From: Streptomyces fagopyri | GTDB taxonomy: Bacteria > Actinomycetota > Actinomycetes > Streptomycetales > Streptomycetaceae | DNA length: 64,000 nucleotides | Direction: 5' to 3' | Assembly (NCBI RefSeq): GCF_009498275.1 | Contig: NZ_CP045643.1 | Location: forward strand, 2,480,001-2,544,000 | Shown: piece by piece, positions 1 to 64,000 of the stretch | Layout: every line of letters begins with the position of its first letter | Position numbering within the stretch: the stretch's first letter is position 1 | Notes under the pieces: generated by a model | Databases searched by the model: none | The model's input: the letters and a program-made list of their open reading frames with translations, nothing else | Told to the model about the DNA's origin: nothing | Program-made: the position numbers and the translations under genes

Positions 1-1014
1 GTCGGGGTCGGTGGCGAGGGAGGCGGCCGCGCGGGCCACGTACTCGGCGGCCTGCTCGTGGCGCAGCCGCTCGTTCGCGGCGCGGGCCGCGGCCGTGGCG
101 GCGGCCGGCCAGACCCGGTCGATCGCCGCGTTGACCGCGGCGCCGACCAGCACCGCGAACGCGGACACGCCGATCCAGAGGAGGACGGCGACGGGCGCGG
201 CCAGCGAACCGTAGATCGTCGGGCCCTCGACCGTGCTGGTCAGGTAGATCCGGAGCAGGAAGCTGCCGAGGACCCACATGGCGAGGGCGACGAGGGCCCC
301 CGGCACGTCCTCGACCCAGGGCGAGCGCACCGGCACGGAGACGTGGTAGAGCGTGGTGAGGAAGACGACCGAGAGCACGATGACGACGGGCCAGTACAGC
401 ACCTGCACGAGCGTCGCCGACCACGGCACGATCTGCACCACCGCGTCCGGACCCGCGACCATCAGCGGCAGGGCGATCGAGCCGATGAGCAGCGCCACGA
501 CGAAGAGCAGGAACGACATCATCCTGGTCTTCACGATCCCGCGGGTGCCGTCGAGGCCGTACATCACGGTGATGGTGTCGACGAAGACGTTCACCGCGCG
601 CGAGCCCGACCACAGGGCGAACAGGAAGCCGATGGAGATGACGTCGGGGCGGCCGCCCTTCATCACGTCGTGGAGGATCGGCTCGGCGATCTGGTGCACA
701 CCCTTGTCGGTCAGGACCGTGCGGGACGCCTCCAGGATGTTGGACTCCAGGCTCGCGATCGAGTGCGCGCCGGTCCAGTCGTCCACGTAACCGAGCAGCC
801 CGATCAGGCTGAGCAGCAGGGGCGGCACGGACAGGAGCGTGAAGAAGGCGGACTCGGCCGCCAGCCCCAGGATCCGGTACTCCATGCAGGAGTTGACGGT
901 GTCCTTGAGCAGCAGCCAGGCGGTCCTGCGCTTCGACACGTTCCTGTACAGCGCGCGAGCGCGGTGGAAGCGGCCCGAGGGAGGCCGTTCAGGTGTTTCT
1001 TTTGCCTGGTGCAC
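1..1014 (-). CDS. YihY/BrkB family membrane protein (partial)
   Basis: Reading the minus strand from a GTG at 1014 gives one continuous frame that leaves the window at the left edge, so the C-terminus is not seen. A short basic head (RARALYRNVSKRR) is followed by hydrophobic segments such as FFTLLSVPPLLLSLIG, SFLLFVVALLIGSIALPL and ALVALAMWVLGSFLL, the pattern of the YihY/BrkB family of polytopic inner-membrane proteins. The family was once called ribonuclease BN, but that activity belongs to another protein; its transport role is unproven. The start is only 17 bp from the divergent dehydrogenase start at 1032, with an AAGGA just two bases before the GTG, so the transcript may be leaderless. 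Family call is firm, exact start less so. Confidence 0.82.
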   Translation of the reverse strand, partial: MHQAKETPERPPSGRFHRARALYRNVSKRRTAWLLLKDTVNSCMEYRILGLAAESAFFTLLSVPPLLLSLIGLLGYVDDWTGAHSIASLESNILEASRTVLTDKGVHQIAEPILHDVMKGGRPDVISIGFLFALWSGSRAVNVFVDTITVMYGLDGTRGIVKTRMMSFLLFVVALLIGSIALPLMVAGPDAVVQIVPWSATLVQVLYWPVVIVLSVVFLTTLYHVSVPVRSPWVEDVPGALVALAMWVLGSFLLRIYLTSTVEGPTIYGSLAAPVAVLLWIGVSAFAVLVGAAVNAAIDRVWPAAATAAARAANERLRHEQAAEYVARAAASLATDPD

Positions 1015-1019
1015 ATCCT

Positions 1020-1026
1020 TACCGTA
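1020..1026. promoter_or_regulatory. Candidate shared, symmetric -10 element
   Basis: The heptamer TACCGTA fits a TANNNT -10 box on both strands: TACCGT (1020-1025) on plus and TACGGT (1026-1021) on minus. It sits 6-7 bp from the plus start at 1032 and from the minus start at 1014, the spacing expected if both mRNAs are leaderless. No convincing -35 is visible on either side. This is inferred from sequence only. Confidence 0.4.
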
Positions 1027-1031
1027 TCCGT

Positions 1032-2669
1032 ATGGCAGCCAGCACCCACACCGTGACCAACCAGGCTCCGCCCCTGGTCGGATATGACGTCTTTGCCGCC
1101 GACCGGGCCCTCGTGGAGGCGGTCGAGCGGCACCTGGATCCACGGCTTCTCGACGAGGCGCGGGACGAGCTGACGACGCTCGGCCGCACGACCGGTTCCG
1201 CGCAGGTGCAGGAGTGGGGGGTGCTCGCCAACGAGAACCCGCCGAAGCTGCGCACCCACGACCGCTACGGCAACCGCGTCGACGAGGTCGAGTTCCATCC
1301 CTCCTGGCACCGGCTCCTCGGCAAGGGGGTGTCGGCCGGGCTGACGGCCGCCTGGTCGCGCCCCGGCGGGCATCTGCGGCGGGCGGCCGGCTTCATCGTC
1401 TGGACGCAGGCCGAGGCGGGCCACGGCTGCCCGCTGTCGATGACCCACGCGGCGGTGCCCGCACTGCGCACCGACCCCGCGCTCGCCGCCGAGTGGGAGC
1501 CGCGCCTGACGTCCACCGTCTACGACCAGGGGCTGCGGCCCGCCGCCCAGAAGGCCGGAGTGCTCTTCGGGATGGGCATGACGGAGAAGCAGGGCGGCAG
1601 CGACGTACGCGCCAACACCACGGAGGCCCGGCCGCTGGCCGAGGACGGGACGTATGAGCTGACCGGGCACAAGTGGTTCTGCTCGGCACCCATGTCGGAC
1701 GGCTTCCTGGTGCTGGCGCAGGCCCCCGGCGGTCTGACGTGCTTCCTGGTGCCGCGGGTCCTGGCGGACGGGACCCGCAACGTGTTCCGCATCCAGCGGC
1801 TCAAGGACAAGCTCGGGAACAGGTCGAACGCGTCCGGCGAGATCGAGTTCGACGGGACCTGGGCACGCCGGGTCGGCGACGAGGGCCGCGGGGTGCGCAC
1901 CATCATCGAGATGGTCTCGGCGACCCGGCTCGACTGTGTGCTCGGCGCCGCGTCGCTGATGCGGCAGGCCGTCGCGCAGGCCGTGCACCACAGCGCCCAC
2001 CGGGAGGCCTTCGGCGGGAAGCTGATCGACAAGCCGCTGATGCGCAACGTGCTGGCGGACCTGGCGCTGGAGTCGGAGGCGGCCACAACGCTGGCGATGC
2101 GGCTCGCGGCCGCGTACGACGACGGCGGCGGCGAGGAGGAACGGGCGTTCCTGCGGCTCGCGGTGCCTGCCGCCAAGTACTGGGTGACCAAGCGGTGCAC
2201 GCCGGTGGCGGTGGAGGCGCTGGAGTGCCTGGGCGGCAACGGGTACGTCGAGGAGTCCGGCATGCCGAGGCTGCTGCGCGAGTCGCCGCTCAACTCCATC
2301 TGGGAGGGCGCGGGCAACGTACAGGCCCTCGACCTGCTGCGGGCGCTGCAGCGCGAGCCGCAGGCGCTGAACGCGTTCCTGCGGGAGGTGGGCCTGGCCC
2401 GCGGCGCCGACCACCGGCTGGACGGCGCGATCAAGAACCTGCTGACCGAACTCGCCGATCTGGACGGCATCGAGGCCCGTGCCCGCCGGCTGGCGGAGCG
2501 CATCGCCCTGGTGCTCCAGGGCTCGCTGCTCGTGCGGTACGCGCCCCCGGAGGTCGCCGACGCGTTCTGCGCCTCACGCCTGGGCGGCGACTGGGGCTCG
2601 GCGTTCGGCACCCTGCCGCACAGTCTGGATCTGGCCACGGTGGTGGAGCGGGCCCGTCCGGTCTCCTGA
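1032..2669 (+). CDS. aidB: AidB-like acyl-CoA dehydrogenase
   Basis: Protein of 545 residues in the acyl-CoA dehydrogenase superfamily, closest by eye to AidB, a flavoprotein of the adaptive response to alkylation damage with weak isovaleryl-CoA dehydrogenase activity. The family signature GMGMTEKQGGSD is at residues 180-191, followed by GHKWFCSAPMSDGFLVLAQ and a C-terminal IWEGAGN (423-429) at the usual acyl-dehydrogenase position. Length matches AidB (about 540). The ATG at 1032 is chosen because the next residues (AASTHTVTNQ) look like the normal N-terminus; the frame is open further upstream but that would run into the divergent gene. It stands alone and is followed by a strong hairpin. 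A plain branched-chain acyl-CoA dehydrogenase role cannot be excluded. Confidence 0.88.
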   Translation: MAASTHTVTNQAPPLVGYDVFAADRALVEAVERHLDPRLLDEARDELTTLGRTTGSAQVQEWGVLANENPPKLRTHDRYGNRVDEVEFHPSWHRLLGKGVSAGLTAAWSRPGGHLRRAAGFIVWTQAEAGHGCPLSMTHAAVPALRTDPALAAEWEPRLTSTVYDQGLRPAAQKAGVLFGMGMTEKQGGSDVRANTTEARPLAEDGTYELTGHKWFCSAPMSDGFLVLAQAPGGLTCFLVPRVLADGTRNVFRIQRLKDKLGNRSNASGEIEFDGTWARRVGDEGRGVRTIIEMVSATRLDCVLGAASLMRQAVAQAVHHSAHREAFGGKLIDKPLMRNVLADLALESEAATTLAMRLAAAYDDGGGEEERAFLRLAVPAAKYWVTKRCTPVAVEALECLGGNGYVEESGMPRLLRESPLNSIWEGAGNVQALDLLRALQREPQALNAFLREVGLARGADHRLDGAIKNLLTELADLDGIEARARRLAERIALVLQGSLLVRYAPPEVADAFCASRLGGDWGSAFGTLPHSLDLATVVERARPVS

Positions 2670-2678
2670 ACCGGTGGC

Positions 2679-2716
2679 GCGGGGGTGGTGCTGCGCCGAC
2701 ACGGCACCACCCCCGC
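2679..2716 (+). terminator. Intrinsic-type terminator after aidB
   Basis: A perfect 13-bp inverted repeat, GCGGGGGTGGTGC at 2679-2691 and GCACCACCCCCGC at 2704-2716, with a 12-base loop, begins 9 bp after the aidB stop. There is no U-tract, which is common for terminators in Streptomyces. Confidence 0.7.
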
Positions 2717-2795
2717 TCTCTGGCCCCGTGGCGGGGAGCACGAACGCCGCACAGGCGGCGTTGCTCAAGTTTCTGACCCCGTACGGCTGTTCGCC

Positions 2796-2814
2796 AGGGT
2801 TGCAGAGGGTTGCA
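2796..2814 (+). promoter_or_regulatory. Direct repeat in promoter region of GAF regulator
   Basis: AGGGTTGCA occurs at 2796-2804 and again at 2806-2814, a 10-bp period, and the second copy runs into the palindrome GTTGCAAC (2809-2816). It lies about 150 bp before the regulator start at 2968. Repeats on one face of the helix suggest a protein-binding site; the binding protein is unknown. Confidence 0.3.
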
Positions 2815-2967
2815 ACTTTCCTGCGGAGTGTGTTCGGACTGTGTCCCTCCGTCGGCGCCGGGCGGCACTATGAGAGCCGCAGCCAGTACGGGGCGGATCT
2901 CCCTTGGCCGAAAAGAGCCGAGCGTCCGGTCGTCCGCCACCGTGCGCAGTCCGTCCGGGGAGGATCA

Positions 2968-4353
2968 GTGGAGCACCCGCCGATCGACGTGACACGGCTC
3001 GCGGCCCTGGACGCCGCGCAGGCGGCCCGGGTGCTGGGCGAGGTGCGCGAGGCCACGCTGGCCGGGCATCCGGCCCGAATCGCGCCGCGCCCGGTGATCG
3101 GGCAGTCCTGGGAGCGCATGCTCCGCGACGGCGTCGACCCCGACCACGACGTCCGGTCGGGGCTGCTCGTCCGCGACGAGGTGGAGCGCCGGCGGCAGAC
3201 CTCGCGGCTGCGGCACGTGCTGCCGGTGCTGCGCGAGGGGCTGCTCTCGGTCGCGGACGCGGCCCACCACATCGTGGTGGTCGCGGACCAGGAGGGCCGG
3301 GTGCTGTGGCGCGAGGGCTGCGCGTCGGTGCTGCGCAAGGCCGACGGGTTCGGTCTGGACCTCGGCGCGGACTGGCGCGAGAACGTCGTCGGCACGAACG
3401 GCGTGGGCACCCCGCTGGTCACCCGCCAACCCGTACAGGTGTTCTCCGCCGAGCACTTCGTGCGCACCCATCACTCGTGGACGTGCGCCGGTGCCCCGGT
3501 CACCGACCCGCGCGACGGCAGCCTGCTCGGCGTGGTGGACGTGAGCGGGCCGCTGGACACGCTGCACCCCGCCACGCTGGCGCTGGTCGGCTCGGTGGCC
3601 CAGCTCGCCGAGGCGCGTCTGCGCGAGCTGCACCTGACCTCGCTGGAGCGGCTGCGCGCGGTGGCGGCGCCGGTGCTGGCCCGGCTCGGCGGGCGCGCGG
3701 TGGCCGTCGACCGGGACGGCTGGACCGCGGCGGTCACCGGGATGCCGTACACGAACCGGCTCACGCTGCCCAAGGAGCCGAGCACCGGCCGGGGTTGGCT
3801 GCCGACGCTCGGGACCTGCGTCGTGGAGCCGCTGCCCGGCGGCTGGCTGGTCCGGGCCGCCGACGAACCGGCGCCCCGGCGGCCGGCCCGGATCGTGCTG
3901 GACCTGGCACATCCGCGCCGCTGGTCGGTGACGGTCGCCTCGGACGCGGGGACCTGGTGCCAGGAGCTGACCCCCCGCCACGCCGAGCTGCTCTATCTGC
4001 TGGCGACCCGTCCGGCCGGCCGCAGCGCCGCGGGCCTCGCCGACGACCTGTTCGGCGACTCCGGCCGCACGGTGACGGTACGGGCCGAGATGTCGCGCGT
4101 ACGGCGGTACCTCGGGGCCTTCCTGGAACACCGGCCGTATCGTTTCTGCGACGACACCGAGGTGGAGTTGGCCCTCCCGGACGACCCCCGGGACCTGCTC
4201 GCCCACTCGACGGCGCCGGCGGTACGCAGGGCGCGCGTGGCGGGACCCCCTTGTACCGCACCCGGGGCCGCCGTGTCCCCGGTGAACCACAAGGAGCGTA
4301 TTTCGGGCCCGTCTTCGGGGGTCCTTGACCAGGTACGCCGCTCCCTGCCGTAG
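2968..4353 (+). CDS. GAF-domain transcriptional regulator
   Basis: Protein of 461 residues. The GTG start at 2968 has a strong GGGGAGGA just upstream. The N-terminal two thirds is a GAF-type sensory region: the stretch with WRENVVGTNGVGTPL and VQVFSAEHFVRTHHSWTCAG is characteristic of AcoR-like regulators that sense small molecules. The C-terminal part (ELTPRHAELLYLLATRP, then LFGDSGRTVTVRAEMSRVRR) reads as a winged-helix-like DNA-binding module rather than the AAA+ and Fis domains of AcoR, so it should act without sigma-54. In other Streptomyces such genes often sit beside an aldehyde dehydrogenase; none is next to it here, so its target is not evident. Confidence 0.8.
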   Translation: MEHPPIDVTRLAALDAAQAARVLGEVREATLAGHPARIAPRPVIGQSWERMLRDGVDPDHDVRSGLLVRDEVERRRQTSRLRHVLPVLREGLLSVADAAHHIVVVADQEGRVLWREGCASVLRKADGFGLDLGADWRENVVGTNGVGTPLVTRQPVQVFSAEHFVRTHHSWTCAGAPVTDPRDGSLLGVVDVSGPLDTLHPATLALVGSVAQLAEARLRELHLTSLERLRAVAAPVLARLGGRAVAVDRDGWTAAVTGMPYTNRLTLPKEPSTGRGWLPTLGTCVVEPLPGGWLVRAADEPAPRRPARIVLDLAHPRRWSVTVASDAGTWCQELTPRHAELLYLLATRPAGRSAAGLADDLFGDSGRTVTVRAEMSRVRRYLGAFLEHRPYRFCDDTEVELALPDDPRDLLAHSTAPAVRRARVAGPPCTAPGAAVSPVNHKERISGPSSGVLDQVRRSLP

Positions 4354-4434
4354 CATCCCCTCACAGGCCACCCCACCCGTCTCTCCGTCAACGTACTGAT
4401 CAAGAGGGGCAGTTGGCCTTCCTCGGGAGGACGC

Positions 4435-5811
4435 ATGAAGCACCGCGGCAGGCACCGCCGACAACGGAGGGGCCAGGCGCTGCGCGCCACCCTCGCCGGA
4501 ACCGCCCTGGCGCTCACCGCGGCCGCCACGCTGATCAGCACCTCCCAGGCCACCGGCAGCAACAGCCCCGGGGCACTGACCCCGCTCGGCTCCGCGGCGG
4601 CGGCCGGCGGCTTCCGGCTGCACGAGAACCTGGTCGCCGAGGACACCCTCGCCACGCTCACCAAGAACATGGGCGGGAACGTCGGCGTCTCGGGCGTCCT
4701 GGCGGACACCGACCACGTGATGCGCGACCGGGCGGGGTGCTCCGGCGCCGAGCGGGCCGCGCTGCCCCTCGAACCCGTCGCCACGCGGGCCTACTGCTGG
4801 GCCGGGGACGACGCCCGCACCCGGCAGTGGCGACCCGCCTCCGTCACCACCTCGGGCGACGCCGACGACGACGGCCGGTGGGGCGCGCAGCGCGTCATCC
4901 TGGCGGGCTGGACGCACGACGACCGGGCGGCGGGCGCGACGGCCGGGGACCGGGGTCTGGCCCGGATCGCCGTCATCGACGCGAGCGACCCACGGGCCCT
5001 CACCTACCGCTGGGTGCTGCTCGTCGCGCCGCGTGACGGGGGCAGCGACTTCGACGCGGTCCGCTCCCGGATGAGCGGCATGGTCTGGTACCAGGGCAAG
5101 CTGATCGTGACCGGCCGCAACGGCGCCGGCCGCGACGACGCGCTGCTCGTCTTCGACCTGCACCACATCCTCAAGGCCGGGGTGAACAGCGGCGCGGTCG
5201 GCAGGGTGGGCAGCGGCTACTCCGCGCACGGCTACCAGTACGTGCTGCCGGCCGTCGGCTCGTACAGCCCGGCGGGCGACACCTGCGGCTCCGCCACCGG
5301 GACGGTCCCCTGCTTCGGTTCGCTCTCGCTGGACCGCACGTCGACGCCGGACAGCCTGGTCGCCACGGAGGCCTCCGGGACCGGCGGCGGCGAGCGCACC
5401 CGCATCTGGCGCTACTCCTACAGCTCCGTCGCGGGCCGTGAGGGTCTGCTCCGCAGCGACTCCGTGGGCCGGGTCGACGCGGACGAGGCCTACACGACCA
5501 AGGCCACCGGTCTGTCCGGCGTCCTGTCGCACACGCCCGCCGGGACCCGCAGGGCCGACTGGTACGTCGGCCACACCCCCGACAGCGGCGGCCGGCACGG
5601 CACCCTGTGGCGGCAGAGCGGTAACGGCGCCGAGGCGGTGCGGTGCAGCGGTGACCAGTCGTACGCGTGCTGGGGGCAGCACACCGCCTCCCTGTCGTAC
5701 TGGCAGGAGACCGGCGAGCTGTGGACCCTCAGCGGCGCGGGCACCGACACGACACCGGAGCGGACCCTCTACTCCGTGCCGCTGACGTCGGTGGACGGTT
5801 CGCTGGGCTAG
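4435..5811 (+). CDS. Secreted protein of unknown function
   Basis: Protein of 458 residues with a clear export signal: basic head (KHRGRHRRQRRGQ), then a hydrophobic stretch (TLAGTALALTAAATL) and a likely cleavage after SQA. The ATG at 4435 is preceded by GGGAGGAC. The mature part has few basic runs, is rich in Gly, Ser, Thr and Trp, and contains repeated short phrases of the type GMVWYQGKLIVTGRN and DALLVFDLHHI, plus several Cys residues, suggesting an extracellular beta-propeller-like fold held by disulfides. I recognise no catalytic motif. It is followed by a terminator-like hairpin and appears to be transcribed alone. Function unknown. Confidence 0.75.
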   Translation: MKHRGRHRRQRRGQALRATLAGTALALTAAATLISTSQATGSNSPGALTPLGSAAAAGGFRLHENLVAEDTLATLTKNMGGNVGVSGVLADTDHVMRDRAGCSGAERAALPLEPVATRAYCWAGDDARTRQWRPASVTTSGDADDDGRWGAQRVILAGWTHDDRAAGATAGDRGLARIAVIDASDPRALTYRWVLLVAPRDGGSDFDAVRSRMSGMVWYQGKLIVTGRNGAGRDDALLVFDLHHILKAGVNSGAVGRVGSGYSAHGYQYVLPAVGSYSPAGDTCGSATGTVPCFGSLSLDRTSTPDSLVATEASGTGGGERTRIWRYSYSSVAGREGLLRSDSVGRVDADEAYTTKATGLSGVLSHTPAGTRRADWYVGHTPDSGGRHGTLWRQSGNGAEAVRCSGDQSYACWGQHTASLSYWQETGELWTLSGAGTDTTPERTLYSVPLTSVDGSLG

Positions 5812-5822
5812 GTGTCCGGCCA

Positions 5823-5851
5823 GGCGCGCGCCCCGAGGGCGGGGGCGCGCC
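5823..5851 (+). terminator. Terminator-like hairpin after secreted protein
   Basis: GGCGCGCGCCCC at 5823-5834 pairs with GGGGGCGCGCC at 5841-5851 with one bulged base and a 6-base loop, starting 12 bp after the stop codon. Confidence 0.55.
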
Positions 5852-5917
5852 GTCCGGAGGTCCGCGGCGGCGGGGCCCGCCTTGGAGGGGGCCGAGCGGC
5901 CGTGGTTCCCTGACCCC

Positions 5918-6490
5918 ATGAGCAACGTCACTGTGACCACCTGGTCCCTGGAGCAGACGGCCCCGGCCGACCTGCTCCCCGCGGTCGCGCCCGACGGCGA
6001 CGTCCGGATCGTGCGCGCCGGGGTCCCCTCGCCCGAGTTCAGCCGCTTCCTGTACGCGTCGGTCGGCGCCGACGTCCGCTGGACCGACCGGCTGGGCTGG
6101 ACGTACGCGCAGTGGGAGCGGTTCCTGGACCGGCCGGGCGTGGAGACCTGGGTCGCCTACGACCGGGGGACGCCCGCGGGCTATGTCGAGCTGGAACCGC
6201 AGGACGACGGCGTCGTGGAGATCGTCTACTTCGGTCTGATCCCCGCCTTCCGCGGCCGGCGCATCGGCGGCCACCTCCTCTCGTACGGGGTCGCGCGGGC
6301 CTGGGACCTGGCGGAGCGCGTGCCGGGGCGGGCGGAGACCAAGCGGGTCTGGCTGCACACGTGCAGCCAGGACGGGGAGCACGCCATGGACAACTACCTG
6401 CGGCGCGGGTTCAGGCTCTTCGACACCAAGGTCGAGGAGGAGCCGGACGTGACCGCTCCCGGCCCCTGGCCCGGCGCACGGACGCTCTGA
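5918..6490 (+). CDS. GNAT family N-acetyltransferase
   Basis: Protein of 190 residues with the GNAT fold pattern: a strand (PAGYVELEPQDDGVVEIVYFGLIPAFRG) leading into the acetyl-CoA pyrophosphate loop RGRRIGGHLLSYGV, and a C-terminal part (HAMDNYLRRGFRLFDTK) typical of the last helix and strand. It transfers an acetyl group from acetyl-CoA to an unidentified amine. The ATG at 5918 is favoured over an upstream in-frame TTG at 5882, which lies in the preceding hairpin region; no clear Shine-Dalgarno is visible, so it may be leaderless. Nothing nearby identifies the substrate. It is separated from the sulfur block by a hairpin. Confidence 0.82.
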   Translation: MSNVTVTTWSLEQTAPADLLPAVAPDGDVRIVRAGVPSPEFSRFLYASVGADVRWTDRLGWTYAQWERFLDRPGVETWVAYDRGTPAGYVELEPQDDGVVEIVYFGLIPAFRGRRIGGHLLSYGVARAWDLAERVPGRAETKRVWLHTCSQDGEHAMDNYLRRGFRLFDTKVEEEPDVTAPGPWPGARTL

Positions 6491-6560
6491 CCTGCGAGAA
6501 CGCGGGCGCTCCAGCCCGCCGTCGCGAGGTCTCGCAGACCGGCCGAGTGACCGAAACCAT

Positions 6561-6585
6561 CCTTGTCCCACCCCTCGGGACAAGG
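6561..6585 (+). terminator. Perfect inverted repeat between GNAT gene and sulfur leader
   Basis: CCTTGTCCC (6561-6569) and GGGACAAGG (6577-6585) form a 9-bp stem with a 7-base loop. A smaller hairpin, GGTCT-CGC-AGACC, lies at 6528-6540. Either could end the acetyltransferase transcript. The larger could instead be an operator for the sulfur operon, as it lies 59 bp before the leader ORF. Confidence 0.45.
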
Positions 6586-6643
6586 GTGTCCACATGATGG
6601 ATGATGGTGGACTCCTCAGAGATGCCCGTGACACGCTTCCGTC

Positions 6644-6727
6644 ATGTCTGGAACTGGAATTGCCTTGGTGAGTCGGCGGCACGTCGACCTCGGCCGCATG
6701 TCCAGCGCCATCTGTCCGGTGAGCTGA
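6644..6727 (+). CDS. Cys-containing leader peptide of the sulfur operon
   Basis: A 27-codon ORF ends ...SRRHVDLGRMSSAICPVS, with a single Cys codon (TGT, 6713-6715) four codons before the TGA. The HVDL-x-R-x-x-SA-x-C pattern is the hallmark of putative leader peptides found upstream of sulfur and cysteine genes in actinobacteria, and Cys-responsive upstream ORFs are established regulators in mycobacteria. It lies 131 bp before sulfite reductase. The true start may be the GTG at 6668 (19 residues), which has a GGAA about 9 bp upstream; the ATG at 6644 has no Shine-Dalgarno. Expected role: ribosome stalling at the Cys codon when cysteinyl-tRNA is scarce raises downstream expression. Confidence 0.75.
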   Translation: MSGTGIALVSRRHVDLGRMSSAICPVS

Positions 6728-6732
6728 CAGCC

Positions 6733-6745
6733 CCGGCCGAGCCGG
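6733..6745 (+). promoter_or_regulatory. Small hairpin just after leader stop
   Basis: CCGGC-CGA-GCCGG forms a 5-bp stem six bases after the leader stop codon, where a ribosome paused near the Cys codon would cover it. It could act as the switch element of an attenuator. Confidence 0.35.
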
Positions 6746-6821
6746 CATTCCCCTTCGCCTCTCCCGCGCGATGGCGCGCACGTACTCCGGTATGTGCCCA
6801 TTCGCGCGCTCAAGAGTGCCC

Positions 6822-6848
6822 TCCTTCCCGTCCCGCAGTCCCGAAGGA
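6822..6848 (+). promoter_or_regulatory. Hairpin sequestering the sulfite reductase RBS
   Basis: TCCTTC (6822-6827) is complementary to GAAGGA (6843-6848), the Shine-Dalgarno of the sulfite reductase start at 6859. Pairing would hide the ribosome binding site, as expected for the off state of a leader-peptide switch. Confidence 0.45.
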
Positions 6849-6858
6849 CGTATCAACC

Positions 6859-8553
6859 ATGGCCGCCACCCCGCAGAATCCCGACGCCGCGCCCCGCCGC
6901 AAGGTGAGCCGTCACCGCGGTGAGGGGCAGTGGGCCGTGGGTCACTTCACCCCGCTCAACGGAAACGAGCAGTTCAAGAAGGACGACGACGGTCTCAACG
7001 TGCGGACACGCATTGAGACGATCTACTCCAAGCGGGGCTTCGACTCGATCGACCCCAACGACCTCCGTGGACGGATGCGCTGGTGGGGTCTGTACACCCA
7101 GCGCAAGCCCGGGATCGACGGCGGCAAGACCGCGATCCTGGAGCCGGAGGAGCTGGACGACAAGTACTTCATGCTCCGCGTCCGCATCGACGGCGGCCGC
7201 CTCACCACCGACCAGCTGCGCGTCATCGGCGAGATCTCGCAGGAGTTCGCGCGCGGCACCGCCGACCTCACCGACCGGCAGAACGTGCAGTACCACTGGA
7301 TCCGCATCGAGGACGTCCCGGAGATCTGGAACCGGCTGGAGGCCGTGGGCCTGTCCACGACCGAGGCCTGCGGCGACACCCCGCGTGTCATCCTCGGCTC
7401 GCCCGTCGCCGGGATCGCCGAGGACGAGATCATCGACGGCACCCCCGCGGTCGACGAGATCCAGCGCCGGATCATCGGCAACAAGGACTTCTCGAACCTG
7501 CCCCGCAAGTTCAAGTCCGCGATCTCGGGCTCCCCGCTGCTGGACGTGGCGCACGAGATCAACGACGTCGCGTTCGTCGGCGTGAACCACCCCGAGCACG
7601 GCCCCGGCTTCGACCTCTGGGTCGGCGGCGGTCTCTCCACCAACCCGAAGATCGGACAGCGCCTCGGCGCCTGGGTCCCGCTGGACGAGGTCCCGGACGT
7701 CTACGAGGGCGTCATCTCGATCTTCCGTGACTACGGCTACCGCCGGCTGCGCACCCGCGCCCGCCTGAAGTTCCTGCTCGCCGACTGGGGCGTGGAGAAG
7801 TTCCGCCAGATCCTGGAGGACGAGTACCTGGAGCGCAAGCTGGTCGACGGCCCCGCGCCCGAGCAGCCCGTGGCCCGCTGGCGCGACCACGTGGGAGTGC
7901 ACCGGCAGAAGGACGGCAACTTCTACGTCGGCTTCGCCCCCCGCGTGGGACGGGTGGACGGCACCACCCTGACCAAGATCGCCGAGCTGGCGGGGGCCCA
8001 CGGCTCCGGCCGGCTGCGCACCACCGTCGAGCAGAAGATGATCGTGCTCGACGTCGAGGAGAGCCGGGTCGACTCGCTGGTGGAGGGTCTCGAAGCCCTC
8101 GACCTGACGGTCCGGCCGTCTCCCTTCCGGCGCGGCACGATGGCCTGCACCGGTATCGAGTACTGCAAGCTCGCGATCGTCGAGACCAAGGCGCGCGGCG
8201 CCTCCCTGATCGACGAACTCGAACGCCGTCTGCCCGAGTTCGAAGAGCCGATCACGATCAACGTGAACGGCTGCCCGAACGCCTGCGCCCGTATCCAGGT
8301 CGCGGACATCGGCCTCAAGGGACAGCTCGTCCTCGACGACCAGGGACAGCAGGTCGAGGGCTTCCAGGTGCACCTGGGCGGCGCGCTCGGACTGGAGGCC
8401 GGCTTCGGCCGCAAGGTCCGCGGCCTGAAGGTCACCTCGGACGAACTCCCCGACTACGTCGAGCGTGTCCTCAAGCGCTTCCAGGCGGAGCGCGCGGACG
8501 GCGAGCGCTTCGCGACCTGGGCCTTGCGGGCCTCCGAGGAGGCCCTGTCGTGA
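6859..8553 (+). CDS. sir: Assimilatory sulfite reductase (siroheme, ferredoxin type)
   Basis: Protein of 564 residues of the nitrite/sulfite reductase family, which reduces sulfite to sulfide with six electrons using siroheme coupled to a [4Fe-4S] cluster. The cluster-binding cysteines are visible as C-x5-C (Cys430 and Cys436 in ACTGIEYCK) and C-x3-C (Cys472 and Cys476 in GCPNACAR). Two copies of the ferredoxin-like/SiR repeat are present, the first around VRIDGGRLTTDQLRV. The ATG at 6859 has GAAGGA at 6843-6848. It is the first enzyme gene of the sulfur block and lies behind a Cys leader peptide. Nitrite reductase is the alternative, but the neighbours (cysH, cysC, cysD, cysN, chelatase) make sulfite the clear substrate. 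Confidence 0.95.
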   Translation: MAATPQNPDAAPRRKVSRHRGEGQWAVGHFTPLNGNEQFKKDDDGLNVRTRIETIYSKRGFDSIDPNDLRGRMRWWGLYTQRKPGIDGGKTAILEPEELDDKYFMLRVRIDGGRLTTDQLRVIGEISQEFARGTADLTDRQNVQYHWIRIEDVPEIWNRLEAVGLSTTEACGDTPRVILGSPVAGIAEDEIIDGTPAVDEIQRRIIGNKDFSNLPRKFKSAISGSPLLDVAHEINDVAFVGVNHPEHGPGFDLWVGGGLSTNPKIGQRLGAWVPLDEVPDVYEGVISIFRDYGYRRLRTRARLKFLLADWGVEKFRQILEDEYLERKLVDGPAPEQPVARWRDHVGVHRQKDGNFYVGFAPRVGRVDGTTLTKIAELAGAHGSGRLRTTVEQKMIVLDVEESRVDSLVEGLEALDLTVRPSPFRRGTMACTGIEYCKLAIVETKARGASLIDELERRLPEFEEPITINVNGCPNACARIQVADIGLKGQLVLDDQGQQVEGFQVHLGGALGLEAGFGRKVRGLKVTSDELPDYVERVLKRFQAERADGERFATWALRASEEALS

Positions 8554-8615
8554 ACACCGGCCTCAGCGCCCCGCAACCGGGCCGCACACCCAGGAGAACG
8601 GCGGTCGAGTCATGA
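8550..8615 (+). CDS. Possible 21-codon linking ORF
   Basis: GTG at 8550 overlaps the sulfite reductase stop, and the ORF (MNTGLSAPQPGRTPRRTAVES) ends in a TGA overlapping the next ATG at 8612. It may only carry ribosomes across the gap between the two genes; codon use does not prove it is translated. Confidence 0.25.
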   Translation: MNTGLSAPQPGRTPRRTAVES

Positions 8616-8818
8616 GCGAGCGCGCCGCACCGTTCTACTGCCCGTACTGCGGGGACGAGGATCTGCGACCCAGCGAACAGGGCCACGGCGCCTGGGAATG
8701 CGCGGCGTGCAACCGGGCCTTCCAGCTGAAGTTCCTCGGGCTGCTGGCCCAGGGCGTGCACCGCACCCCTCGGAACGGGAACGTCCGGCCCGACGAAGGC
8801 GGAGGGGACGAGATATGA
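8612..8818 (+). CDS. Small zinc-ribbon protein of the sulfur operon
   Basis: A 68-residue protein with two Cys pairs, YCPYCGDEDL and WECAACNRAF, spaced as in a zinc ribbon, followed by a flexible charged tail. It lies between sulfite reductase and cysH; its TGA overlaps the cysH ATG (ATATGA), so translation is probably coupled. A small ORF occupies the same place in the S. coelicolor sulfur cluster as I recall it. The likely role is a partner of sulfite or APS reductase (rubredoxin-like electron carrier or metal-binding chaperone), but this is inference from position and cysteine spacing only. The ATG at 8612 has AGGAG about 15 bp upstream, a rather long spacing. Confidence 0.75.
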   Translation: MSERAAPFYCPYCGDEDLRPSEQGHGAWECAACNRAFQLKFLGLLAQGVHRTPRNGNVRPDEGGGDEI

Positions 8819-9534
8819 CGGCCATTCAGCAAGACCGTACGACCCGGGACTTGAAGAGCGTCGCCGAACAGGCCGGACGCGACCTCGAGGACGCGTCCGC
8901 CCTGGAGATCCTCCGGTGGGCCGTGGACACCTTCGGCGGGAAGTTCTGCGTGACCTCGTCGATGGAGGACGCGGTCGTCGCCCATCTCGCCTCCCGTGCC
9001 CGACCGGACGGCGGCCGGGTCGACGTGGTCTTCCTCGACACCGGCTACCACTTCCCCGAGACCATCGGCACCCGGGACGCGGTCGAGGCGGTGATGGACG
9101 TCGACGTCATCACCCTGACCCCCCGGCAGACGGTCGCCGAACAGGACGCCGAGTACGGGCCCGCGCTGCACGACCGCGACCCGGACCTGTGCTGCGCCCT
9201 GCGCAAGGTCAAGCCCCTCGAAGAGGGACTGACGGCGTACGACGCCTGGGCGACGGGCCTGCGCCGGGACGAGTCCCCGACCCGGGCGGACACCCCGGTC
9301 GTCGGCTGGGACGAGAAGCGGCGGAAGGTCAAGATCGCGCCGATCGCCCGCTGGACGCAGGACGACGTGGACGCCTACGTCGCCGAGTACGGCGTGCTCA
9401 CCAACCCGCTGCTGACGGACGGATACGCCTCCGTCGGCTGCGCGCCCTGCACCCGCCGCGTCCTGGCGGGCGAGGACGCGCGCGCAGGCCGCTGGGCGGG
9501 ACGTTCCAAGACCGAGTGCGGGCTGCACGGCTGA
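8815..9534 (+). CDS. cysH: Phosphoadenylyl/adenylyl-sulfate reductase CysH
   Basis: Protein of 239 residues that reduces activated sulfate to sulfite with thioredoxin. The adenine-nucleotide-binding region begins KFCVTSSMEDAVV and continues VDVVFLDTGYHFPET. The [4Fe-4S] ligands that mark the APS-reductase type are present: Cys126-Cys127 (DLCCALRK) and Cys209/Cys212 (GCAPCTR). The catalytic Cys is near the end in ECGLHG (Cys235). With the cluster, the preferred substrate should be APS rather than PAPS, although cysC is next door and could serve PAPS formation for other uses. The ATG at 8815 overlaps the stop of the preceding gene and has GGAGGGGA in front. Confidence 0.95.
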   Translation: MTAIQQDRTTRDLKSVAEQAGRDLEDASALEILRWAVDTFGGKFCVTSSMEDAVVAHLASRARPDGGRVDVVFLDTGYHFPETIGTRDAVEAVMDVDVITLTPRQTVAEQDAEYGPALHDRDPDLCCALRKVKPLEEGLTAYDAWATGLRRDESPTRADTPVVGWDEKRRKVKIAPIARWTQDDVDAYVAEYGVLTNPLLTDGYASVGCAPCTRRVLAGEDARAGRWAGRSKTECGLHG

Positions 9535-9569
9535 CCATGACCGGGATCGCGGAGAACCAGGAGAACCAA

Positions 9570-10103
9570 GTGACCGGAGCCACGATCTGGCTCACGGGTC
9601 TGCCGAGTGCCGGCAAGACCACCATCGCGTACGAGCTGGCCGGCCGACTGCGTGAGGAGGGCCACCGCGTCGAGGTGCTCGACGGCGACGAGATCCGCGA
9701 GTTCCTCTCGTCGGGCCTCGGCTTCTCGCGTGCCGACCGCGACACCAACGTGCGGCGCATCGGTTTCCTCGCCGAACTCCTCTCGCGCAACGGCGTCAAG
9801 GCGCTGGTGCCGGTGATCGCGCCGTACGCCGACAGCCGGGAGGCCGTGCGGAAACGTCACGGGGCCAGTGGCACCGCGTATCTGGAGGTGCACGTGGCGA
9901 CCCCGGTCGAGGTCTGCTCCGTACGGGATGTGAAGGGTCTGTACGCCAAGCAGGCCGCGGGCGAGATCTCCGGGCTGACCGGCGTCGACGATCCCTACGA
10001 GGAGCCCGAGTCGCCCGATCTGCGCCTCGAGTCGCACACCCAGTCCGTGCAGGAGTCCGCGGCCGCGCTGCACGCGCTGCTCACCGAAAGGGGTCTCGCA
10101 TGA
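9570..10103 (+). CDS. cysC: Adenylyl-sulfate kinase CysC
   Basis: Protein of 177 residues that phosphorylates APS to PAPS. The P-loop is GLPSAGKTT near the N-terminus; the family segments VLDGDEIREFLSSGLGFSR, RRIGFLAELLSRNGV and VRDVKGLYAKQ are all present. The GTG at 9570 is preferred because AGGAG stands six bases before it and the resulting length fits the family (about 178); an in-frame ATG at 9537, three bases after the cysH stop, would add 11 residues. Its stop overlaps the cysD start (ATGA). It is a separate protein, not fused to CysN as in some bacteria. Confidence 0.93.
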   Translation: MTGATIWLTGLPSAGKTTIAYELAGRLREEGHRVEVLDGDEIREFLSSGLGFSRADRDTNVRRIGFLAELLSRNGVKALVPVIAPYADSREAVRKRHGASGTAYLEVHVATPVEVCSVRDVKGLYAKQAAGEISGLTGVDDPYEEPESPDLRLESHTQSVQESAAALHALLTERGLA

Positions 10104-11050
10104 CGACCGCAGCCACTGTGTCCGAGGCAACCGGCGGCTCGGGGGACGCAGGCCCGTACGCGCTGTCGCACCTGGACGCGCTGGAGTCCGAGGCGGTGCA
10201 CATCTTCCGCGAGGTCGCGGGCGAGTTCGAGCGGCCGGTGGTCCTCTTCTCGGGCGGCAAGGACTCCATCGTCATGCTCCACCTGGCGCTGAAGGCCTTC
10301 GCTCCCGCGGCCGTCCCCTTCTCCCTGCTGCACGTCGACACCGGGCACAACTTCCCGGAGGTCCTGGAGTACCGCGACCGCACGGTGGCCGCGCACGGCC
10401 TGCGCCTGCACGTCGCCTCCGTACAGGACTACATCGACCGCGGCGTCCTCAAGGAGCGTCCGGACGGCACCCGCAACCCCCTGCAGACCGTGCCGCTGAC
10501 CGAGAAGATCCAGTCGGAGCGCTTCGACGCCGTGTTCGGCGGCGGACGCCGCGACGAGGAGAAGGCCCGCGCCAAGGAACGCGTCTTCTCCCTGCGCGAC
10601 GAGTTCTCCCAGTGGGACCCGCGCCGCCAGCGTCCCGAGCTGTGGCAGCTCTACAACGGGCGCCACGCCCCCGGCGAGCACGTCCGCGTCTTCCCCCTCT
10701 CCAACTGGACCGAGCTCGACGTCTGGCAGTACATCGCCCGCGAGCACATCGAACTCCCCGGCATCTACTTCGCGCACGAGCGCGAGGTCTTCCGGCGCGC
10801 CGGTATGTGGCTGACCGCCGGCGAGTGGGGCGGTCCGAAGGCGAGCGAGACGGTCGAGAAGCGGCGGATCCGTTACCGCACCGTCGGCGACATGTCCTGC
10901 ACCGGCGCCGTCGACTCCGACGCGACCACGCTGGACGCCGTGATCGCCGAGATCGCCGCCTCCCGGCTCACCGAGCGGGGCGCCACCCGCGCCGACGACA
11001 AGATGTCGGAAGCCGCGATGGAAGACCGCAAGCGCGAGGGGTACTTCTAG
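10100..11050 (+). CDS. cysD: Sulfate adenylyltransferase small subunit CysD
   Basis: Protein of 316 residues, the catalytic subunit of ATP sulfurylase, which makes APS from ATP and sulfate. The PP-loop LFSGGKDSIVML is near residue 50, followed by LLHVDTGHNFPEVLEYRD. Other conserved blocks are FGGGRRDEEKARAKER and FPLSNWTELDVWQYI, and the C-terminal half keeps RYRTVGDMSCTGAV. It works as a heterodimer with the GTPase CysN encoded directly downstream. Its ATG overlaps the cysC stop and only two bases separate its stop from the cysN start, so all are translated from one message. Confidence 0.96.
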   Translation: MTTAATVSEATGGSGDAGPYALSHLDALESEAVHIFREVAGEFERPVVLFSGGKDSIVMLHLALKAFAPAAVPFSLLHVDTGHNFPEVLEYRDRTVAAHGLRLHVASVQDYIDRGVLKERPDGTRNPLQTVPLTEKIQSERFDAVFGGGRRDEEKARAKERVFSLRDEFSQWDPRRQRPELWQLYNGRHAPGEHVRVFPLSNWTELDVWQYIAREHIELPGIYFAHEREVFRRAGMWLTAGEWGGPKASETVEKRRIRYRTVGDMSCTGAVDSDATTLDAVIAEIAASRLTERGATRADDKMSEAAMEDRKREGYF

Positions 11051-11052
11051 TC

Positions 11053-12408
11053 ATGACGAGCGCCACCGAACCCGCCGAGCCCCTGTCGGTCGAGCAGTTG
11101 TCGGCGACCACACTGCTGCGCTTCGCCACCGCGGGCTCCGTCGACGACGGCAAGTCCACACTCGTGGGCCGTCTGCTGCACGACTCCAAGTCGGTCCTCA
11201 CCGACCAACTGGAGGCAGTGGAGCGGGTGTCGGCCGACCGCGGCCAGGACACCCCGGACCTCGCGCTGCTCACCGACGGCCTGCGCGCCGAACGGGAGCA
11301 GGGCATCACGATCGACGTGGCCTACCGCTACTTCGCCACCGCGCGCCGCCGGTTCATCCTGGCCGACACCCCGGGCCATGTGCAGTACACCCGGAACATG
11401 GTCACCGGCGCCTCGACCGCCGACCTTGCCGTCGTTCTGGTCGACGCCCGCAACGGCGTCATCGAGCAGACCCGGCGCCATGCCGCCGTCGCCGCGCTGC
11501 TGCGCGTCCCGCACGTCGTCCTCGCCGTCAACAAGATGGACCTCGTCGACTACCGGGAGTCCGTCTTCGCGGCGATCGCCGAGGAGTTCACGGCGTACGC
11601 CTCCGAGCTGGGCGTCCCCGAGATCACCGCGATCCCCATCTCGGCGCTCGCCGGTGACAACGTGGTGGAACCGTCCGCGAACATGGACTGGTACGGCGGC
11701 CGGACGGTCCTGGAACACCTGGAGACGGTGCCGGTCAGCCACGACCTGGCGCACTGCCACGCAAGGCTGCCCGTGCAGTACGTGATCCGCCCGCAGACCG
11801 CCGAGCACCCCGACTACCGGGGGTACGCCGGCCAGATCGCGGCCGGTACCTTCCGGGTCGGCGAGAGCGTGACCGTGCTGCCCTCCGGGCGCACCTCGAA
11901 GGTCGCCGGAATCGACCTGCTCGGCACGCCGGTCGACATCGCGTGGACCCCGCAGTCGGTGACCCTCCTGCTGGCGGACGACATCGACGTCTCACGCGGC
12001 GACCTGCTCGTGCCGAGCAAGGACGCGCCCCCGACGACGCAGGACGTCGAGGCCACCGTGTGCCACGTCGCGGACCAGCCGCTCACGGTCGGCCACCGGG
12101 TCCTGCTCAAGCACGGCACCCGCACGGTCAAGGCGATCGTCAAGGACATCCCGTCCCGGCTGACGCTGGACGACCTCTCGCTGCACCCCCACCCGGGCCG
12201 GCTCGCCGCCAACGACATCGGCCGCGTCAAGATCCGTACCGCCGAGCCGCTTCCGCTCGACTCGTACGCCGACTCCCGGCGCACCGGCGCGTTCATCCTG
12301 ATCGACCCCTCGGACGGCACCACGCTCACCGCGGGCATGGTCGGCGAGTCCTTCGCCGCGCCGCAGCCGGTCAAGGACGAGGGCGACGACGACGGGTGGG
12401 ACTTCTGA
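11053..12408 (+). CDS. cysN: Sulfate adenylyltransferase GTPase subunit CysN
   Basis: Protein of 451 residues, an elongation-factor-like GTPase whose GTP hydrolysis drives APS synthesis by CysD. G motifs are visible: AGSVDDGKSTLVGRLL (P-loop), EREQGITIDVAY (switch I), DTPGHVQY (G3) and VNKMDLVD (G4). Beta-barrel domains 2 and 3 follow, with KHGTRTVKAIVKDI typical of CysN. The protein ends in an acidic tail (DEGDDDGWDF), with no fused APS kinase domain. It is the last gene of the tightly overlapping cys set; the importer genes start about 270 bp further on. Confidence 0.96.
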   Translation: MTSATEPAEPLSVEQLSATTLLRFATAGSVDDGKSTLVGRLLHDSKSVLTDQLEAVERVSADRGQDTPDLALLTDGLRAEREQGITIDVAYRYFATARRRFILADTPGHVQYTRNMVTGASTADLAVVLVDARNGVIEQTRRHAAVAALLRVPHVVLAVNKMDLVDYRESVFAAIAEEFTAYASELGVPEITAIPISALAGDNVVEPSANMDWYGGRTVLEHLETVPVSHDLAHCHARLPVQYVIRPQTAEHPDYRGYAGQIAAGTFRVGESVTVLPSGRTSKVAGIDLLGTPVDIAWTPQSVTLLLADDIDVSRGDLLVPSKDAPPTTQDVEATVCHVADQPLTVGHRVLLKHGTRTVKAIVKDIPSRLTLDDLSLHPHPGRLAANDIGRVKIRTAEPLPLDSYADSRRTGAFILIDPSDGTTLTAGMVGESFAAPQPVKDEGDDDGWDF

Positions 12409-12409
12409 C

Positions 12410-12514
12410 ATGACCTCCACCGACTTCTACTCCACGTTCGCCAAGGAGGGCGGCCGCGTCGGCAGCGGCGCCCTCGGCAGCGGGCAGGGCGGGGTGGCGC
12501 GATGTGCGAGGTGA
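12410..12514 (+). CDS. Possible 34-codon ORF after cysN
   Basis: An ATG one base after the cysN stop opens a 34-codon frame (MTSTDFYSTFAKEGGR..., ending GVARCAR). Close spacing would allow coupled translation, but Gly-rich content and lack of a recognised family leave it doubtful. It could be a decayed gene start or a second short upstream ORF before the importer genes. Confidence 0.25.
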   Translation: MTSTDFYSTFAKEGGRVGSGALGSGQGGVARCAR

Positions 12515-12535
12515 CGTACGCGCACTGCCTGCGCG

Positions 12536-12600
12536 CCCTGTCCCCCCACGCTCCCCCACGTCCCCGGCTTCGCCCGAACCGGGTGGTACCCCCACCCCGG
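12536..12600 (+). repeat. Candidate interspersed Streptomyces intergenic repeat
   Basis: A C-rich stretch (CTCCCCCACGTCCCCGGC), then TTCGCCCGAACCGGGTGG, TACC and CCCACCCCGG, resembles a short repeat often seen between genes in Streptomyces, recognised by its run of C, a central GGCTTCGCC and a closing run of C. CCGGGTGG (12579-12586) can pair with CCACCCCGG (12592-12600) with one bulge. It may end or attenuate transcription between cysN and the importer. Recognition is from memory. Confidence 0.35.
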
Positions 12601-12679
12601 AAACGACGGCGAAGACCTGCCGACCTCCCGGCCACGAACTGAAACCGTGACCGCCGGGCCAACGAGAGGAAAGCCTCCC

Positions 12680-13792
12680 GTGCCTGCCATCCGCTCCGCC
12701 CTCGCACGCCGTGGCACAGCCGCCGCCGTCGTACTCCCGCTGCTCGCCCTCGCCGCCTGCAGCTACGGTTCCGAGTCCAAGGACGACAGCTCGAAGGCGA
12801 AGGTCGCCGCCGGGTCCAAGAAGATCGACGGCCTCGACTCCGTGAAGATCGGCTACTTCGGCAACCTGACGCACGCGACCGCGCTCGTGGCCAACCAGAA
12901 GGGCTACTTCCAGAAGGAGCTCGGCGCCACGCAGCCCAAGTACCAGATCTTCAACGCCGGCCCTTCCGAGATCGAGGCGCTGAACTCGGGTTCGATCGAC
13001 ATCGGCTGGATCGGTCCCTCGCCGGCCATCAACGGCTACACCAAGTCCGCGGGGAAGAACCTGCGCATCATCGGCGGTTCGGCGTCCGGCGGTGTGAAGC
13101 TGGTGGTGAACCCCAAGAAGATCAAGTCCCTGAAGGACGTCAAGGGCAAGAAGATCGCGACCCCCCAGCTCGGCAACACGCAGGACGTCGCGTTCCTCAA
13201 CTGGGCCGCGGAGCAGGGCTGGAAGGTCGACCCGCAGAGTGGCAAGGGCGATGTCTCGGTCGTCCGCACGGACAACAAGATCACCCCGGACGCCTACAAG
13301 TCCGGCTCCATCGACGGCGCCTGGGTGCCGGAGCCGACCGCGTCCAAGCTGGTCGCCGAGGGCGGCAAGGTACTGCTCGACGAGCGGGACCTGTGGCCCG
13401 ACAAGAAGTTCGTGATCACGAACATCATCGTGTCGCAGAAGTTCCTCAAGGAGCACCCGAAGGCGGTCGAGGCCGTGCTGAAGGCCTCGGTCGAGACCAA
13501 CAAGTGGATCAACGCCAACCCGGACGAGGCGAAGGCGTCGGCGAACAAGCAGCTGGAGGCCGACTCCGGCAAGGCGCTGCCCGCCGATGTGCTCGACCCG
13601 GCCTGGAAGTCGATCCAGGTCACCGACGACCCGCTGGCGTCCACCCTCAACACCGAGGCGGAGCACGCCGTGAAGTCCGGCCTGCTGGAGAAGCCCGTCC
13701 TGACGGGCATCTACGACCTCACCCTGCTGAACAAGGTCCTCACGGCCGAGGGCGAGAGCACCGTCGACGACGCCGGTCTCGGCGTCAAGTAG
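12680..13792 (+). CDS. Sulfonate-type ABC substrate-binding lipoprotein
   Basis: Protein of 370 residues with a lipoprotein signal: basic head, hydrophobic core and lipobox LALAAC, so it should be anchored to the outer face of the membrane. The mature part is an SsuA/NrtA/TauA-type binding protein: VKIGYFGNLTHATALVANQKG, FNAGPSEIEALNSGSIDIG and LKDVKGKKIATPQLGNTQD are characteristic of the family that binds aliphatic sulfonates, taurine or nitrate. Placement behind the sulfur genes and next to a matching ATPase and permease favours sulfonates or sulfate esters. The GTG at 12680 has GAGAGGAAAG upstream. Sequence alone does not settle the exact ligand. Confidence 0.9.
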   Translation: MPAIRSALARRGTAAAVVLPLLALAACSYGSESKDDSSKAKVAAGSKKIDGLDSVKIGYFGNLTHATALVANQKGYFQKELGATQPKYQIFNAGPSEIEALNSGSIDIGWIGPSPAINGYTKSAGKNLRIIGGSASGGVKLVVNPKKIKSLKDVKGKKIATPQLGNTQDVAFLNWAAEQGWKVDPQSGKGDVSVVRTDNKITPDAYKSGSIDGAWVPEPTASKLVAEGGKVLLDERDLWPDKKFVITNIIVSQKFLKEHPKAVEAVLKASVETNKWINANPDEAKASANKQLEADSGKALPADVLDPAWKSIQVTDDPLASTLNTEAEHAVKSGLLEKPVLTGIYDLTLLNKVLTAEGESTVDDAGLGVK

Positions 13793-13828
13793 TCCCGGAT
13801 CCCGATGAGTTCCCAGGAGGTGACGACC

Positions 13829-14626
13829 ATGGCCACGACTTTCGCCAGGACCGCCCACAGCGCCGACAGCGCCACAGCGGTCGCCCCCGCCGCCAGGATC
13901 GAGCACGTCTCTAAGTCCTTCGCCGGACCGGCGGGTCCGCAACTCGTCCTCGACGACATCACCTTCGATGTCGCACCGGGCGAGTTCGTCACCCTCCTGG
14001 GGGCCTCGGGCTGCGGGAAGTCCACACTGCTCAATCTGGTGGCGGGGCTCGACGCCCCGACCACGGGCGGCATCACGACCGACGGGCGCCCGGCCCTGAT
14101 GTTCCAGGAGCACGCCCTCTTCCCATGGCTGACCGCGGGCAAGAACATCGAACTCGCCCTGCGTCTGCGGGGTGTCGCGAAGTCCGAGCGCCGCGACAGG
14201 GCGGACGAACTACTCGAACTCGTACGGCTGAAGGGCGCGTACGGAAAGCGGGTGCACGAGCTGTCCGGCGGGATGCGCCAGCGCGTCGCGATGGCCCGCG
14301 CGCTCGCCCAGGACAGCCGGCTCCTGCTGATGGACGAGCCGTTCGCGGCGCTGGACGCCATCACGCGGGACGTCCTGCACGACGAACTGACCCGGATCTG
14401 GCGGGAGACGCGGCTGTCGGTCCTCTTCGTCACGCACAACGTGCGCGAGGCGGTGCGGCTCGCGCAGCGCGTCGTGCTCCTCTCCTCGCGCCCCGGGCGG
14501 GTGGCGCGCGAGTGGACCGTGGACATTCCGCAGCCGCGCCGCATCGAGGACACCGCCGTGGCGGAGCTGTCCGTCGAGATCACCGAACAACTGCGTGGGG
14601 AGATCCGCCGTCATGGCCAGCACTGA
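13829..14626 (+). CDS. SsuB-like ABC transporter ATPase
   Basis: Protein of 265 residues that powers the importer. Walker A is LLGASGCGKSTLL, the Q-loop is FQEHALFPWL, the ABC signature is LSGGMRQRVAMARAL and Walker B is LLLMDEPFAALDA, followed by the switch histidine in VTHNVREAV. The ATG at 13829 is preceded by AGGAGGTGA; a more upstream ATG at 13805 has no such site and would include the ribosome binding region. Its end overlaps the permease start at 14613 by 14 bp. It belongs with the preceding lipoprotein and the following permease. Confidence 0.92.
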   Translation: MATTFARTAHSADSATAVAPAARIEHVSKSFAGPAGPQLVLDDITFDVAPGEFVTLLGASGCGKSTLLNLVAGLDAPTTGGITTDGRPALMFQEHALFPWLTAGKNIELALRLRGVAKSERRDRADELLELVRLKGAYGKRVHELSGGMRQRVAMARALAQDSRLLLMDEPFAALDAITRDVLHDELTRIWRETRLSVLFVTHNVREAVRLAQRVVLLSSRPGRVAREWTVDIPQPRRIEDTAVAELSVEITEQLRGEIRRHGQH

Positions 14627-15524
14627 GACCACGGACGACGCGGCCGTAAGGGAGGGCGGGGCGGGCACCGAGGACAACGACCTCGCGGGCCTCGACGCCC
14701 TGGAGACCGCGGTCCACACCGACCGGCCCTCCTTCGGACAGGTCTTCCTCGCGAAGGTCCTGCCGCCCCTCGTCGCCGTCGCGCTGGTGCTGGTGGTCTG
14801 GCAGTCGCTGATCTCGTTCGACATCGTCACCGACCCCAGCAAGCTGCCCTCGCCCTCGGCCGTCTGGGACGAGGCGAAGAACGCGTGGCTGGAGGGAACA
14901 CTGCTCGACTACGTCTGGACCAGCGTCTCCCGGGGCCTGCTCGGCTTCGTGCTGGCGCTGGTGATCGGCACACCGCTGGGTCTGCTGGTGGCGCGGGTGA
15001 GGTTCGTACGCGCCGCGATCGGTCCGGTCCTGTCCGGCCTGCAGTCCCTGCCCTCGGTGGCGTGGGTGCCGCCGGCCGTGATCTGGCTGGGCCTGGACAA
15101 CTCGATGATGTACGCCGTGATCCTGCTCGGCGCCGTTCCCTCGATCGCCAACGGTCTGGTCTCGGGTGTCGACCAGGTGTCCCCGCTCTTCCTGCGGGCG
15201 GGGCGGACGCTCGGTGCCACCGGGCTGCGTGGGACCTGGCACATCGTCATGCCCGCGGCGCTGCCGGGCTATCTGGCGGGCCTCAAGCAGGGCTGGGCGT
15301 TCTCCTGGCGTTCGCTGATGGCCGCCGAGATCATCGCGTCCTCGCCCGATCTGGGCGTCGGACTCGGCCAGTTGCTGGAGAACGGCCGCAACGCCAGTTC
15401 CATGTCGATGGTGTTCCTCGCCATCTTCCTCATCCTGTTCGTCGGTATCGCGATCGACCTGCTCCTCTTCAGCCCCCTGGAACGGCGGGTGCTGCGCGGT
15501 CGTGGTCTCCTCGTGAGGAGCTGA
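14613..15524 (+). CDS. SsuC-like ABC transporter permease
   Basis: Protein of 303 residues with a long acidic cytoplasmic head and about six membrane segments, starting LPPLVAVALVLVVWQSLI. The ABC coupling motif is in RAGRTLGATGLRGTWHIVMPAALPG, where the EAA-type loop contacts the ATPase. It closely fits the SsuC/TauC permease family. The ATG at 14613 has GGGGAGA upstream; another in-frame start lies at 14595. It overlaps the ATPase gene and is followed after 7 bp by the chelatase gene, so the four genes from 12680 to 16269 are one operon. Confidence 0.92.
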   Translation: MASTETTDDAAVREGGAGTEDNDLAGLDALETAVHTDRPSFGQVFLAKVLPPLVAVALVLVVWQSLISFDIVTDPSKLPSPSAVWDEAKNAWLEGTLLDYVWTSVSRGLLGFVLALVIGTPLGLLVARVRFVRAAIGPVLSGLQSLPSVAWVPPAVIWLGLDNSMMYAVILLGAVPSIANGLVSGVDQVSPLFLRAGRTLGATGLRGTWHIVMPAALPGYLAGLKQGWAFSWRSLMAAEIIASSPDLGVGLGQLLENGRNASSMSMVFLAIFLILFVGIAIDLLLFSPLERRVLRGRGLLVRS

Positions 15525-15531
15525 GTCCTCC

Positions 15532-16269
15532 ATGTACCGTCCGGTCCTCCTCGTCATCGCCCACGGCAGCCGCGACCCGCGCCATGCCGCGACCGTCCAC
15601 GCCCTTGTCCGGCGGGTACGGGCACGGCGGCCCGGCCTGCGCGTGGAGACCGGCTTCCTGGACTTCAACGTCCCCTCGGTGAACGGGGTGCTGGAGTCCC
15701 TGGCGGCGGAGGGCGTACGGGACGTGGTGGCCCTGCCGCTCCTGCTCACCCGCGCCTTCCACGCGAAGGCGGACATCCCGGCGGTGCTGCGGCAGGCCCC
15801 GGCACGGCTGCGTATCCGTCAGGCGGCGGTCCTCGGCCCGTCGCCCCTGCTGGCGGACGCGCTCGAACGGCGTCTGTACGAGGCGGGACTGACCCCGGCG
15901 GACAAGGCCTCGACCGGGGTCGTGCTGGCCTCGGCGGGGTCCACGGACCCGGAGGCCATCGCGGTGATCGCGGACTTCGCGCGGGAGTGGCGGCGCACCG
16001 GCTGGCGCGCCGTGCGGCCCGCGTTCGCCTCCGCCGCCCTCCCCCGCACCGAGGACGCGGTGCGCGAGCTGCGTGCACTCGGCTGTGCGCGGGTGGCCGT
16101 CGCGCCCTATGTCCTGGCCCCGGGCTTCCTGCCGGACCGTATCGCCCGGGGCGCGGCCGACGCGGACGTGCTCGCGGACGTGCTGGGCCCGGCGCCGGAG
16201 GTGGCGCGGGTGCTGCTGGAGCGCTACGACGAGGCGCGGATGCCGGCGCTGGCGGCGGTCGGCGCGTAG
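15532..16269 (+). CDS. Sirohydrochlorin chelatase (CbiX/SirB type)
   Basis: Protein of 245 residues with two related halves, the layout of long CbiX/SirB chelatases. The first begins VLLVIAHGSRDPRH with the metal-binding HGSRD motif and carries VVALPLLLTRAFHAKADIP, whose His is the second ligand; the second half (VVLASAGSTDPEAI) lacks the His, as is usual. It inserts iron into sirohydrochlorin to make siroheme, the cofactor of the sulfite reductase upstream, or cobalt for cobalamin. The genomic setting strongly favours siroheme. The start follows GTGAGGAG and lies 7 bp after the permease stop. Confidence 0.88.
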   Translation: MYRPVLLVIAHGSRDPRHAATVHALVRRVRARRPGLRVETGFLDFNVPSVNGVLESLAAEGVRDVVALPLLLTRAFHAKADIPAVLRQAPARLRIRQAAVLGPSPLLADALERRLYEAGLTPADKASTGVVLASAGSTDPEAIAVIADFAREWRRTGWRAVRPAFASAALPRTEDAVRELRALGCARVAVAPYVLAPGFLPDRIARGAADADVLADVLGPAPEVARVLLERYDEARMPALAAVGA

Positions 16270-16479
16270 CGTCCGCCGTTCGGTCCGGTGTGACCCGGAC
16301 GCGCGTGCCTGTCGGCGTCCCGCCACGTGATCCGAACGACAGACCCTGCTCCGTGCCCCGTGCGCCGTGTCCGCCGCGCCGCGTGGTCCTCTCCGGCGGG
16401 GACACGGGGAGGTGCCGTTACCGTCCGCGTCGCCGGCTCGACGGCCCTACCCGGGCGAGGAGTTCGGGCAGACCATGTG

Positions 16480-16627
16480 TACGGCTCCGGGTGCCGCGCC
16501 CCGTGCGCGTGCTCCGTACGGCTCCGGGTGCCGCCACCCGCACACGTACTCCCTACGGCTCCGGGTGCCGCCACCCGCACACGTACTCCCTACGGCTCCG
16601 GGTGCCGCCACCCGCACACGCGCTCCG
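16480..16627 (+). repeat. Four 37-bp tandem repeats with internal hairpins
   Basis: Units start at 16480, 16517, 16554 and 16591, each opening TACGGCTCCGGGTGCCGC. The two central copies are identical; the outer two differ at several positions. Each of the last three contains CGGGTG-CCGC-CACCCG, a 6-bp stem with 4-base loop. The array sits between the convergent ends of the chelatase gene and panE and may serve as a terminator for both. The rest of the gap (16270-16479) holds nothing I recognise. Confidence 0.85.
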
Positions 16628-16638
16628 TACCGGTGGCT

Positions 16639-17676
16639 CTAGGAACGCGGGGGCCGCTCCTCGTCCGCCAGTGCAACGGCCTCCCCGGCCAGCCGCACCA
16701 GTTCGGCGACCGGCATCGAACCCGGCGCCCTGCGCTCGCGCGCGAAGGTGTTCGCGAGTCGCTGGAGCAGGTCGTTGAGCGGGGTCGGTACGCCGTGCAG
16801 CCGGCCCAGGAGGGCGATCTCGCCGTTGAGGTGGTCGGCCTCGATGGTCCCCGTCGCGCGGTGGAGGGACTGCCAGGAGGAGCCACCGCGGCGTGGGGCG
16901 CCGTCGAAGGGCTGGAGGCGGATCCTGTCGCCGCGGGCCAGCCGCTGTTCCTCCTCGCTCGCGTACGCGATGCCGGCGGCGGCGAGCGCCGACTCACCCT
17001 CGGCGCGAACCCGCCCGAAGAGTTCCAGGCCGCCCTCGCCGGTCAGCGGGCCGCTGACCGCCTCGATCGCGTTCGCGAGGTTGCCGAGCAGCTTGGCGTA
17101 CTGCCAGCGCGTCACGTCCGGCACGACCGGCGCCTCGAAACGGGACTTCTCCAGGTCGGCGGCGATCCTGTGGGCCGTCCCGTCCGTACCGTGCGGATAC
17201 CGGCCGAGGTGCAGGATGCCGGTGAGGGGGGTGCCGGCCGCCGACACGGCGCCGGGCTCGACGAAGGTGGCGGGCAGCCAGACACAGACCCCGTACACCC
17301 GCCGGAACCGGCGCAGCGCCAGGCGCTGGCTCTCCACGCCGTTCTGCGCGCAGACCAGCGGCAGCCGCTCGGCGGCCGTACCACCGCCTGCCACGGGGGC
17401 CGGGCCCCAGGCCGCCAGGGCCGCCTCGCAGTCCTGCGTCTTGACGGCGAGCACGAGGACGTCGTCGGCACGCAGCGCGCCGAGTGCCGCGGGCCCGTCG
17501 GCCACGGGCAGCCGGTGGGTGCGGACGCCCTCCGGGGTCATGAGGCGCAGTCCACCGGCGCGCAGCGCCTCGTGGTGCGCGCCCCGTGCGACCAGGACGA
17601 CCTCGTGTCCCGCTTCGGCGAGCCGGCCGCCGACGGCCCCGCCCACGGCTCCCGCTCCGATGATGACGTAACGCAT
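16639..17676 (-). CDS. panE: 2-dehydropantoate 2-reductase family protein
   Basis: Protein of 345 residues. The N-terminal Rossmann motif GAGAVGGAVGGRLAEAGHEV binds NADPH, and the substrate-facing segments VLAVKTQDCEAAL, LVCAQNGVES and KLLGNLANAIEA are those of the PanE/ApbA family, with the catalytic Lys in the last. The reaction reduces ketopantoate to pantoate for coenzyme A synthesis. Streptomyces often carry several paralogs, some of which act on other 2-oxo acids, so the assignment to pantothenate synthesis is probable but not certain. It faces the chelatase gene and diverges from the aldo/keto reductase, with starts 52 bp apart. Confidence 0.85.
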   Translation of the reverse strand: MRYVIIGAGAVGGAVGGRLAEAGHEVVLVARGAHHEALRAGGLRLMTPEGVRTHRLPVADGPAALGALRADDVLVLAVKTQDCEAALAAWGPAPVAGGGTAAERLPLVCAQNGVESQRLALRRFRRVYGVCVWLPATFVEPGAVSAAGTPLTGILHLGRYPHGTDGTAHRIAADLEKSRFEAPVVPDVTRWQYAKLLGNLANAIEAVSGPLTGEGGLELFGRVRAEGESALAAAGIAYASEEEQRLARGDRIRLQPFDGAPRRGGSSWQSLHRATGTIEADHLNGEIALLGRLHGVPTPLNDLLQRLANTFARERRAPGSMPVAELVRLAGEAVALADEERPPRS

Positions 17677-17728
17677 GGGGAGGAGCCTCGCACAGTCGGG
17701 CCGCCCGGGTGCGGGTAGCCTCCGTCGG

Positions 17729-18559
17729 ATGATCTCTCAGCGGTTCGTGCTCGGCGGGGAGCTGCCGGTACGGAGACTCGGTTACGGCACGGCGCAGCTG
17801 ACGGGCCCGGGGTACTGGGGCCCGCGCGGGGACGCCCGGGCCGCGGTGGCCGTACTGCGGCGGGCCGTCGAGCGCGGGGTCACGCTGATCGACACCGCCG
17901 ACAACTACGGCCCGTCGGTGGCGGAGGAACTGGTCGCCGAGGCACTCCGCCCCTACCCCGGGGATCTGCTGATCGCCACGAAGGGCGGCGTCGTCCGCAC
18001 CGGCGACAGCACGTGGCACGTGTCCGGGCGGCCGGAGACGCTGCGGGCGATGTGCGAGGCGAGTCTGCGGCGGCTGCGGCTCGACACGATCGGTCTGTAC
18101 CAGCTGCACCGACTTGACCCGCGGGTGCCGATGGCCGAACAACTGGGCGTGCTGGACGAGTTGCGCGCCGAGGGGAAGATCCGGCACGTCGGACTCGACA
18201 CCGTGACGGCCGAACAGCTGTGTGCGGCGCTGAAGTTGACCGACATCGCGGCGGTCCAGAACCGCTACAACCTGCTCGACCGGGACTCGGAACCGCTGCT
18301 GGAGCTGTGCGAGACGCGCGGAATCGCGTTCCTGCCGTGGTTCCCCCTCGGCAACGGCTCCCTCACCGCCGGAGGGGTCCGCACGGAGATCGCCGCCGCG
18401 CACGGGGCGACACCGGGCCAGATCGCGCTCGCCTGGCTGCTGCACCGTTCCCCGGTGCTCTGTCCGACGCCGGGTACGGGATCACTCGTCCACCTGGAGG
18501 AGAACCTCGACGCGGCCGCGGTACGGCTGACCGCCGAGGACATGCGGGCTCTGGGTTGA
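17729..18559 (+). CDS. Aldo/keto reductase
   Basis: Protein of 276 residues, a TIM-barrel NADPH-dependent oxidoreductase. The catalytic tetrad is visible: Asp and Tyr in LIDTADNYGPSV, Lys in LIATKGGVV and His in LYQLHRLDP. The C-terminal cofactor loop TPGTGSLVHLEENLDA is also present. The ATG at 17729 gives the normal N-terminus (QRFVLGGELPVRRLGYGTAQLT); the upstream in-frame start at 17675 would overlap panE. It is close to the short AKR families that act on sugar-derived or other small carbonyls; the substrate is not predictable here. Confidence 0.9.
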   Translation: MISQRFVLGGELPVRRLGYGTAQLTGPGYWGPRGDARAAVAVLRRAVERGVTLIDTADNYGPSVAEELVAEALRPYPGDLLIATKGGVVRTGDSTWHVSGRPETLRAMCEASLRRLRLDTIGLYQLHRLDPRVPMAEQLGVLDELRAEGKIRHVGLDTVTAEQLCAALKLTDIAAVQNRYNLLDRDSEPLLELCETRGIAFLPWFPLGNGSLTAGGVRTEIAAAHGATPGQIALAWLLHRSPVLCPTPGTGSLVHLEENLDAAAVRLTAEDMRALG

Positions 18560-18746
18560 CCTTGTCGGCGCTTCGCCCACGTGGTCCCCTGGGGAGCGGC
18601 CGCGCGAGGACGCCGGGACGCGGTACGTGACGGAACCGCCGCGTGTGCTGCGGGCCGCGCCGGGGCACCCGCCCGGGGCCTCCGCGGCCCCGCCACGCAC
18701 TTGGACGAGATCGCCTGGTGCGCCGCCTGCCGGGGCGTACGGAAAA

Positions 18747-19133
18747 TCACTCCGCGTCCGGGGGCTCCGCGCTGAACGGTGTTCCCTGGTGGAAGTAGAG
18801 CCGCCAGCCGTCGGGCGTCCGTGACCACAGTGAACTCCGGTGCACCAGACGTCCGTTGTCGCCCTCCGTGTCGAAGGTGATGTGGACCAGGTCCGGTGCC
18901 AGCTGGACCCCCTTCATACGGGTGGCGGTGATGGGCCGTGACCCCGGTCCCGTCGTCGAGGTCAGGTGGACGAGCATCGAGGCGCGGTCCCACACCCGGC
19001 CCGAGGCGCCGAACTCGCGGAAGCCGGGGTGCAGCAGGGCTCCCAGCCGCTCCGGCGAGCGGCGGACCTCCGCGTCGAGCAGGCTCAGCTCGCCCTCGAT
19101 GGCCGCCTCCACGGCAAAATCGTGGTCAGGCAC
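18747..19133 (-). CDS. NTF2-like (DUF4440) small protein
   Basis: Protein of 128 residues with the cone-shaped NTF2-like fold pattern: an N-terminal helix (AAIEGELSLLDAEVRRSPERLGALL), HPGFREFGASGRVWDR, and alternating strands ending SLWSRTPDGWRLYFHQGTPF. DUF4440 members are usually small enzymes or ligand-binding proteins. The GTG start at 19133 overlaps the stop of the DUF1697 gene by 8 bp, so the two are translated from one message. No catalytic residue can be assigned. Confidence 0.8.
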   Translation of the reverse strand: MPDHDFAVEAAIEGELSLLDAEVRRSPERLGALLHPGFREFGASGRVWDRASMLVHLTSTTGPGSRPITATRMKGVQLAPDLVHITFDTEGDNGRLVHRSSLWSRTPDGWRLYFHQGTPFSAEPPDAE

Positions 19134-19674
19134 CGGTCAGCTCCTCGAGTTTGACGACGGTGTTCCAGTTGCGGGTGGTGGCCGTGAGGCCCTTGAGGAG
19201 CCTCGGCTTGGCCAGGGCCTCGGCCAGCTTGGAGCGTCCGAGGCCGTCGGGGGCGTACAGGTACAGCGCGCGGTCGCCGAGCCGGAACTCCTCCGGCAGG
19301 AAGGCCGCCGGGTCGACCGGCGCGAATCGCCCGGGGTCGACCGGGGCGGAGAAGTAGGTGACGTGCACCTGCTTGGCCTCCAGCTCGGCGGCCGGGAACG
19401 GGCACGCCTCCCGTACGGCCCTCAGATAGGCGTGGTCGCGGACCAGTACCTCGACGGTGAAGCCGAAGTGCCGTTCGACGGCCTCGGCCAACTCCGCCGC
19501 GAGGGAGTCCTCGTCACCCCGGCCGGAGGAGAAGAAGGCGTTCCCGCTCTGGAGATAGGTGCCCACGCCACCGTGGCCGAGCCGCTGCAGAAGGGTACGG
19601 AGCTCGGCCATCGGCACCTTCTTGTTGCCGCCCACGTTGATCCCGCGCAGCAGCGCCGCGTACGTCGTCGTCAT
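19126..19674 (-). CDS. DUF1697 domain protein
   Basis: Protein of 182 residues covering a complete DUF1697 domain: the opening YAALLRGINVGGNKKVPM, then GVGTYLQSGNAFFSS, and RNWNTVVKLEEL near the end are diagnostic. The function of this widespread family is unknown. The ATG at 19674 has AAGG about five bases upstream. It is the first gene of a two-gene unit with the NTF2-like protein and diverges from the MMPL transporter gene, with about 250 bp between the starts. Confidence 0.88.
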   Translation of the reverse strand: MTTTYAALLRGINVGGNKKVPMAELRTLLQRLGHGGVGTYLQSGNAFFSSGRGDEDSLAAELAEAVERHFGFTVEVLVRDHAYLRAVREACPFPAAELEAKQVHVTYFSAPVDPGRFAPVDPAAFLPEEFRLGDRALYLYAPDGLGRSKLAEALAKPRLLKGLTATTRNWNTVVKLEELTGA

Positions 19675-19925
19675 CCCTTCACCTTAGGACGGCCGTCCGG
19701 CGCACCCGCACCAACACCCGCACCCTGACCCGGATCCCCGAGAACCCTCCCTGTATGTAAGGGGCTTCTATCCTCCCCAGTGCGGAGACGGCGGGGTCCG
19801 CGGGGAGGAGCCGGGGGCCGGACGGTTCACCGGGCAGTACGAGGAGACCGGCCCGTCCGGGCCATACCTTCATAACGAAAGGTGGCGGCAGGGGCTGTCA
19901 CCGCGCACAAAGGGGATGGCCCGTC

Positions 19926-22196
19926 ATGGGGAACGGAGACATACGGGTGCGGGGCATCGCCGCGCGGGCAGGCGGTTGGAGCGCCCGGCACCGATGGGCC
20001 GCCGTCGGAATCTGGGTGCTGTTCGTCGTACTGGCGATGGGGCTCGGCTCGGCGGCGGGCCGTGTGGACGTCAACGAGAGCGATCAGCTCAAGGGCGAGA
20101 CGCACACCGCCGCGAAGATCATCGAGGACTCGGGGATCAAGGAACCCGCCAGTGAGAGCGTCCTGATCCAGGCGAAGGACGGGAACGTCACCTCCACGGA
20201 CGCCGAGTTCCACAGCGCCGTCACCGCTGTCGTCCAGGCCGTCGGCGCGACCGGCAAGGTCACGGCGGTGACCTCGCCGTACGACACGAAGACGATCTCG
20301 AAGGACGGCCGCAGCGCCCTCGTGCAGTTCGACATGCGGGGCGACTCGGAGACCGCCGGCGATCGGGTCGCGCCGGTGCTGGACGCCGTCAAGGGGGTGC
20401 AGAAGGAGCACGCGGGGCTGCGGATCGAGGAGATCGGCGGCGCCAGCATGCAGAAGACCTTCGACGACGCGTTCGGCGACGACTTCCAGAAGGCGGAGCT
20501 CTCCGCCGTGCCCGTGGCCCTCGGCATCCTGCTGATCGCCTTCGGCGCGCTGGTGGCGGCGCTGCTCCCGGTGGCGCTCGCGGTCACCGCGATCGTGGCG
20601 ACGATGGGTCTGATGGGCATCGTCAGCCATCTGCAGCCGATGAGCGACACCGCCAACTCCGTGATGCTGCTGGTGGGTCTGGCCGTCGGGGTCGACTACT
20701 GCCTGTTCTATCTGCGCCGTGAGCGCGAGGAGCGCGAGGCCGGCCGGGACGCGCAGACCGCGCTGCGGATCGCCGCCGCGACCAGCGGCCGCGCCATCGT
20801 CGTCTCCGGTGTCACGGTCTGCGTGGCGATGGCCGGCATGCTCTTCACCGGACTCGCCGAGTTCGAGGCGATGGGACTGGCCTCGCTGATGGTCGTGGCG
20901 GTCGCCATGGTCGGCTCGGTCACCGTGCTGCCCGCGCTGCTGTCGCTGCTCGGCGAGCGGGTGGAGAAGGGCCGCATCCCGTTCCTGCACCGGGAGAAGC
21001 GTGGCACCGGCGGCCGCCGGGACAACCGCGCGCCGGGACAGGAGGGCAGCCGCTTCTGGGGCGCCGTGCTGCGGGTCGTGCTCGTCAGGCCCGGCCTCTC
21101 CCTGGTCGTGGCGGCCGGGGTGCTGCTCGCCATCGCCTCACCCGCCCTCGGTATGAAGACCCAGCAGCTCACGCTGGACAAGGAGTTCGGCGACTCGTTG
21201 CCGATCGTCGGAACGTACAACCGGGTCAACGACGCCTTCCCCGGCGGTTCCGAGCCGGCCGAGGTGGTCGTCAAGGCACACGACATCAACGCCGCCGACG
21301 TGCGGTCCGCGCTCGCCGACTTCCGTACCCGGGCGATCAGTTCGGGTGCGTCGCGCGGCCCGGTCGACATCAAGGTGCACGCGGCGCAGAACGTCGCCTT
21401 CGTGTACGTCCCGCTCGTGGGCGGCTCCGACCAGGACAAGGCGGAGAAGAGCCTGGAGCTGCTGCGCGACACGGTGCGGCCCGCGACGCTCGGCAAGGTG
21501 GACGGGGTCCAGGCACCGATCACGGGACAGGTCGCCGGATCACACGACTTCAACGACCAGCTGGTGGGCTCGGTGGCCCCGGTCTTCGCGTTCGTGGTCG
21601 TCTTCGCCTTCCTGCTGATGCTGCTCTCGTTCCGCTCGCTGACGATCGCGATCACCTCGATCGTGCTCAACCTCCTGTCGGTCGCGGCCGCGTACGGCAT
21701 CCTGGTCGCCGTCTTCCAGCACGGCTGGGGTGCCTCGCTGGTGGGCGCGGAGGGTGTGGGCGCCATCGTCACCTGGCTGCCGCTGTTCCTCTTCGTGATC
21801 CTCTTCGGGCTCTCGATGGACTACCACGTGTTCGTGGTCTCGCGGATCCGTGAGGCACGGCTGCGGGGGCGTGACACCAAGGACGCGATCCGGCACGGGG
21901 TGGTCACCACCGCCGGTGTCGTGACCAGCGCCGCCGTCATCATGGTCGCCGTGTTCGCGATCTTCGGGACGCTGTCCATGCAGTCCATGAAGCAGATGGG
22001 CGTGGGCCTGGCGGCCGCGGTGCTCATCGATGCGACGATCATCCGCGGGGTGCTGCTGCCGGCCGTGATGGCACTGCTCGGCGAGCGCAACTGGTATCTG
22101 CCGAAGTGGCTGAACCGTCTGCCGGACCTCACCCACGACGAGTCGCCGGAGGCCGTGCTGCCGCCCGCCAGGCAGGACGAGCGGGCCGGGGTGTAA
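19926..22196 (+). CDS. MMPL family RND-type exporter
   Basis: Protein of 756 residues with the MMPL layout: one membrane segment near the N-terminus (WVLFVVLAMGLGSAAG), an extracytoplasmic domain, five further segments from about residue 195, then a repeat of the same plan in the second half. The conserved VMLLVGLAVGVDYCLFYLRR and LFGLSMDYHVFVVSRIREA carry the Asp-Tyr pairs thought to relay protons. Family members export lipids, siderophores or antibiotics; in Streptomyces many are of unknown substrate. It stands alone and ends at a very strong hairpin. Its neighbour across that hairpin is a macrolide-type glycosyltransferase, but the two are convergent and not co-transcribed. Confidence 0.92.
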   Translation: MGNGDIRVRGIAARAGGWSARHRWAAVGIWVLFVVLAMGLGSAAGRVDVNESDQLKGETHTAAKIIEDSGIKEPASESVLIQAKDGNVTSTDAEFHSAVTAVVQAVGATGKVTAVTSPYDTKTISKDGRSALVQFDMRGDSETAGDRVAPVLDAVKGVQKEHAGLRIEEIGGASMQKTFDDAFGDDFQKAELSAVPVALGILLIAFGALVAALLPVALAVTAIVATMGLMGIVSHLQPMSDTANSVMLLVGLAVGVDYCLFYLRREREEREAGRDAQTALRIAAATSGRAIVVSGVTVCVAMAGMLFTGLAEFEAMGLASLMVVAVAMVGSVTVLPALLSLLGERVEKGRIPFLHREKRGTGGRRDNRAPGQEGSRFWGAVLRVVLVRPGLSLVVAAGVLLAIASPALGMKTQQLTLDKEFGDSLPIVGTYNRVNDAFPGGSEPAEVVVKAHDINAADVRSALADFRTRAISSGASRGPVDIKVHAAQNVAFVYVPLVGGSDQDKAEKSLELLRDTVRPATLGKVDGVQAPITGQVAGSHDFNDQLVGSVAPVFAFVVVFAFLLMLLSFRSLTIAITSIVLNLLSVAAAYGILVAVFQHGWGASLVGAEGVGAIVTWLPLFLFVILFGLSMDYHVFVVSRIREARLRGRDTKDAIRHGVVTTAGVVTSAAVIMVAVFAIFGTLSMQSMKQMGVGLAAAVLIDATIIRGVLLPAVMALLGERNWYLPKWLNRLPDLTHDESPEAVLPPARQDERAGV

Positions 22197-22209
22197 CTCC
22201 GGCCGCGAC

Positions 22210-22250
22210 AGGGCCCGTCGGTCCCCACCGGGGAGGGACCGACGGGCCCT
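22210..22250. terminator. Strong bidirectional terminator
   Basis: A perfect 16-bp stem, AGGGCCCGTCGGTCCC (22210-22225) with GGGACCGACGGGCCCT (22235-22250), with a 9-base loop, lies between the convergent ends of the MMPL and glycosyltransferase genes. Confidence 0.85.
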
Positions 22251-22281
22251 TCGCCATGGGCGGCGGCGGAGTCCGCGCCGG

Positions 22282-23481
22282 CTACGCGTCTCCGGGCAGC
22301 GCGGCCTCGATGAGGTCGGCGGCCCGGTGGGTTCCGCCCTCCTTCGCCATCCGTTCGCGGATGTCCCGCAGGCGGCGCGCCACCTCGGGGTCGCCGGCGA
22401 GGGTGAGGACCGCCTCGCGCAGTACGCCGGCCGTCGCCTCCGCCATCGGTACATGGCGGGCGACTCCGAGCGCCTGGAGCATGTCGGCGTTGCCGAACTG
22501 GTCGACGGCCTGCGGTACGGCGACCATCGGTGTGCCGGTGGCCAGACCTTCCTGGCTGCCGCCCGCACCGGCGTGCGTGACGAAGACGTCGGCCTGGCGC
22601 AGGATCGCCAACTGGGGTACCCACCGGCGTACTTCCACGTTGCCCGGCACGTCCCCCAGCTCCGCGGGGTCGACGAACCCGCCGATCTGCAGCACGACAT
22701 GCCAGCCGGGCAGATCGCCGAAGGCCTTCACGCACTCGCGGTAGAACGCCGGCTGTTTGGTGAAGCTGGAGCCCAGCGAGACGAGCAGCACCTTCTCGGC
22801 GTCCTCGGGCCGCTGCCAGTCCCCCTGGGCGGCACGATCGCCCTGGCAGCCGCCGACGAAGGTGTAGCGCGCCTCGTCGACACGGTCGGCGTTCGGCTGC
22901 AGGGCCCGGGGGATGAGGACGAGACAGCGGTCGGGGCGGCCCATGAAGTCCTCGACGCTCAGATCCATGCCGTTTCCGGCGATCCAGCGGGCGAAGGTCT
23001 CGTAGAAGGCCCGCCCGCGCGGTGTCCGCATGAGCGGTTCGAACACCGCCCTGCCGACCTCCTCCCCGTACCCCTCCCAGGCGACCGTGCTCGGGGAGAG
23101 CTGCACGATCGGGACACCCCAGCGGTGGGCGAGGACCCGGGCCGGGTAGGCCGTGATGTCGTAGAGCACGAGGTCCGGCTCGTCACCCTCGTAGGCGGCC
23201 GCGAGCTGCGGCTCGGCCTGCAGAGCGTCCGCCAGGAACGTTTCGAGGTGGTCGATCGTCTCGGTCCCCCACGCGTCCGGGTCGTCGTCGGTCGGCAGCG
23301 TCGAGTGCCAGGTCCTGGGCTCCGCTCCCGTCGCGGCGACCTGCTCGGCGAAGGCGGGCGGAACGGCGTACGTGACCCGGTGCCCGCGCGCGACGAGCTC
23401 CCGGATCACCTCGATGCTCGGGTTCACATGCCCGTGGGCGGCGATGGAGAACATGGCGATGTGGGCGCGTCGGACGGTCAT
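22282..23481 (-). CDS. Macrolide-type glycosyltransferase (GT1)
   Basis: Protein of 399 residues of the GT1 family with GT-B fold, close by eye to the OleD/Mgt group that inactivates macrolides by adding glucose from UDP-glucose. The start ([22 protein letters not shown]) contains the His of the catalytic His-Asp pair. The donor-binding end reads [22 protein letters not shown] followed by [11 protein letters not shown], the pattern used for UDP-sugars. No macrolide cluster is in view, so a self-protection or xenobiotic-detoxification role is the better guess. The ATG at 23481 is chosen by homology; a short palindrome lies just upstream and may be an operator. Confidence 0.88.
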
Positions 23482-23499
23482 GTCCCGACCGTAGGCGAG

Positions 23500-23513
23500 A
23501 CGAGACGTCTCGT
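23500..23513. promoter_or_regulatory. 14-bp palindrome before the glycosyltransferase
   Basis: ACGAGACGTCTCGT is a perfect palindrome 19 bp upstream of the start at 23481. A second inverted repeat (GTGCA-6-TGCAC, 23512-23527) abuts it. Size and position suit an operator for a TetR-like repressor; no such regulator is adjacent. Confidence 0.45.
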
Positions 23514-23561
23514 GCAACCTCATGCACGCGCACCGCCCGCCGCCCGCTGCCGGCAGGTCGC

Positions 23562-24842
23562 TCAGCGCTGGTAGCGGGCCAGCACCAGGTTGCCGTCCCG
23601 CACCAGGCGTCTGCGGAGTTCGGCCAGGTCGATCGCCCCGCTGTAGTACTCCTGGAAGGCGGGGGTCGCGACCTTGTCCTTCCACTCGGGGTAGCCGCGC
23701 ACGGACTGGGCGGGCGCCGGGCGGAGGTGGGCGGCGAGGGCGGTGCCCGTCGCCCAGCCGTTCTCGGCGGTGTGCAGGGCGGGGTCCTCCAGGGCCCGAG
23801 TCCCCGTGGGCAGCATCCAGTCCCCGAGCGCGAGCCGGACCATGTTCTCCGGCCGGAGCAGGAAGTCGATGAACGCGGCGGCCTCCTTCTTGTGCGGGCT
23901 GTCCGCCGCGACGGACAGCGTCTGCGGGCTCACCCCCTGGGTGAGGCCGTCCGCGCCGGCCGGGGCGGGCAGCACCTGCCAGCGGAAGCCCTTGGGGGCC
24001 TGCTGCGCGATCTGCTGGCGGTAGGAGAACCCGAGCGCCACCATCGCGTACCTGCCGCCGAAGAACCCGGGCAGCGTGTCCGAGCCGCCCATGCCGAGCG
24101 TCGCGCCCGACGCGCTCCCGTCCGTGTTCACCTCGTCGTGCACGGTCCTCGGGACCACGGCGTCGGCCTCGTCGAAACGCACGGTCACCTTGCCGTCCGG
24201 GCCCCGGTGGAACAGCCTTCCCCCCGCGGAGAGGGAGAGGTTGAGCGTCGCCGAGACGGGCTCCCTGAGCGGCCATGCGACCCCGTAGCCGCCCTTGCCG
24301 CTCAGCCGCTTCGCGACCGTGCGGAACTCGCCCCAGCTCCAGGGGTGTTCGGGGGTCGGAATGCGGACGCCCGACTTCTTCAGCCACTCGGTGTCGGCGA
24401 TCAGGACGCGCGGCTCCTGGAGGAACGGCACGCCGTAGACCCCTGCCCCGAAGGTCCCCGCCGCCCAGCTCCGCGGCGGGATGTCGGCCGTGAGCCGCTC
24501 CGACAGCAGACCGCGCAGATCCGCGAGACGGCCGCCGTACGCGAAGTCCGCCAGGTCGTCCGAGGCGTCGTGGATGATGTCCGGCGCCTCACCGCCCTCG
24601 AAGGAGGTGAGCAGCTGATCGTGGACGCTGTCCCAACTCCCCTGCACGTATTCGACCTTGACGCCGGGGTGACCGTCGTTCCACTCCTTCACCAGTTCCT
24701 TGTCGGCGGCGACGGACTCCTGCTGCCAGGCGAGGGACTGGAATCGGAGGGTGATCACTCCTCTCGGTCCGCCCCCACCGTGCGTGCACGAGGTGAGCAA
24801 CAGGCCGAGGACGGCAAGGACCGTCAGCAGTCTCGTCCGCAT
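23562..24842 (-). CDS. Sugar ABC transporter substrate-binding lipoprotein
   Basis: Protein of 426 residues with a lipoprotein signal (basic head, [12 protein letters not shown] lipobox). The mature part is a family 1 extracellular binding protein: [38 protein letters not shown] and [14 protein letters not shown] are typical of binding proteins for di- and oligosaccharides. It is the last gene of a three-gene unit; its ATG overlaps the stop of the preceding permease. The encoded sugar cannot be read from the sequence. Confidence 0.9.
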
Positions 24843-25675
24843 CAGCTCTTCACCGCCCCGGCGAACACGCCGCCCGTGATCCGCTTCTGGATGACCGCGA
24901 AGACGACCAGCGACGGCAGGGTCGCGAGGAACGACGCGGCGGCGAGCGGGCCGAGGTCCGCGACCCCCTCCGCCCCGATGAAGTGCGTCAGGACGACCGG
25001 CAGCGTCTGCTTCCGCGGCGTCTTGAGCAGGACGAGCGCGAAGAAGAACTCGTTCCACGCGCTGACGAAGGCGAACAGCGCCGTCGCCACGATGCCGGGC
25101 GCGAGCAGCGGCGCGGTGACGGAGACCAGCGTGCGCACCCGTCCCGCCCCGTCGACCGCGGCGGCCTCCTCCAACTCCGCGGGCACGGCCCGTACGTGGC
25201 CCACCAGCATCCACAGCGCGAACGGCAGCGCCCACACCACGTACACCATGACCAGACCGGCCCGGGAGTCGATCAGGTGGAGGTTCTTGAGGATCAGGAA
25301 CAGCGGGATGATCACGAGGACGAACGGGAACGCCTGGCTGACCACGACCCAGCCGGTGGCGGCCCTCGCGAGCGGGGTGCGCCGGCGTGCCATGACGTAG
25401 GCCATCGGGGTCGCGATCAGTACGGCGATCACCGCGGCGCCGAGCGCGGCGAACAGGGAGTTGAGTGCCGCGTGCAGCAGGGGCTGTTCGTCGAAGGCCT
25501 GCCGGAAGTTGGCGAGGGTGGGGTGCCGGGGGATCCAGCCGGGGTGCAGGGCTGCCAGCTCGCGGGCCGGTTTGAACGCGGTGGAGATCAGCCACAGGAA
25601 GGGGAAGCCCAGGAAGACGAGATAGCCCAGCAGCGCGATGTACTGGCCCGCGCGGGCTCCTTTGCCGGCCCTCAC
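24842..25675 (-). CDS. Sugar ABC transporter permease (MalG type)
   Basis: Protein of 277 residues with six membrane segments, starting YIALLGYLVFLGFPFLWLI. The coupling loop EEAAAVDGAGRVRTLVSVTAPLLAPG carries the EAA motif that meets the ATPase. Sequence such as LFAFVSAWNEFFFALVLL is diagnostic of the MalG/LacG family of carbohydrate permeases. It overlaps the upstream permease gene by 4 bp and the downstream binding-protein gene by 1 bp. Confidence 0.93.
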   Translation of the reverse strand: MRAGKGARAGQYIALLGYLVFLGFPFLWLISTAFKPARELAALHPGWIPRHPTLANFRQAFDEQPLLHAALNSLFAALGAAVIAVLIATPMAYVMARRRTPLARAATGWVVVSQAFPFVLVIIPLFLILKNLHLIDSRAGLVMVYVVWALPFALWMLVGHVRAVPAELEEAAAVDGAGRVRTLVSVTAPLLAPGIVATALFAFVSAWNEFFFALVLLKTPRKQTLPVVLTHFIGAEGVADLGPLAAASFLATLPSLVVFAVIQKRITGGVFAGAVKS

Positions 25676-26607
25676 GTGTCCTCGCCCCCGCCCAGCCGGA
25701 CCGCCAGCCGTATCGCGAGGATCACCGAGATCACCGCGACCATCACACAGCCCATCGCCGCCGCGTAGCCGAACTGTCCGTATCGGAAGGCCTCTTCGTA
25801 CGCGAAGAGCATCGGCAGGCGGGTGCGGCCACCGGGACCGCCGTTGGTCAGTACGTAGACCAGGGCGAAGGAGTTGAAGTTCCAGATCAGGTTGAGTGCC
25901 GTGATGGCGAGCGCGACCGGTCTCAGGGCGGGCCAGGTGACGGTCAGGAAGCGGCGCCAGGCACCCGCGCCGTCCATCGCGGCCGCCTCGTGGAGTTCGC
26001 GCGGGGTGTTCTGGAGTCCGGCGAGCAGCGCGACCGTGGTCTGCGGCATGCCCGCCCAGACGCCGACGACGATCACCGCGGGCAGCGCGGTGCCGAGGCC
26101 GCTGAGCCAGTCACGGCCGTCGCCGAGGCCGAGGTCGTGCAGCGTCTCGTTGAGGACGCCCGCGTCGGGGTTGTAGACGAGTCGCCAGATGATGCCGACG
26201 ACGACCTCGGGCATGGCCCACGGGACGATCGCCAGGGCGCGGGCGAGCCACCGGAAGCGGAGCTCCTGGTGCAGCAGGAGGGCGAGTCCGAGGGCGAGGA
26301 GGAACTGGGGCACGGTCACCCCGACCGCCCACAGCAGACCGATCCGGAACGAGTCCCAGAACAGGGTGTCGTGCAGCAGGTCCTGGAAGTTGAGGCCCCC
26401 GATCCACCGGGTGGGGGCGGTACGGCCCGACTGGGAGTCGGTGAACGCCAGCGCGATCCCGTACAGCAGCGGTCCGACGCTGAGCACCAGGATCGGGATC
26501 AGCGCCGGCAGCACCAGGAACCAGGCCCCGTGATCGGGAGGGCGCCGGGCCCCGCCCCGGCGGGGCGCGTGCCCGGCCGGCCGACTCGTCGCGCTCGCCA
26601 AGGTCAT
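25672..26607 (-). CDS. Sugar ABC transporter permease (MalF type)
   Basis: Protein of 311 residues, first gene of the sugar importer unit. Membrane segments begin WFLVLPALIPILVLSVGPLLYG; the EAA loop is LHEAAAMDGAGAWRRFLTVTWPALRP. Family features such as AIVPWAMPEVVVGIIWR fit the MalF/LacF group. The ATG at 26607 is chosen over a GTG at 26613 because AAGGAG lies 8 bp before the ATG and only 2 bp before the GTG. No ATPase gene is present: carbohydrate importers of Streptomyces commonly share the ATPase MsiK encoded elsewhere. Confidence 0.92.
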   Translation of the reverse strand: MTLASATSRPAGHAPRRGGARRPPDHGAWFLVLPALIPILVLSVGPLLYGIALAFTDSQSGRTAPTRWIGGLNFQDLLHDTLFWDSFRIGLLWAVGVTVPQFLLALGLALLLHQELRFRWLARALAIVPWAMPEVVVGIIWRLVYNPDAGVLNETLHDLGLGDGRDWLSGLGTALPAVIVVGVWAGMPQTTVALLAGLQNTPRELHEAAAMDGAGAWRRFLTVTWPALRPVALAITALNLIWNFNSFALVYVLTNGGPGGRTRLPMLFAYEEAFRYGQFGYAAAMGCVMVAVISVILAIRLAVRLGGGEDT

Positions 26608-26840
26608 GGACACGGCTCCTTCGGGCGGGTCGTGCGGGTCCGGCCGTCCCGGCGGCCCTCGTCATGGTCGTGAAGGCGGCGGACACCGTCAAGACACCGT
26701 GCACGCGGCCCCGACCTGTGCGAATGCGAGACTGGCGACGGATGGCGTGAACGCGACGCCGTGCGCGAGGGCCCCGTGCGGACCGCGCCGCGCGGACGCG
26801 GGGACCGCGCGGGCACCGCGCGAGGAGACGGAGGCGACGG

Positions 26841-27704
26841 ATGGACGAGGCACGGGCGCGGGACGTACTGGCCGCGGCGGGCGTGCTGCCGGGGCCGGCC
26901 GGGGAGGCCGGCCTCCTCGCCCTGGGCGAGAACGCGGTGTTCGCCGCCGGTGACCTGGTGGTCAAGGTCGGCCGGGACGCCGAACTCCTCGACCGTGCCC
27001 GGCGGGAGCTGGCCATCGCGGCCTGGCTCGCCGACGCGGACGTCCCCGCGGTACGGGCGGCCGAGGCCGAGGCGCTGCTGGTGGACGGTCATCCGGTGAC
27101 GGTGTGGCACCGGTTGGCGGCGCCCGTGCGCCCCGCCGAGCCGCGCGATCTGGCCGAACTGCTCCGGGTGGTGCACGCACTGCCCTCGCCCCCCTTCTCC
27201 CTGCCGCCCCGCGAGCTGCTGGGCGGTGTGGAGCGCTGGCTGCGTCTCGCCGGCGACGCGATCGACCCCGGGGACGCGGCATTTCTGCGCGCCCGGCGCG
27301 ACGGCTTCGCGTCCGCCGCCGCCGCGCTCACACCGCACCTGCCCCCGGGCCCGATCCACGGTGACGCGCTGCCGCGCAACGTGCATGTCGGTCCCGACGG
27401 CCCGGTCCTGGTCGACCTGGAGACCTTCTCCGCCGATCTGCGCGAGCACGATCTGGTGGTCATGGCGCTCTCCCGGGACCGCTACGGGCTGCCCGCCGAC
27501 GCCTACGACTCCTTCACCCGCGTTTACGGCTGGGACGTGCGCGCGTGGGAGGGCTGTTCCGTGCTGCGGGGTGCGCGGGAGACCGCGAGCTGTGCGTGGG
27601 TGGCCCAGCACGCCCCGGCCAGTCCCAAGGCGCTGGCCGAGTTCGAACGCCGGGTGGCGTCGCTGCGGGACGGGGACGAGTCGGTGCGCTGGTACCCGTT
27701 CTGA
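26841..27704 (+). CDS. APH-family phosphotransferase
   Basis: Protein of 287 residues with the aminoglycoside/choline kinase fold. The catalytic loop is PIHGDALPRNVHV (HGD-x4-N) and the metal-binding Asp is in VLVDLETFS, so an active ATP-dependent kinase is likely. The N-terminal lobe shows VFAAGDLVVKVGR with the ATP-binding Lys. The ATG at 26841 has GAGGAGACGGAGG upstream. Family members phosphorylate aminoglycosides, homoserine, choline or other small hydroxyl compounds; nothing nearby indicates which. It is a single gene. Confidence 0.85.
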   Translation: MDEARARDVLAAAGVLPGPAGEAGLLALGENAVFAAGDLVVKVGRDAELLDRARRELAIAAWLADADVPAVRAAEAEALLVDGHPVTVWHRLAAPVRPAEPRDLAELLRVVHALPSPPFSLPPRELLGGVERWLRLAGDAIDPGDAAFLRARRDGFASAAAALTPHLPPGPIHGDALPRNVHVGPDGPVLVDLETFSADLREHDLVVMALSRDRYGLPADAYDSFTRVYGWDVRAWEGCSVLRGARETASCAWVAQHAPASPKALAEFERRVASLRDGDESVRWYPF

Positions 27705-28017
27705 CACCCCGGATCTTCCTGGCGGCCCGCCGCGCCGTCCGATCCGGCACCGTGGGGAGCTTCACGGTCCCCCGTTCCGGGCTCCCGGGCCGTCCGGTTC
27801 GCCGTCGACGCCGAGCGCCGCGTCCCGGACCGCGCCCGCCGTCTCGGGGAAGGGGCCACCCGTCCTGACCGGCACGGGTCCCGCTCCGGCCGTCGCGCCA
27901 CGCCCGTTGCCGGGCCGGGGACCGCGAGTCTCGACTCGAGCCCGTCGCCCGCCGCGCGTCGCCCGCCCGAGCCGCTTCCCTGCCCGGGTACCGCGGATCC
28001 CTGGGGCCGGTCGGGGG
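27705..28017. other. Intergenic gap, no gene seen
   Basis: A convergent gap of 313 bp between the phosphotransferase and the exonuclease. It is strongly C-rich and biased, with no ORF that has convincing codon use, no clear long hairpin and no repeat array. Confidence 0.6.
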
Positions 28018-28740
28018 TCAGACCCGCTCGTCGGCCAGGTCCCGCAGCGGCCAGGTCCCGTCGACCACCGCGTCCGCGTCACCCTTGCGGCGCAGGAAGC
28101 TCTGGAAGTCCGCCGCCCACTCGGCGTACCACTCGATCTGGCGGCGGTGCAGCTCCGCCGGGCCGAGAGCCGCGACCTTCGGGTGGCGGCCGGCTATCGC
28201 CCCGGCGAGCCGGGCCGCGGCGAGGGCGTCGGCCGAGGCGTCGTGGGCCGCGCGCAGCTCCACCCCGTACTCCGTGCACACCGCTTCGAGGTTGCGTTTG
28301 CCGCGGCGGTAGCGGTCGACGGACCGGTCGATCGTGTACGGGTCGATGACCGGGGCGGGGTCGCTCCCGCCGAGCCGCTCGCGCAGCGAGGGCAGTCCGT
28401 GCCTGCGCAGCTCGGCGGAGAGCAGGGTCAGATCGAACGCGGCGTTGTACGCGACCACCGGGACGCCCGTCTTCCAGTACCCGACGAGGACCTCCGCGAT
28501 CGCGTCCGCGACCTGGTCGGCGGGGCGGCCCTCCGCGGCGGCACGCTCGTTCGAGATCCCGTGCACCGCGACCGCGTCGGCCGGGATCCGCACGCCCGGA
28601 TCGGCCAGCCATTCCCGGCGCCCCAGCGGTTCTCCGCCTCTGACCTCGATCACGGCGCCCGTGACGATGCGCGCCTCGCGCGGATCGGTCCCGGTCGTCT
28701 CCAGGTCGAAGCCGATCAGCAGCTCCTGGTGCCAGCCCAT
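28018..28740 (-). CDS. DnaQ-like 3'-5' exonuclease
   Basis: Protein of 240 residues of the DEDDh exonuclease superfamily. The acidic residues that bind the two metals are visible: DLETTG near residue 12 (Exo I), YNAAFDLTLL (Exo II), and HDASADALAAARL with the catalytic His and last Asp (Exo III). It resembles the epsilon proofreading subunit of DNA polymerase III but is a separate small protein, as several are in Streptomyces; a role in DNA repair or RNA trimming is also possible. The ATG at 28740 is preceded by a G-rich site and gives the usual N-terminus; an upstream in-frame GTG would only add a non-conserved head. Confidence 0.9.
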   Translation of the reverse strand: MGWHQELLIGFDLETTGTDPREARIVTGAVIEVRGGEPLGRREWLADPGVRIPADAVAVHGISNERAAAEGRPADQVADAIAEVLVGYWKTGVPVVAYNAAFDLTLLSAELRRHGLPSLRERLGGSDPAPVIDPYTIDRSVDRYRRGKRNLEAVCTEYGVELRAAHDASADALAAARLAGAIAGRHPKVAALGPAELHRRQIEWYAEWAADFQSFLRRKGDADAVVDGTWPLRDLADERV

Positions 28741-28845
28741 CGGCGGCCCCCCTTCTTCGTGGTGCTTTCCCCCAGTGGTCTCCACGATCGCACGAGCCAC
28801 TGACAACCCGAGGACCGCGTTCCGCTTCCGGGGAGGAGCGACACT

Positions 28846-30084
28846 TCAGGACACCGGCCGCGAATCGGCCCAGGCCACCTCGAACTCCTCGCGGTATGTC
28901 GGGAAGAGCCCCTCTTCGCCGATCTCGTCCGGTTTGACCACCCGGCTGCCGCCGCGCAGCACCAGCACCGGCGCCTCCATGCCACGCGCGCGACGCAGAT
29001 ACGACTGCACGACGGCCACGCCGTCCGAGCCGTCGCCGTCGACGAGATAGGCCGTGAAGCGCGGTGTCTCGTCGTACACCTGGATCTCGAACGCGCCCGG
29101 GTCCCGCAGCCGGGCCCGGACTCTCCGCATGTGCAGGATGTTCATCTCGACGGCCCGGCTCAGCTCACCCCGCTTGATGGCGAGTTCGCGCTCGCGGCGC
29201 TTGACCGCGCTGGAGGCCGGGTTGAGGAACAGCAGCCTGACCCGGCAGCCGGACTCGGCGAGCCGCACCAGCCGCCGCCCGGAGAAGTTCTGCACCAGCA
29301 GGTTCAGGCCGATGCCGATGGCGTCGAGGCGGCGGGCTCCACCGAAGAGGTCCTCCGCGGGGAACTGCCGCAGCAGCCTCACCCGGTCGGAGTGGACCCC
29401 GACCACGTCCGCGTACCGGTCGCCGACCAGGTCCTCGACGGCGTCGACGGGCAGCCTCCGCGCGGAGGGGGTGTCGCTGCCGGCACCGAGTATCCCCAGG
29501 AGCTTTCCGGCGGCCCGCTCGGCCTGGCCCAGCACCGCCTCGGACAGGGCCCGGTTGCGCGAGACCACGTTCCGGGTGACTTCCAGCTCGTCCAGGGCGA
29601 GTTCGACGTCCCGGCGCTCGTCGAAGTAGGGCTCGAAGCACGGCCAGTGCTGCACCATCAGCTCGCGCAGCTGCGGCAGGGTCAGGAAGCTCAGCACGTT
29701 GTCGTCGGCGGGGTCGAGCAGGTAGCCCTTGCGCCGGCTGACCTCGCGCACGGCGACCGCGCGCTGCACCCACTCCTGTCCGGCGGGGCCCGCCGCCGCG
29801 ACCACCCAGTCGTCGCCGTGGACGGGCTCGTAGATGGGGCGCAGAACAGCGGCCACGACCGCGCGCAGCCGCTGTTCGACCAGGTTCAGCCAGATGTAGG
29901 CGCGCCCGGCCCGCTGGGCGCGCGTACGCACCTCGCGCCAGGCGTCGGCGCCCCAGTCCAGTTCCGGTCCGATGGATCCCATCTCCATCGGCCGCGCCAG
30001 GGACACCGCGCCGGGTGGGACATCTGTGGAGTTCCCCTCGTGACCCTCGTCACCAGGAGGCAACTCCAGCCCTCCCGAGCCCAC
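28846..30084 (-). CDS. SAV2148 family HEPN-domain protein
   Basis: Protein of 412 residues that I recognise as the SAV2148 family, conserved across Streptomyces. Diagnostic stretches are WREVRTRAQRAGRAYIWLN, YEPVHGDDWVVAAAGPAGQ and RELMVQHWPCFEPYF. The middle is helical and described as a HEPN domain, often linked to RNA cleavage or nucleotide binding; the C-terminal part (GCRVRLLFLNPASSAVKRRE, VLVLRGGSRVVKP) looks like a separate alpha/beta domain. The GTG at 30084 is chosen because it gives the familiar N-terminus and has AAGG about 9 bp upstream; a TTG at 30138 would add 18 residues. Function is unknown. Confidence 0.82.
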   Translation of the reverse strand: MGSGGLELPPGDEGHEGNSTDVPPGAVSLARPMEMGSIGPELDWGADAWREVRTRAQRAGRAYIWLNLVEQRLRAVVAAVLRPIYEPVHGDDWVVAAAGPAGQEWVQRAVAVREVSRRKGYLLDPADDNVLSFLTLPQLRELMVQHWPCFEPYFDERRDVELALDELEVTRNVVSRNRALSEAVLGQAERAAGKLLGILGAGSDTPSARRLPVDAVEDLVGDRYADVVGVHSDRVRLLRQFPAEDLFGGARRLDAIGIGLNLLVQNFSGRRLVRLAESGCRVRLLFLNPASSAVKRRERELAIKRGELSRAVEMNILHMRRVRARLRDPGAFEIQVYDETPRFTAYLVDGDGSDGVAVVQSYLRRARGMEAPVLVLRGGSRVVKPDEIGEEGLFPTYREEFEVAWADSRPVS

Positions 30085-30198
30085 CCGCGCACCGCCTTCC
30101 GCTCCCCCGAGCTCTCCCGTGGGGCCAGCCCCACTCAACGATCAAGGAAGGGTACTCCGGGAGCGGCGGGCGGTGCAGCCCGATGGACAGGTCGTTTC

Positions 30199-31518
30199 TC
30201 AACTACCGTTTTCCACATGCCCGTTCTGGTCGGCCAGCTCCGGCGGAGTGAGCGGATTCATAGCTGTGACGTCGCGCGGAGCGATGGAGAAGCCCTGCCA
30301 GTGGACCGGCATGGGCTGCTGGTCCTCGTCGCGCGCGATGTGGTGGAAGCCCACGTTGACCCAGACGATGGGGTGAGTGAGGGTCTGCCCGTTGACGTAC
30401 TTGTCGACGGACCTGCCCGCACCCGCTCCGCAGTTGAGCAGGTTGTTGCTGGCGAACTGCTCGCACTTCTTGTACTCGGTGAAGTACAGGTCGTGCTTGG
30501 TGAAGCTGCGGCCGAGGTACTTGGTGGTGGCCCCGGGGACGATCTCGTAGGAGCGGGCGTGGTTGTCCTTGTTCTTGCCGGTGGCGCTGACCACGCGCCA
30601 CCAGCGCATGTTCTTCGCGTCCCCCGCGAGTTCCTTGGTGATCTTGGTGCGGGTGGTCTTGTTGGTCGGGCCCTCGTTGCCGTTGCGGGGCGGGCTGACC
30701 ACCGAGTCGTACTGCTCGATCTTGCTCTTGGAGGAGCCGTCCAGGCCGAAGTCGAGCCGCCAGAAGACGTTGTGGCTGTGGCTGGTGGCGTACGCCCTCG
30801 CACCGTTGCCGATGGGCCAGCCGCGGCCGTCGCCCGCGTCGTAGTCGCCGGGCGAGAGGCTGCCGGTGGCGCCGATGTTCATGCTGACGGCGCCGTCGTC
30901 CTGGAAGCGCCACTCGGTGATGTACTCGTACCAGCCGACCTTGTTGACGGTGTAGATCAACAGGTCCTTGCCCTGGGTCTGGTAGACCTTGTTCCCCGTG
31001 TCGGCCTCCATGCGGTAGGCGTGACCACGCGAACGGGTCGTGGTGCACAGGCCGTTGACGTTCGGGTGCTGCGGGTCCCAGGCATTGGGGATCTTCACCG
31101 TCTTGATGGTGCCGCCGGGGCACTCGCCCGGCGCCATCTTCATCAGGCCCTGGCCGAAGCCGGCACCCGTCAGGTCGTCGTACTCGGCCTTGCCGTCGTC
31201 GTAGGGGACGTGGATCTGGCCGAGCTTGGCGCTGGTGAGGACCTTGATCGGCTGGGCCTCGCCCTTGGGCTGGTACGAGATGTTCTCCAGGACGAGCCCG
31301 GCCTCGCTCTCGTAGTGCCAGCACATGCGCCAGGTGGTGCCGGTGGAGAGCTTCTGCTCGATCTTGTAGGCCGTGCTGCAACTGGCCGCTGCCGCCGGGG
31401 CGGACTTCTGCTGGGCGACGGCCGGACCCGCGGCCGTCGTGGCGCCGACGGCCAGCGCGGCCACCGACAGGCCCACCGCCGCCCGGCTGCGGGCACGGCT
31501 GTTTCTGTTCACGCGCAT
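30199..31518 (-). CDS. Copper amine oxidase catalytic-domain protein, secreted
   Basis: Protein of 439 residues with an export signal (two Arg-rich runs, then AAVGLSVAALAVGATTAA, cleavage near AVA). The mature part matches the C-terminal catalytic domain of copper amine oxidases: VGWYEYITEWRFQDDG (194-209) lies where the cofactor tyrosine sits, followed by ATGSLSP; HSH (His247, His249) before NVFWRLDFGLDG gives two copper ligands; FHHIARDEDQQPMPVHW gives the third. The usual N-Y-D/E around the cofactor tyrosine is W-Y-E here, and the DxGExG segment holding the catalytic Asp is altered (EYDDLTGAGFGQG). The N-terminal domains are missing but appear to be encoded by the gene just upstream. Oxidase activity is therefore uncertain. 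Confidence 0.75.
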   Translation of the reverse strand: MRVNRNSRARSRAAVGLSVAALAVGATTAAGPAVAQQKSAPAAAASCSTAYKIEQKLSTGTTWRMCWHYESEAGLVLENISYQPKGEAQPIKVLTSAKLGQIHVPYDDGKAEYDDLTGAGFGQGLMKMAPGECPGGTIKTVKIPNAWDPQHPNVNGLCTTTRSRGHAYRMEADTGNKVYQTQGKDLLIYTVNKVGWYEYITEWRFQDDGAVSMNIGATGSLSPGDYDAGDGRGWPIGNGARAYATSHSHNVFWRLDFGLDGSSKSKIEQYDSVVSPPRNGNEGPTNKTTRTKITKELAGDAKNMRWWRVVSATGKNKDNHARSYEIVPGATTKYLGRSFTKHDLYFTEYKKCEQFASNNLLNCGAGAGRSVDKYVNGQTLTHPIVWVNVGFHHIARDEDQQPMPVHWQGFSIAPRDVTAMNPLTPPELADQNGHVENGS

Positions 31519-31611
31519 GACGAAGGGACTCCTCGCGAGAGCATGCGGAAGAAGGGAGTTGGAGAGGATGACGGTGGACGCGGCGCCGCTTCGCAGAGGC
31601 GGACGCGGGCG

Positions 31612-32433
31612 TCAGCCGAGTTTGCCGACCTTGCGGGCGCTCAGATCGATCACCAGGTCACGGCTGTCGATCCAGGACCCGTTCCTGACCTTCGGGAAGA
31701 GCCTCACGCAGCGGTGCTCGCCGCACTTCGCGAGGAGGCCGGGCTGGGCGCCCGGGGTCGCCCGGTAGACCATGCTGTTCAGCGTGAGCTGGTCGGGCGA
31801 GGTGAGTTCCTTGCCGGTGGCGTCCTTGTAGTCGGCCCGCAGGCCCGCGCCGAGCGGGTCGGCGATGAGCAGTTCGGCCGCCTCGGTCATCTCGTCGCGG
31901 CCCAGTGGCGGCTGGACCCCGTGCTGGGTGTCCGTCCGCTCCACCTTCCCGGTGTCGAGGTTGACGGTCCGGGTGACGAGCGTGTCGTTGCGGTAGTCGT
32001 AGAACGTGACGTCCGCGCGGCGCGGTGCCCCGGGGTCGTCGAGTTCGTTCTCCTCCGGCTCGGCGAGGTCGACACCGATGCGCTGCGGGCCCCGGCCCCC
32101 CTCGACGTTCTCACTGGAACCGAACAACTGCCGGTTCACCGCGATCCGTTCGACGCGGGCGGTCTCGTCGTCGGTCAGCGGGTCACGGCCGGTGCCCTTG
32201 TCGCCCTGCGCCGGGGCCCGCTCGACGACGCCGGGCCGCACGGCCGACTGCCCTTGTCCCTGTTCCTGCCCCGATCCCGCCTGCCCGGGGGCGGCTCCGG
32301 CCGAGCCCCGGCCCGGTTCTTCGGCCCCCGCCGAGCCCGGCAGGGTGATCCCGACCATCACGGCCGTCCCGGCCACCGCGATGGCCGCACCGGCCACCAC
32401 TTTTCCCAGATGGCGGTGCACTATCTTGCGCAC
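31612..32433 (-). CDS. Secreted protein like the copper amine oxidase N-terminal region
   Basis: Protein of 273 residues with a signal peptide (VVAGAAIAVAGTAVMVGITL, cleavage near AGA) and a Gly/Gln/Pro linker. The rest resembles the N2/N3 region of copper amine oxidases: DPLTDDETARVERIAV, then RRADVTFYDYRNDTLVTRTVNLDTGKVERTD (in part), GVQPPLGRDEMTEAAELLIADP. That region normally precedes the catalytic domain in one chain. Here it is a separate gene 93 bp upstream of the catalytic-domain gene on the same strand, each with its own export signal. The GTG at 32433 follows GGGGGA. No catalytic role is expected for this part alone; it may dimerise with or cover the partner. Confidence 0.65.
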   Translation of the reverse strand: MRKIVHRHLGKVVAGAAIAVAGTAVMVGITLPGSAGAEEPGRGSAGAAPGQAGSGQEQGQGQSAVRPGVVERAPAQGDKGTGRDPLTDDETARVERIAVNRQLFGSSENVEGGRGPQRIGVDLAEPEENELDDPGAPRRADVTFYDYRNDTLVTRTVNLDTGKVERTDTQHGVQPPLGRDEMTEAAELLIADPLGAGLRADYKDATGKELTSPDQLTLNSMVYRATPGAQPGLLAKCGEHRCVRLFPKVRNGSWIDSRDLVIDLSARKVGKLG

Positions 32434-32486
32434 ATTTCCCCCTACTCCCCCTGTTTCTCTAGGAGCGTCTTGAGTACCTCTGGTTC

Positions 32487-32503
32487 GGCATACGACGTAT
32501 GCC
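32487..32503. promoter_or_regulatory. 17-bp palindrome between divergent genes
   Basis: GGCATAC-GAC-GTATGCC has perfect 7-bp arms. It is placed between the divergent starts at 32433 (minus) and 32612 (plus), about 55 and 110 bp away. It is a good operator candidate for either the split amine oxidase pair or glgX. Confidence 0.5.
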
Positions 32504-32611
32504 TGGTCAGCGGGTAAGAGGGACGTAAGTCATAGGAGGTTCCATCACTTTCGGGGAGACTCGCTTCGGAGTCGCCCCCCGGGGCGCGGCACTACTGGGA
32601 GAGTCGTATCC

Positions 32612-34729
32612 ATGCAGGTCTGGCCTGGTGAGGCATATCCACTCGGTGCCACGTACGACGGCGCCGGTACCAATTTCGCGGTCTTCTCGGAGGCCGCCGA
32701 CCGGATCGAGCTGTGTCTTCTGCACGACGACGGCTCGGAGACGGCGGTGGAACTGCGCGAGAGCGACGCGTTCGTACGGCACGCGTACCTGCCCGGGATC
32801 ATGCCCGGACAGCGGTACGGGTTCCGGGTGCACGGGCCGTACGCGCCCGAGCGCGGACAGCGCGTCAACTCCGCCAAGCTGCTGCTCGATCCGTACGCGC
32901 GTGCGATAAGTGGCTCGATCACCTGGGGCGAGGAGGTGTACGGCTACCCCTTCGGGTCCCCCGACAAGCGCAACGACCTGGACTCGGCGCCGCACACCAT
33001 GACGTCGGTCGTGGTCAACCCGTACTTCGACTGGGGTGACGACCGGCGCCCGCGCACCGAGTACCACCACACCGTCATCTACGAGGCCCATGTGAAAGGC
33101 CTCACGATGCAGCATCCGGCACTGCCCGACGAACTGCGCGGCACGTACGCGGCACTCGCGCACCCCGCGATCATCGAGCACCTGACGGAACTGGGCGTGA
33201 CGGCACTGGAACTGATGCCGGTGCACCAGTTCGTGAACGACCACCGTCTGGTGGACATGGGGCTCAACAACTACTGGGGCTACAACACCATCGGCTTCTT
33301 CGCCCCGCACAACACGTACGCCTCCTGGGGCGATCGCGGCCAGCAGGTCCTGGAGTTCAAGTCCGCGGTCCGGGCGCTGCACGAGGCCGGGATCGAGGTC
33401 ATCCTGGACGTGGTCTACAACCACACGGCCGAGGGCAACCATCTCGGCCCGACGCTGTCCTTCAGGGGTCTCGACAACGCCTCGTACTACCGTCTGGCGG
33501 ACGATCCCCGCTACTACATGGACACCACGGGCACCGGCAACTCCCTCCTGATGCGCTCCCCGCACGTGCTCCAGCTCATCATGGACTCGCTGCGCTACTG
33601 GGTCACCGAGATGCACGTCGACGGCTTCCGCTTCGACCTCGCGGCGACGCTGGCCCGGCAGTTCCACGAGGTGGACCGGCTGTCGTCCTTCTTCGACCTG
33701 GTGCAGCAGGACCCGGTGGTCTCCCAGGTGAAGCTGATCGCCGAGCCCTGGGACGTCGGCGAGGGCGGCTACCAGGTGGGCAACTTCCCCCCGCTGTGGA
33801 CGGAGTGGAACGGCAAGTACCGCGACACCGTCCGTGACCTGTGGCGCGGGGAGCCGCGCACGCTCGCCGAGTTCGCCTCCCGGCTGACGGGGTCCTCGGA
33901 CCTCTACCAGGACGACGGCCGCCGTCCGCTCGCCTCCATCAACTTCGTCACCTGCCACGACGGGTTCACGCTCAACGACCTCGTCTCCTACAACAACAAG
34001 CGCAACCAGGCCAACGGAGAGGACAACCGCGACGGCGAGGGTCACAACCGCTCGTGGAACTGCGGGGTCGAGGGCGAGACCGACGACGAGGACGTGCTCG
34101 CCCTGCGGGCCCGTCAGAGGCGCAACATCATCGCGACGCTGATGCTCTCCCAGGGTGTGCCGATGCTCAGCCACGGCGACGAGTTCGCCCGCACCCAGGG
34201 CGGCAACAACAACGCGTACTGCCAGGACAGCGAGCTCGCGTGGGTGCCGTGGCCGCAGGACGGCGGCGAACTGCTCGACTTCACCCGCGCGATGGTGTGG
34301 CTGCGCCGGGACCACCCGGTCTTCCGGCGCCGCCGCTTCTTCCACGGCCGTCCGGTCCAGGGCACGCACGACGAACTGTCCGACATCGCGTGGTTCACCC
34401 CGGCGGGCGCCGAGATGACCCAGCAGGACTGGGGGGCGACGCAGACACACGCGCTGTCCGTCTTCCTCAACGGCAACGCGATCTCCGAACCGGGCCCGCG
34501 CGGGGAGCACATCGCCGACGACTCCTTCCTTCTCCTGTTCAACGCCTCGCCGAGGACGCTGGAGTTCGTGGTGCCCGTCGACCACGGACGGCAGTGGCAG
34601 GTGGTGGTCGACACCGCCCTCCCGGAGGGCCCCGTGCCGGGCACCGGCGCCAAGGTCCAGGCCGGGGACCGGCTGACCCTGATCGACCGGAGCCTGACGG
34701 TGCTGCAACGGCCCGCCCAGGACCTCTGA
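32612..34729 (+). CDS. glgX: Glycogen debranching enzyme GlgX/TreX
   Basis: Protein of 705 residues, a GH13 enzyme that cuts alpha-1,6 branches of glycogen. An N-terminal CBM48-like region (YPLGATYDGAGTNFAVFSEA) precedes the catalytic barrel. GH13 regions are visible: DVVYNHTAEG (region I), GFRFDLAATLAR with the nucleophile Asp (II), KLIAEPWDVGEGGYQVG with the acid Glu (III) and NFVTCHDGFTL (IV). The GlgX hallmark NNKRNQANGEDNRDGE follows. Full length and complete. With treY and treZ further on it completes the glycogen-to-trehalose route. The ATG at 32612 has GGGAGAG upstream. Confidence 0.96.
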   Translation: MQVWPGEAYPLGATYDGAGTNFAVFSEAADRIELCLLHDDGSETAVELRESDAFVRHAYLPGIMPGQRYGFRVHGPYAPERGQRVNSAKLLLDPYARAISGSITWGEEVYGYPFGSPDKRNDLDSAPHTMTSVVVNPYFDWGDDRRPRTEYHHTVIYEAHVKGLTMQHPALPDELRGTYAALAHPAIIEHLTELGVTALELMPVHQFVNDHRLVDMGLNNYWGYNTIGFFAPHNTYASWGDRGQQVLEFKSAVRALHEAGIEVILDVVYNHTAEGNHLGPTLSFRGLDNASYYRLADDPRYYMDTTGTGNSLLMRSPHVLQLIMDSLRYWVTEMHVDGFRFDLAATLARQFHEVDRLSSFFDLVQQDPVVSQVKLIAEPWDVGEGGYQVGNFPPLWTEWNGKYRDTVRDLWRGEPRTLAEFASRLTGSSDLYQDDGRRPLASINFVTCHDGFTLNDLVSYNNKRNQANGEDNRDGEGHNRSWNCGVEGETDDEDVLALRARQRRNIIATLMLSQGVPMLSHGDEFARTQGGNNNAYCQDSELAWVPWPQDGGELLDFTRAMVWLRRDHPVFRRRRFFHGRPVQGTHDELSDIAWFTPAGAEMTQQDWGATQTHALSVFLNGNAISEPGPRGEHIADDSFLLLFNASPRTLEFVVPVDHGRQWQVVVDTALPEGPVPGTGAKVQAGDRLTLIDRSLTVLQRPAQDL

Positions 34730-34760
34730 GGCTCCGCGGCGGATCGATGGATCAGCGGAT

Positions 34761-34792
34761 CGCCGGACGGCGGGGTGCCCCGCCGTCCGGCG
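34761..34792 (+). terminator. Terminator after glgX
   Basis: A perfect 15-bp stem, CGCCGGACGGCGGGG (34761-34775) with CCCCGCCGTCCGGCG (34778-34792), begins 32 bp after the glgX stop. The middle bases form a tight loop. It suggests glgX and treY are separate transcripts. Confidence 0.8.
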
Positions 34793-35008
34793 GAGCGGCC
34801 CGGCCGGGTCCGGAGACCGTCCCGGCTGCCGTCCGGCCGGTCCCGGCCGGACGGGGACCGACCGGGCGGCCCCCCGGCGGCTCCGGCGCGGCCACGGGGC
34901 ACGCGCCAGGGGCTTCCGTGTCCGGGGTTGTCCGGGGTCCGGTGCCGCGCGGACCCGTATGCGGGCGCCGATGTCACGAAACCGGGTGAGAGGGGTACGT
35001 AGGTTCCC

Positions 35009-37435
35009 ATGACACCTGAGCGTCCCGAACGGGAGATCCCGGACTCGACGGTTCCCGCCGCGCCCACCGCAACGTACCGGCTCCAGCTGCAACCGGGGTT
35101 CCCCTTCTCCGCCGCCGAGGCCGCCGTGCCGTACCTGGCGTCGCTCGGCGTCTCCCATCTGCACCTGTCCCCCGTCCTGGAGGCCGTCCCGGGCTCGGCG
35201 CACGGCTACGACGTGGTCGACCACACCCGCGTACGGGAAGAACTGGGCGGCGAACCGGGGCTGCGCTCCCTGGCCCGCACGGCGCGCGCGCACGGGCTCG
35301 GGCTGGTCGTGGACATCGTGCCCAACCACATGGCCATGACCCCGCGCCACAACCACCCGCTGTGGGAGGTGCTGCGCGAGGGGCCCCAGTCGCCCTACGC
35401 GCGCTGGTTCGACATCGACTGGGACGCGCAGGGCGGGCGGCTGCTGCTGCCGGTGCTCGGCGGCCGCCTCGGCACGGAGATCGACCGGTTCGAGGTGGAC
35501 GGCGACGTACTGCGCTACCACGACCACGTGTTCCCGCTGCGCGAGGGCACGCGGGAGCTGCCGCTGCCACAGCTCCTGGACGCTCAGTGGTACCGCCCGG
35601 TCTGGTGGCGGCTGGCCCGCACCGAGTTGAACTACCGCCGGTTCTTCAGCATCTCGGAACTCGTCGGGGTGCGTGTCGAGGACCCGGAGGTGTTCGCCGC
35701 GACCCACGGCAAGATCCTGGAGCTGCTGGCCGACGGCGTGGTCGAGGGGCTGCGCGTCGACCATCCGGACGGCCTGGCGGACCCGGACGCGTATCTGCGC
35801 CGTCTGCACGAGGCGACCGGCGGACGCTGGACGGTCGTCGAGAAGATCCTCGCGGACGGCGAGCCGCTGCCCGCCGCCTGGCCGGTCGCGGGCACCACCG
35901 GCTACGACGCGCTGCGGCAGGTCGACGGCCTCTTCACGGACCCGGCGGGTGCGGATGAACTCCTCGTCCAGTACCGGCGGTTCGCGGCCCCGCGGGCCGA
36001 TCAGGGCGGCTCCTGGGAGGCGACGGTACGCCGCGCTGCGTACAAGGTGATCACACAGGAGCTGGCCACCGAGTTCGACCGCCTCACGCGGGTGGCGGAG
36101 CGCCTGTGCGCCCGCTCCCTCGACCCGGCCCTGCGCGACCACGCTCCCTGGGCCCTGGGTGCCGCGCTGCGCGAACTCCTCGTGCGGGTCGACGTCTACC
36201 GGCCGTATCCCTCCACGGACGCCTCCGCCGTCGTCACCGCGGAGGCCGCCGCCGAGGCCCGGGCGGTCTTCACCGTGCCGGAGGAGGCGCACGCCGTGGA
36301 CGTCGTACGGGACCTGGTCCTCGGGCGGGGCGGGGACGGACCTGAACACGCGGAGTTCCGGGCGCGGTTCGCCCAGACCTCCTCGGCCCTGCGGGCCAAG
36401 TCCGTCGAGGACACGGCGTTCTACCGCTACGTACCCCTGCTGTCGGCCAACGAGGTGGGCGGCGACCCGGGGGCTCCGGCCGTTTCCCCCGAGGACTTCC
36501 ACGCCTACTGCTCGCGCCTGCAACGCGACTGGCCCGGCACCGGAACGGCCCTGTCCACCCACGACACGAAACGCAGCGCGGACGTGCGCGCGGCCCTGTC
36601 CGTGCTCACCCAGTGCCCGCGCCGGTGGGGCGACCTCCTCGCCGAGGTCACGCCGGAGGGAGCGGCGGACGCGGCCGGCCGTCAGCTGGCGTGGGCGGCG
36701 TGGCAGACGGTGTTCGGGCTGGGCCCGGCCGACGCGGACCGCGTCCAGGGCGCGCTCCTGAAGCACGCCAGGGAGGCGGGCCTGCACACCGCCTGGACCG
36801 AGCAGGACCCCGCGTACGAGGCGGCGGTCGCGGAGTTCGTCGCGGCCGGCCCCTGCGGGGAACCCGGGAGGCGGGTGGCCGACTTCCGCGCGGGGCTCGC
36901 GCCGCACGTCCGGGCGAACGTCCTGGGGGCCGCCCTGGTGCAGCTGACCATGCCGGGGGTGCCGGACGTCTACCAGGGCACCGAGGACGAGTACCTGGCG
37001 CTGGTGGACCCGGACAACCGGAAGCCGTTCGTACCGCCGCGGCCTTCGGCGCGGGGTGACGGGGAGGTCTCCGAGAAGGCGGCACTCACCACAGCGGCGC
37101 TCCGGCTGCGCGGGCGGCGCCCCGACGTCTTCGGCGACAAGGCGTCGTACGCGCCGCTGACCGCGGCGGGTCCGGGTGCCGGACACTGCGTGGCGTTCGC
37201 GCGCTCCGGGGAGGTGGTCTCGGCGGTCACCCGGCTGTCGTCGCGGCTGTCGGACGAGGGCGGCTGGCGCGACACGCGTCTCGCGCTGCCCGTGGGGCGC
37301 TGGGTGGATCTGCTCACCCCGGGACGGGAGTTCACGGGCCACGCGCGCATGACGGAGCTCTTCGAGCGGTTGCCGGTGGCACTGCTGGAGCGCGTCGGCG
37401 AACGCGGTCCCGCGGACCACACGGCAGGCGGCTGA
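35009..37435 (+). CDS. treY: Maltooligosyl trehalose synthase TreY
   Basis: Protein of 808 residues, GH13 family, which turns the reducing end of a linear maltodextrin into a trehalosyl unit by an intramolecular transfer. Recognisable blocks are TYRLQLQPGFPFSAAE at the start, GSAHGYDVVDHTRV, LVVDIVPNHMA (region I), GLRVDHPDGLADPDAYL (nucleophile Asp, region II) and VVEKILADGEPLP (acid Glu, region III). The C-terminal half includes STHDTKRSADVRAALSVL and VPDVYQGTEDEYLALVDPDN, specific to TreY. Length is normal. Its partner TreZ is encoded about 4.6 kb downstream, with a peptidase and inhibitor block between them. Confidence 0.96.
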   Translation: MTPERPEREIPDSTVPAAPTATYRLQLQPGFPFSAAEAAVPYLASLGVSHLHLSPVLEAVPGSAHGYDVVDHTRVREELGGEPGLRSLARTARAHGLGLVVDIVPNHMAMTPRHNHPLWEVLREGPQSPYARWFDIDWDAQGGRLLLPVLGGRLGTEIDRFEVDGDVLRYHDHVFPLREGTRELPLPQLLDAQWYRPVWWRLARTELNYRRFFSISELVGVRVEDPEVFAATHGKILELLADGVVEGLRVDHPDGLADPDAYLRRLHEATGGRWTVVEKILADGEPLPAAWPVAGTTGYDALRQVDGLFTDPAGADELLVQYRRFAAPRADQGGSWEATVRRAAYKVITQELATEFDRLTRVAERLCARSLDPALRDHAPWALGAALRELLVRVDVYRPYPSTDASAVVTAEAAAEARAVFTVPEEAHAVDVVRDLVLGRGGDGPEHAEFRARFAQTSSALRAKSVEDTAFYRYVPLLSANEVGGDPGAPAVSPEDFHAYCSRLQRDWPGTGTALSTHDTKRSADVRAALSVLTQCPRRWGDLLAEVTPEGAADAAGRQLAWAAWQTVFGLGPADADRVQGALLKHAREAGLHTAWTEQDPAYEAAVAEFVAAGPCGEPGRRVADFRAGLAPHVRANVLGAALVQLTMPGVPDVYQGTEDEYLALVDPDNRKPFVPPRPSARGDGEVSEKAALTTAALRLRGRRPDVFGDKASYAPLTAAGPGAGHCVAFARSGEVVSAVTRLSSRLSDEGGWRDTRLALPVGRWVDLLTPGREFTGHARMTELFERLPVALLERVGERGPADHTAGG

Positions 37436-37865
37436 CCAGGCCTCCGCGGCGGACCGGGAACCCGGCGCCGGGGAGGCCGGACGGCCGGCGGGGCGCGCGG
37501 TCCACGGTCGCGTCTTCGCACGGTCCGCGCCGTCGCACGGTCCGCGCCGTGTCGCCGCGCACGGTCCGCGTCGCTTCGGCGCGCCCGGGTGTGGCGCCCG
37601 GTCGCCTCACCGGAGCCCCGTTCCGCGGCCCGCCGGACAGCCCCCGTACACCCGCACGGGTGACGCCGGAGGCCGGCCGCCGGGTCCCGGCAGTCGCGGG
37701 AGACCCACGGCCGCCCCGGCGGGACCTCCGTCTTTCGGCGGTGCGCGCGCCCGTCGCCGGCGGTGGACTCCACCCGGCGTCCCCGGGGGCTCCCCGCACT
37801 CTGCTTGACAGTTGTCCCCGTCCGTGGAGTACTGCGGAAGGCGACGCAGGGCGGACAAGTCGGGG
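37436..37865. other. Intergenic gap with short 17-bp repeats
   Basis: A 430-bp gap before the M14 peptidase. CCCGGCGCCGGG at 37461-37472 is a perfect palindrome. TCGCACGGTCCGCGCCG occurs twice in tandem (37516-37532 and 37533-37549) with a partial third copy near 37558-37570. No gene with credible codon use is visible. The peptidase promoter should lie in the right part. Confidence 0.6.
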
Positions 37866-39116
37866 GTGAGTCTCCTGCAGGAGCTGCGCTACCCCAGTGT
37901 GTCCGAAATCGTCGCGTCCGCACGGGCGTTGGCGGCCCACCGGCCTGGCCTGAGCACGCTCAGACAGATCGGGGTCTCCCGCGCGGGCCGGCCGCTCCAC
38001 CTGCTGTCCGTCGGTCACGCACAGCGCGCGGTCCTGGTCGTCGCGGGGGCTCACGCCAACGAACCCGCCGGTGGTTCGACGCTGCTGTCCCTGGCCGAAC
38101 GCGTGCTGTACGACGTGGAGTTACGGACCGACACCTCGTGGCACTTCCTGCTCTGCGCGGACCCGGACGGGGCGAGCCTGCATGTGACACCGGCGCCGCG
38201 CACCCTGCTCGACTACCACCTCGGTTTCTTCCGTCCGGCCGGACCCGAGCAGCCGGAGTGGTCGCCGTCCGTACTGCCGCCGGACCGGCTGCCGCCGGAG
38301 ACCCGCGCCCTCACCCGGGTCATCGACGAGCTGCGTCCCTACCTCCAGGCGACCCTGCACGGCACCGATCTCGGCGGCAGCTGGGTGCAGTTGACCAAGG
38401 ACATCCCGGGGCTCGCCGAGCCGTTCGCCAAGTCCGCGGCGGAGCTGCACATCCCGGTGGAGACGGGCGCGTCGGACGCCGCGGGCTGGCCGGCCTCCGG
38501 GCCCGGGGTGCATGTGATGCCGGCCCCCGGCTCGGACGCGGCCTATCCGAGCATGCCCGACGACGCGCGGCACAGCACCTGGTACCACGCGCACCGGTAC
38601 GGAGGTCTGACCGCGGTCGTGGAGGTCCCGATGTGGGCCAGCGATCTGGTGGGCGACCCCGCGCAGCATCCGGCGCCGGCCGCGGCGATGCGGGGTCTGG
38701 CCCGCCGGCTGCGGCTGGACGCGCGGCAGGTGGAGACGGTGCTGACGGAGGTCGTGCCGCGGCTGCCCGGCCCCGACGGACCGCTCCTGCGTGCCGCGAA
38801 ATGGGCGCTGGAGCTGGTGCCGGGGCTGGCCGACGACTGGGTCCGTACGCCGCCGGCGGACACCACGAAGGCGTACGTCGGCAGTGTGGACGCGTTCGGG
38901 CGCCGGCTGCCGCTCAGGGCCGCCGCGATGCTGCTGCGCGTCCTCCAGGAGGCCGACGACCGGGCGGCGCCGCGCCTCGAACGTCTCGTCGCGTCCTGGA
39001 GCGACGCCTTCGCCGAACACTTCGGCGCCCGCTGGGTCCCCCTGGAGCACCAGGTCGAGCACCAGTCCCGCACGGTGGTCGCGGCGGCCCTGCACGCACG
39101 CGACAACGCGGCCTGA
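37866..39116 (+). CDS. M14-type zinc carboxypeptidase with TTA codon
   Basis: Protein of 416 residues of the M14 metallopeptidase family. Zinc ligands fit His63 and Glu66 (AGAHANEPAGG) and His165 (ATLHGTDLGG); Glu253 in VVEVPMW suits the catalytic base. There is no signal peptide, so it should be cytoplasmic or released otherwise. Leu86 is encoded by TTA at 38121-38123, a codon that in Streptomyces needs the bldA tRNA and is almost confined to developmental and secondary-metabolism genes. A close paralog faces it at 39657-41009. The GTG at 37866 is chosen by comparison with that paralog. Cell-wall peptides or small peptides are plausible substrates. Confidence 0.85.
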   Translation: MSLLQELRYPSVSEIVASARALAAHRPGLSTLRQIGVSRAGRPLHLLSVGHAQRAVLVVAGAHANEPAGGSTLLSLAERVLYDVELRTDTSWHFLLCADPDGASLHVTPAPRTLLDYHLGFFRPAGPEQPEWSPSVLPPDRLPPETRALTRVIDELRPYLQATLHGTDLGGSWVQLTKDIPGLAEPFAKSAAELHIPVETGASDAAGWPASGPGVHVMPAPGSDAAYPSMPDDARHSTWYHAHRYGGLTAVVEVPMWASDLVGDPAQHPAPAAAMRGLARRLRLDARQVETVLTEVVPRLPGPDGPLLRAAKWALELVPGLADDWVRTPPADTTKAYVGSVDAFGRRLPLRAAAMLLRVLQEADDRAAPRLERLVASWSDAFAEHFGARWVPLEHQVEHQSRTVVAAALHARDNAA

Positions 39117-39117
39117 G

Positions 39118-39660
39118 CTACTCCAGGTCGAACACCGCGCCCGTGGCGGCGCCCATCACGCAGGAGTTCGCGAAGGTGTGCGTGTAGGTGACCGGGCGGC
39201 CGTCCCACGCGCCGCGCGCGGCGGCGGTGACCGGTGCGTAGATCATGGGGCACAGGACACCCGGCGTGTCCGGGATCCGGCCGATGTCGCCCTCGGCGGC
39301 GGCGAGTTCCGCGCAGGCCCGTGCCGCGTGAGGGTGCCCCTGGGGCGGGTCGCAGAGCAGGAGGGCGCCGCGGGTGCCGGGAACGCCGGTACCGGTACCG
39401 GGGCTACCGATGCCGGTGCCGGTACCGGGGCTGACGGTGCCGGTGCCACCGATGCCGGTACCGGGGACGCCCTCCGTCCGGAAGGGTGCCCGCGAGGGTG
39501 GGAGGGCGGGCGGCGAGACCTCGCCCGGGGTGAGCGTGAGCTGGAGCCAGTTGCCGGGGACGGCCTGCTGGGACGTCGCCGGTGCCGGGGCCGCCGCGGT
39601 CGTGAGCAGAGCCGCCGCGACCGTCAGGGCGCCGCGCAGCGCTTCGGTGATTCTCGTCAT
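39118..39660 (-). CDS. Subtilisin-inhibitor (SSI) family protein with insertion
   Basis: Protein of 180 residues with a signal peptide (ALTVAAALLTTAAAPAPA). The C-terminal 80 residues match Streptomyces subtilisin inhibitor: LLLCDPPQGHPHAARACAE, then VLCPMIYAPV, where Met-Ile is the expected scissile bond (P1 Met as in classical SSI), and THTFANSCVMGA near the end; four Cys form the two usual disulfides. Between the first strand and the first Cys there is a run of PGTGTG-type repeats of about 30 residues absent from normal SSI (about 110 mature residues). The ATG at 39660 overlaps the stop of the M14 gene upstream (ATGA), so the two are coupled. Its end is 1 bp from the end of the other M14 gene. 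Confidence 0.85.
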   Translation of the reverse strand: MTRITEALRGALTVAAALLTTAAAPAPATSQQAVPGNWLQLTLTPGEVSPPALPPSRAPFRTEGVPGTGIGGTGTVSPGTGTGIGSPGTGTGVPGTRGALLLCDPPQGHPHAARACAELAAAEGDIGRIPDTPGVLCPMIYAPVTAAARGAWDGRPVTYTHTFANSCVMGAATGAVFDLE

Positions 39661-41009
39661 TCCCGGTGCATCGGCAGCGCGGCCTGTGGACTCCACCCCG
39701 TCTCACCCGAAGGGGAACCCACCGGTGCGTACCGCCCGGCGAGTTCGAACGCGGCGATCACCACGCGCGCCTGGTACTCGACCTGGCGCGCGACCGGGAT
39801 CCAGCGTGCCCCGCAGCCTTCGCGGTAGTCGGCGCACCAACCGTCGATCAGCCGGTCCAGTTCCGGCAGCGCCTCGCGCGGGTCGTGCCCGGAACCGGTG
39901 ACGAGCTGGTGCAGCAGGCCGGCCGTGCGCAGGGCGACCCGCCGCCCGGCGAGGCGCAGGGACATCAGCCGGGCGGTGCCCAGCGACGGCAGTGGCCGGG
40001 AGCCGGAGTCCCGCAGATCGGGGTCCCAGGAGTCCGCGAGGCCGGGGCCGACCAGTAAATAGTCGTCGACGGGCGCGAGGAGACGGGCCGCGTCCGGAGC
40101 GGTTCCGAGGCCGGGGCGCACGCGCCCGAGGATGCCTTCGAGGACGCGGGTGTCGTGGCGCAGCGTGTGACTGACGGAGCGCAGCACCGCGTCGGCGTCG
40201 GCGGGCCGGGTGGCGTCCTCCACGGCCGCCACGCCCCACATGGGTGCCTCGACGACCGCTGTGACGGTGCCGTGGCGGTGTGGATGGAACCAGGTGGACT
40301 CCACGGCGGCCTCGGTGATCGCGGCGGCCAGGTCCCCGCGGTGCGGCGGCGGGATGCGGTAGACGGCGGGCCCGAGGGCCGGCCAGTAGAGGGTGTCGTA
40401 CGGACCCAGCTCGCGCGGGATGCCGAGCCGGGCGGCGGTGTGGGCGACGCGCTGGGCGAGGCCGGGCAGCTCGCGGGTCAGCTCGACGAAGGCGCCGCCG
40501 ACGTCGACGCCGTGCAGGGAGCACTGGAAGAAGGGCCTCAGTTCGTCCTGGAGGTCGAGGAGGGCGCGGGTCTCGGGCAGCGTCACGCCGTCCGCGCCCT
40601 CGGGCAGCCACTCGGGCTGTTCGAGGAAGCCGGGGCGGAAGAAGTGCCGGAAGTAGCGGCCGAGGGTGTAGGGGCCGGACAGCCACGCCTGGTTGCGGCG
40701 GGAGCCGTCGGGGTCGAGGCAGAGCAGCAGGTTCCAGGTGGCGTCCGCGCCGTCGCGCAGCCGGGGGTCGGCGAGCACCCGTTCCGCGAGGCGGAGGACC
40801 GTGGCGCCGCCCACCGGTTCGTTGGCGTGCGGTCCGGCGACGACGAGGGCCTGGCGGCGGCCGTGCCCGACGGACAGGAGCCAGAGGGGTGTGCCGGCCC
40901 GGGACGTGCCCACGCGGCGCAACCGGGCGTCCGCCGGACGGCGGGCGACGAGCGCGGCGGCACGGGCGCCGAGTTCGTCCACGGTCGGGTAGCGGAGGAG
41001 TGGCGGCAG
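39657..41009 (-). CDS. M14-type zinc carboxypeptidase paralog with TTA codon
   Basis: Protein of 450 residues, a paralog of the protein at 37866-39116. Ligands correspond exactly: His61 and Glu64 (AGPHANEPVGG), His166 (CSLHGVDVGG) and Glu254 (VVEAPMWG). No signal peptide is visible. Leu318 is encoded by TTA (plus strand 40056-40058), so this gene too should need the bldA tRNA. The start is unusual: a perfect GGAGG lies six bases before a CTG at 41009, and starting there gives a head that aligns with the paralog (PPLLRYPTVDEL against LLQELRYPSVSEI); a GTG at 41024 has no good ribosome site. The stop overlaps the inhibitor start, so peptidase and inhibitor are made together. Confidence 0.85.
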   Translation of the reverse strand: MPPLLRYPTVDELGARAAALVARRPADARLRRVGTSRAGTPLWLLSVGHGRRQALVVAGPHANEPVGGATVLRLAERVLADPRLRDGADATWNLLLCLDPDGSRRNQAWLSGPYTLGRYFRHFFRPGFLEQPEWLPEGADGVTLPETRALLDLQDELRPFFQCSLHGVDVGGAFVELTRELPGLAQRVAHTAARLGIPRELGPYDTLYWPALGPAVYRIPPPHRGDLAAAITEAAVESTWFHPHRHGTVTAVVEAPMWGVAAVEDATRPADADAVLRSVSHTLRHDTRVLEGILGRVRPGLGTAPDAARLLAPVDDYLLVGPGLADSWDPDLRDSGSRPLPSLGTARLMSLRLAGRRVALRTAGLLHQLVTGSGHDPREALPELDRLIDGWCADYREGCGARWIPVARQVEYQARVVIAAFELAGRYAPVGSPSGETGWSPQAALPMHRE

Positions 41010-41049
41010 GGCGCACCTCCACACATATGGTGCCGTCGCTTCACCTGAT

Positions 41050-41083
41050 GTACACGGTGTACGCACAGTCAGTCACGACTGTG
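41050..41083. promoter_or_regulatory. Two adjacent palindromes before the M14 paralog
   Basis: GTACACGGTGTAC at 41050-41062 is a perfect 6-1-6 palindrome. CACAGTC (41064-41070) and GACTGTG (41077-41083) form a second inverted repeat. Both lie 40-75 bp upstream of the start at 41009, where a promoter is expected; a TTGACG is on the minus strand near 41094. They are candidate operators. Confidence 0.45.
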
Positions 41084-41296
41084 AAGGAACGTCAACACCG
41101 CGGAACGTAAGGGAAGGCGAGGAAATCGCTGAGTGAAACCCAGGCCAGAGCTCGATCCGGCCGTCCCTGAGGAGGGAGACGTGCCGGAGCCGGGGCGACA
41201 GGACGGACCGGGGGGTCACAAGGACGAGGAGGACCGGAAGCACGAGGACGACCGGGTGGACCAGACGGACCATGTCGGCCGGTCGGGCCATGTGGA

Positions 41297-41848
41297 TCAG
41301 GTGGACGACAGCCGGAAGAGCATCCGTCCGAAACCGATCTGGTCGCCGTCCTGGACGACGGCGGCGCCGATCACCCGCCGTCCGTTGACCGTCGTCCCGT
41401 TGGTCGACCCCAGGTCACGCAGGACCCACAGGCCGCCCTGGCGGCTCAGCTCGGCATGGATCCGCGACACCGTCTCGTGGTTGAGCCGCAGCCCGCTCGC
41501 GGGGTCGCGGCCGATCCGCAGCGGGTAGCCGTTGCCCGGGTGCGGCAGCAGCAGCTTCGGAAGCCGCTCGGCCTGCCAGGCCCTGCGCACCCGTACGGTG
41601 AAGCCGGAGACCGCCTCGACGGTGCCGAACACCAGCTTCGACCAGCGGCCCTCGGTGGCCAGGTCGGCGGTGAGCACGGCGAGTTCGTCGGACCGGCGGG
41701 CGGAGAGCGCCAGTTCCATGCGGCGGACGAACGTGTCGTGCGAGAGACGTCCGAGAGCGACGCCGTCACGCAGGGCCTTGAGCGCCCGGTCGCGTTCCGC
41801 GTCGGACAACCGCGCGGGGTACGTGTGGAACTCGAAAGACGACGTCAC
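41297..41848 (-). CDS. DUF1707-FHA domain protein
   Basis: Protein of 183 residues. Residues 13-65 form a DUF1707 domain (LSDAERDRALKALRDGVALG, RLSHDTFVRRMELAL, RRSDELAVLTADL). A FHA domain follows from about residue 105: PLRIGRDPASGLRL, ETVSRIHAEL and RDLGSTNGTTVNG, which binds phosphothreonine peptides. Such proteins take part in Ser/Thr kinase signalling, often at the membrane or cell wall, though no membrane segment is present. It lies on the same strand as, and upstream of, the M14/inhibitor unit, separated by about 290 bp with possible operators. Its start diverges from treZ, about 190 bp apart. Confidence 0.9.
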   Translation of the reverse strand: MTSSFEFHTYPARLSDAERDRALKALRDGVALGRLSHDTFVRRMELALSARRSDELAVLTADLATEGRWSKLVFGTVEAVSGFTVRVRRAWQAERLPKLLLPHPGNGYPLRIGRDPASGLRLNHETVSRIHAELSRQGGLWVLRDLGSTNGTTVNGRRVIGAAVVQDGDQIGFGRMLFRLSST

Positions 41849-42041
41849 GCTGGTGATTGTCGGTCAGGAGGGGCGGGGTGTCCAGAAGACCCGGAAACGG
41901 CCGCCGCCACCGACACGTTCCCGCCGCGCGTCCATGACATGGCGAACGCGCGGCAAATGGGTGGAGAGGAGCGCGAATCGATCTCGTGTGCCGCACCATG
42001 GACGGGCTACGTCACGGAGAGCGGACAAGGGGGAACCGTCA

Positions 42042-43787
42042 GTGCGGTTCGAGGTGTGGGCACCGCAGGCCGACCGGGTGGCACTCCACCGCGAGGGCGC
42101 CACGAGCGCGCTGGAGCGCGATCCGGAGCGCGCCGGATGGTGGACGGGAGACGCGGAGGCGCGGGACGGGACGCGCTACGGGTTCGCGGTGGACGACGGC
42201 CCCGTACTGCCCGATCCGCGCTCGCGGCGGCAGCCGGACGGCCCCGACGGGCTGAGCGCGGTGGTCGTCCAGGAGCGGTACGACTGGCGCGCCGAGTGGG
42301 CCGGCCGTCCACTGCCGGGCGCGGTCCTGTACGAGCTGCACGTGGGGACGTACACCCCCGGGGGCACCCTGGACTCGGCCGCCGAGCGGCTCGGACATCT
42401 CGCGGAACTGGGCGTCACCCACGTCGAGTTGATGCCGCTGTGCCCGTTCCCCGGGCGGCACGGATGGGGCTACGAGGGTGTCTCGCCGTGGGCGGTGCAC
42501 GAGCCGTACGGCGGCCCCGAGGCGCTGAAGCGTTTCGTCGACCGGGCGCACGAGCTGGGCCTCGGCGTCGTCCTCGACGTGGTGCACAACCATCTCGGGC
42601 CGTCCGGGAACCACCTGCCGGCGTTCGGGCCGTACTTCACGGACACCCATCAGACGCCCTGGGGCTCCGCCGTGAACCTGGACGCGCCCGGTTCGGACGA
42701 GGTGCGGGCGTATCTCGTCGGCAGCGCGCTGGCGTGGCTGCGGGACTACCGGCTGGACGGGCTGCGGCTGGACGCGGTGCACGCGCTGCGCGACACCCGC
42801 GCGCTGCACTTCCTGGAGGAGCTGTCGACGGCCGTGGACACGCTCGCGGACGACCTGGGCCGGCCGCTCTTCCTGATCGCCGAGTCGGACCTGAACGACC
42901 CTCGGCTGATCTCCTCCCGCGAGGAGGGCGGTCTCGGGCTGCACGCCCAGTGGAACGACGACTTCCACCACGCGCTGCACGCCACGCTGACCGGTGAGGC
43001 GCAGGGCTACTACGCGGACTTCGCCGAAGCCCCGTTCACGGCTCTCGCCAAGACGCTGACGTCGGGTTTCTTCCACGACGGCACGTATTCGAGCTTCCGG
43101 GGGCGCCGCCACGGCCGCCCGCTCGACCGTACCCGGGTCCCGGCACACCGGCTGCTGGGCTACTCCCAGACCCACGACCAGATCGGCAACCGCGCCCAGG
43201 GGGACCGCCTTTCGGCGTCGCTCTCCCCCGGGCTGCTGGCCTGCGCGGCCGCGCTGACGCTCACCGGCCCCTTCACGCCGATGCTGTTCATGGGGGAGGA
43301 GTGGGCCGCGGGCACGCCCTGGCAGTTCTTCACCGACCACACCGACCCCGGGCTGGCGGATGCCGTACGACGGGGCAGGCGCCGGGAGTTCGCGGCGCAC
43401 GGCTGGGCCGAGGAGGACGTCCCCGACCCGCAGGACCCGGCGACACGGGAGCGTTCCTGTCTGGACTGGTCGGAGCCGCAGGAGGCGCTCCACGCGCGAA
43501 TGCTGGCCTGGTACCGCGACCTGATCGCCCTGCGCCGGAGTCACCCGGACCTCGCGGACCCCGATCTCGCCGCGGTCAGGATCGCCCACGACGAGGGGGC
43601 CCGCTGGCTCGCCCTGCGGCGCGGGGACGTCCGGGTGGCGGTGAACCTCGGCAAGGAGGCCGCCGGGATCCCGCTGGGCCTGAGCCGGGCGCGCGTGCTG
43701 GCCGCGTGGGAGCCGGTGCGGACGCCGGACGCCGACGGGCTGCTGAGCGTGCCCGGCAAGTCGTGCGTGGTGCTGACGCAGGCGTGA
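42042..43787 (+). CDS. treZ: Maltooligosyl trehalose trehalohydrolase TreZ
   Basis: Protein of 581 residues, GH13 family, which releases trehalose from the product of TreY. Visible blocks: FEVWAPQADRVALHRE (N-terminal domain), VLYELHVGTYTPGGTLD, VVLDVVHNHLGPSGNH (region I), GLRLDAVHALRD with nucleophile Asp (II), LIAESDLNDPRL with acid Glu (III) and YSQTHDQIGNRAQGDR (IV). The GTG at 42042 has AAGGGGGAA upstream. Complete and of normal size. GlgX, TreY and TreZ in one region give the whole glycogen-to-trehalose route, often tied to stress and spore maturation in Streptomyces. Confidence 0.96.
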   Translation: MRFEVWAPQADRVALHREGATSALERDPERAGWWTGDAEARDGTRYGFAVDDGPVLPDPRSRRQPDGPDGLSAVVVQERYDWRAEWAGRPLPGAVLYELHVGTYTPGGTLDSAAERLGHLAELGVTHVELMPLCPFPGRHGWGYEGVSPWAVHEPYGGPEALKRFVDRAHELGLGVVLDVVHNHLGPSGNHLPAFGPYFTDTHQTPWGSAVNLDAPGSDEVRAYLVGSALAWLRDYRLDGLRLDAVHALRDTRALHFLEELSTAVDTLADDLGRPLFLIAESDLNDPRLISSREEGGLGLHAQWNDDFHHALHATLTGEAQGYYADFAEAPFTALAKTLTSGFFHDGTYSSFRGRRHGRPLDRTRVPAHRLLGYSQTHDQIGNRAQGDRLSASLSPGLLACAAALTLTGPFTPMLFMGEEWAAGTPWQFFTDHTDPGLADAVRRGRRREFAAHGWAEEDVPDPQDPATRERSCLDWSEPQEALHARMLAWYRDLIALRRSHPDLADPDLAAVRIAHDEGARWLALRRGDVRVAVNLGKEAAGIPLGLSRARVLAAWEPVRTPDADGLLSVPGKSCVVLTQA

Positions 43788-44107
43788 GGACGCGCACGGG
43801 CGTGAGGGCGCGGACACCGGGCTGCTCGGGCTGAGCGGCCTGCGGACAGCGGGATACGGACAGCGGACCGCGGGTTTGGGCGAGCGGACTGCGGGCCGCC
43901 GGCCGCGGGCTCGGGCGAGCCGCCGGCCGCGGGCTCGGGCTCGGGCTCGGACAAGCGGGCTTCGGACCGCCGACCACGCGCGGCGGACCCCGCACTGCCG
44001 ACGTGAGCGTGCGTGCGGGTGCGAGACCGTGCGGGATGCTCCGGCCGGGACGGACCCCGCGTCGCTCGCGGGCTCGACGGAGTGCCGGGGGCCGGGGGCC
44101 GGGTGCC
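43788..44107. other. Intergenic gap with short repeats
   Basis: A 320-bp convergent gap between treZ and the phosphotransferase. Two copies of a 24-bp unit beginning GCCGCCGGCCGCGGGCTC lie at 43895-43918 and 43919-43940, followed by several GGGCTC hexamers. No credible gene is seen. Confidence 0.55.
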
Positions 44108-45112
44108 TCAGTCGTCGCCCGGCAGTTCCGTGACCCGTTCCAGGAGGATCGACTCCCAGGCGCGGCGGAGTTGGCCGCGCAGCGGCGGCAGGGGGCTGTC
44201 GTCACGGCCCGCGAGCCGGTCGGCGAGCCGGATCACCGCGTCGCAGCGCGACAGCCACAGGCCGCGCAGGCAGGGGCGGGCGCCGTATCCGGCGAGGGTG
44301 GCGGCACGTACGGCGGCGGGGGCGCCGACGGACAGGGCGAGGCCGGCGATGTCCTCGGCGGGGTCCCCGAGGACCGCGTCGGCCCAGTCGACGACGCCCC
44401 GCACCCGCCCGTCCGCGCTCACCACCAGGTGTTCGCCCCGGAGATCGTGGTGCACGAGGACGGCGGCGGCGGTCCGGGCCGCGAGCTGGACGGCGGCGTC
44501 CGCGGTGAGCTGGGCGAGGTTCGCGGGGTCGAACTCGTCCTCGGCGGCCAGTTGCCCGGCGGCCCGTTCGGCGGCCGCCCGCAGCTCCTCCAGGGAGCGC
44601 GGTTCGGCGCGGGGCACGCCGAGCGACTCCGCCTGCCGTACGGGCACCTCGCGCAGCCCGGTGAGCAGGGCGGCCAGGTCAGCCTCCCCGACGGCCGACA
44701 CGGCCTGCGTCGCGCCGGAGCGGCCGGGCAGTCTGGTGTCCAGGGTGTAGGCCAGTCCGACCGCCCAGTCCCCGTGCGCGACGCTCTGCGGCACGGCGAC
44801 GCCGACCAGCGGGCGGACCAGGTCGCGCACCCTCAGCTCCCGGCGTGCGCGCGTCGCCGCCCCCTGGTCCCGGGTGAGCCGCAGCACGTGCCGGCCGCCG
44901 ACCCACCAGGCGCACTGCTCGCCGCCCTCGGTCACGGGCCGTACCTCCGGTCCCGCGCCGGCGGGCCCGTCGCCGGCGGTCAGTGAACGGACCAGCCGGC
45001 CGACGGTGTCCGCGGTCGGTGCCGGTGCCCGGGGCGTGGTCGCGCCGTGCCGCTCCCGGTGGCCGCTCAGTCGACGATCGCCATCTCGCGGGACGTGGTG
45101 TTGAGGCGCCAT
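44108..45112 (-). CDS. Phosphotransferase, Mph-like catalytic loop
   Basis: Protein of 334 residues with the APH kinase fold. The catalytic loop reads VHHDLRGEHLVV, with His in place of the usual Asn after the catalytic Asp, and the metal-binding motif is VVDWADAVLGDPAEDIAGL. The D-x4-H arrangement is also found in macrolide 2'-phosphotransferases, so a small hydroxylated natural product is a possible substrate; this is inference. The ATG at 45112 has GAGGAGGGCGG in front and lies 46 bp inside the end of the peptidase gene upstream; no other start with a ribosome site exists. The overlap implies co-translation with the peptidase. Confidence 0.75.
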   Translation of the reverse strand: MAPQHHVPRDGDRRLSGHRERHGATTPRAPAPTADTVGRLVRSLTAGDGPAGAGPEVRPVTEGGEQCAWWVGGRHVLRLTRDQGAATRARRELRVRDLVRPLVGVAVPQSVAHGDWAVGLAYTLDTRLPGRSGATQAVSAVGEADLAALLTGLREVPVRQAESLGVPRAEPRSLEELRAAAERAAGQLAAEDEFDPANLAQLTADAAVQLAARTAAAVLVHHDLRGEHLVVSADGRVRGVVDWADAVLGDPAEDIAGLALSVGAPAAVRAATLAGYGARPCLRGLWLSRCDAVIRLADRLAGRDDSPLPPLRGQLRRAWESILLERVTELPGDD

Positions 45113-46182
45113 CCGCCCTCCTCGGTCACCGTCACGATGTCCTCGATGCGCACCCCGAAGCGGCCGGGCAGATAGATGCCGGGCTCCACCGAGAAGCACA
45201 TCCCGGGTACGAGGGGCTGCTCCTCGCCCTCGATCATGTAGGGCGGTTCGTGCGTGGTGACGCCGATGCCGTGGCCGGTGCGGTGGATGAAGCGGTCCGC
45301 GTACCCCGCCCCGGCGACGACCGCGCGGGCCGCCCGGTCGACGTCCTGGCAGGCGGCACCCGGCCGGACCGCCGCGACGCCCGCTTCCTGGGCCGCGCGC
45401 ACCACGTCGTGGACCTCGCGCTCCTCGGCGTCCGGTTCGCCGACGTGGACGGTACGGGAGGTGTCGGAGCCGTAGCCGTGCTTGAGACCGCCGAAGTCGA
45501 GGACGACCATGTCGCCGCGCTCGATGACACGGTCGCCCGCGTCGTGGTGCGGATTGGCGCCGTTGGGCCCCGAGGCGACGATCGTGAAGTCGACCTGGGA
45601 GTGCCCGAACTGCCGGAGCAGATCGGCGAGGTCGGCCGCGACGTCGGTCTCCCTGCGTCCCCCGAAGGGAACCTTGCGGATCTCCTCGTACGTCGCGTCG
45701 GCGGCGGCGCCCGCGGCCGCCAGCCGCTCCAGTTCCGCCGCGTCCTTGACGGCGCGGAGCATCGGGAGGGATTCGGTGAGGGCGACGTAGCGGGAGTCGG
45801 GCAGCCTTCTCTGGAGGGCGAGCAGGTGCAGTGCCCAGCCGTTGTCGCTGACGCCGAAGCGGCCGTCCGCGTCGACGAGGGACGCGGTGGCCTCGTAGGG
45901 GTCCTTGCCGTCGGTCCAGTCGCGGAGGGTCAGCGTGGGCGCCGCGGCCGCCGCGTCCGGTGCCTCAAGGGTGGGCACCACGAGCACGGGGTCCTGTCCG
46001 GCCCGCAGCACCAGCAGGGTGAGCCGCTCGGTCTCCCCCGGCCGGTAGCCCGTCAGCCACACCAGGTCGGGCCCGGGGGCGACCAGGAGGCCGTCGAGTC
46101 CGGCCTCCGTGGCGGCCTCGGCCGCGCGCCGCATCCGGGCCTCGTAGTCACCGGCGGTGAAGGGCGTGGGCGTGCCGGTCAT
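45067..46182 (-). CDS. M24 family Xaa-Pro-type peptidase
   Basis: Protein of 371 residues. The N-terminal creatinase-like domain (LDGLLVAPGPDLVWLTGYRPGE) is followed by a pita-bread catalytic domain holding the five metal ligands: VVLDFGGLKHGYGSDTSRTV (two Asp), HRTGHGIGVTTHEPP (His), FSVEPGIYLPGRFGVRIED (two Glu). The length fits PepQ or aminopeptidase P of the short actinobacterial type, which release residues next to proline in peptides. The ATG at 46182 has GGAGG five bases upstream. It is the first gene of a two-gene unit with the phosphotransferase. Confidence 0.92.
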   Translation of the reverse strand: MTGTPTPFTAGDYEARMRRAAEAATEAGLDGLLVAPGPDLVWLTGYRPGETERLTLLVLRAGQDPVLVVPTLEAPDAAAAAPTLTLRDWTDGKDPYEATASLVDADGRFGVSDNGWALHLLALQRRLPDSRYVALTESLPMLRAVKDAAELERLAAAGAAADATYEEIRKVPFGGRRETDVAADLADLLRQFGHSQVDFTIVASGPNGANPHHDAGDRVIERGDMVVLDFGGLKHGYGSDTSRTVHVGEPDAEEREVHDVVRAAQEAGVAAVRPGAACQDVDRAARAVVAGAGYADRFIHRTGHGIGVTTHEPPYMIEGEEQPLVPGMCFSVEPGIYLPGRFGVRIEDIVTVTEEGGWRLNTTSREMAIVD

Positions 46183-46391
46183 CCATGCCTCCGCATGTCC
46201 GAGTTCCCCCCAGGGGCTACGGGCAGCATCCTGCCCCCTCGCCGTGGCTCCCGCGAGCCGCTCGCGGCGGCCACGGGCCGATCCGGGGGTCCTACGGACG
46301 ATGGTATGCCTCCGTGACCTGGGACCCGGCGGACCTCGGCCGCCCGTGACGGCCGGTCGAGGGACCGGGAGCGAGCCGGCCGCCGACCGCG

Positions 46392-47045
46392 TCAGGTCAC
46401 GATGCCCGGGACGGCGGTCAGCCGCTGACGTCCGCCGTCGGCGTGGCGCACACCGAGCGTCACGGTGCTCCCCGGGTGCGCCGCGGCCACGGCCCGCGCC
46501 AGGTCGGCGGCCGAGCCGACGCGGGTCCCGTCGAAGGCGTCGAGCACGTCTCCGCGGACCAGACCGGCGGTGTGACCCGGGCCGGGGTCGTGGACACCCG
46601 TGAGCAGCGCGCCGGCGCCCCCGGACGCGTCGACGGCCTCTACCCCGAGCGTCGCCGTGGTGAGCGCCTCCGCGCCTCCCCGGGTGGGCGCGGACCGGGG
46701 CGACCCGCTCTCGGCACCCGCTGCGGGCCCCGGGCTCCGTCCCCGCGCGTGCCCCGGACCCCGTCCATGGTCCTGGCCTTGCTGCTCCTGCCCGGCCCCG
46801 GCGTCGCCGGCCTGCTTCTGCAGGTCCGCCAGCCTGCTCATGCCGATCACCGTGGCTCCCACGGTGCCGAGCCCGACGCCCGACAGGACCAGGACGGTCC
46901 CGACGAAGAGGCCGAAGAGCAGCGACATCAGCCGCCTGCCGCGGCGTCGCACGGCGTGCGGGCGCCGGACGGCCGGTGCCGGACGGCCGTCGCCGTCCGG
47001 CTCCTGACCGGGCATCGGTTTGGGACGCAACGCGGTCTGTTCCAT
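46392..47045 (-). CDS. Membrane-anchored PDZ domain protein
   Basis: Protein of 217 residues: a basic cytoplasmic head (RPHAVRRRGRRL), one membrane segment (LFGLFVGTVLVLSGVGLG), a Gln/Gly-rich linker, and a C-terminal PDZ domain (LLTGVHDPGPGHTAGLVRGD, VLDAFDGTRVGSAADLARAV, STVTLGVRHADGGRQRL). PDZ domains of this type occur in HtrA and site-2 proteases, but no protease domain is present, so it is likely an adaptor that binds C-termini outside the membrane. The ATG at 47045 has GGAGG upstream. It is divergent from the gene at 47197. Confidence 0.82.
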   Translation of the reverse strand: MEQTALRPKPMPGQEPDGDGRPAPAVRRPHAVRRRGRRLMSLLFGLFVGTVLVLSGVGLGTVGATVIGMSRLADLQKQAGDAGAGQEQQGQDHGRGPGHARGRSPGPAAGAESGSPRSAPTRGGAEALTTATLGVEAVDASGGAGALLTGVHDPGPGHTAGLVRGDVLDAFDGTRVGSAADLARAVAAAHPGSTVTLGVRHADGGRQRLTAVPGIVT

Positions 47046-47196
47046 GGATCGCCTCCGGCACCTGCTCTGCTCTGCGGACCGCCCCCCGGCTGTTGCTACC
47101 CCGCGCCCCGGCGCACGACGATTCACGAACGAGTGAGACTGACACCCGTGTGCGAGCGAAGTCCCGTTGTCGGTGGCGGCTGTTACGTTCGGTGAC

Positions 47197-48702
47197 ATGA
47201 CCGATCACGCTCTGCGTCTGCTGCGGGAGAACCCCCGCCTGGCCGGACTGGCCGCGTTCCCCTTCGGCTTCGACCTCGGCCGGGCCGAGCACGCCGAGGC
47301 CGTGCGGCTCGCCTCCGGCGGTCCGCTGGAGCCGATAGCGGGCGACGACACGGGAGGCACGTACTTCGTGTGCGGGGACGGCTCCGTGCTGTACGCGGAC
47401 TCCGAGGGTTCGGCCGGAGTCATCGGCGACAGCGTGGACGAGGCGCTGGAGGTGCTGGTCGGTCTGCCCGGCTGGCACGACCACCTGGGGCTCGCGCCGG
47501 CCGACGGGGAGGAGCGCGTCCTCGCGGCGGTCGCCCGGACGGAGGGGGAGATCCGGGAGTACCGCGCGATCGACGACGAGCGGACCGAACTGCGCGCCGG
47601 ACTCGGCCTGCCCGAGCGTTCCCCGACCCGGCTCGTCGGCCTGCTGCACGCCGCCCTGCTCCGGACGGAGCCCGACTTCCTGCTGCTCGACGCCGAGGAG
47701 GGCGGCGCCCACGACCTCCTGGACCCGCACCCCCGTCCGGCGCTGTGGGAGACGGTCCTCGCGCGGGGCCGCGCCGATCTGGCGCTGCTGCGGGCGGGCG
47801 CCGCGTGGGACGAGGTGGCCGGGGACCGGACGCGGCGCGCGCTCGCGTTGCGTGCCGCCCAGTTCGACCGGCGCGAGGGTGATCTGCCGCTGCTGCGGCA
47901 CCTGTTGCGTCACGAGGCCGAGGCGTCCATGACCGACGAACTGCGTCTCGCCGCCGTCCTGGTGGGCCTGCGCGGTCTCCCCGAGGATCTGCCGCTGCTG
48001 CTGGAGGTGCGGGAGTCGGACTTCGACACCTGGTGCGGACTGGGAGGCATGCCCGAGCCGGGCGCGGAACCGGCCGAACTGCTCAGGTGGGCGCGCGATC
48101 TGGACGACTCGTTCTTCGGCGCCGATCCGGCGGACGAGCCGCTGTTCACCTGGACCGGCCTCGCCCGCGACCAGGGCCTGGCCGAACTCGCCCGCGCCGC
48201 GCTGATCCGCGCGCTGGACGACATCGACCTGCGTGCGTACGCCGCCGAGCGCGACGGCGGAACCCCGGACCGCCTCCTCGCGGGGCGACTGGGTTCCCTC
48301 GTCCACGAGTTCGAGCAGTTGGGGGACACCTTCCAGGCCCTGCGCGCCCAGCGTCTGTGCCTGCCGCTGCGGACCACGGCCCGCGACCGTGTCTCGGCGC
48401 TCCTTGGACTCGCCCGGCTGGAGCGGGAGGAGGGCCGTTTCGGTCAGGCCGCCGACACGCTGGCGGCACTGCGCGACACCCTGGCGGACCCCGCCGACGA
48501 CACGACGGCGCGGTGGCGGGACACCAACCTGGGCGTGTACGTCGTCCAGGAGCACCACGCGCTCGCCCGCGCCGCCGCCGAAGCCGCCGGCGACGACGCG
48601 TCACTCACGAAGGAGGTCCGGGAGGTCACCGCGGCCGCCGCGGAGCTGTTCACGAGCCTCTCCGCGGCGGGCAGGGCGTCCGCCGGGCGGAGCCGCGCCT
48701 AG
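47197..48702 (+). CDS. Large cytoplasmic protein of unknown function
   Basis: Protein of 501 residues, acidic and Leu/Ala-rich, with no signal or membrane segment. The first ~100 residues (FPFGFDLGRAEHAEAVRLA, GGTYFVCGDGSVLYADSEG, IGDSVDEALEVLVGLPGW) have a faint likeness to SUKH/KNR4 domains, which in bacteria are often immunity proteins. The rest is helical and repeat-like (LLRHLLRHEAEASMTDELRL, ARLEREEGRFGQAADTLAAL), suggesting a TPR-like solenoid for protein binding. I do not recognise the family as a whole. The ATG at 47197 is the start most consistent with codon use. It is convergent with geosmin synthase, about 50 bp apart. Confidence 0.7.
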   Translation: MTDHALRLLRENPRLAGLAAFPFGFDLGRAEHAEAVRLASGGPLEPIAGDDTGGTYFVCGDGSVLYADSEGSAGVIGDSVDEALEVLVGLPGWHDHLGLAPADGEERVLAAVARTEGEIREYRAIDDERTELRAGLGLPERSPTRLVGLLHAALLRTEPDFLLLDAEEGGAHDLLDPHPRPALWETVLARGRADLALLRAGAAWDEVAGDRTRRALALRAAQFDRREGDLPLLRHLLRHEAEASMTDELRLAAVLVGLRGLPEDLPLLLEVRESDFDTWCGLGGMPEPGAEPAELLRWARDLDDSFFGADPADEPLFTWTGLARDQGLAELARAALIRALDDIDLRAYAAERDGGTPDRLLAGRLGSLVHEFEQLGDTFQALRAQRLCLPLRTTARDRVSALLGLARLEREEGRFGQAADTLAALRDTLADPADDTTARWRDTNLGVYVVQEHHALARAAAEAAGDDASLTKEVREVTAAAAELFTSLSAAGRASAGRSRA

Positions 48703-48751
48703 CGCCGCGGCAGGGGACGATCGCCCCGTCGCGGCACCAGGCGACCGGGCG

Positions 48752-51275
<2,524 letters not shown>

Positions 51276-51340
51276 TCCGGGCACATCCACCCAACGGGAC
51301 ATGATCACACCATCGCGTGAATCCCTACGAAATGGCCCGT

Positions 51341-51430
51341 CCGGTCCCGTCGAACCCCTTCGAACCCCGTCGGGTCCCGCCCGGTCCCATCCGGTCTCAT
51401 CCGGTCTCATCCGGTCTCATCCGGTCCCGT
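51341..51430 (+). repeat. Nine-unit 10-bp tandem repeat
   Basis: Decamers in perfect register run from 51341 to 51430. The consensus is CCGGTCCCGT / CCGGTCTCAT; three central copies of CCGGTCTCAT (51391-51420) are identical, the rest vary. The period equals about one helical turn. The array is 90-180 bp upstream of the geosmin synthase start and just before the hydrolase remnant. Confidence 0.85.
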
Positions 51431-51504
51431 CATGTCAGGCCGGGCCGGGCCGGACCGCCTTGGGCACTCTTGCCGACCCGTGCGCCGGAGGTCAGCGTGG
51501 ACGC

Positions 51505-51885
51505 ATGACCTCCTTCGTACTCCCCCATGAAGTGCACGGCGACGGCGCCCACCGGGTGACCGCCGTGCACGGCTGGTCCGCGTGCGCGGCCGTGCCGGCC
51601 GGCCCCGACCGCGCCGCGTTCCCGTACACGCTCGCCGGCCCGCGCGGCCCCGGGGGGACGAGGGACACGGCCGGCGCGCCGGCCCCCGCGCTGTTGGCGG
51701 CCCCGCCGCGGGAGACCCGGACGCGGGAGACCCGGACGCGCTGGTACCCGGGCGCGGAACTCCGTGAACCGGCCCGGACCAGGTACCGCGCGACGGTCGC
51801 GAGCCCGCTCCACCCGGCCCGCGTGATGGAGCCGTTCCCGCGCACCGAGGAAGCGGACACCGCCAGGGCCGGGAGCGAGGCATGA
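51505..51885 (+). pseudogene. Internally deleted alpha/beta hydrolase remnant
   Basis: An open frame of 126 codons begins like an actinobacterial alpha/beta hydrolase (TSFVLPHEVHGDGAHRVTAV then HGW) and reaches a GPRGPGGTRDTAG that corresponds to the usual DLRGYGxxRDAAG. It then jumps to a C-terminal segment, TRWYPGAELREPARTRYRAT, which aligns with the final part of the same family (WYPGAEL...GHY). Around 150-180 residues between, with the nucleophile Ser and the acid Asp, are missing, and the catalytic His position is Arg. The frame stays open and its TGA overlaps the P450 start (ATGA), so it may still couple translation. It is unlikely to be an active enzyme. Confidence 0.65.
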
Positions 51886-53153
51886 GCGTACGGGACACCG
51901 CGCCGCCCGTCCCCGACGTCTTCGACCCCCGGCAGTACGCCGACGGGGTCCCGTACGCCGCCTACCGCACGCTGCGCGACCACCACCCCGTGGCCTGGCA
52001 GGACGAAACCGAGGTGCTCGGCTGGCCCGCCGGAACCGGGTTCTGGGCCGTGACCCGGCACGCGGACGTCGTCCGGGTGCTCAAGGACGCGGCGACGTAC
52101 TCCTCGCGTCTCGGAGCGACCCAGATCCGGGACCCCGACCCGGACGACCTGCCGTTCATCCGCCGGATGATGCTCAATCAGGATCCCCCGGACCACGGCC
52201 GGCTGAGACGTCTGGTCAGTCGCGCCTTCACGCCCCGCCGGATCGAACACTTCACCTCGGTCGTCCGCGGACGGGCCCGCTCCCTGCTCGAAGGCGCGGT
52301 CCGCGAGGCCCGCGCGGGTGACGGACGGTGCGACCTCGTCGCCTCCGTCACCGACGACTACGCCCTGCTCAACCTCACGGACCTGCTCGGCGTACCGGAG
52401 TGCGACCGCGGCCTGCTGCTGCACTGGACGCGTCGCGTGATCGGCTACCAGGACCCCGACGAGGCGGGCGATCCCGTCCTCGACGCGCACGGCAGGCCCG
52501 TCGATCCGCGCTCCCCGGCCCTGCTGCGGGACATGTTCGCCTACGCGCACCGGCTGGCCCTCCACAAGAGGACCCATCCGGGCGACGACGTGATGACCAC
52601 GCTCGCCAACGACCCCGAACTCGCCCCCGAGGAACTGGAGATGTTCTTCTTCCTGCTGACGATCGCGGGCAACGACACCGTGCGCGGTGCGGCCCCGGGC
52701 GGGCTACTGACGCTCGCCCGGCACCCGGACGCGTACGCCGCCCTGCGCGCCGGGAGGGTCGGATTCGACACGGCCGTCGACGAGTTGCTGCGCCTGCACC
52801 CACCCGTCCTCACCTTCCGCCGTACCGCCGCCGTCGACACCGAGCTGGCGGGACGGCGCATCCGCGCGGGCGACAAGGTGGTCGTCTTCCACGCCTCGGC
52901 CAACCACGACGAGCGCGTCTTCACCGACCCGCACCGGGTCGACCTGGCCCGCTCCCCCAACCCTCACGTCTCCTTCGGCGACGGGCCGCACGTCTGCCTC
53001 GGCGCGCACTTCGCGCGGCTGCAACTCCGCGTGCTCTACGAGGAGTCGTCACGCGCCCTGCCGTCACTGACCACGGCCGGAGCCCCGCGCCGTCTCCTCT
53101 CGAACTTCATCAACGGCCTCAAGTCCCTTCCCGTGCGGGTGGGCCGAGCCTGA
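51882..53153 (+). CDS. Cytochrome P450
   Basis: Protein of 423 residues of the bacterial class I P450 type. The heme-binding motif is FGDGPHVCLGAHFAR with Cys372 as thiolate ligand; the K-helix ExxR is in VDELLRLHPPV; the I-helix is LLTIAGNDTVRGAAPGG, where Asn-Asp-Thr replaces the commoner Glu/His-Thr. MLNQDPPDHGRLRRLVSRAF is the usual C-helix region. It needs a ferredoxin and reductase encoded elsewhere. The ATG at 51882 overlaps the stop of the hydrolase remnant and has GGGAGCGAGG upstream. Its end is only 4 bp from the convergent ARMT1-like gene. The substrate is unknown; nearness to geosmin synthase does not prove a link. Confidence 0.95.
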   Translation: MSVRDTAPPVPDVFDPRQYADGVPYAAYRTLRDHHPVAWQDETEVLGWPAGTGFWAVTRHADVVRVLKDAATYSSRLGATQIRDPDPDDLPFIRRMMLNQDPPDHGRLRRLVSRAFTPRRIEHFTSVVRGRARSLLEGAVREARAGDGRCDLVASVTDDYALLNLTDLLGVPECDRGLLLHWTRRVIGYQDPDEAGDPVLDAHGRPVDPRSPALLRDMFAYAHRLALHKRTHPGDDVMTTLANDPELAPEELEMFFFLLTIAGNDTVRGAAPGGLLTLARHPDAYAALRAGRVGFDTAVDELLRLHPPVLTFRRTAAVDTELAGRRIRAGDKVVVFHASANHDERVFTDPHRVDLARSPNPHVSFGDGPHVCLGAHFARLQLRVLYEESSRALPSLTTAGAPRRLLSNFINGLKSLPVRVGRA

Positions 53154-53157
53154 CGTC

Positions 53158-54351
53158 TCAGCGCCTGACCTGGATCAGCGCATGGGTGCCGCCGGTGCGC
53201 CAGCGCTGGTCCCGGTCCGCGACGAGCGCGGTCTCGGTGCGGGGGTCGAGGCCGACGACCACGTCGGACTTGAGCGTGCGCAGAGCGGCCACCGGGCCGG
53301 GGAAGTAAGCGGTCGTGCCGGCGAACGGGGTGGTGGCCGGATAGTGCCGGTCACCGACGAGGCGGCGGTAGTTCAGGTCGCCCTTCATGATCGTGACGTC
53401 GGCCCCGGCGAACTCCCGGCGCAGGTCGTCCGGCATGTCGGCGTAGGGAAGGGGCGCGCAGGAGAAGGGGTGCGCCCGGACCGTGAGGCGGCCGTCGGTC
53501 ATCGCCGACCACAGGCGGTGGCCCGACGCCCCGGCCGCCCCGGTCGCGGCCGTGAGGCGGCGCAGGGCGTCGACCACGTCGGCGGTCGTGGCGTCGGAGA
53601 CGTAGTAGGGGTACGGCTTCACGTGCAGGACGGCCCGCTCGACGCGACGACCGCTCAGCAGGTGGTCGATGAGCAGCAGATCGGGGATGAGTTCCCGGCC
53701 GGAGTTGTCGGCGACCAGACAGAGGGTGCCGCCGGCGAACAGGGACCGCAGCGCCTCGCCCTCGTCCACCACCAGTGGGGAGTCGGTGGCCGTCCCGTCA
53801 CCCCCGGCCCCGAGCCGGAAGCCGAGGTCCGCGCGGTTGCCCCACAGCGAGCCCAGCAGGAGCGCCTCCTCCCGGTCCGCCGCGGGCCGCTCGGCGAGCT
53901 CGTCGAGCGCGACGAGTTCCGCTTCCGCCTCCGGGGTGTCGAGCTCGGCGAGCTTGAACGGCCGGAAGGGGTCGACACCCTGCCAGGGGCCGGGCACGAA
54001 GTAGCCGACGGCGTCGAGGAGCCGACGGTAGAAGTAGCTCTCCGACCAGAGGAAGGGCACGTCGAACCAGGACCGGCCGAAGTGCTCCGAGCCGCCCCAG
54101 ACCTCCCACCGCTCGCGGTCCGCCGCCCCCGCGTCGAGCGGTTCGAGGACGCCCTCCGCGGAGTTCTTCAGCAGGGCGTCGAGCGCGCGCTGCCGATCGG
54201 GGCCGTACGGGAAGGCGTCCCGCACCTTCCGGATGAGTGCCGGATGCCGTTCGGCCAGCACGCTCCGCGGGAACGAGCCCGGTACGTCGCCGAGGATCAC
54301 GGGCGCGTCGGCGCGAGCGGGGGGTTCGGCGGAATCGGCGGGCTCAGGCAT
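53158..54351 (-). CDS. ARMT1-like damage-control phosphatase (DUF89)
   Basis: Protein of 397 residues of the DUF89/ARMT1 family, metal-dependent phosphatases that remove damaged or excess sugar phosphates. Diagnostic are LCLVADNSGRELIPDLLLID (the metal-binding Asp-Asn pair), VLHVKPYPYYVSDATTADVV, then ADVTIMKGDLNYRRLVGD with the conserved Lys-Gly-Asp-x-Asn. The N-terminal helical part (VRDAFPYGPDRQRALDALL, WFDVPFLWSESYFYRRLLDAV) is complete. The ATG at 54351 follows GGTGAG. It faces the P450 with a 4-bp gap. Confidence 0.88.
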   Translation of the reverse strand: MPEPADSAEPPARADAPVILGDVPGSFPRSVLAERHPALIRKVRDAFPYGPDRQRALDALLKNSAEGVLEPLDAGAADRERWEVWGGSEHFGRSWFDVPFLWSESYFYRRLLDAVGYFVPGPWQGVDPFRPFKLAELDTPEAEAELVALDELAERPAADREEALLLGSLWGNRADLGFRLGAGGDGTATDSPLVVDEGEALRSLFAGGTLCLVADNSGRELIPDLLLIDHLLSGRRVERAVLHVKPYPYYVSDATTADVVDALRRLTAATGAAGASGHRLWSAMTDGRLTVRAHPFSCAPLPYADMPDDLRREFAGADVTIMKGDLNYRRLVGDRHYPATTPFAGTTAYFPGPVAALRTLKSDVVVGLDPRTETALVADRDQRWRTGGTHALIQVRR

Positions 54352-54815
54352 GCGGCTCACCGTACCGGCTGGGTCCTCGGTACCCGCCGAGCCGGCAGCG
54401 GGCCGCGGCGGCGCGTCGAGGTCCGGCCCGGCATGGTCCCCGCACGTCCGCGCCCCGACCCGGCGATGCTTCCCACACGTCCGCGCCCGGCACCGCGATG
54501 GGGTCCCCGCACGTCCGCGCCCGGCCCCGCGAAGGTCCCCGCGCGCCGGGGTGTCCACTTCCCCGATTCCCCGATTCCCCGACTCCGCGTCACACCCCCG
54601 TACCCCGGATCCGGACGTCCGGCGGCCCGCACCGCCCACCGGATCCGGCCACACGGTCGCGCCCTCGCCTCCCGGATCTGAACACACGGCCGTGCGCACC
54701 CGTACTCCACCGTGCGGTGCGGCCCTTCGGCCGTTCCGTGTCGCAGCCCTGTGACCGTCGCCGCGAGTCGCGGTACGGCCCCACCCGCATCCCAGCCGTC
54801 GAGGAGACCCACCGG
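54352..54815. other. Intergenic gap with imperfect ~34-bp repeats
   Basis: A 464-bp space between the divergent ARMT1-like and LPMO genes. Three imperfect units of about 34 bp start at 54436, 54470 and 54503, each with CACGTCCGCGCCC at its core, and a run of CCCCGATT-type octamers follows near 54562-54585. The LPMO promoter should lie between 54650 and 54800. No gene is seen. Confidence 0.65.
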
Positions 54816-55760
54816 ATGACCGCACACCGCACCGCCACCGCGGCCGCAGTCGCCGCGGCGGCCCCGCTGCTCCTGCTGACGTGGGCCGCGGGACCGGCCC
54901 AGGCGCACGGAGCGCCGACGGATCCGGTCAGCCGGGTGGTGGCCTGCTCCCCCGAGGGCGGCGGCGACAACCGCACCGCGGCCTGCCGGGCGGCGATCGC
55001 GGCGAACGGCGCGCCCTTCACCGCGTGGGACAACCTCCGGGTCGCCGGCGTCAACGGCAGGGACCGGCAGGTGATCCCCGACGGCAAGCTGTGCAGCGGG
55101 AACCTGCCCGCCTACAAGGGTCTCGACCTCGCCCGCGCCGACTGGCCCTCGACCCGGATGACACCGGGAGCGGCCTTCACCCTGTCCTACAGTTCGACGA
55201 TTCCGCACACGGGAACCTTCAAGCTGTATCTGAGCAAGCCCGGTTACGACCCGTCCAAACCCCTGACCTGGTCCGACCTGCCGGCGAAGCCGTTCGCCAC
55301 GGCCACCGACCCGGCGCTGGTGAAGGGCGCGTACCGGATCAGGGCCACGCTGCCGTCCGACCGCACCGGCCGTCAGATGCTGTACACGATCTGGCAGAAC
55401 ACGAGCACGACGGACACGTACTACTCGTGCTCGGACGTGGTCTTCCCCGCCGCGGCCCGCGGCACGGGAAGTGGTGGGGGCAGGGCGGCGACCACGGCAC
55501 CGGTGGCGCGGACGACCGCATCCGCCACCGCGGCCGGGAAGGCCACGAGTCCGGCGAAGTCCCCCGCCGGAGCGTCGCCGACGCCCTCGCGGCCGGCCAC
55601 ACCGTCCGCGTCGCAGGTGTCCGCGCCCGACCACCTCGCTCCGGCCGCCGACAACTCGTCCGGAGGCAGTGGCTCGCTCCCCCTCGTCGCGGGGGCGGGG
55701 GGAGCGGCGGCCCTCCTGCTCACCGCGGGCGTCGCGCTCACGCTGCGACGCCGGCGGTGA
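54816..55760 (+). CDS. AA10 lytic polysaccharide monooxygenase, membrane-anchored
   Basis: Protein of 314 residues. A signal peptide (AAAVAAAAPLLLLTW) ends AQA, so cleavage leaves His31 as the first residue (HGAPTDPVSR), the N-terminal histidine of the copper brace. The AA10 domain (to about residue 210) shows SYSSTIPHTGTFKLYLSK with the second His, and YTIWQNTSTTDTYYSCSDVVF at its end. A Thr/Ala/Pro-rich stretch then leads to a membrane segment (PLVAGAGGAAALLLTAGVAL) and RRRR, so the enzyme should stay tethered outside the cell; no LPxTG-type sorting motif is visible. Substrate should be chitin or cellulose. The ATG at 54816 has GAGGAG upstream. Confidence 0.9.
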   Translation: MTAHRTATAAAVAAAAPLLLLTWAAGPAQAHGAPTDPVSRVVACSPEGGGDNRTAACRAAIAANGAPFTAWDNLRVAGVNGRDRQVIPDGKLCSGNLPAYKGLDLARADWPSTRMTPGAAFTLSYSSTIPHTGTFKLYLSKPGYDPSKPLTWSDLPAKPFATATDPALVKGAYRIRATLPSDRTGRQMLYTIWQNTSTTDTYYSCSDVVFPAAARGTGSGGGRAATTAPVARTTASATAAGKATSPAKSPAGASPTPSRPATPSASQVSAPDHLAPAADNSSGGSGSLPLVAGAGGAAALLLTAGVALTLRRRR

Positions 55761-55779
55761 CCGGTGGTCCGGTGGCCGG

Positions 55780-57082
<1,303 letters not shown>

Positions 57083-57742
57083 ATGGCCTCGTCCTCGGAC
57101 GCCACGGCGTCCACCGGTCCCACCCCCGTGAACCCCGAAAGCGGTTCCGACAGGCGCGGGCGGGTCCGCCTGCGCCGCGCCGCGGTGATGGCGGTGCCCG
57201 CCACCGCGATCGCCGCGGGACTGATGATCCTCACCGCCCAGGGCGCCCTGGGCGTGCAGTTCGCGATCTCCGGGATGCCGTTCGTCGTGACGGCCACGGA
57301 GCTGAACGGCACCGGCTTCGAGCAGTTCGGGAACCTCGACAACATGGCCGAGGACAGCCCGAACGCCGGCGACACCGGCGGCCAGGTCCTGGTCGTCACC
57401 TCCGCCATCAAGAACGCGACGCTCACCAAGCTGTGCCAGAGCGTCGACCTGGGCGGCACCAACCTGGTCATCACCGCGGGCGGCGGCGCCGACAAGGTGC
57501 AGGCGACGAACCTGACCACCGACTCGACCGAGCTGTCGGGCGACGCGTCCTTCGGGAACATCGAGATCGGCAACGACGCGAGCACGCTCGACAAGGCCGG
57601 CGTCCAGGGGAACAAGGGCGTCTTCAGCCAGCAGGCCGACACCGTCCACATCGGCAACCTCCGGCAGACCAACTACGCCACCACCGCTGCCGTGTTCAAG
57701 CTCCCGGGCCTCAAGCTCCGCTTCAGCGGCACGGGTTGCTGA
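57083..57742 (+). CDS. DUF6230 family protein
   Basis: Protein of 219 residues with a basic cytoplasmic head (RRGRVRLRR), a hydrophobic stretch (AAVMAVPATAIAAGLMIL) and a long extracytoplasmic part with beta-strand patterns (VQFAISGMPFVVTATELNG, VLVVTSAIKNATLTKLCQSV, GVFSQQADTVHIGNLRQTNY). I recognise it as DUF6230, a family of actinomycete surface proteins of unknown role. The ATG at 57083 has AGGGAG six bases upstream, better than the upstream TTG or ATG. Its TGA overlaps the start of the DUF6114 gene, a pairing that is conserved, so the two probably work together at the membrane. Confidence 0.85.
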   Translation: MASSSDATASTGPTPVNPESGSDRRGRVRLRRAAVMAVPATAIAAGLMILTAQGALGVQFAISGMPFVVTATELNGTGFEQFGNLDNMAEDSPNAGDTGGQVLVVTSAIKNATLTKLCQSVDLGGTNLVITAGGGADKVQATNLTTDSTELSGDASFGNIEIGNDASTLDKAGVQGNKGVFSQQADTVHIGNLRQTNYATTAAVFKLPGLKLRFSGTGC

Positions 57743-58161
57743 TGACCCGGCCCCGGAATCCGAGGTCGGACTTCCGGCGGTGGCGCGCCCGCCGCCCCTT
57801 CTGGGGCGGGCTGCTGCTCACCCTGGGAGGGGCGGAGATCCTCCTGACCGAGAAGGCGTCCCTCAAGGTCGTCATGCACATCGGCATGCAGGGCGTGGCG
57901 GGCTATCTGCTGCCGACGGTCATGCTCGTGTGCGGTCTGCTGATCCTCTTCAACCCGGCGCAGCGCCTGTTCTACTCACTGCTCGGCATCCTCCTCTCGC
58001 TCGGCACCTGGCTCACCTCCAACCTCGGCGGCTTCTTCCTCGGCCTGCTCCTCGGGGCGGTCGGCAGTTGCATGGCCTTCGGCTGGCTTCCCGACCAGGA
58101 GCCGCGCCGGCGTCTGCTGCGCGGGCGCCGGCAACGGCACACGACCGCGACGAAGGCGTAG
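57742..58161 (+). CDS. DUF6114 family membrane protein
   Basis: Protein of 139 residues with four membrane segments (FWGGLLLTLGGAEILLT, GYLLPTVMLVCGLLILF, LFYSLLGILLSLGTWL, LGGFFLGLLLGAVGSCMAFG) and basic ends. It is the DUF6114 partner that follows DUF6230 genes in Streptomyces. The ATG at 57742 shares its A with the TGA of that gene. It may hold the DUF6230 protein at the membrane; the biological role is unknown. Confidence 0.85.
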   Translation: MTRPRNPRSDFRRWRARRPFWGGLLLTLGGAEILLTEKASLKVVMHIGMQGVAGYLLPTVMLVCGLLILFNPAQRLFYSLLGILLSLGTWLTSNLGGFFLGLLLGAVGSCMAFGWLPDQEPRRRLLRGRRQRHTTATKA

Positions 58162-58556
58162 CCCGGGGCCCGGAAGGGGCCGGCGGCAGAGCCCGCCCCG
58201 GCCGGGTCCAAGGCGGCGGAAGGCCGGGGCGGGGGGTCCGGCAGGGACAGGGGCCTCCGGCAGGAATACGGGGCACATCCAGGGATACGGGGTACACCCT
58301 CCACGGCGCCGGCACGTGGCCGTGGGACGGTGCATCCCGTGGGCCGGTGCATCAGGCGCGATGACGCATCACGCGGGATGACGCGTCACGCGGGACGGCA
58401 CGCCGCCGCGAGAGGGTGCGTCCTCGCGAGAGCGCGCCGTCCCCGGGGGAAGCCTTTCGGGGGCCCGGGCGCACCCGGAGCGCCCCCCGGGACCGCCCGG
58501 CGCCCGCTCCAACCTCTGGGTTGATGCGGCCGCCCGATCACCGCATCCTTGTACAT
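58162..58556. other. Intergenic gap with paired palindromes
   Basis: A 395-bp gap. TGACGCATCA (58362-58371) and the perfect palindrome TGACGCGTCA (58379-58388) lie 17 bp apart within a 17-bp direct repeat (GATGACGC-A/G-TCACGCGG). They are 170-195 bp before the regulator start and may be binding sites. No gene is seen. Confidence 0.45.
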
Positions 58557-59215
58557 ATGGTGATATCGCCGAGCGATGCGGGGCGCGCGGCCGCAAGGGG
58601 CGACGCCATGGCGGTGGTCGACGCCCACGGCATCGTCAGGGGCTGGAGCGAGGGCGCCCGCCTGCTGACCGGCTACGCAGCCGCGGAGATCACCGGACGT
58701 CCGGTGTCGGCCCTGGTGGACGGGGACGCCGCCGCGGCCTGGCGGATCCTGCGCACGAGCTGCGGCGCGATCGTATCCGTACGGCACTGGGACGGGCGCC
58801 GGAGCGAACTGGCCCTGCGCGTCTGCCCGCCCCGTGCTCGCCCTGGAGCGGCCGTGTGGGACCTGCCCGCCGATCCGGCGGCGGTCGCCGGCGCCCGGCA
58901 GTGCGCGACCGAGCGGCCGGCCCGCTGGGGACTCGACGAGATCGCCTGTGTGACGGAACTGGTCGTCAGCGCACTGGTCACCAACACTATCCGCTACGGC
59001 GGCGCGCCGATCCAGCTCCGGCTCATCCGTGACCGCGCCCTGATCTGCGAGGTCACCGACACCAGCAGCACCTCTCCTCATCTGCGCAGAGCCCGCACCT
59101 ACGACGAGGGCGGTCGCGGCCTGCTCCTCGTCGCCCAGCTCACCGACCGCTGGGCACCCGCACGACTTCCGCCGGGAAGACGATCTGGGCCGAGCAGACG
59201 CTGCCGGTCCCCTGA
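58557..59215 (+). pseudogene. PAS/HATPase regulator, frameshifted near its end
   Basis: The frame from the ATG at 58557 encodes a PAS-like domain (AMAVVDAHGIVRGWSEGARLL, TGYAAAEITGRPVSALVDG) and an anti-sigma-type ATPase domain (ELVVSALVTNTIRYGG, RTYDEGGRGLLLVAQLTDRW). After DRW the frame turns into an Arg/Pro-rich shadow running to 59426, inside the next gene. Adding one base to the GGG at 59152-59154 restores a sensible end (GTRTTSAGKTIWAEQTLPVP, then TGA at 59213-59215). So a one-base loss has occurred, either a real mutation or a sequencing error. Such proteins are small relatives of the SpoIIE/RsbW regulators. The start could also be the ATG at 58524. Confidence 0.7.
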
Positions 59216-59235
59216 CCGCGACGGGAAGGTCTCGG

Positions 59236-60297
59236 ATGGTCGACAGACGGAACTTCGGCAAGATCGTGGGAGCGGGCGCGGCCGGCGCGTCGCTCATCGG
59301 GTGGCCCGGCACCGGCGCCGCCGCGGACGGGGCGGCGGGGGATCCCACGGCGACGCCCGCGCCCTCGCCGGCACCGCCGCCGGGGCACGCGTCCTTCGGC
59401 CCGCTCCGGCGGATCGACGCCGGTGAGCTGAGCATCGGCTACGCGGAGGCCGGCCCCGTCCACGGCCCCCCGGTCGTCCTGCTGCACGGCTGGCCCTACG
59501 ACATCCACAGCTTCGTCGAGGTCGCGCCGCTGCTGGCGGCACGCGGCCACCGGGTGATCGTCCCGTACCTGCGCGGCCACGGCACCACGCGTTTCCGCTC
59601 CGCCCACACCTTCCGCAACGCCCAGCAGTCGGTGGTCGCGCTCGACATCGTCGCGCTGATGGACGCGCTCAAGATCGAGAAGGCGGTGCTGGCCGGTTTC
59701 GACTGGGGAGCGCGGACGGCCGACATCATCGCCGTGCTCCGGCCCGAGCGGTGCAAGGCCCTGGTCTCCGTGGGCGGGTATCTGATCACCGACCGCGAGC
59801 GCAACAAGCTGCCGTTGCCGCCGAGGGCCGAGTGGGCGTGGTGGTACCAGTTCTACTTCGCCACGGAGCGGGGACGGCTCGGCCTCCAGGAGCACCGGGC
59901 CGACCTGGCACGCCTGGTCTGGACGTTCAACTCCCCGACGTGGCACTACGACGACGCCACGTTCGACCGGACGGCGAAGGCCTTCGACAACCCGGACTAC
60001 GTCGCGATCGTGATCCACAACTACCGCTGGCGGCTCGGCCTGGCGCAGGGCGACCCGCGCTACGACCGGCTGGAGCGACAGCTCGCCGCGGGGCCCGCCG
60101 TCGCGGTGCCCACCGTCACCCTCGACGGGCGGAAGGACCCCTTCACCCCGGCCGGCGACGGATCGTCGTACCGCGACCGGTTCTCGGGGCCGTACGCGCA
60201 CAGGAGCCTGGCGGACGCCGGTCACAACGTGCCGCAGGAAGCGCCGGAGGCCTTCGCGAGGGCGGTCGTCGAAGCGGACGGCCTCGCCGGAGGCTGA
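59236..60297 (+). CDS. Tat-exported alpha/beta hydrolase (dehalogenase/epoxide hydrolase type)
   Basis: Protein of 353 residues. DRRNFGKIVGAGAAGAS at the N-terminus is a twin-arginine export signal, followed by a Pro/Ala-rich linker. The hydrolase domain has the oxyanion HGWPYD, the nucleophile Asp156 in AGFDWGAR, and His330 in DAGHNVPQEAPEAF. An Asp nucleophile points to epoxide hydrolases or haloalkane dehalogenases rather than esterases. The Trp beside the nucleophile is typical of these. The protein should act outside the cell. Substrate unknown. It starts 20 bp after the corrected stop of the preceding regulator and could be in the same transcript. Confidence 0.88.
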   Translation: MVDRRNFGKIVGAGAAGASLIGWPGTGAAADGAAGDPTATPAPSPAPPPGHASFGPLRRIDAGELSIGYAEAGPVHGPPVVLLHGWPYDIHSFVEVAPLLAARGHRVIVPYLRGHGTTRFRSAHTFRNAQQSVVALDIVALMDALKIEKAVLAGFDWGARTADIIAVLRPERCKALVSVGGYLITDRERNKLPLPPRAEWAWWYQFYFATERGRLGLQEHRADLARLVWTFNSPTWHYDDATFDRTAKAFDNPDYVAIVIHNYRWRLGLAQGDPRYDRLERQLAAGPAVAVPTVTLDGRKDPFTPAGDGSSYRDRFSGPYAHRSLADAGHNVPQEAPEAFARAVVEADGLAGG

Positions 60298-60735
60298 CCG
60301 CGCCCACGGCGTCGCCACGCGACGGTCCCACCCGGCCCGTGCCGTGTCTCACGGGGCCCTGTGGGGTCCTACGGGGGTGCGGGGTGCGGGGGTGGGCAGG
60401 CCACCGCCTCGGGCTCGTCCGGACGACGATGCCCGCAGTGGCGTCCGCCGGCGCGGCACCGCGGACCGCGGAACTCCTGGGCGGACCGGCGGCCCGGAAC
60501 GCACACGCGGCCCGGAGCCGACCGGCGGCCCGGAACCCACACACGTGGCCCGGAGCCGACCGGCGGCCCGGAACGACCGCGCGCCCCGGTGCCGATCAGC
60601 GGCCCGGGGCGCGCCGACGCCCTGGCGTACCCAGCGCGTCCAGGACCACTCAGCCGCCACGGCGCCCGTCGGCCCCGTACGGGACGTCGCTCGGGGCCGA
60701 CGGGCGACACCGCGCCGTTGCATCGCGCCGTGGCC
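60298..60735. repeat. Intergenic gap with 36-38-bp tandem repeats
   Basis: A 438-bp convergent gap. Units beginning GACCGGCGGCCCGGAAC start at 60484, 60520 and 60558 (36 and 38 bp apart), the third decaying by 60600. The remainder is C/G-rich with no credible gene. The period resembles that of the array at 16480-16627 but the sequence differs. Confidence 0.7.
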
Positions 60736-60915
60736 TCACAGGCACGTGCGGACGAGCCACTCGTCCTCGTTGTACGCGTCCCTCGCCGGGTCCGGCACCG
60801 TGGCCGGCCGTTCCTCGACCGTGTCCTCCAGGCGGATCCGCTCCGGAAGCGCGCCGAACCGGACCCGCCGGACCGCCGCCTCGGCCGCGCCCGGCCGCTG
60901 CTTCTCACCCGTCAT
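60736..60915 (-). CDS. Small conserved-looking protein
   Basis: A 59-residue ORF. The ATG at 60915 has a strong GGGGAGG six bases upstream, favouring it over an in-frame ATG at 60933. The sequence is charged and soluble: AVRRVRFGALPERIRLEDTV, EERPATVPDPARDAYNEDEW and a C-terminal VRTCL with one Cys. The pattern RVRFGxLPERIxxEDxVEE...DPARD seems familiar from short hypothetical proteins of Streptomyces, but I cannot name the family. No membrane segment or catalytic motif. Its transcription from the right diverges from the binding-protein gene at 61186. Confidence 0.55.
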   Translation of the reverse strand: MTGEKQRPGAAEAAVRRVRFGALPERIRLEDTVEERPATVPDPARDAYNEDEWLVRTCL

Positions 60916-61185
60916 CCCGAACCTCCCCGTCATGAACGTTTCGGCCGATCCTCACACGCTGCCCGTCACCTGTCAAGGGGGTGACGTTGAGGAGTCCGGC
61001 AAGGCCTGGACTCGACCGTGCGCACTCCCCGCTCATGACCGCTCACTTGACGGCCGCGCGTCACACACGATTGGCTCCGGCCCAACGAAAGTCCGACAGC
61101 CCGTGCGCAACAGCCCGATGGTCGCGCCGACTTCACTCCCCCCCCCGTCCTTCTGCTGGGCCGCACAGCGAGGTGCCGCACTCCG

Positions 61186-62184
61186 ATGAACACGTCCCCC
61201 ACACCTCACCACTCCCCCAGATCCACGTACGGCACGGTCCTCGTCGTCGGCGCCCTGTTCCTGGCCGGCTGCTCCGGCGGACCGGACGCGAGCGCCGGAG
61301 CGGCGGAGAAGGCGGGCTCCGGCCACATGAAGGTCGCCCTGATCACCCACGGCGCCGACGGGGACGCCTTCTGGGAAATGGTGCGGAAGGGCGCGCAGGC
61401 GGCGGCCGCCAAGGACGACATCGACCTCACCTACGCGAGCGACTCCGACTCCGCGGGCCAGGCGAGCCTGGTGCGGGACGCGGTCCGTGACCGCGTCGAC
61501 GGCATCGCGGTGACCCTGGCCAAACCGGAGGCGATGAAGGGCGCCGTCACGGCGGCCAAGGCCGCGGGCATACCGGTGGTCGGCCTCAACTCCGGTATCG
61601 ACGCCTGGCGGTCCGAGGGCCTGCTGGAGTACTTCGGCCAGGACGAGAGCGTCGCGGGCCGGGCGCTCGGCGACAAGCTGGACGAGCTCGAGGCCAAGCA
61701 CGCCCTCTGCGTCATCCACGAGCAGGGCAACGTCGCCCTGGAAGCGCGCTGCGCCGGTGTGAAGAAGGCGTTCGCCGGCGACACCGACCTGCTCTACGTC
61801 GACGGCACCGACATGAAGGCGGTCACCGCCTCCGTCGCGACCAGACTGCGTCAGGACCCGAGCATCGACGAAGTCGTCATGATGGGCGCGCAGTTCGCCC
61901 TCGGTGCGGTGAAGTCCGTCAAGCAGACGGGCAGCAGGGCCGCGGTCGCCACCTTCGACCTCAACAGCAGCCTGGTGAAGGCGGTGCAGAGCGGGGACGT
62001 GCAGTTCGCGGTGGACCAACAGCCCTATCTCCAGGGCTATCTCGCGGTGGACTCGCTCTGGCTCTACCGGTCCAACGGCAACTTCAGCGGCGGCGGAACG
62101 GCACCCGTGCTCACCGGACCGGCGTTCGTCACCAAGGAGAACGTCGCCTCGGTCGCGAAGTTCGCCGCCGACGGGACCCGTTGA
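61186..62184 (+). CDS. Orphan sugar-binding lipoprotein (type 1 periplasmic binding fold)
   Basis: Protein of 332 residues with a lipoprotein signal (TVLVVGALFLAGCSGG lipobox). The mature part is of the ribose/inositol-binding type: VALITHGADGDAFWEMVRKG, DGIAVTLAKPEAMKGAVTAA, GIPVVGLNSG, AVATFDLNSSLVKAV and QFAVDQQPYLQGYLAVDSL. No permease or ATPase gene follows; the next gene is a sensor kinase-like protein on the same strand, 177 bp away. It may hand a ligand signal to that sensor instead of, or besides, feeding an importer encoded elsewhere. The ATG at 61186 has GAGGTG ten bases upstream. Confidence 0.85.
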   Translation: MNTSPTPHHSPRSTYGTVLVVGALFLAGCSGGPDASAGAAEKAGSGHMKVALITHGADGDAFWEMVRKGAQAAAAKDDIDLTYASDSDSAGQASLVRDAVRDRVDGIAVTLAKPEAMKGAVTAAKAAGIPVVGLNSGIDAWRSEGLLEYFGQDESVAGRALGDKLDELEAKHALCVIHEQGNVALEARCAGVKKAFAGDTDLLYVDGTDMKAVTASVATRLRQDPSIDEVVMMGAQFALGAVKSVKQTGSRAAVATFDLNSSLVKAVQSGDVQFAVDQQPYLQGYLAVDSLWLYRSNGNFSGGGTAPVLTGPAFVTKENVASVAKFAADGTR

Positions 62185-62361
62185 ACCCGTCCCGCCGCTC
62201 GCCCGCCGCACCACGGGCCCCAAGGTTTTCGGACACTCACGGTGCGTACGGGCACTTGTACGGATAGCATCCTGCGCACCCCCAGTGCCGTACCGGACAC
62301 GTGGTCATCCACCGCCCGTCCGCCGAACCGCTCCCCCCTCGCTGATCGCACTAGGACGACG

Positions 62362-64000
62362 ATGTCTCCACGGACAGGTGCCCGGCGCCGTCTCGGCTCC
62401 ATACGTCTCTCCCTGATCCTGCTGGCGCTGGTGCCCAGCGTCACCCTCGCCGCCATGTGGGGTGTGACGACCACTCAGATCTTCTCGGAGGGGCTGCGGC
62501 TGCGGTCACAGACCGAACTGAGCAGGTCCACCGGCGCCATGGGCACGGACGCGACGCTCGCGCTGCAGCAGGAGCGCAGTCTGTCGGCGGCGTGGCTGGC
62601 CTCGCCGCACGGCTCGCGGACCGCGCTGGACCAGCAGCGCGGAAGGACGGACCAGGCCGTCGCGAAACTGGTGCGCCGCTCGGACGACATCAAGAACGCG
62701 CCCGCCCGGATCGGGGACCGGCTGTACTCGGTCCTGGCGTCGGTGGGAAGCCTGGAGTACTACCGGGGACAGGTGGACCACCCCACCGACATCACCGCCC
62801 AGCAGGCGCTGGACCAGTACACCGCGATCATCGACGGCCAGATCCAGGCTTTCCAGGAGCTCTCCCAGGTCGACGACGGCGACCTCACCTCGCAGGCCGG
62901 ACCGCTGATCACGCTGGGGAGCGGCGCGGAGCTGGTCGCCCAGGAGGACGCCGAACTCGCGCTGGCCTGGCCGTCGGGGAAACTCGACGAGAAGGCGTGG
63001 ACCCGGTTCGCGCAACTCGTCGACGTACGGCGCTGGGTGTTCCGGCGCCAGGTCCTCTCCTCGCTGGACGGCGCCGTGAAGGCGCGGGTCGAAGGGATGC
63101 TGCAGAGCGAGGACTGGAAGACGCTGGAGGCCGTCGAGGACCAGGTGATCGCGGCCCGGACGACACACGGCGCCGTGGCCCGGACGGTCGGACTGCCGGA
63201 CGCGGGCCGGCGCTGGAACGCCGCGCTCACCAGGATCTCCGGCCAGTACTCGGACCTGATCCGGCAACAGACCGCGGCGTTGCTGGACCGCAGCGCCGAC
63301 AAGGCGGACGGACTGCTGGTCAAGGCGGCCGCGCTGAGCGCCGGCGGGCTCGTCGCCCTGCTGCTGTGCGTCGTGATGTCGTGGCGCATCACGCGCTCCC
63401 TCTCCCGGCGGCTGCGCGGTCTGCGACTGGCCACGCTCAGTCTCGCCGAGGAGCGACTGCCCGACGTGGTCTCCCGGCTGGACCGGGGCGAGAAGGTGGA
63501 CGTGGATCTCGCCACCCCGCCCCTGGACTACGGCGGCGACGAACTCGGACAGGTGGCACAGGCCTTCAACACCGCGCAGCGCACGGCGGTGCACACCGCG
63601 GTGGAACTCGCCGACACCAGACGCGGGTTCCAGAAGGTGATCCTGGGCATCGCCCGGCAGAGCCAGAACCTCGTCAACCTGCAACTCAGCAAGCTCGACG
63701 CGCTGGAACGCGAGCACCAGGACCCGCGGATTCTCAAGGGTCTCTACGAACTCGACTCCACGGCAAGCCAGTTGCGGCGCTACGAGGAGAACCTCGTCAT
63801 CATCAGCGGCGAGCAGCCCCGGCGTAGCTGGACCGAACCGGTCGCGCTGATCGACATCCTGCGCAGCGCCGTCGGTGAGGTCGCCCAGTACCAGCGGGTG
63901 GAGGTGCACGCCGACGACGAGGTGTATCTCACCCCGCCCGCGGTGGCGGACGTCATCCATCTGCTGGCCGAGCTCATCGACAACGCCACCGCCTACTCCC
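62362..64000 (+). CDS. Nitrate/nitrite-sensing histidine kinase-like protein, CvnA type (partial)
   Basis: The frame opens at an ATG (62362) with AGGA upstream and runs off the right edge after 546 codons. A first membrane segment (LSLILLALVPSVTLAAMWGV) is followed by an extracytoplasmic NIT-like helical domain (LALQQERSLSAAWLASPHGS is its diagnostic start), a second membrane segment (LSAGGLVALLLCVVMSW), a HAMP-like linker and the start of the kinase core (RQSQNLVNLQLSKLDALER, DSTASQLRRYEENLVIISGE, HLLAELIDNATAYS with the N box). There is no standard phospho-acceptor His block, as in CvnA proteins of the conservons. The next genes, beyond the window, would then be roadblock, DUF742 and GTPase genes. 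Confidence 0.88.
   Translation, partial: MSPRTGARRRLGSIRLSLILLALVPSVTLAAMWGVTTTQIFSEGLRLRSQTELSRSTGAMGTDATLALQQERSLSAAWLASPHGSRTALDQQRGRTDQAVAKLVRRSDDIKNAPARIGDRLYSVLASVGSLEYYRGQVDHPTDITAQQALDQYTAIIDGQIQAFQELSQVDDGDLTSQAGPLITLGSGAELVAQEDAELALAWPSGKLDEKAWTRFAQLVDVRRWVFRRQVLSSLDGAVKARVEGMLQSEDWKTLEAVEDQVIAARTTHGAVARTVGLPDAGRRWNAALTRISGQYSDLIRQQTAALLDRSADKADGLLVKAAALSAGGLVALLLCVVMSWRITRSLSRRLRGLRLATLSLAEERLPDVVSRLDRGEKVDVDLATPPLDYGGDELGQVAQAFNTAQRTAVHTAVELADTRRGFQKVILGIARQSQNLVNLQLSKLDALEREHQDPRILKGLYELDSTASQLRRYEENLVIISGEQPRRSWTEPVALIDILRSAVGEVAQYQRVEVHADDEVYLTPPAVADVIHLLAELIDNATAYS

Follow-up and report, generated by a model that had tools for sequence, protein, structure and literature searches.

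Organization of the Locus

The window, i.e., the whole analyzed stretch of 64,000 nucleotides of Streptomyces fagopyri DNA (contig NZ_CP045643.1), carries two M14 metallopeptidase genes, named here M14L and M14R, and between them a gene of an SSI-family protease inhibitor (Table 1). Direct reading of the bases at each coordinate demonstrated that all features of the initial annotation were present: two in-frame TTA codons, the ATGA overlap, and the single base (39117) separating the inhibitor stop codon (39118–39120) from that of M14L (39114–39116). M14R and the inhibitor gene are co-directional on the minus strand, with M14L convergent to both, tail to tail. Both peptidases were matched by PF00246 and the inhibitor by PF00720 (82.7 bits vs. 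the cut-off of 23.9). The CTG assigned as the start of M14R is probably right although non-standard. In the treZ reading frame, homology to TreZ begins at residue 171, which places the true start downstream of 41532.

Table 1. Features of the M14L–inhibitor–M14R region (positions within the window).
Feature	Coordinates	Strand	Remarks
treY, flanking gene	35009..37435	+	TIGR02401; conserved flank
M14L, left predicted M14 metallopeptidase gene, 416 aa, GTG start	37866..39116	+	PF00246; HxxE in 154/154 orthologs
TTA codon, Leu86 of M14L	38121..38123	+	TTA in 9/154 orthologs, TTG in 97; not conserved
SSI-family protease inhibitor gene, apparently secreted, 180 aa, P1 = Met	39118..39660	-	PF00720
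ATGA overlap, M14R stop/inhibitor start	39657..39660	-	100 ATGA + 1 GTGA in 105 distinct M14R + SSI loci
M14R, right predicted M14 metallopeptidase gene, 450 aa from CTG	39657..41009	-	PF00246
TTA codon, Leu318 of M14R, position-conserved	40056..40058	-	32/54; 86/123 orthologs
TAT codon, Tyr317 of M14R, co-conserved with TTA318	40059..40061	-	TAT/CAT in 84/86 TTA rows vs. 7/37 others
CTG start codon of M14R	41007..41009	-	CTG in 118/122 distinct start regions
GGAGG ribosome-binding site of M14R, -11..-7	41016..41020	-	exact in 108/122; within -14..-4 in 121/122
FHA/DUF1707 protein gene, upstream of M14R, same strand	41297..41848	-	conserved neighbour
treZ, flanking gene	41532..43787	+	TIGR02402; conserved flank

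No other TTA had been noted in any real gene of the window, and this probably holds. The crude gene caller reported one further TTA, at 10873 in the open reading frame 10612–12408, which probably lies upstream of the true start since an EF-Tu-type domain begins about 80 codons later and the local GC3 is 0.56. The tRNA-Leu gene with the anticodon taa is present in the same genome (1501–1585 of the retrieved piece L325).

Peptidases and the Inhibitor

M14L and M14R are predicted M14 peptidases. The motifs which we take to represent the M14 zinc ligands and the catalytic Glu were conserved in the orthologs of M14R (HxxE and LHG.D in 123/123, E.P in 119/123) as well as of M14L (HxxE and E.P in 154/154, LHG.D in 139/154). 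M14L also weakly resembled the N-terminal part of the M14 murein tripeptide amidase MpaA (NF007897), but a score of 23.5 bits, far below the cut-off of 157, rules out its membership in this family.

A signal-like N-terminus was looked for in the M14 proteins and none was found, whereas crude hydropathy plus an AxA motif indicated a signal peptide in 103 of 105 inhibitors. The P1 residue in these 105 proteins was Met (93), Leu (5), Glu (4), or Gln (3). The inhibitor thus looks secreted and of the subtilisin type, and the peptidases look cytoplasmic, hence M14R and M14L are probably not its targets. The earlier suggestion that the inhibitor restrains the adjacent peptidases is unlikely in view of this difference in N-termini and of the subtilisin-type reactive site.

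Only the TTA Codon of M14R Is Conserved

Of the 101 loci fetched from 199 genomes, 54 had a full-length M14R, and TTA318 was present in 32 of these 54 orthologs, which form an even sample of the genus. Overall, 86 of 123 distinct orthologs had TTA at this position and 37 had other codons. No other column of the M14R alignment contained TTA, and TTA318 ranked first by occupancy among 357 rare-codon column/codon pairs. This is far beyond the chance rate of TTA in the S. fagopyri genome, where crudely called genes on 864 kb (the window included) had 22 TTA among 21,135 Leu codons. In the compared parts of 80 named loci, in-frame TTA occurred in M14R in 63/80 and in M14L in 9/76 ORF pieces, and was found in none of the pieces of the neighbouring genes (SSI 0/69, treY 0/74, treZ 0/83, FHA 0/80, treX 0/11). 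When the M14R tree was drawn with a midpoint root, TTA occurred on both sides of the root. Altogether, TTA318 is probably conserved under selection, and for the right gene the claim of a selected TTA is supported, with 86/123 orthologs carrying the codon and none in the compared neighbour parts.

The left gene gave a different picture. TTA86 was detected in only 9 of 154 M14L orthologs (TTG in 97), and by the initial annotation's own yardstick, near-absence from orthologs, selected control through this codon is rejected. Its presence in S. fagopyri probably represents a recent TTG-to-TTA state. The TTA codons of the two paralogs had been considered independent; their positions are indeed unrelated, but they are unequal in weight as only the right one is conserved. 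In a sister clade, M14L at the same locus lacks M14R and the inhibitor as neighbours and has TTA at a third position in all 14 loci (13 aligned).

Probable Coupling of M14R and the Inhibitor Gene

The M14R stop overlapped a possible start codon of the inhibitor reading frame in 101/105 distinct loci (ATGA in 100, GTGA in one). The inhibitor gene itself has no TTA. TTA318 was kept in 11 rows of M14R for which no adjacent inhibitor was detected, the SSI gene was present without TTA in 30 rows, and 22 loci retained SSI and M14L while M14R was missing or a remnant. Hence, the proposed peptidase/inhibitor module holds with respect to the conserved overlap, but it is looser than suggested, and selection may act on something other than control of the inhibitor. 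AdpA-like boxes were found upstream of M14R in 2/80 and of M14L in 1/71 loci, giving no sign of direct AdpA control.

We favour, with a probability of about 0.6, a model in which M14R and the inhibitor gene form a single translationally coupled unit held back by one conserved codon read by the bldA tRNA. Ribosomes would begin M14R at CUG, preceded by the strong GGAGG site, and at UAU-UUA (codons 317–318) would stall or drop off as long as little charged tRNA-Leu(UAA) is available. Since the M14R stop and the inhibitor AUG overlap, re-initiation would then be infrequent, and by this putative polarity the inhibitor would also be held back, though without a TTA of its own. With the timing expected for the bldA tRNA, available late in growth, cytoplasmic M14R and the exported inhibitor would be made together, the latter then acting outside the cell on subtilisin-type proteases rather than on M14R or M14L. 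M14L would be a convergent paralog, usually without TTA. Codon 318 of 450 lies late in the gene, a costly place for a switch, which counts against the coupled model.

Protease cascades accompany development in these genomes; if the model is true, a single tRNA governs a peptidase inside the cell and a protease inhibitor outside it. Loci in which TTA, M14R, or the inhibitor is naturally absent provide a means of asking whether a coupled gene takes over the timing set by TTA. S. avermitilis, S. canus, and S. coeruleorubidus are among the species that carry the locus.

Codon Context and Alternative Explanations

The codon before TTA318 was TAT or CAT in 84 of 86 TTA rows vs. 7 of 37 others, and CTG followed in 84/86 vs. 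29/37. The context NNT-TTA-C also occurred in adpA, at three different sites with UCU, GGU, and CAU as the preceding codons, in the sister-clade M14L (UCU-UUA-C in 8/13), and in a phosphotransferase gene (UGU-UUA-C). The scattered TTA codons of M14L fell outside this pattern, and an EAL-domain gene (L321), with GTG TTA CTG, is an exception. L333 and L321 were equated with published conserved-TTA genes by family and approximate codon position only, and searches with DUF742 (13/13 matches fetched) and HATPase (30/93 fetched) gave no gene matchable to a published conserved TTA. Among 20 other TTA codons of the S. fagopyri genome sample (crude gene calls, M14 genes excluded), T preceded five, and one of seven in a stricter subset; although this is above the 5% of T-ending codons, T before TTA is rejected as a general rule. 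We tentatively propose, as a possibility somewhat short of even odds, that the functional conserved TTA codons of Streptomyces may be two-codon locks (NNU-UUA-C), in which a wobble-read NNU and the following UUA would both be poorly decoded until late growth, tightening bldA dependence; in M14R the lock would be stacked on the CUG start and the inhibitor overlap. Such a rule, if true, would help separate regulatory from incidental TTA codons. TTA codon context is reportedly the subject of an article by Silov and others (2021; cited in PMC8994273), and we do not claim novelty for it.

The same co-variation would be expected if a nucleotide-level element were conserved instead of the codon, i.e., if the imperfectly palindromic 15-mer GACTATTTACTGGTC, located within M14R, served for protein binding or RNA processing. 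Most orthologs have either both TAT and TTA or neither, and the CTG is also retained more often with TTA. We consider this explanation unlikely, although the most probable of the alternatives: the sister-clade M14L and adpA have in common only NNT-TTA-C, with varying flanks, and in 199 genomes the exact 15-mer had 30 matches listed, one in each of 30. A role of TTA318 as a regulon operator is thereby rejected; S. fagopyri itself has the 15-mer once and one more site at two mismatches, unlike a regulon operator, though a single-site operator may fit these counts.

Only slightly less probable is that TTA318 has no regulatory role and is an ancestral codon which disappears slowly. Changes at this codon were frequent (15 on the 123-row tree), and high retention is predicted by codon models in which rare codons leave slowly. 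This argument is model-dependent. The first codon model, which permits only slow departure from rare codons and predicts retention of TTA without selection, and a later one with f = 0.25 fitted worse (lnL of about -2380 and -2396 to -2399 vs. -2354), and the first was rejected on this ground. The worse-fitting models predicted about 119 (first model) or 69 (later analysis) TTA tips among 123, whereas the two best-fitting Leu-codon parameter sets gave selection-free expectations of 0.6 or 11. Slow loss is also at odds with the lack of TTA in the compared parts of neighbouring genes at the same loci and with the conserved TTA elsewhere in the gene of the sister clade.

A slow codon pair might, independently of bldA timing, pace folding between the M14 domain and the C-terminal part of M14R. 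The Pfam match covers only the N-terminal residues 19–107, with codon 318 far beyond, but the replacement of TTA in 37/123 orthologs and its different position in the sister clade make this explanation improbable. The least credible is the originally proposed module, in which two peptidases timed by bldA are kept in check by their own inhibitor: the genes are adjacent and putatively coupled, and SSI-family PDB entries are named metalloprotease inhibitor (6i0i) and neutral proteinase inhibitor (4hwx), but the left TTA is not conserved, only the inhibitor has a signal-like N-terminus, and it outlives the loss of M14R.

Comparison with Known Systems

Like M14R, adpA has a position-conserved in-frame TTA, present in most of the loci seen, which lies in the second half of the gene and in the NNT-TTA-C context; adpA encodes a regulator and was present in 60/61 genomes, whereas M14R encodes an accessory enzyme and about 60–70% of its orthologs have TTA. 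PMC10327506 describes 11 position-conserved TTA codons in a 213-species survey, and with so few of them, each new one would mark a gene with probably selected late timing. As in M14R, half or more of the orthologs have TTA at the same site, but no M14 peptidase is among the 11 TTA genes given there. The screen began with orthogroups having TTA in at least half of the 213 species, and M14R would probably not enter it because of the low frequency of the full-length gene (only 54/101 fetched loci from 199 genomes).

According to PMC2000904, the stop codon of SCO6638, which contains TTA, overlaps the SCO6637 start, and both products are lower or absent in the bldA mutant. With TTA in the first gene and the stop/start overlap, this pair may be counted as a precedent for a downstream gene sharing bldA dependence. 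It differs in that SCO6638 is described there as of unknown function, whereas here the putatively coupled gene encodes an apparently secreted protease inhibitor, with the overlap in 101/105 loci. The SSI/Sti inhibitor SCO0762 is, in the same paper, secreted and bldA-linked through AdpA; the inhibitor of this locus resembles it in family, predicted secretion, and a putative bldA link, which here would be translational coupling and not AdpA. The two probably belong to separate paralog clades: where a genome had a second SSI match, its identity to the inhibitor of this locus, among the matches listed, was mostly about 40–50%.

Organization of the locus and sampling

The genome of S. fagopyri is a single contig of 8.88 Mb, of which the window covers positions 2,480,001-2,544,000. 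The SSI-family inhibitor gene lies between the two M14 peptidase genes and is co-directional with M14R, whereas M14L is opposed and faces both. The flanks hold a GlgX-type debranching gene, TreY, TreZ, and an FHA/DUF1707 gene. All bases named in the initial annotation were correct on direct reading of the sequence.

Features of the M14L-inhibitor-M14R locus (window coordinates)
Feature	Position	Strand	Remarks
Short tandem repeats	37503-37588		intergenic, 5' of M14L
M14L	37866-39116	+	M14 peptidase, PF00246
TTA86 of M14L	38121-38123	+	Leu86
SSI-family inhibitor	39118-39660	-	PF00720
Degenerate 27/21-base tandem repeat	39385-39466		within the inhibitor gene
M14R	39657-41009	-	M14 peptidase, PF00246
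TTA318 of M14R	40056-40058	-	Leu318
Apparent CUG start of M14R with strong GGAGG site	41007-41020	-	frame opens with CTG in 118/122 distinct start regions

The genus search covered 199 genomes, and M14L matches at 1e-20 were obtained in 109. Set 1 comprised 100 regions chosen among the matches listed, of which 90 held M14L or its sister-clade counterpart and 10 only the inhibitor or M14R, more distant M14 paralogs being left out; fragments (M14R 4/58, M14L 3/92) were removed before its counts were made. Set 2 consisted of the best 80 of 280 M14R loci in named genomes and is biased to close relatives. In these 80 loci M14R was flanked by treZ and FHA homologs; SSI pieces were found in 69, and most of the loci also yielded M14L (76 pieces) and treY (74).

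Conservation of the TTA codons

The initial annotation had proposed that the TTA codons of both peptidase genes reflect selected control via the bldA tRNA, the tRNA-Leu reading UUA. Conservation across orthologs supported probable selection of the TTA in M14R and not of TTA86 in M14L. In set 1, codon 318 was TTA in 32 of 54 M14R orthologs, and in 86 of 123 after both sets were pooled and identical sequences removed; no other column of the alignment of these 123 distinct orthologs contained TTA. Of the 37 remaining rows, 13 carried CTG, 13 CTC, and 4 CTA, the rest being divided among a few further codons. TTA318 ranked first in occupancy among 357 rare-codon column/codon pairs (86/117 same-residue rows, the runner-up reaching 61/121). 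In the tree of 54 M14R rows, built with the codon-318 column left out, TTA occurred on either side of the drawn midpoint root with eight changes. No TTA was present among 13,170 Leu codons in the compared parts of SSI, treY, treZ, FHA, and treX from the 80 named loci.

Leu-codon models were fitted to 52 conserved Leu columns and simulated with TTA at the root. The two best-fitting of the simulated parameter sets predicted 0.6 and 11 TTA tips of 123, and 86 tips were reached in 0/400 simulations each. A worse-fitting set predicted 69 tips, with 22% of simulations reaching 86, and another worse-fitting model about 119 of 123. We read the conservation of TTA318 as selection, the Leu-codon model alone being no proof of it.

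TTG, elsewhere a minority Leu codon, occupied M14L codon 86 in 97 of 154 distinct orthologs, with CTG in 33 and TTA in nine; TTA86 is a single transition away from TTG and the rows carrying it are scattered. The M14L sister clade, 58-68% identical and delimited here to 14 loci, carried a TTA in every one of them. This TTA fell in one alignment column in 13/13 aligned rows, the 14th, with a broken frame, being left out, and this column is unrelated in position to TTA86 and TTA318. Given the separate conserved column, conserved TTAs were probably gained at least twice by the peptidase genes of the M14L/M14R locus. Neither M14R nor the inhibitor was found in the fetched regions of the 14 sister-clade loci; among the neighbours listed, FHA and treZ homologs occurred in 13 and treY in the remaining one.

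The codon preceding TTA

Codon 317 of M14R was TAT in 83 and CAT in one of the 86 TTA rows, and TAT in seven of the 37 non-TTA rows (Fisher p about 1e-19 for TAT/CAT317 versus TTA318, rows treated as unrelated). Seven other M14R Tyr columns had TAT in 0-2 of about 110-120 rows each, and the column at residue 7 in 23/123. Among independent branch pairs, the two codons typically changed together in six of eight, never in opposite directions, and codon 317 was unchanged in two (median p 0.03, range 0.016-0.125). In sister-clade M14L the Ser codon preceding TTA was TCT in 8/13 rows (TCC 4, TCG 1); in the same column outside the clade TCT made up 1/99 TCN codons.

As a control, 30 adpA loci were fetched out of 60 genomes with a match. 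The classical site TCT-TTA-CCN was found in 26, GGT-TTA-CTG in two, CAT-TTA-CAC in one, and no TTA in one. All adpA TTAs (29/30 loci; fetched regions L231 and L277-L306) read NNT-TTA-C, including the three loci with TTA at other sites; TTAs in extended adpA frames judged to be 5' of the start (three loci; preceding codons GGC, ACG, and CCC) were left out. In 19 aligned adpA rows TCT stood at 18/18 classical sites and adjacent codons were variable. A phosphotransferase gene (region L333) had TGT-TTA-CTG and an EAL gene (L321) GTG-TTA-CTG. NNT preceded none of 18 scattered M14L TTAs at nine sites, the sister-clade column being left out, and TTAs without preceding NNT were also present in other family members fetched with L327-L377. 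In S. coelicolor, GAU codons, wobble-read without queuosine, are reported to be poorly translated until aerial growth (PMC9262613). By analogy, poor early translation might extend to UAU, UCU, GGU, and UGU.

The start codon of M14R

GGAGG was located exactly at -11..-7 of the M14R start in 108 of the 122 start regions and within -14..-4 in 121. Conservation was low upstream and increased at GGAGG and CTG. No in-frame ATG, GTG, or TTG occurred within 20 codons upstream before a stop in 26/122; an in-frame alternative start lay five codons upstream in 57/122. Residue 10 is Val with the consensus codon GTC, hence no common downstream start exists there. The CTG is not decisive by itself because 9 of 53 M14R Leu columns (start counted) are at least 95% CTG. 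The database lengths of M14R homologs are scattered (most among the matches listed 440-456 aa), as expected if annotation pipelines overlook CTG. Translation of M14R thus seems to begin at a CUG that is conserved over the orthologs compared.

Probable coupling of M14R and the inhibitor

The inhibitor gene was found downstream of M14R on the same strand in 105 of 123 distinct full-length M14R loci. An inhibitor-frame start codon, the putative inhibitor start, formed an overlap with the M14R stop in 101 of the 105 (ATGA in 100, GTGA in one); in the remaining four such a start lay at most 60 bases away. TTA318 was present in 11/18 M14R rows without the inhibitor and missing in 30/105 with it.

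Set 1 included 18 loci with the inhibitor and M14L without M14R, and four further loci with an M14R remnant only; the inhibitor can therefore persist without M14R. C-terminal M14R remnants were detected by tblastn in 6 of these 22 loci without intact M14R, where M14R has been lost and the inhibitor and M14L retained. In regions L040, L044, L060, L077, L102, and L108 the inhibitor gene adjoins such a remnant.

A precedent for a TTA in the upstream gene combined with a stop/start overlap is SCO6638-SCO6637: SCO6638 carries a TTA, its stop overlaps the SCO6637 start, and both products are reported to be lower in the bldA mutant (PMC2000904). The simplest account of the conserved TTA and the overlap at the M14R locus would be that ribosomes stall at UAU-UUA of M14R, re-initiation fails at the inhibitor AUG overlapping the M14R stop, and the block is released once the bldA tRNA is charged. 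A bldA-type tRNA gene is present in the strain's own genome.

Table 2 of PMC4255298, built from S. coelicolor genes, lists no M14 gene, and none of the 11 position-conserved TTA codons given in PMC10327506 lies within one. Titles and abstract openings among the matches listed for TTA codon with M14/carboxypeptidase, and those for subtilisin inhibitor, carboxypeptidase, and operon, held nothing on the M14R/M14L locus.

The inhibitor N-terminus was signal-like in 103/105 by a crude test and the P1 residue was Met in 93/105, whereas the M14 proteins had no hydrophobic stretch comparable to that of the inhibitor; the inhibitor therefore probably acts outside the cell on serine proteases. The inhibitor of this strain contains an extra Gly/Thr-rich stretch encoded by the degenerate tandem repeat, and the inhibitor reading frames are shorter in many relatives.
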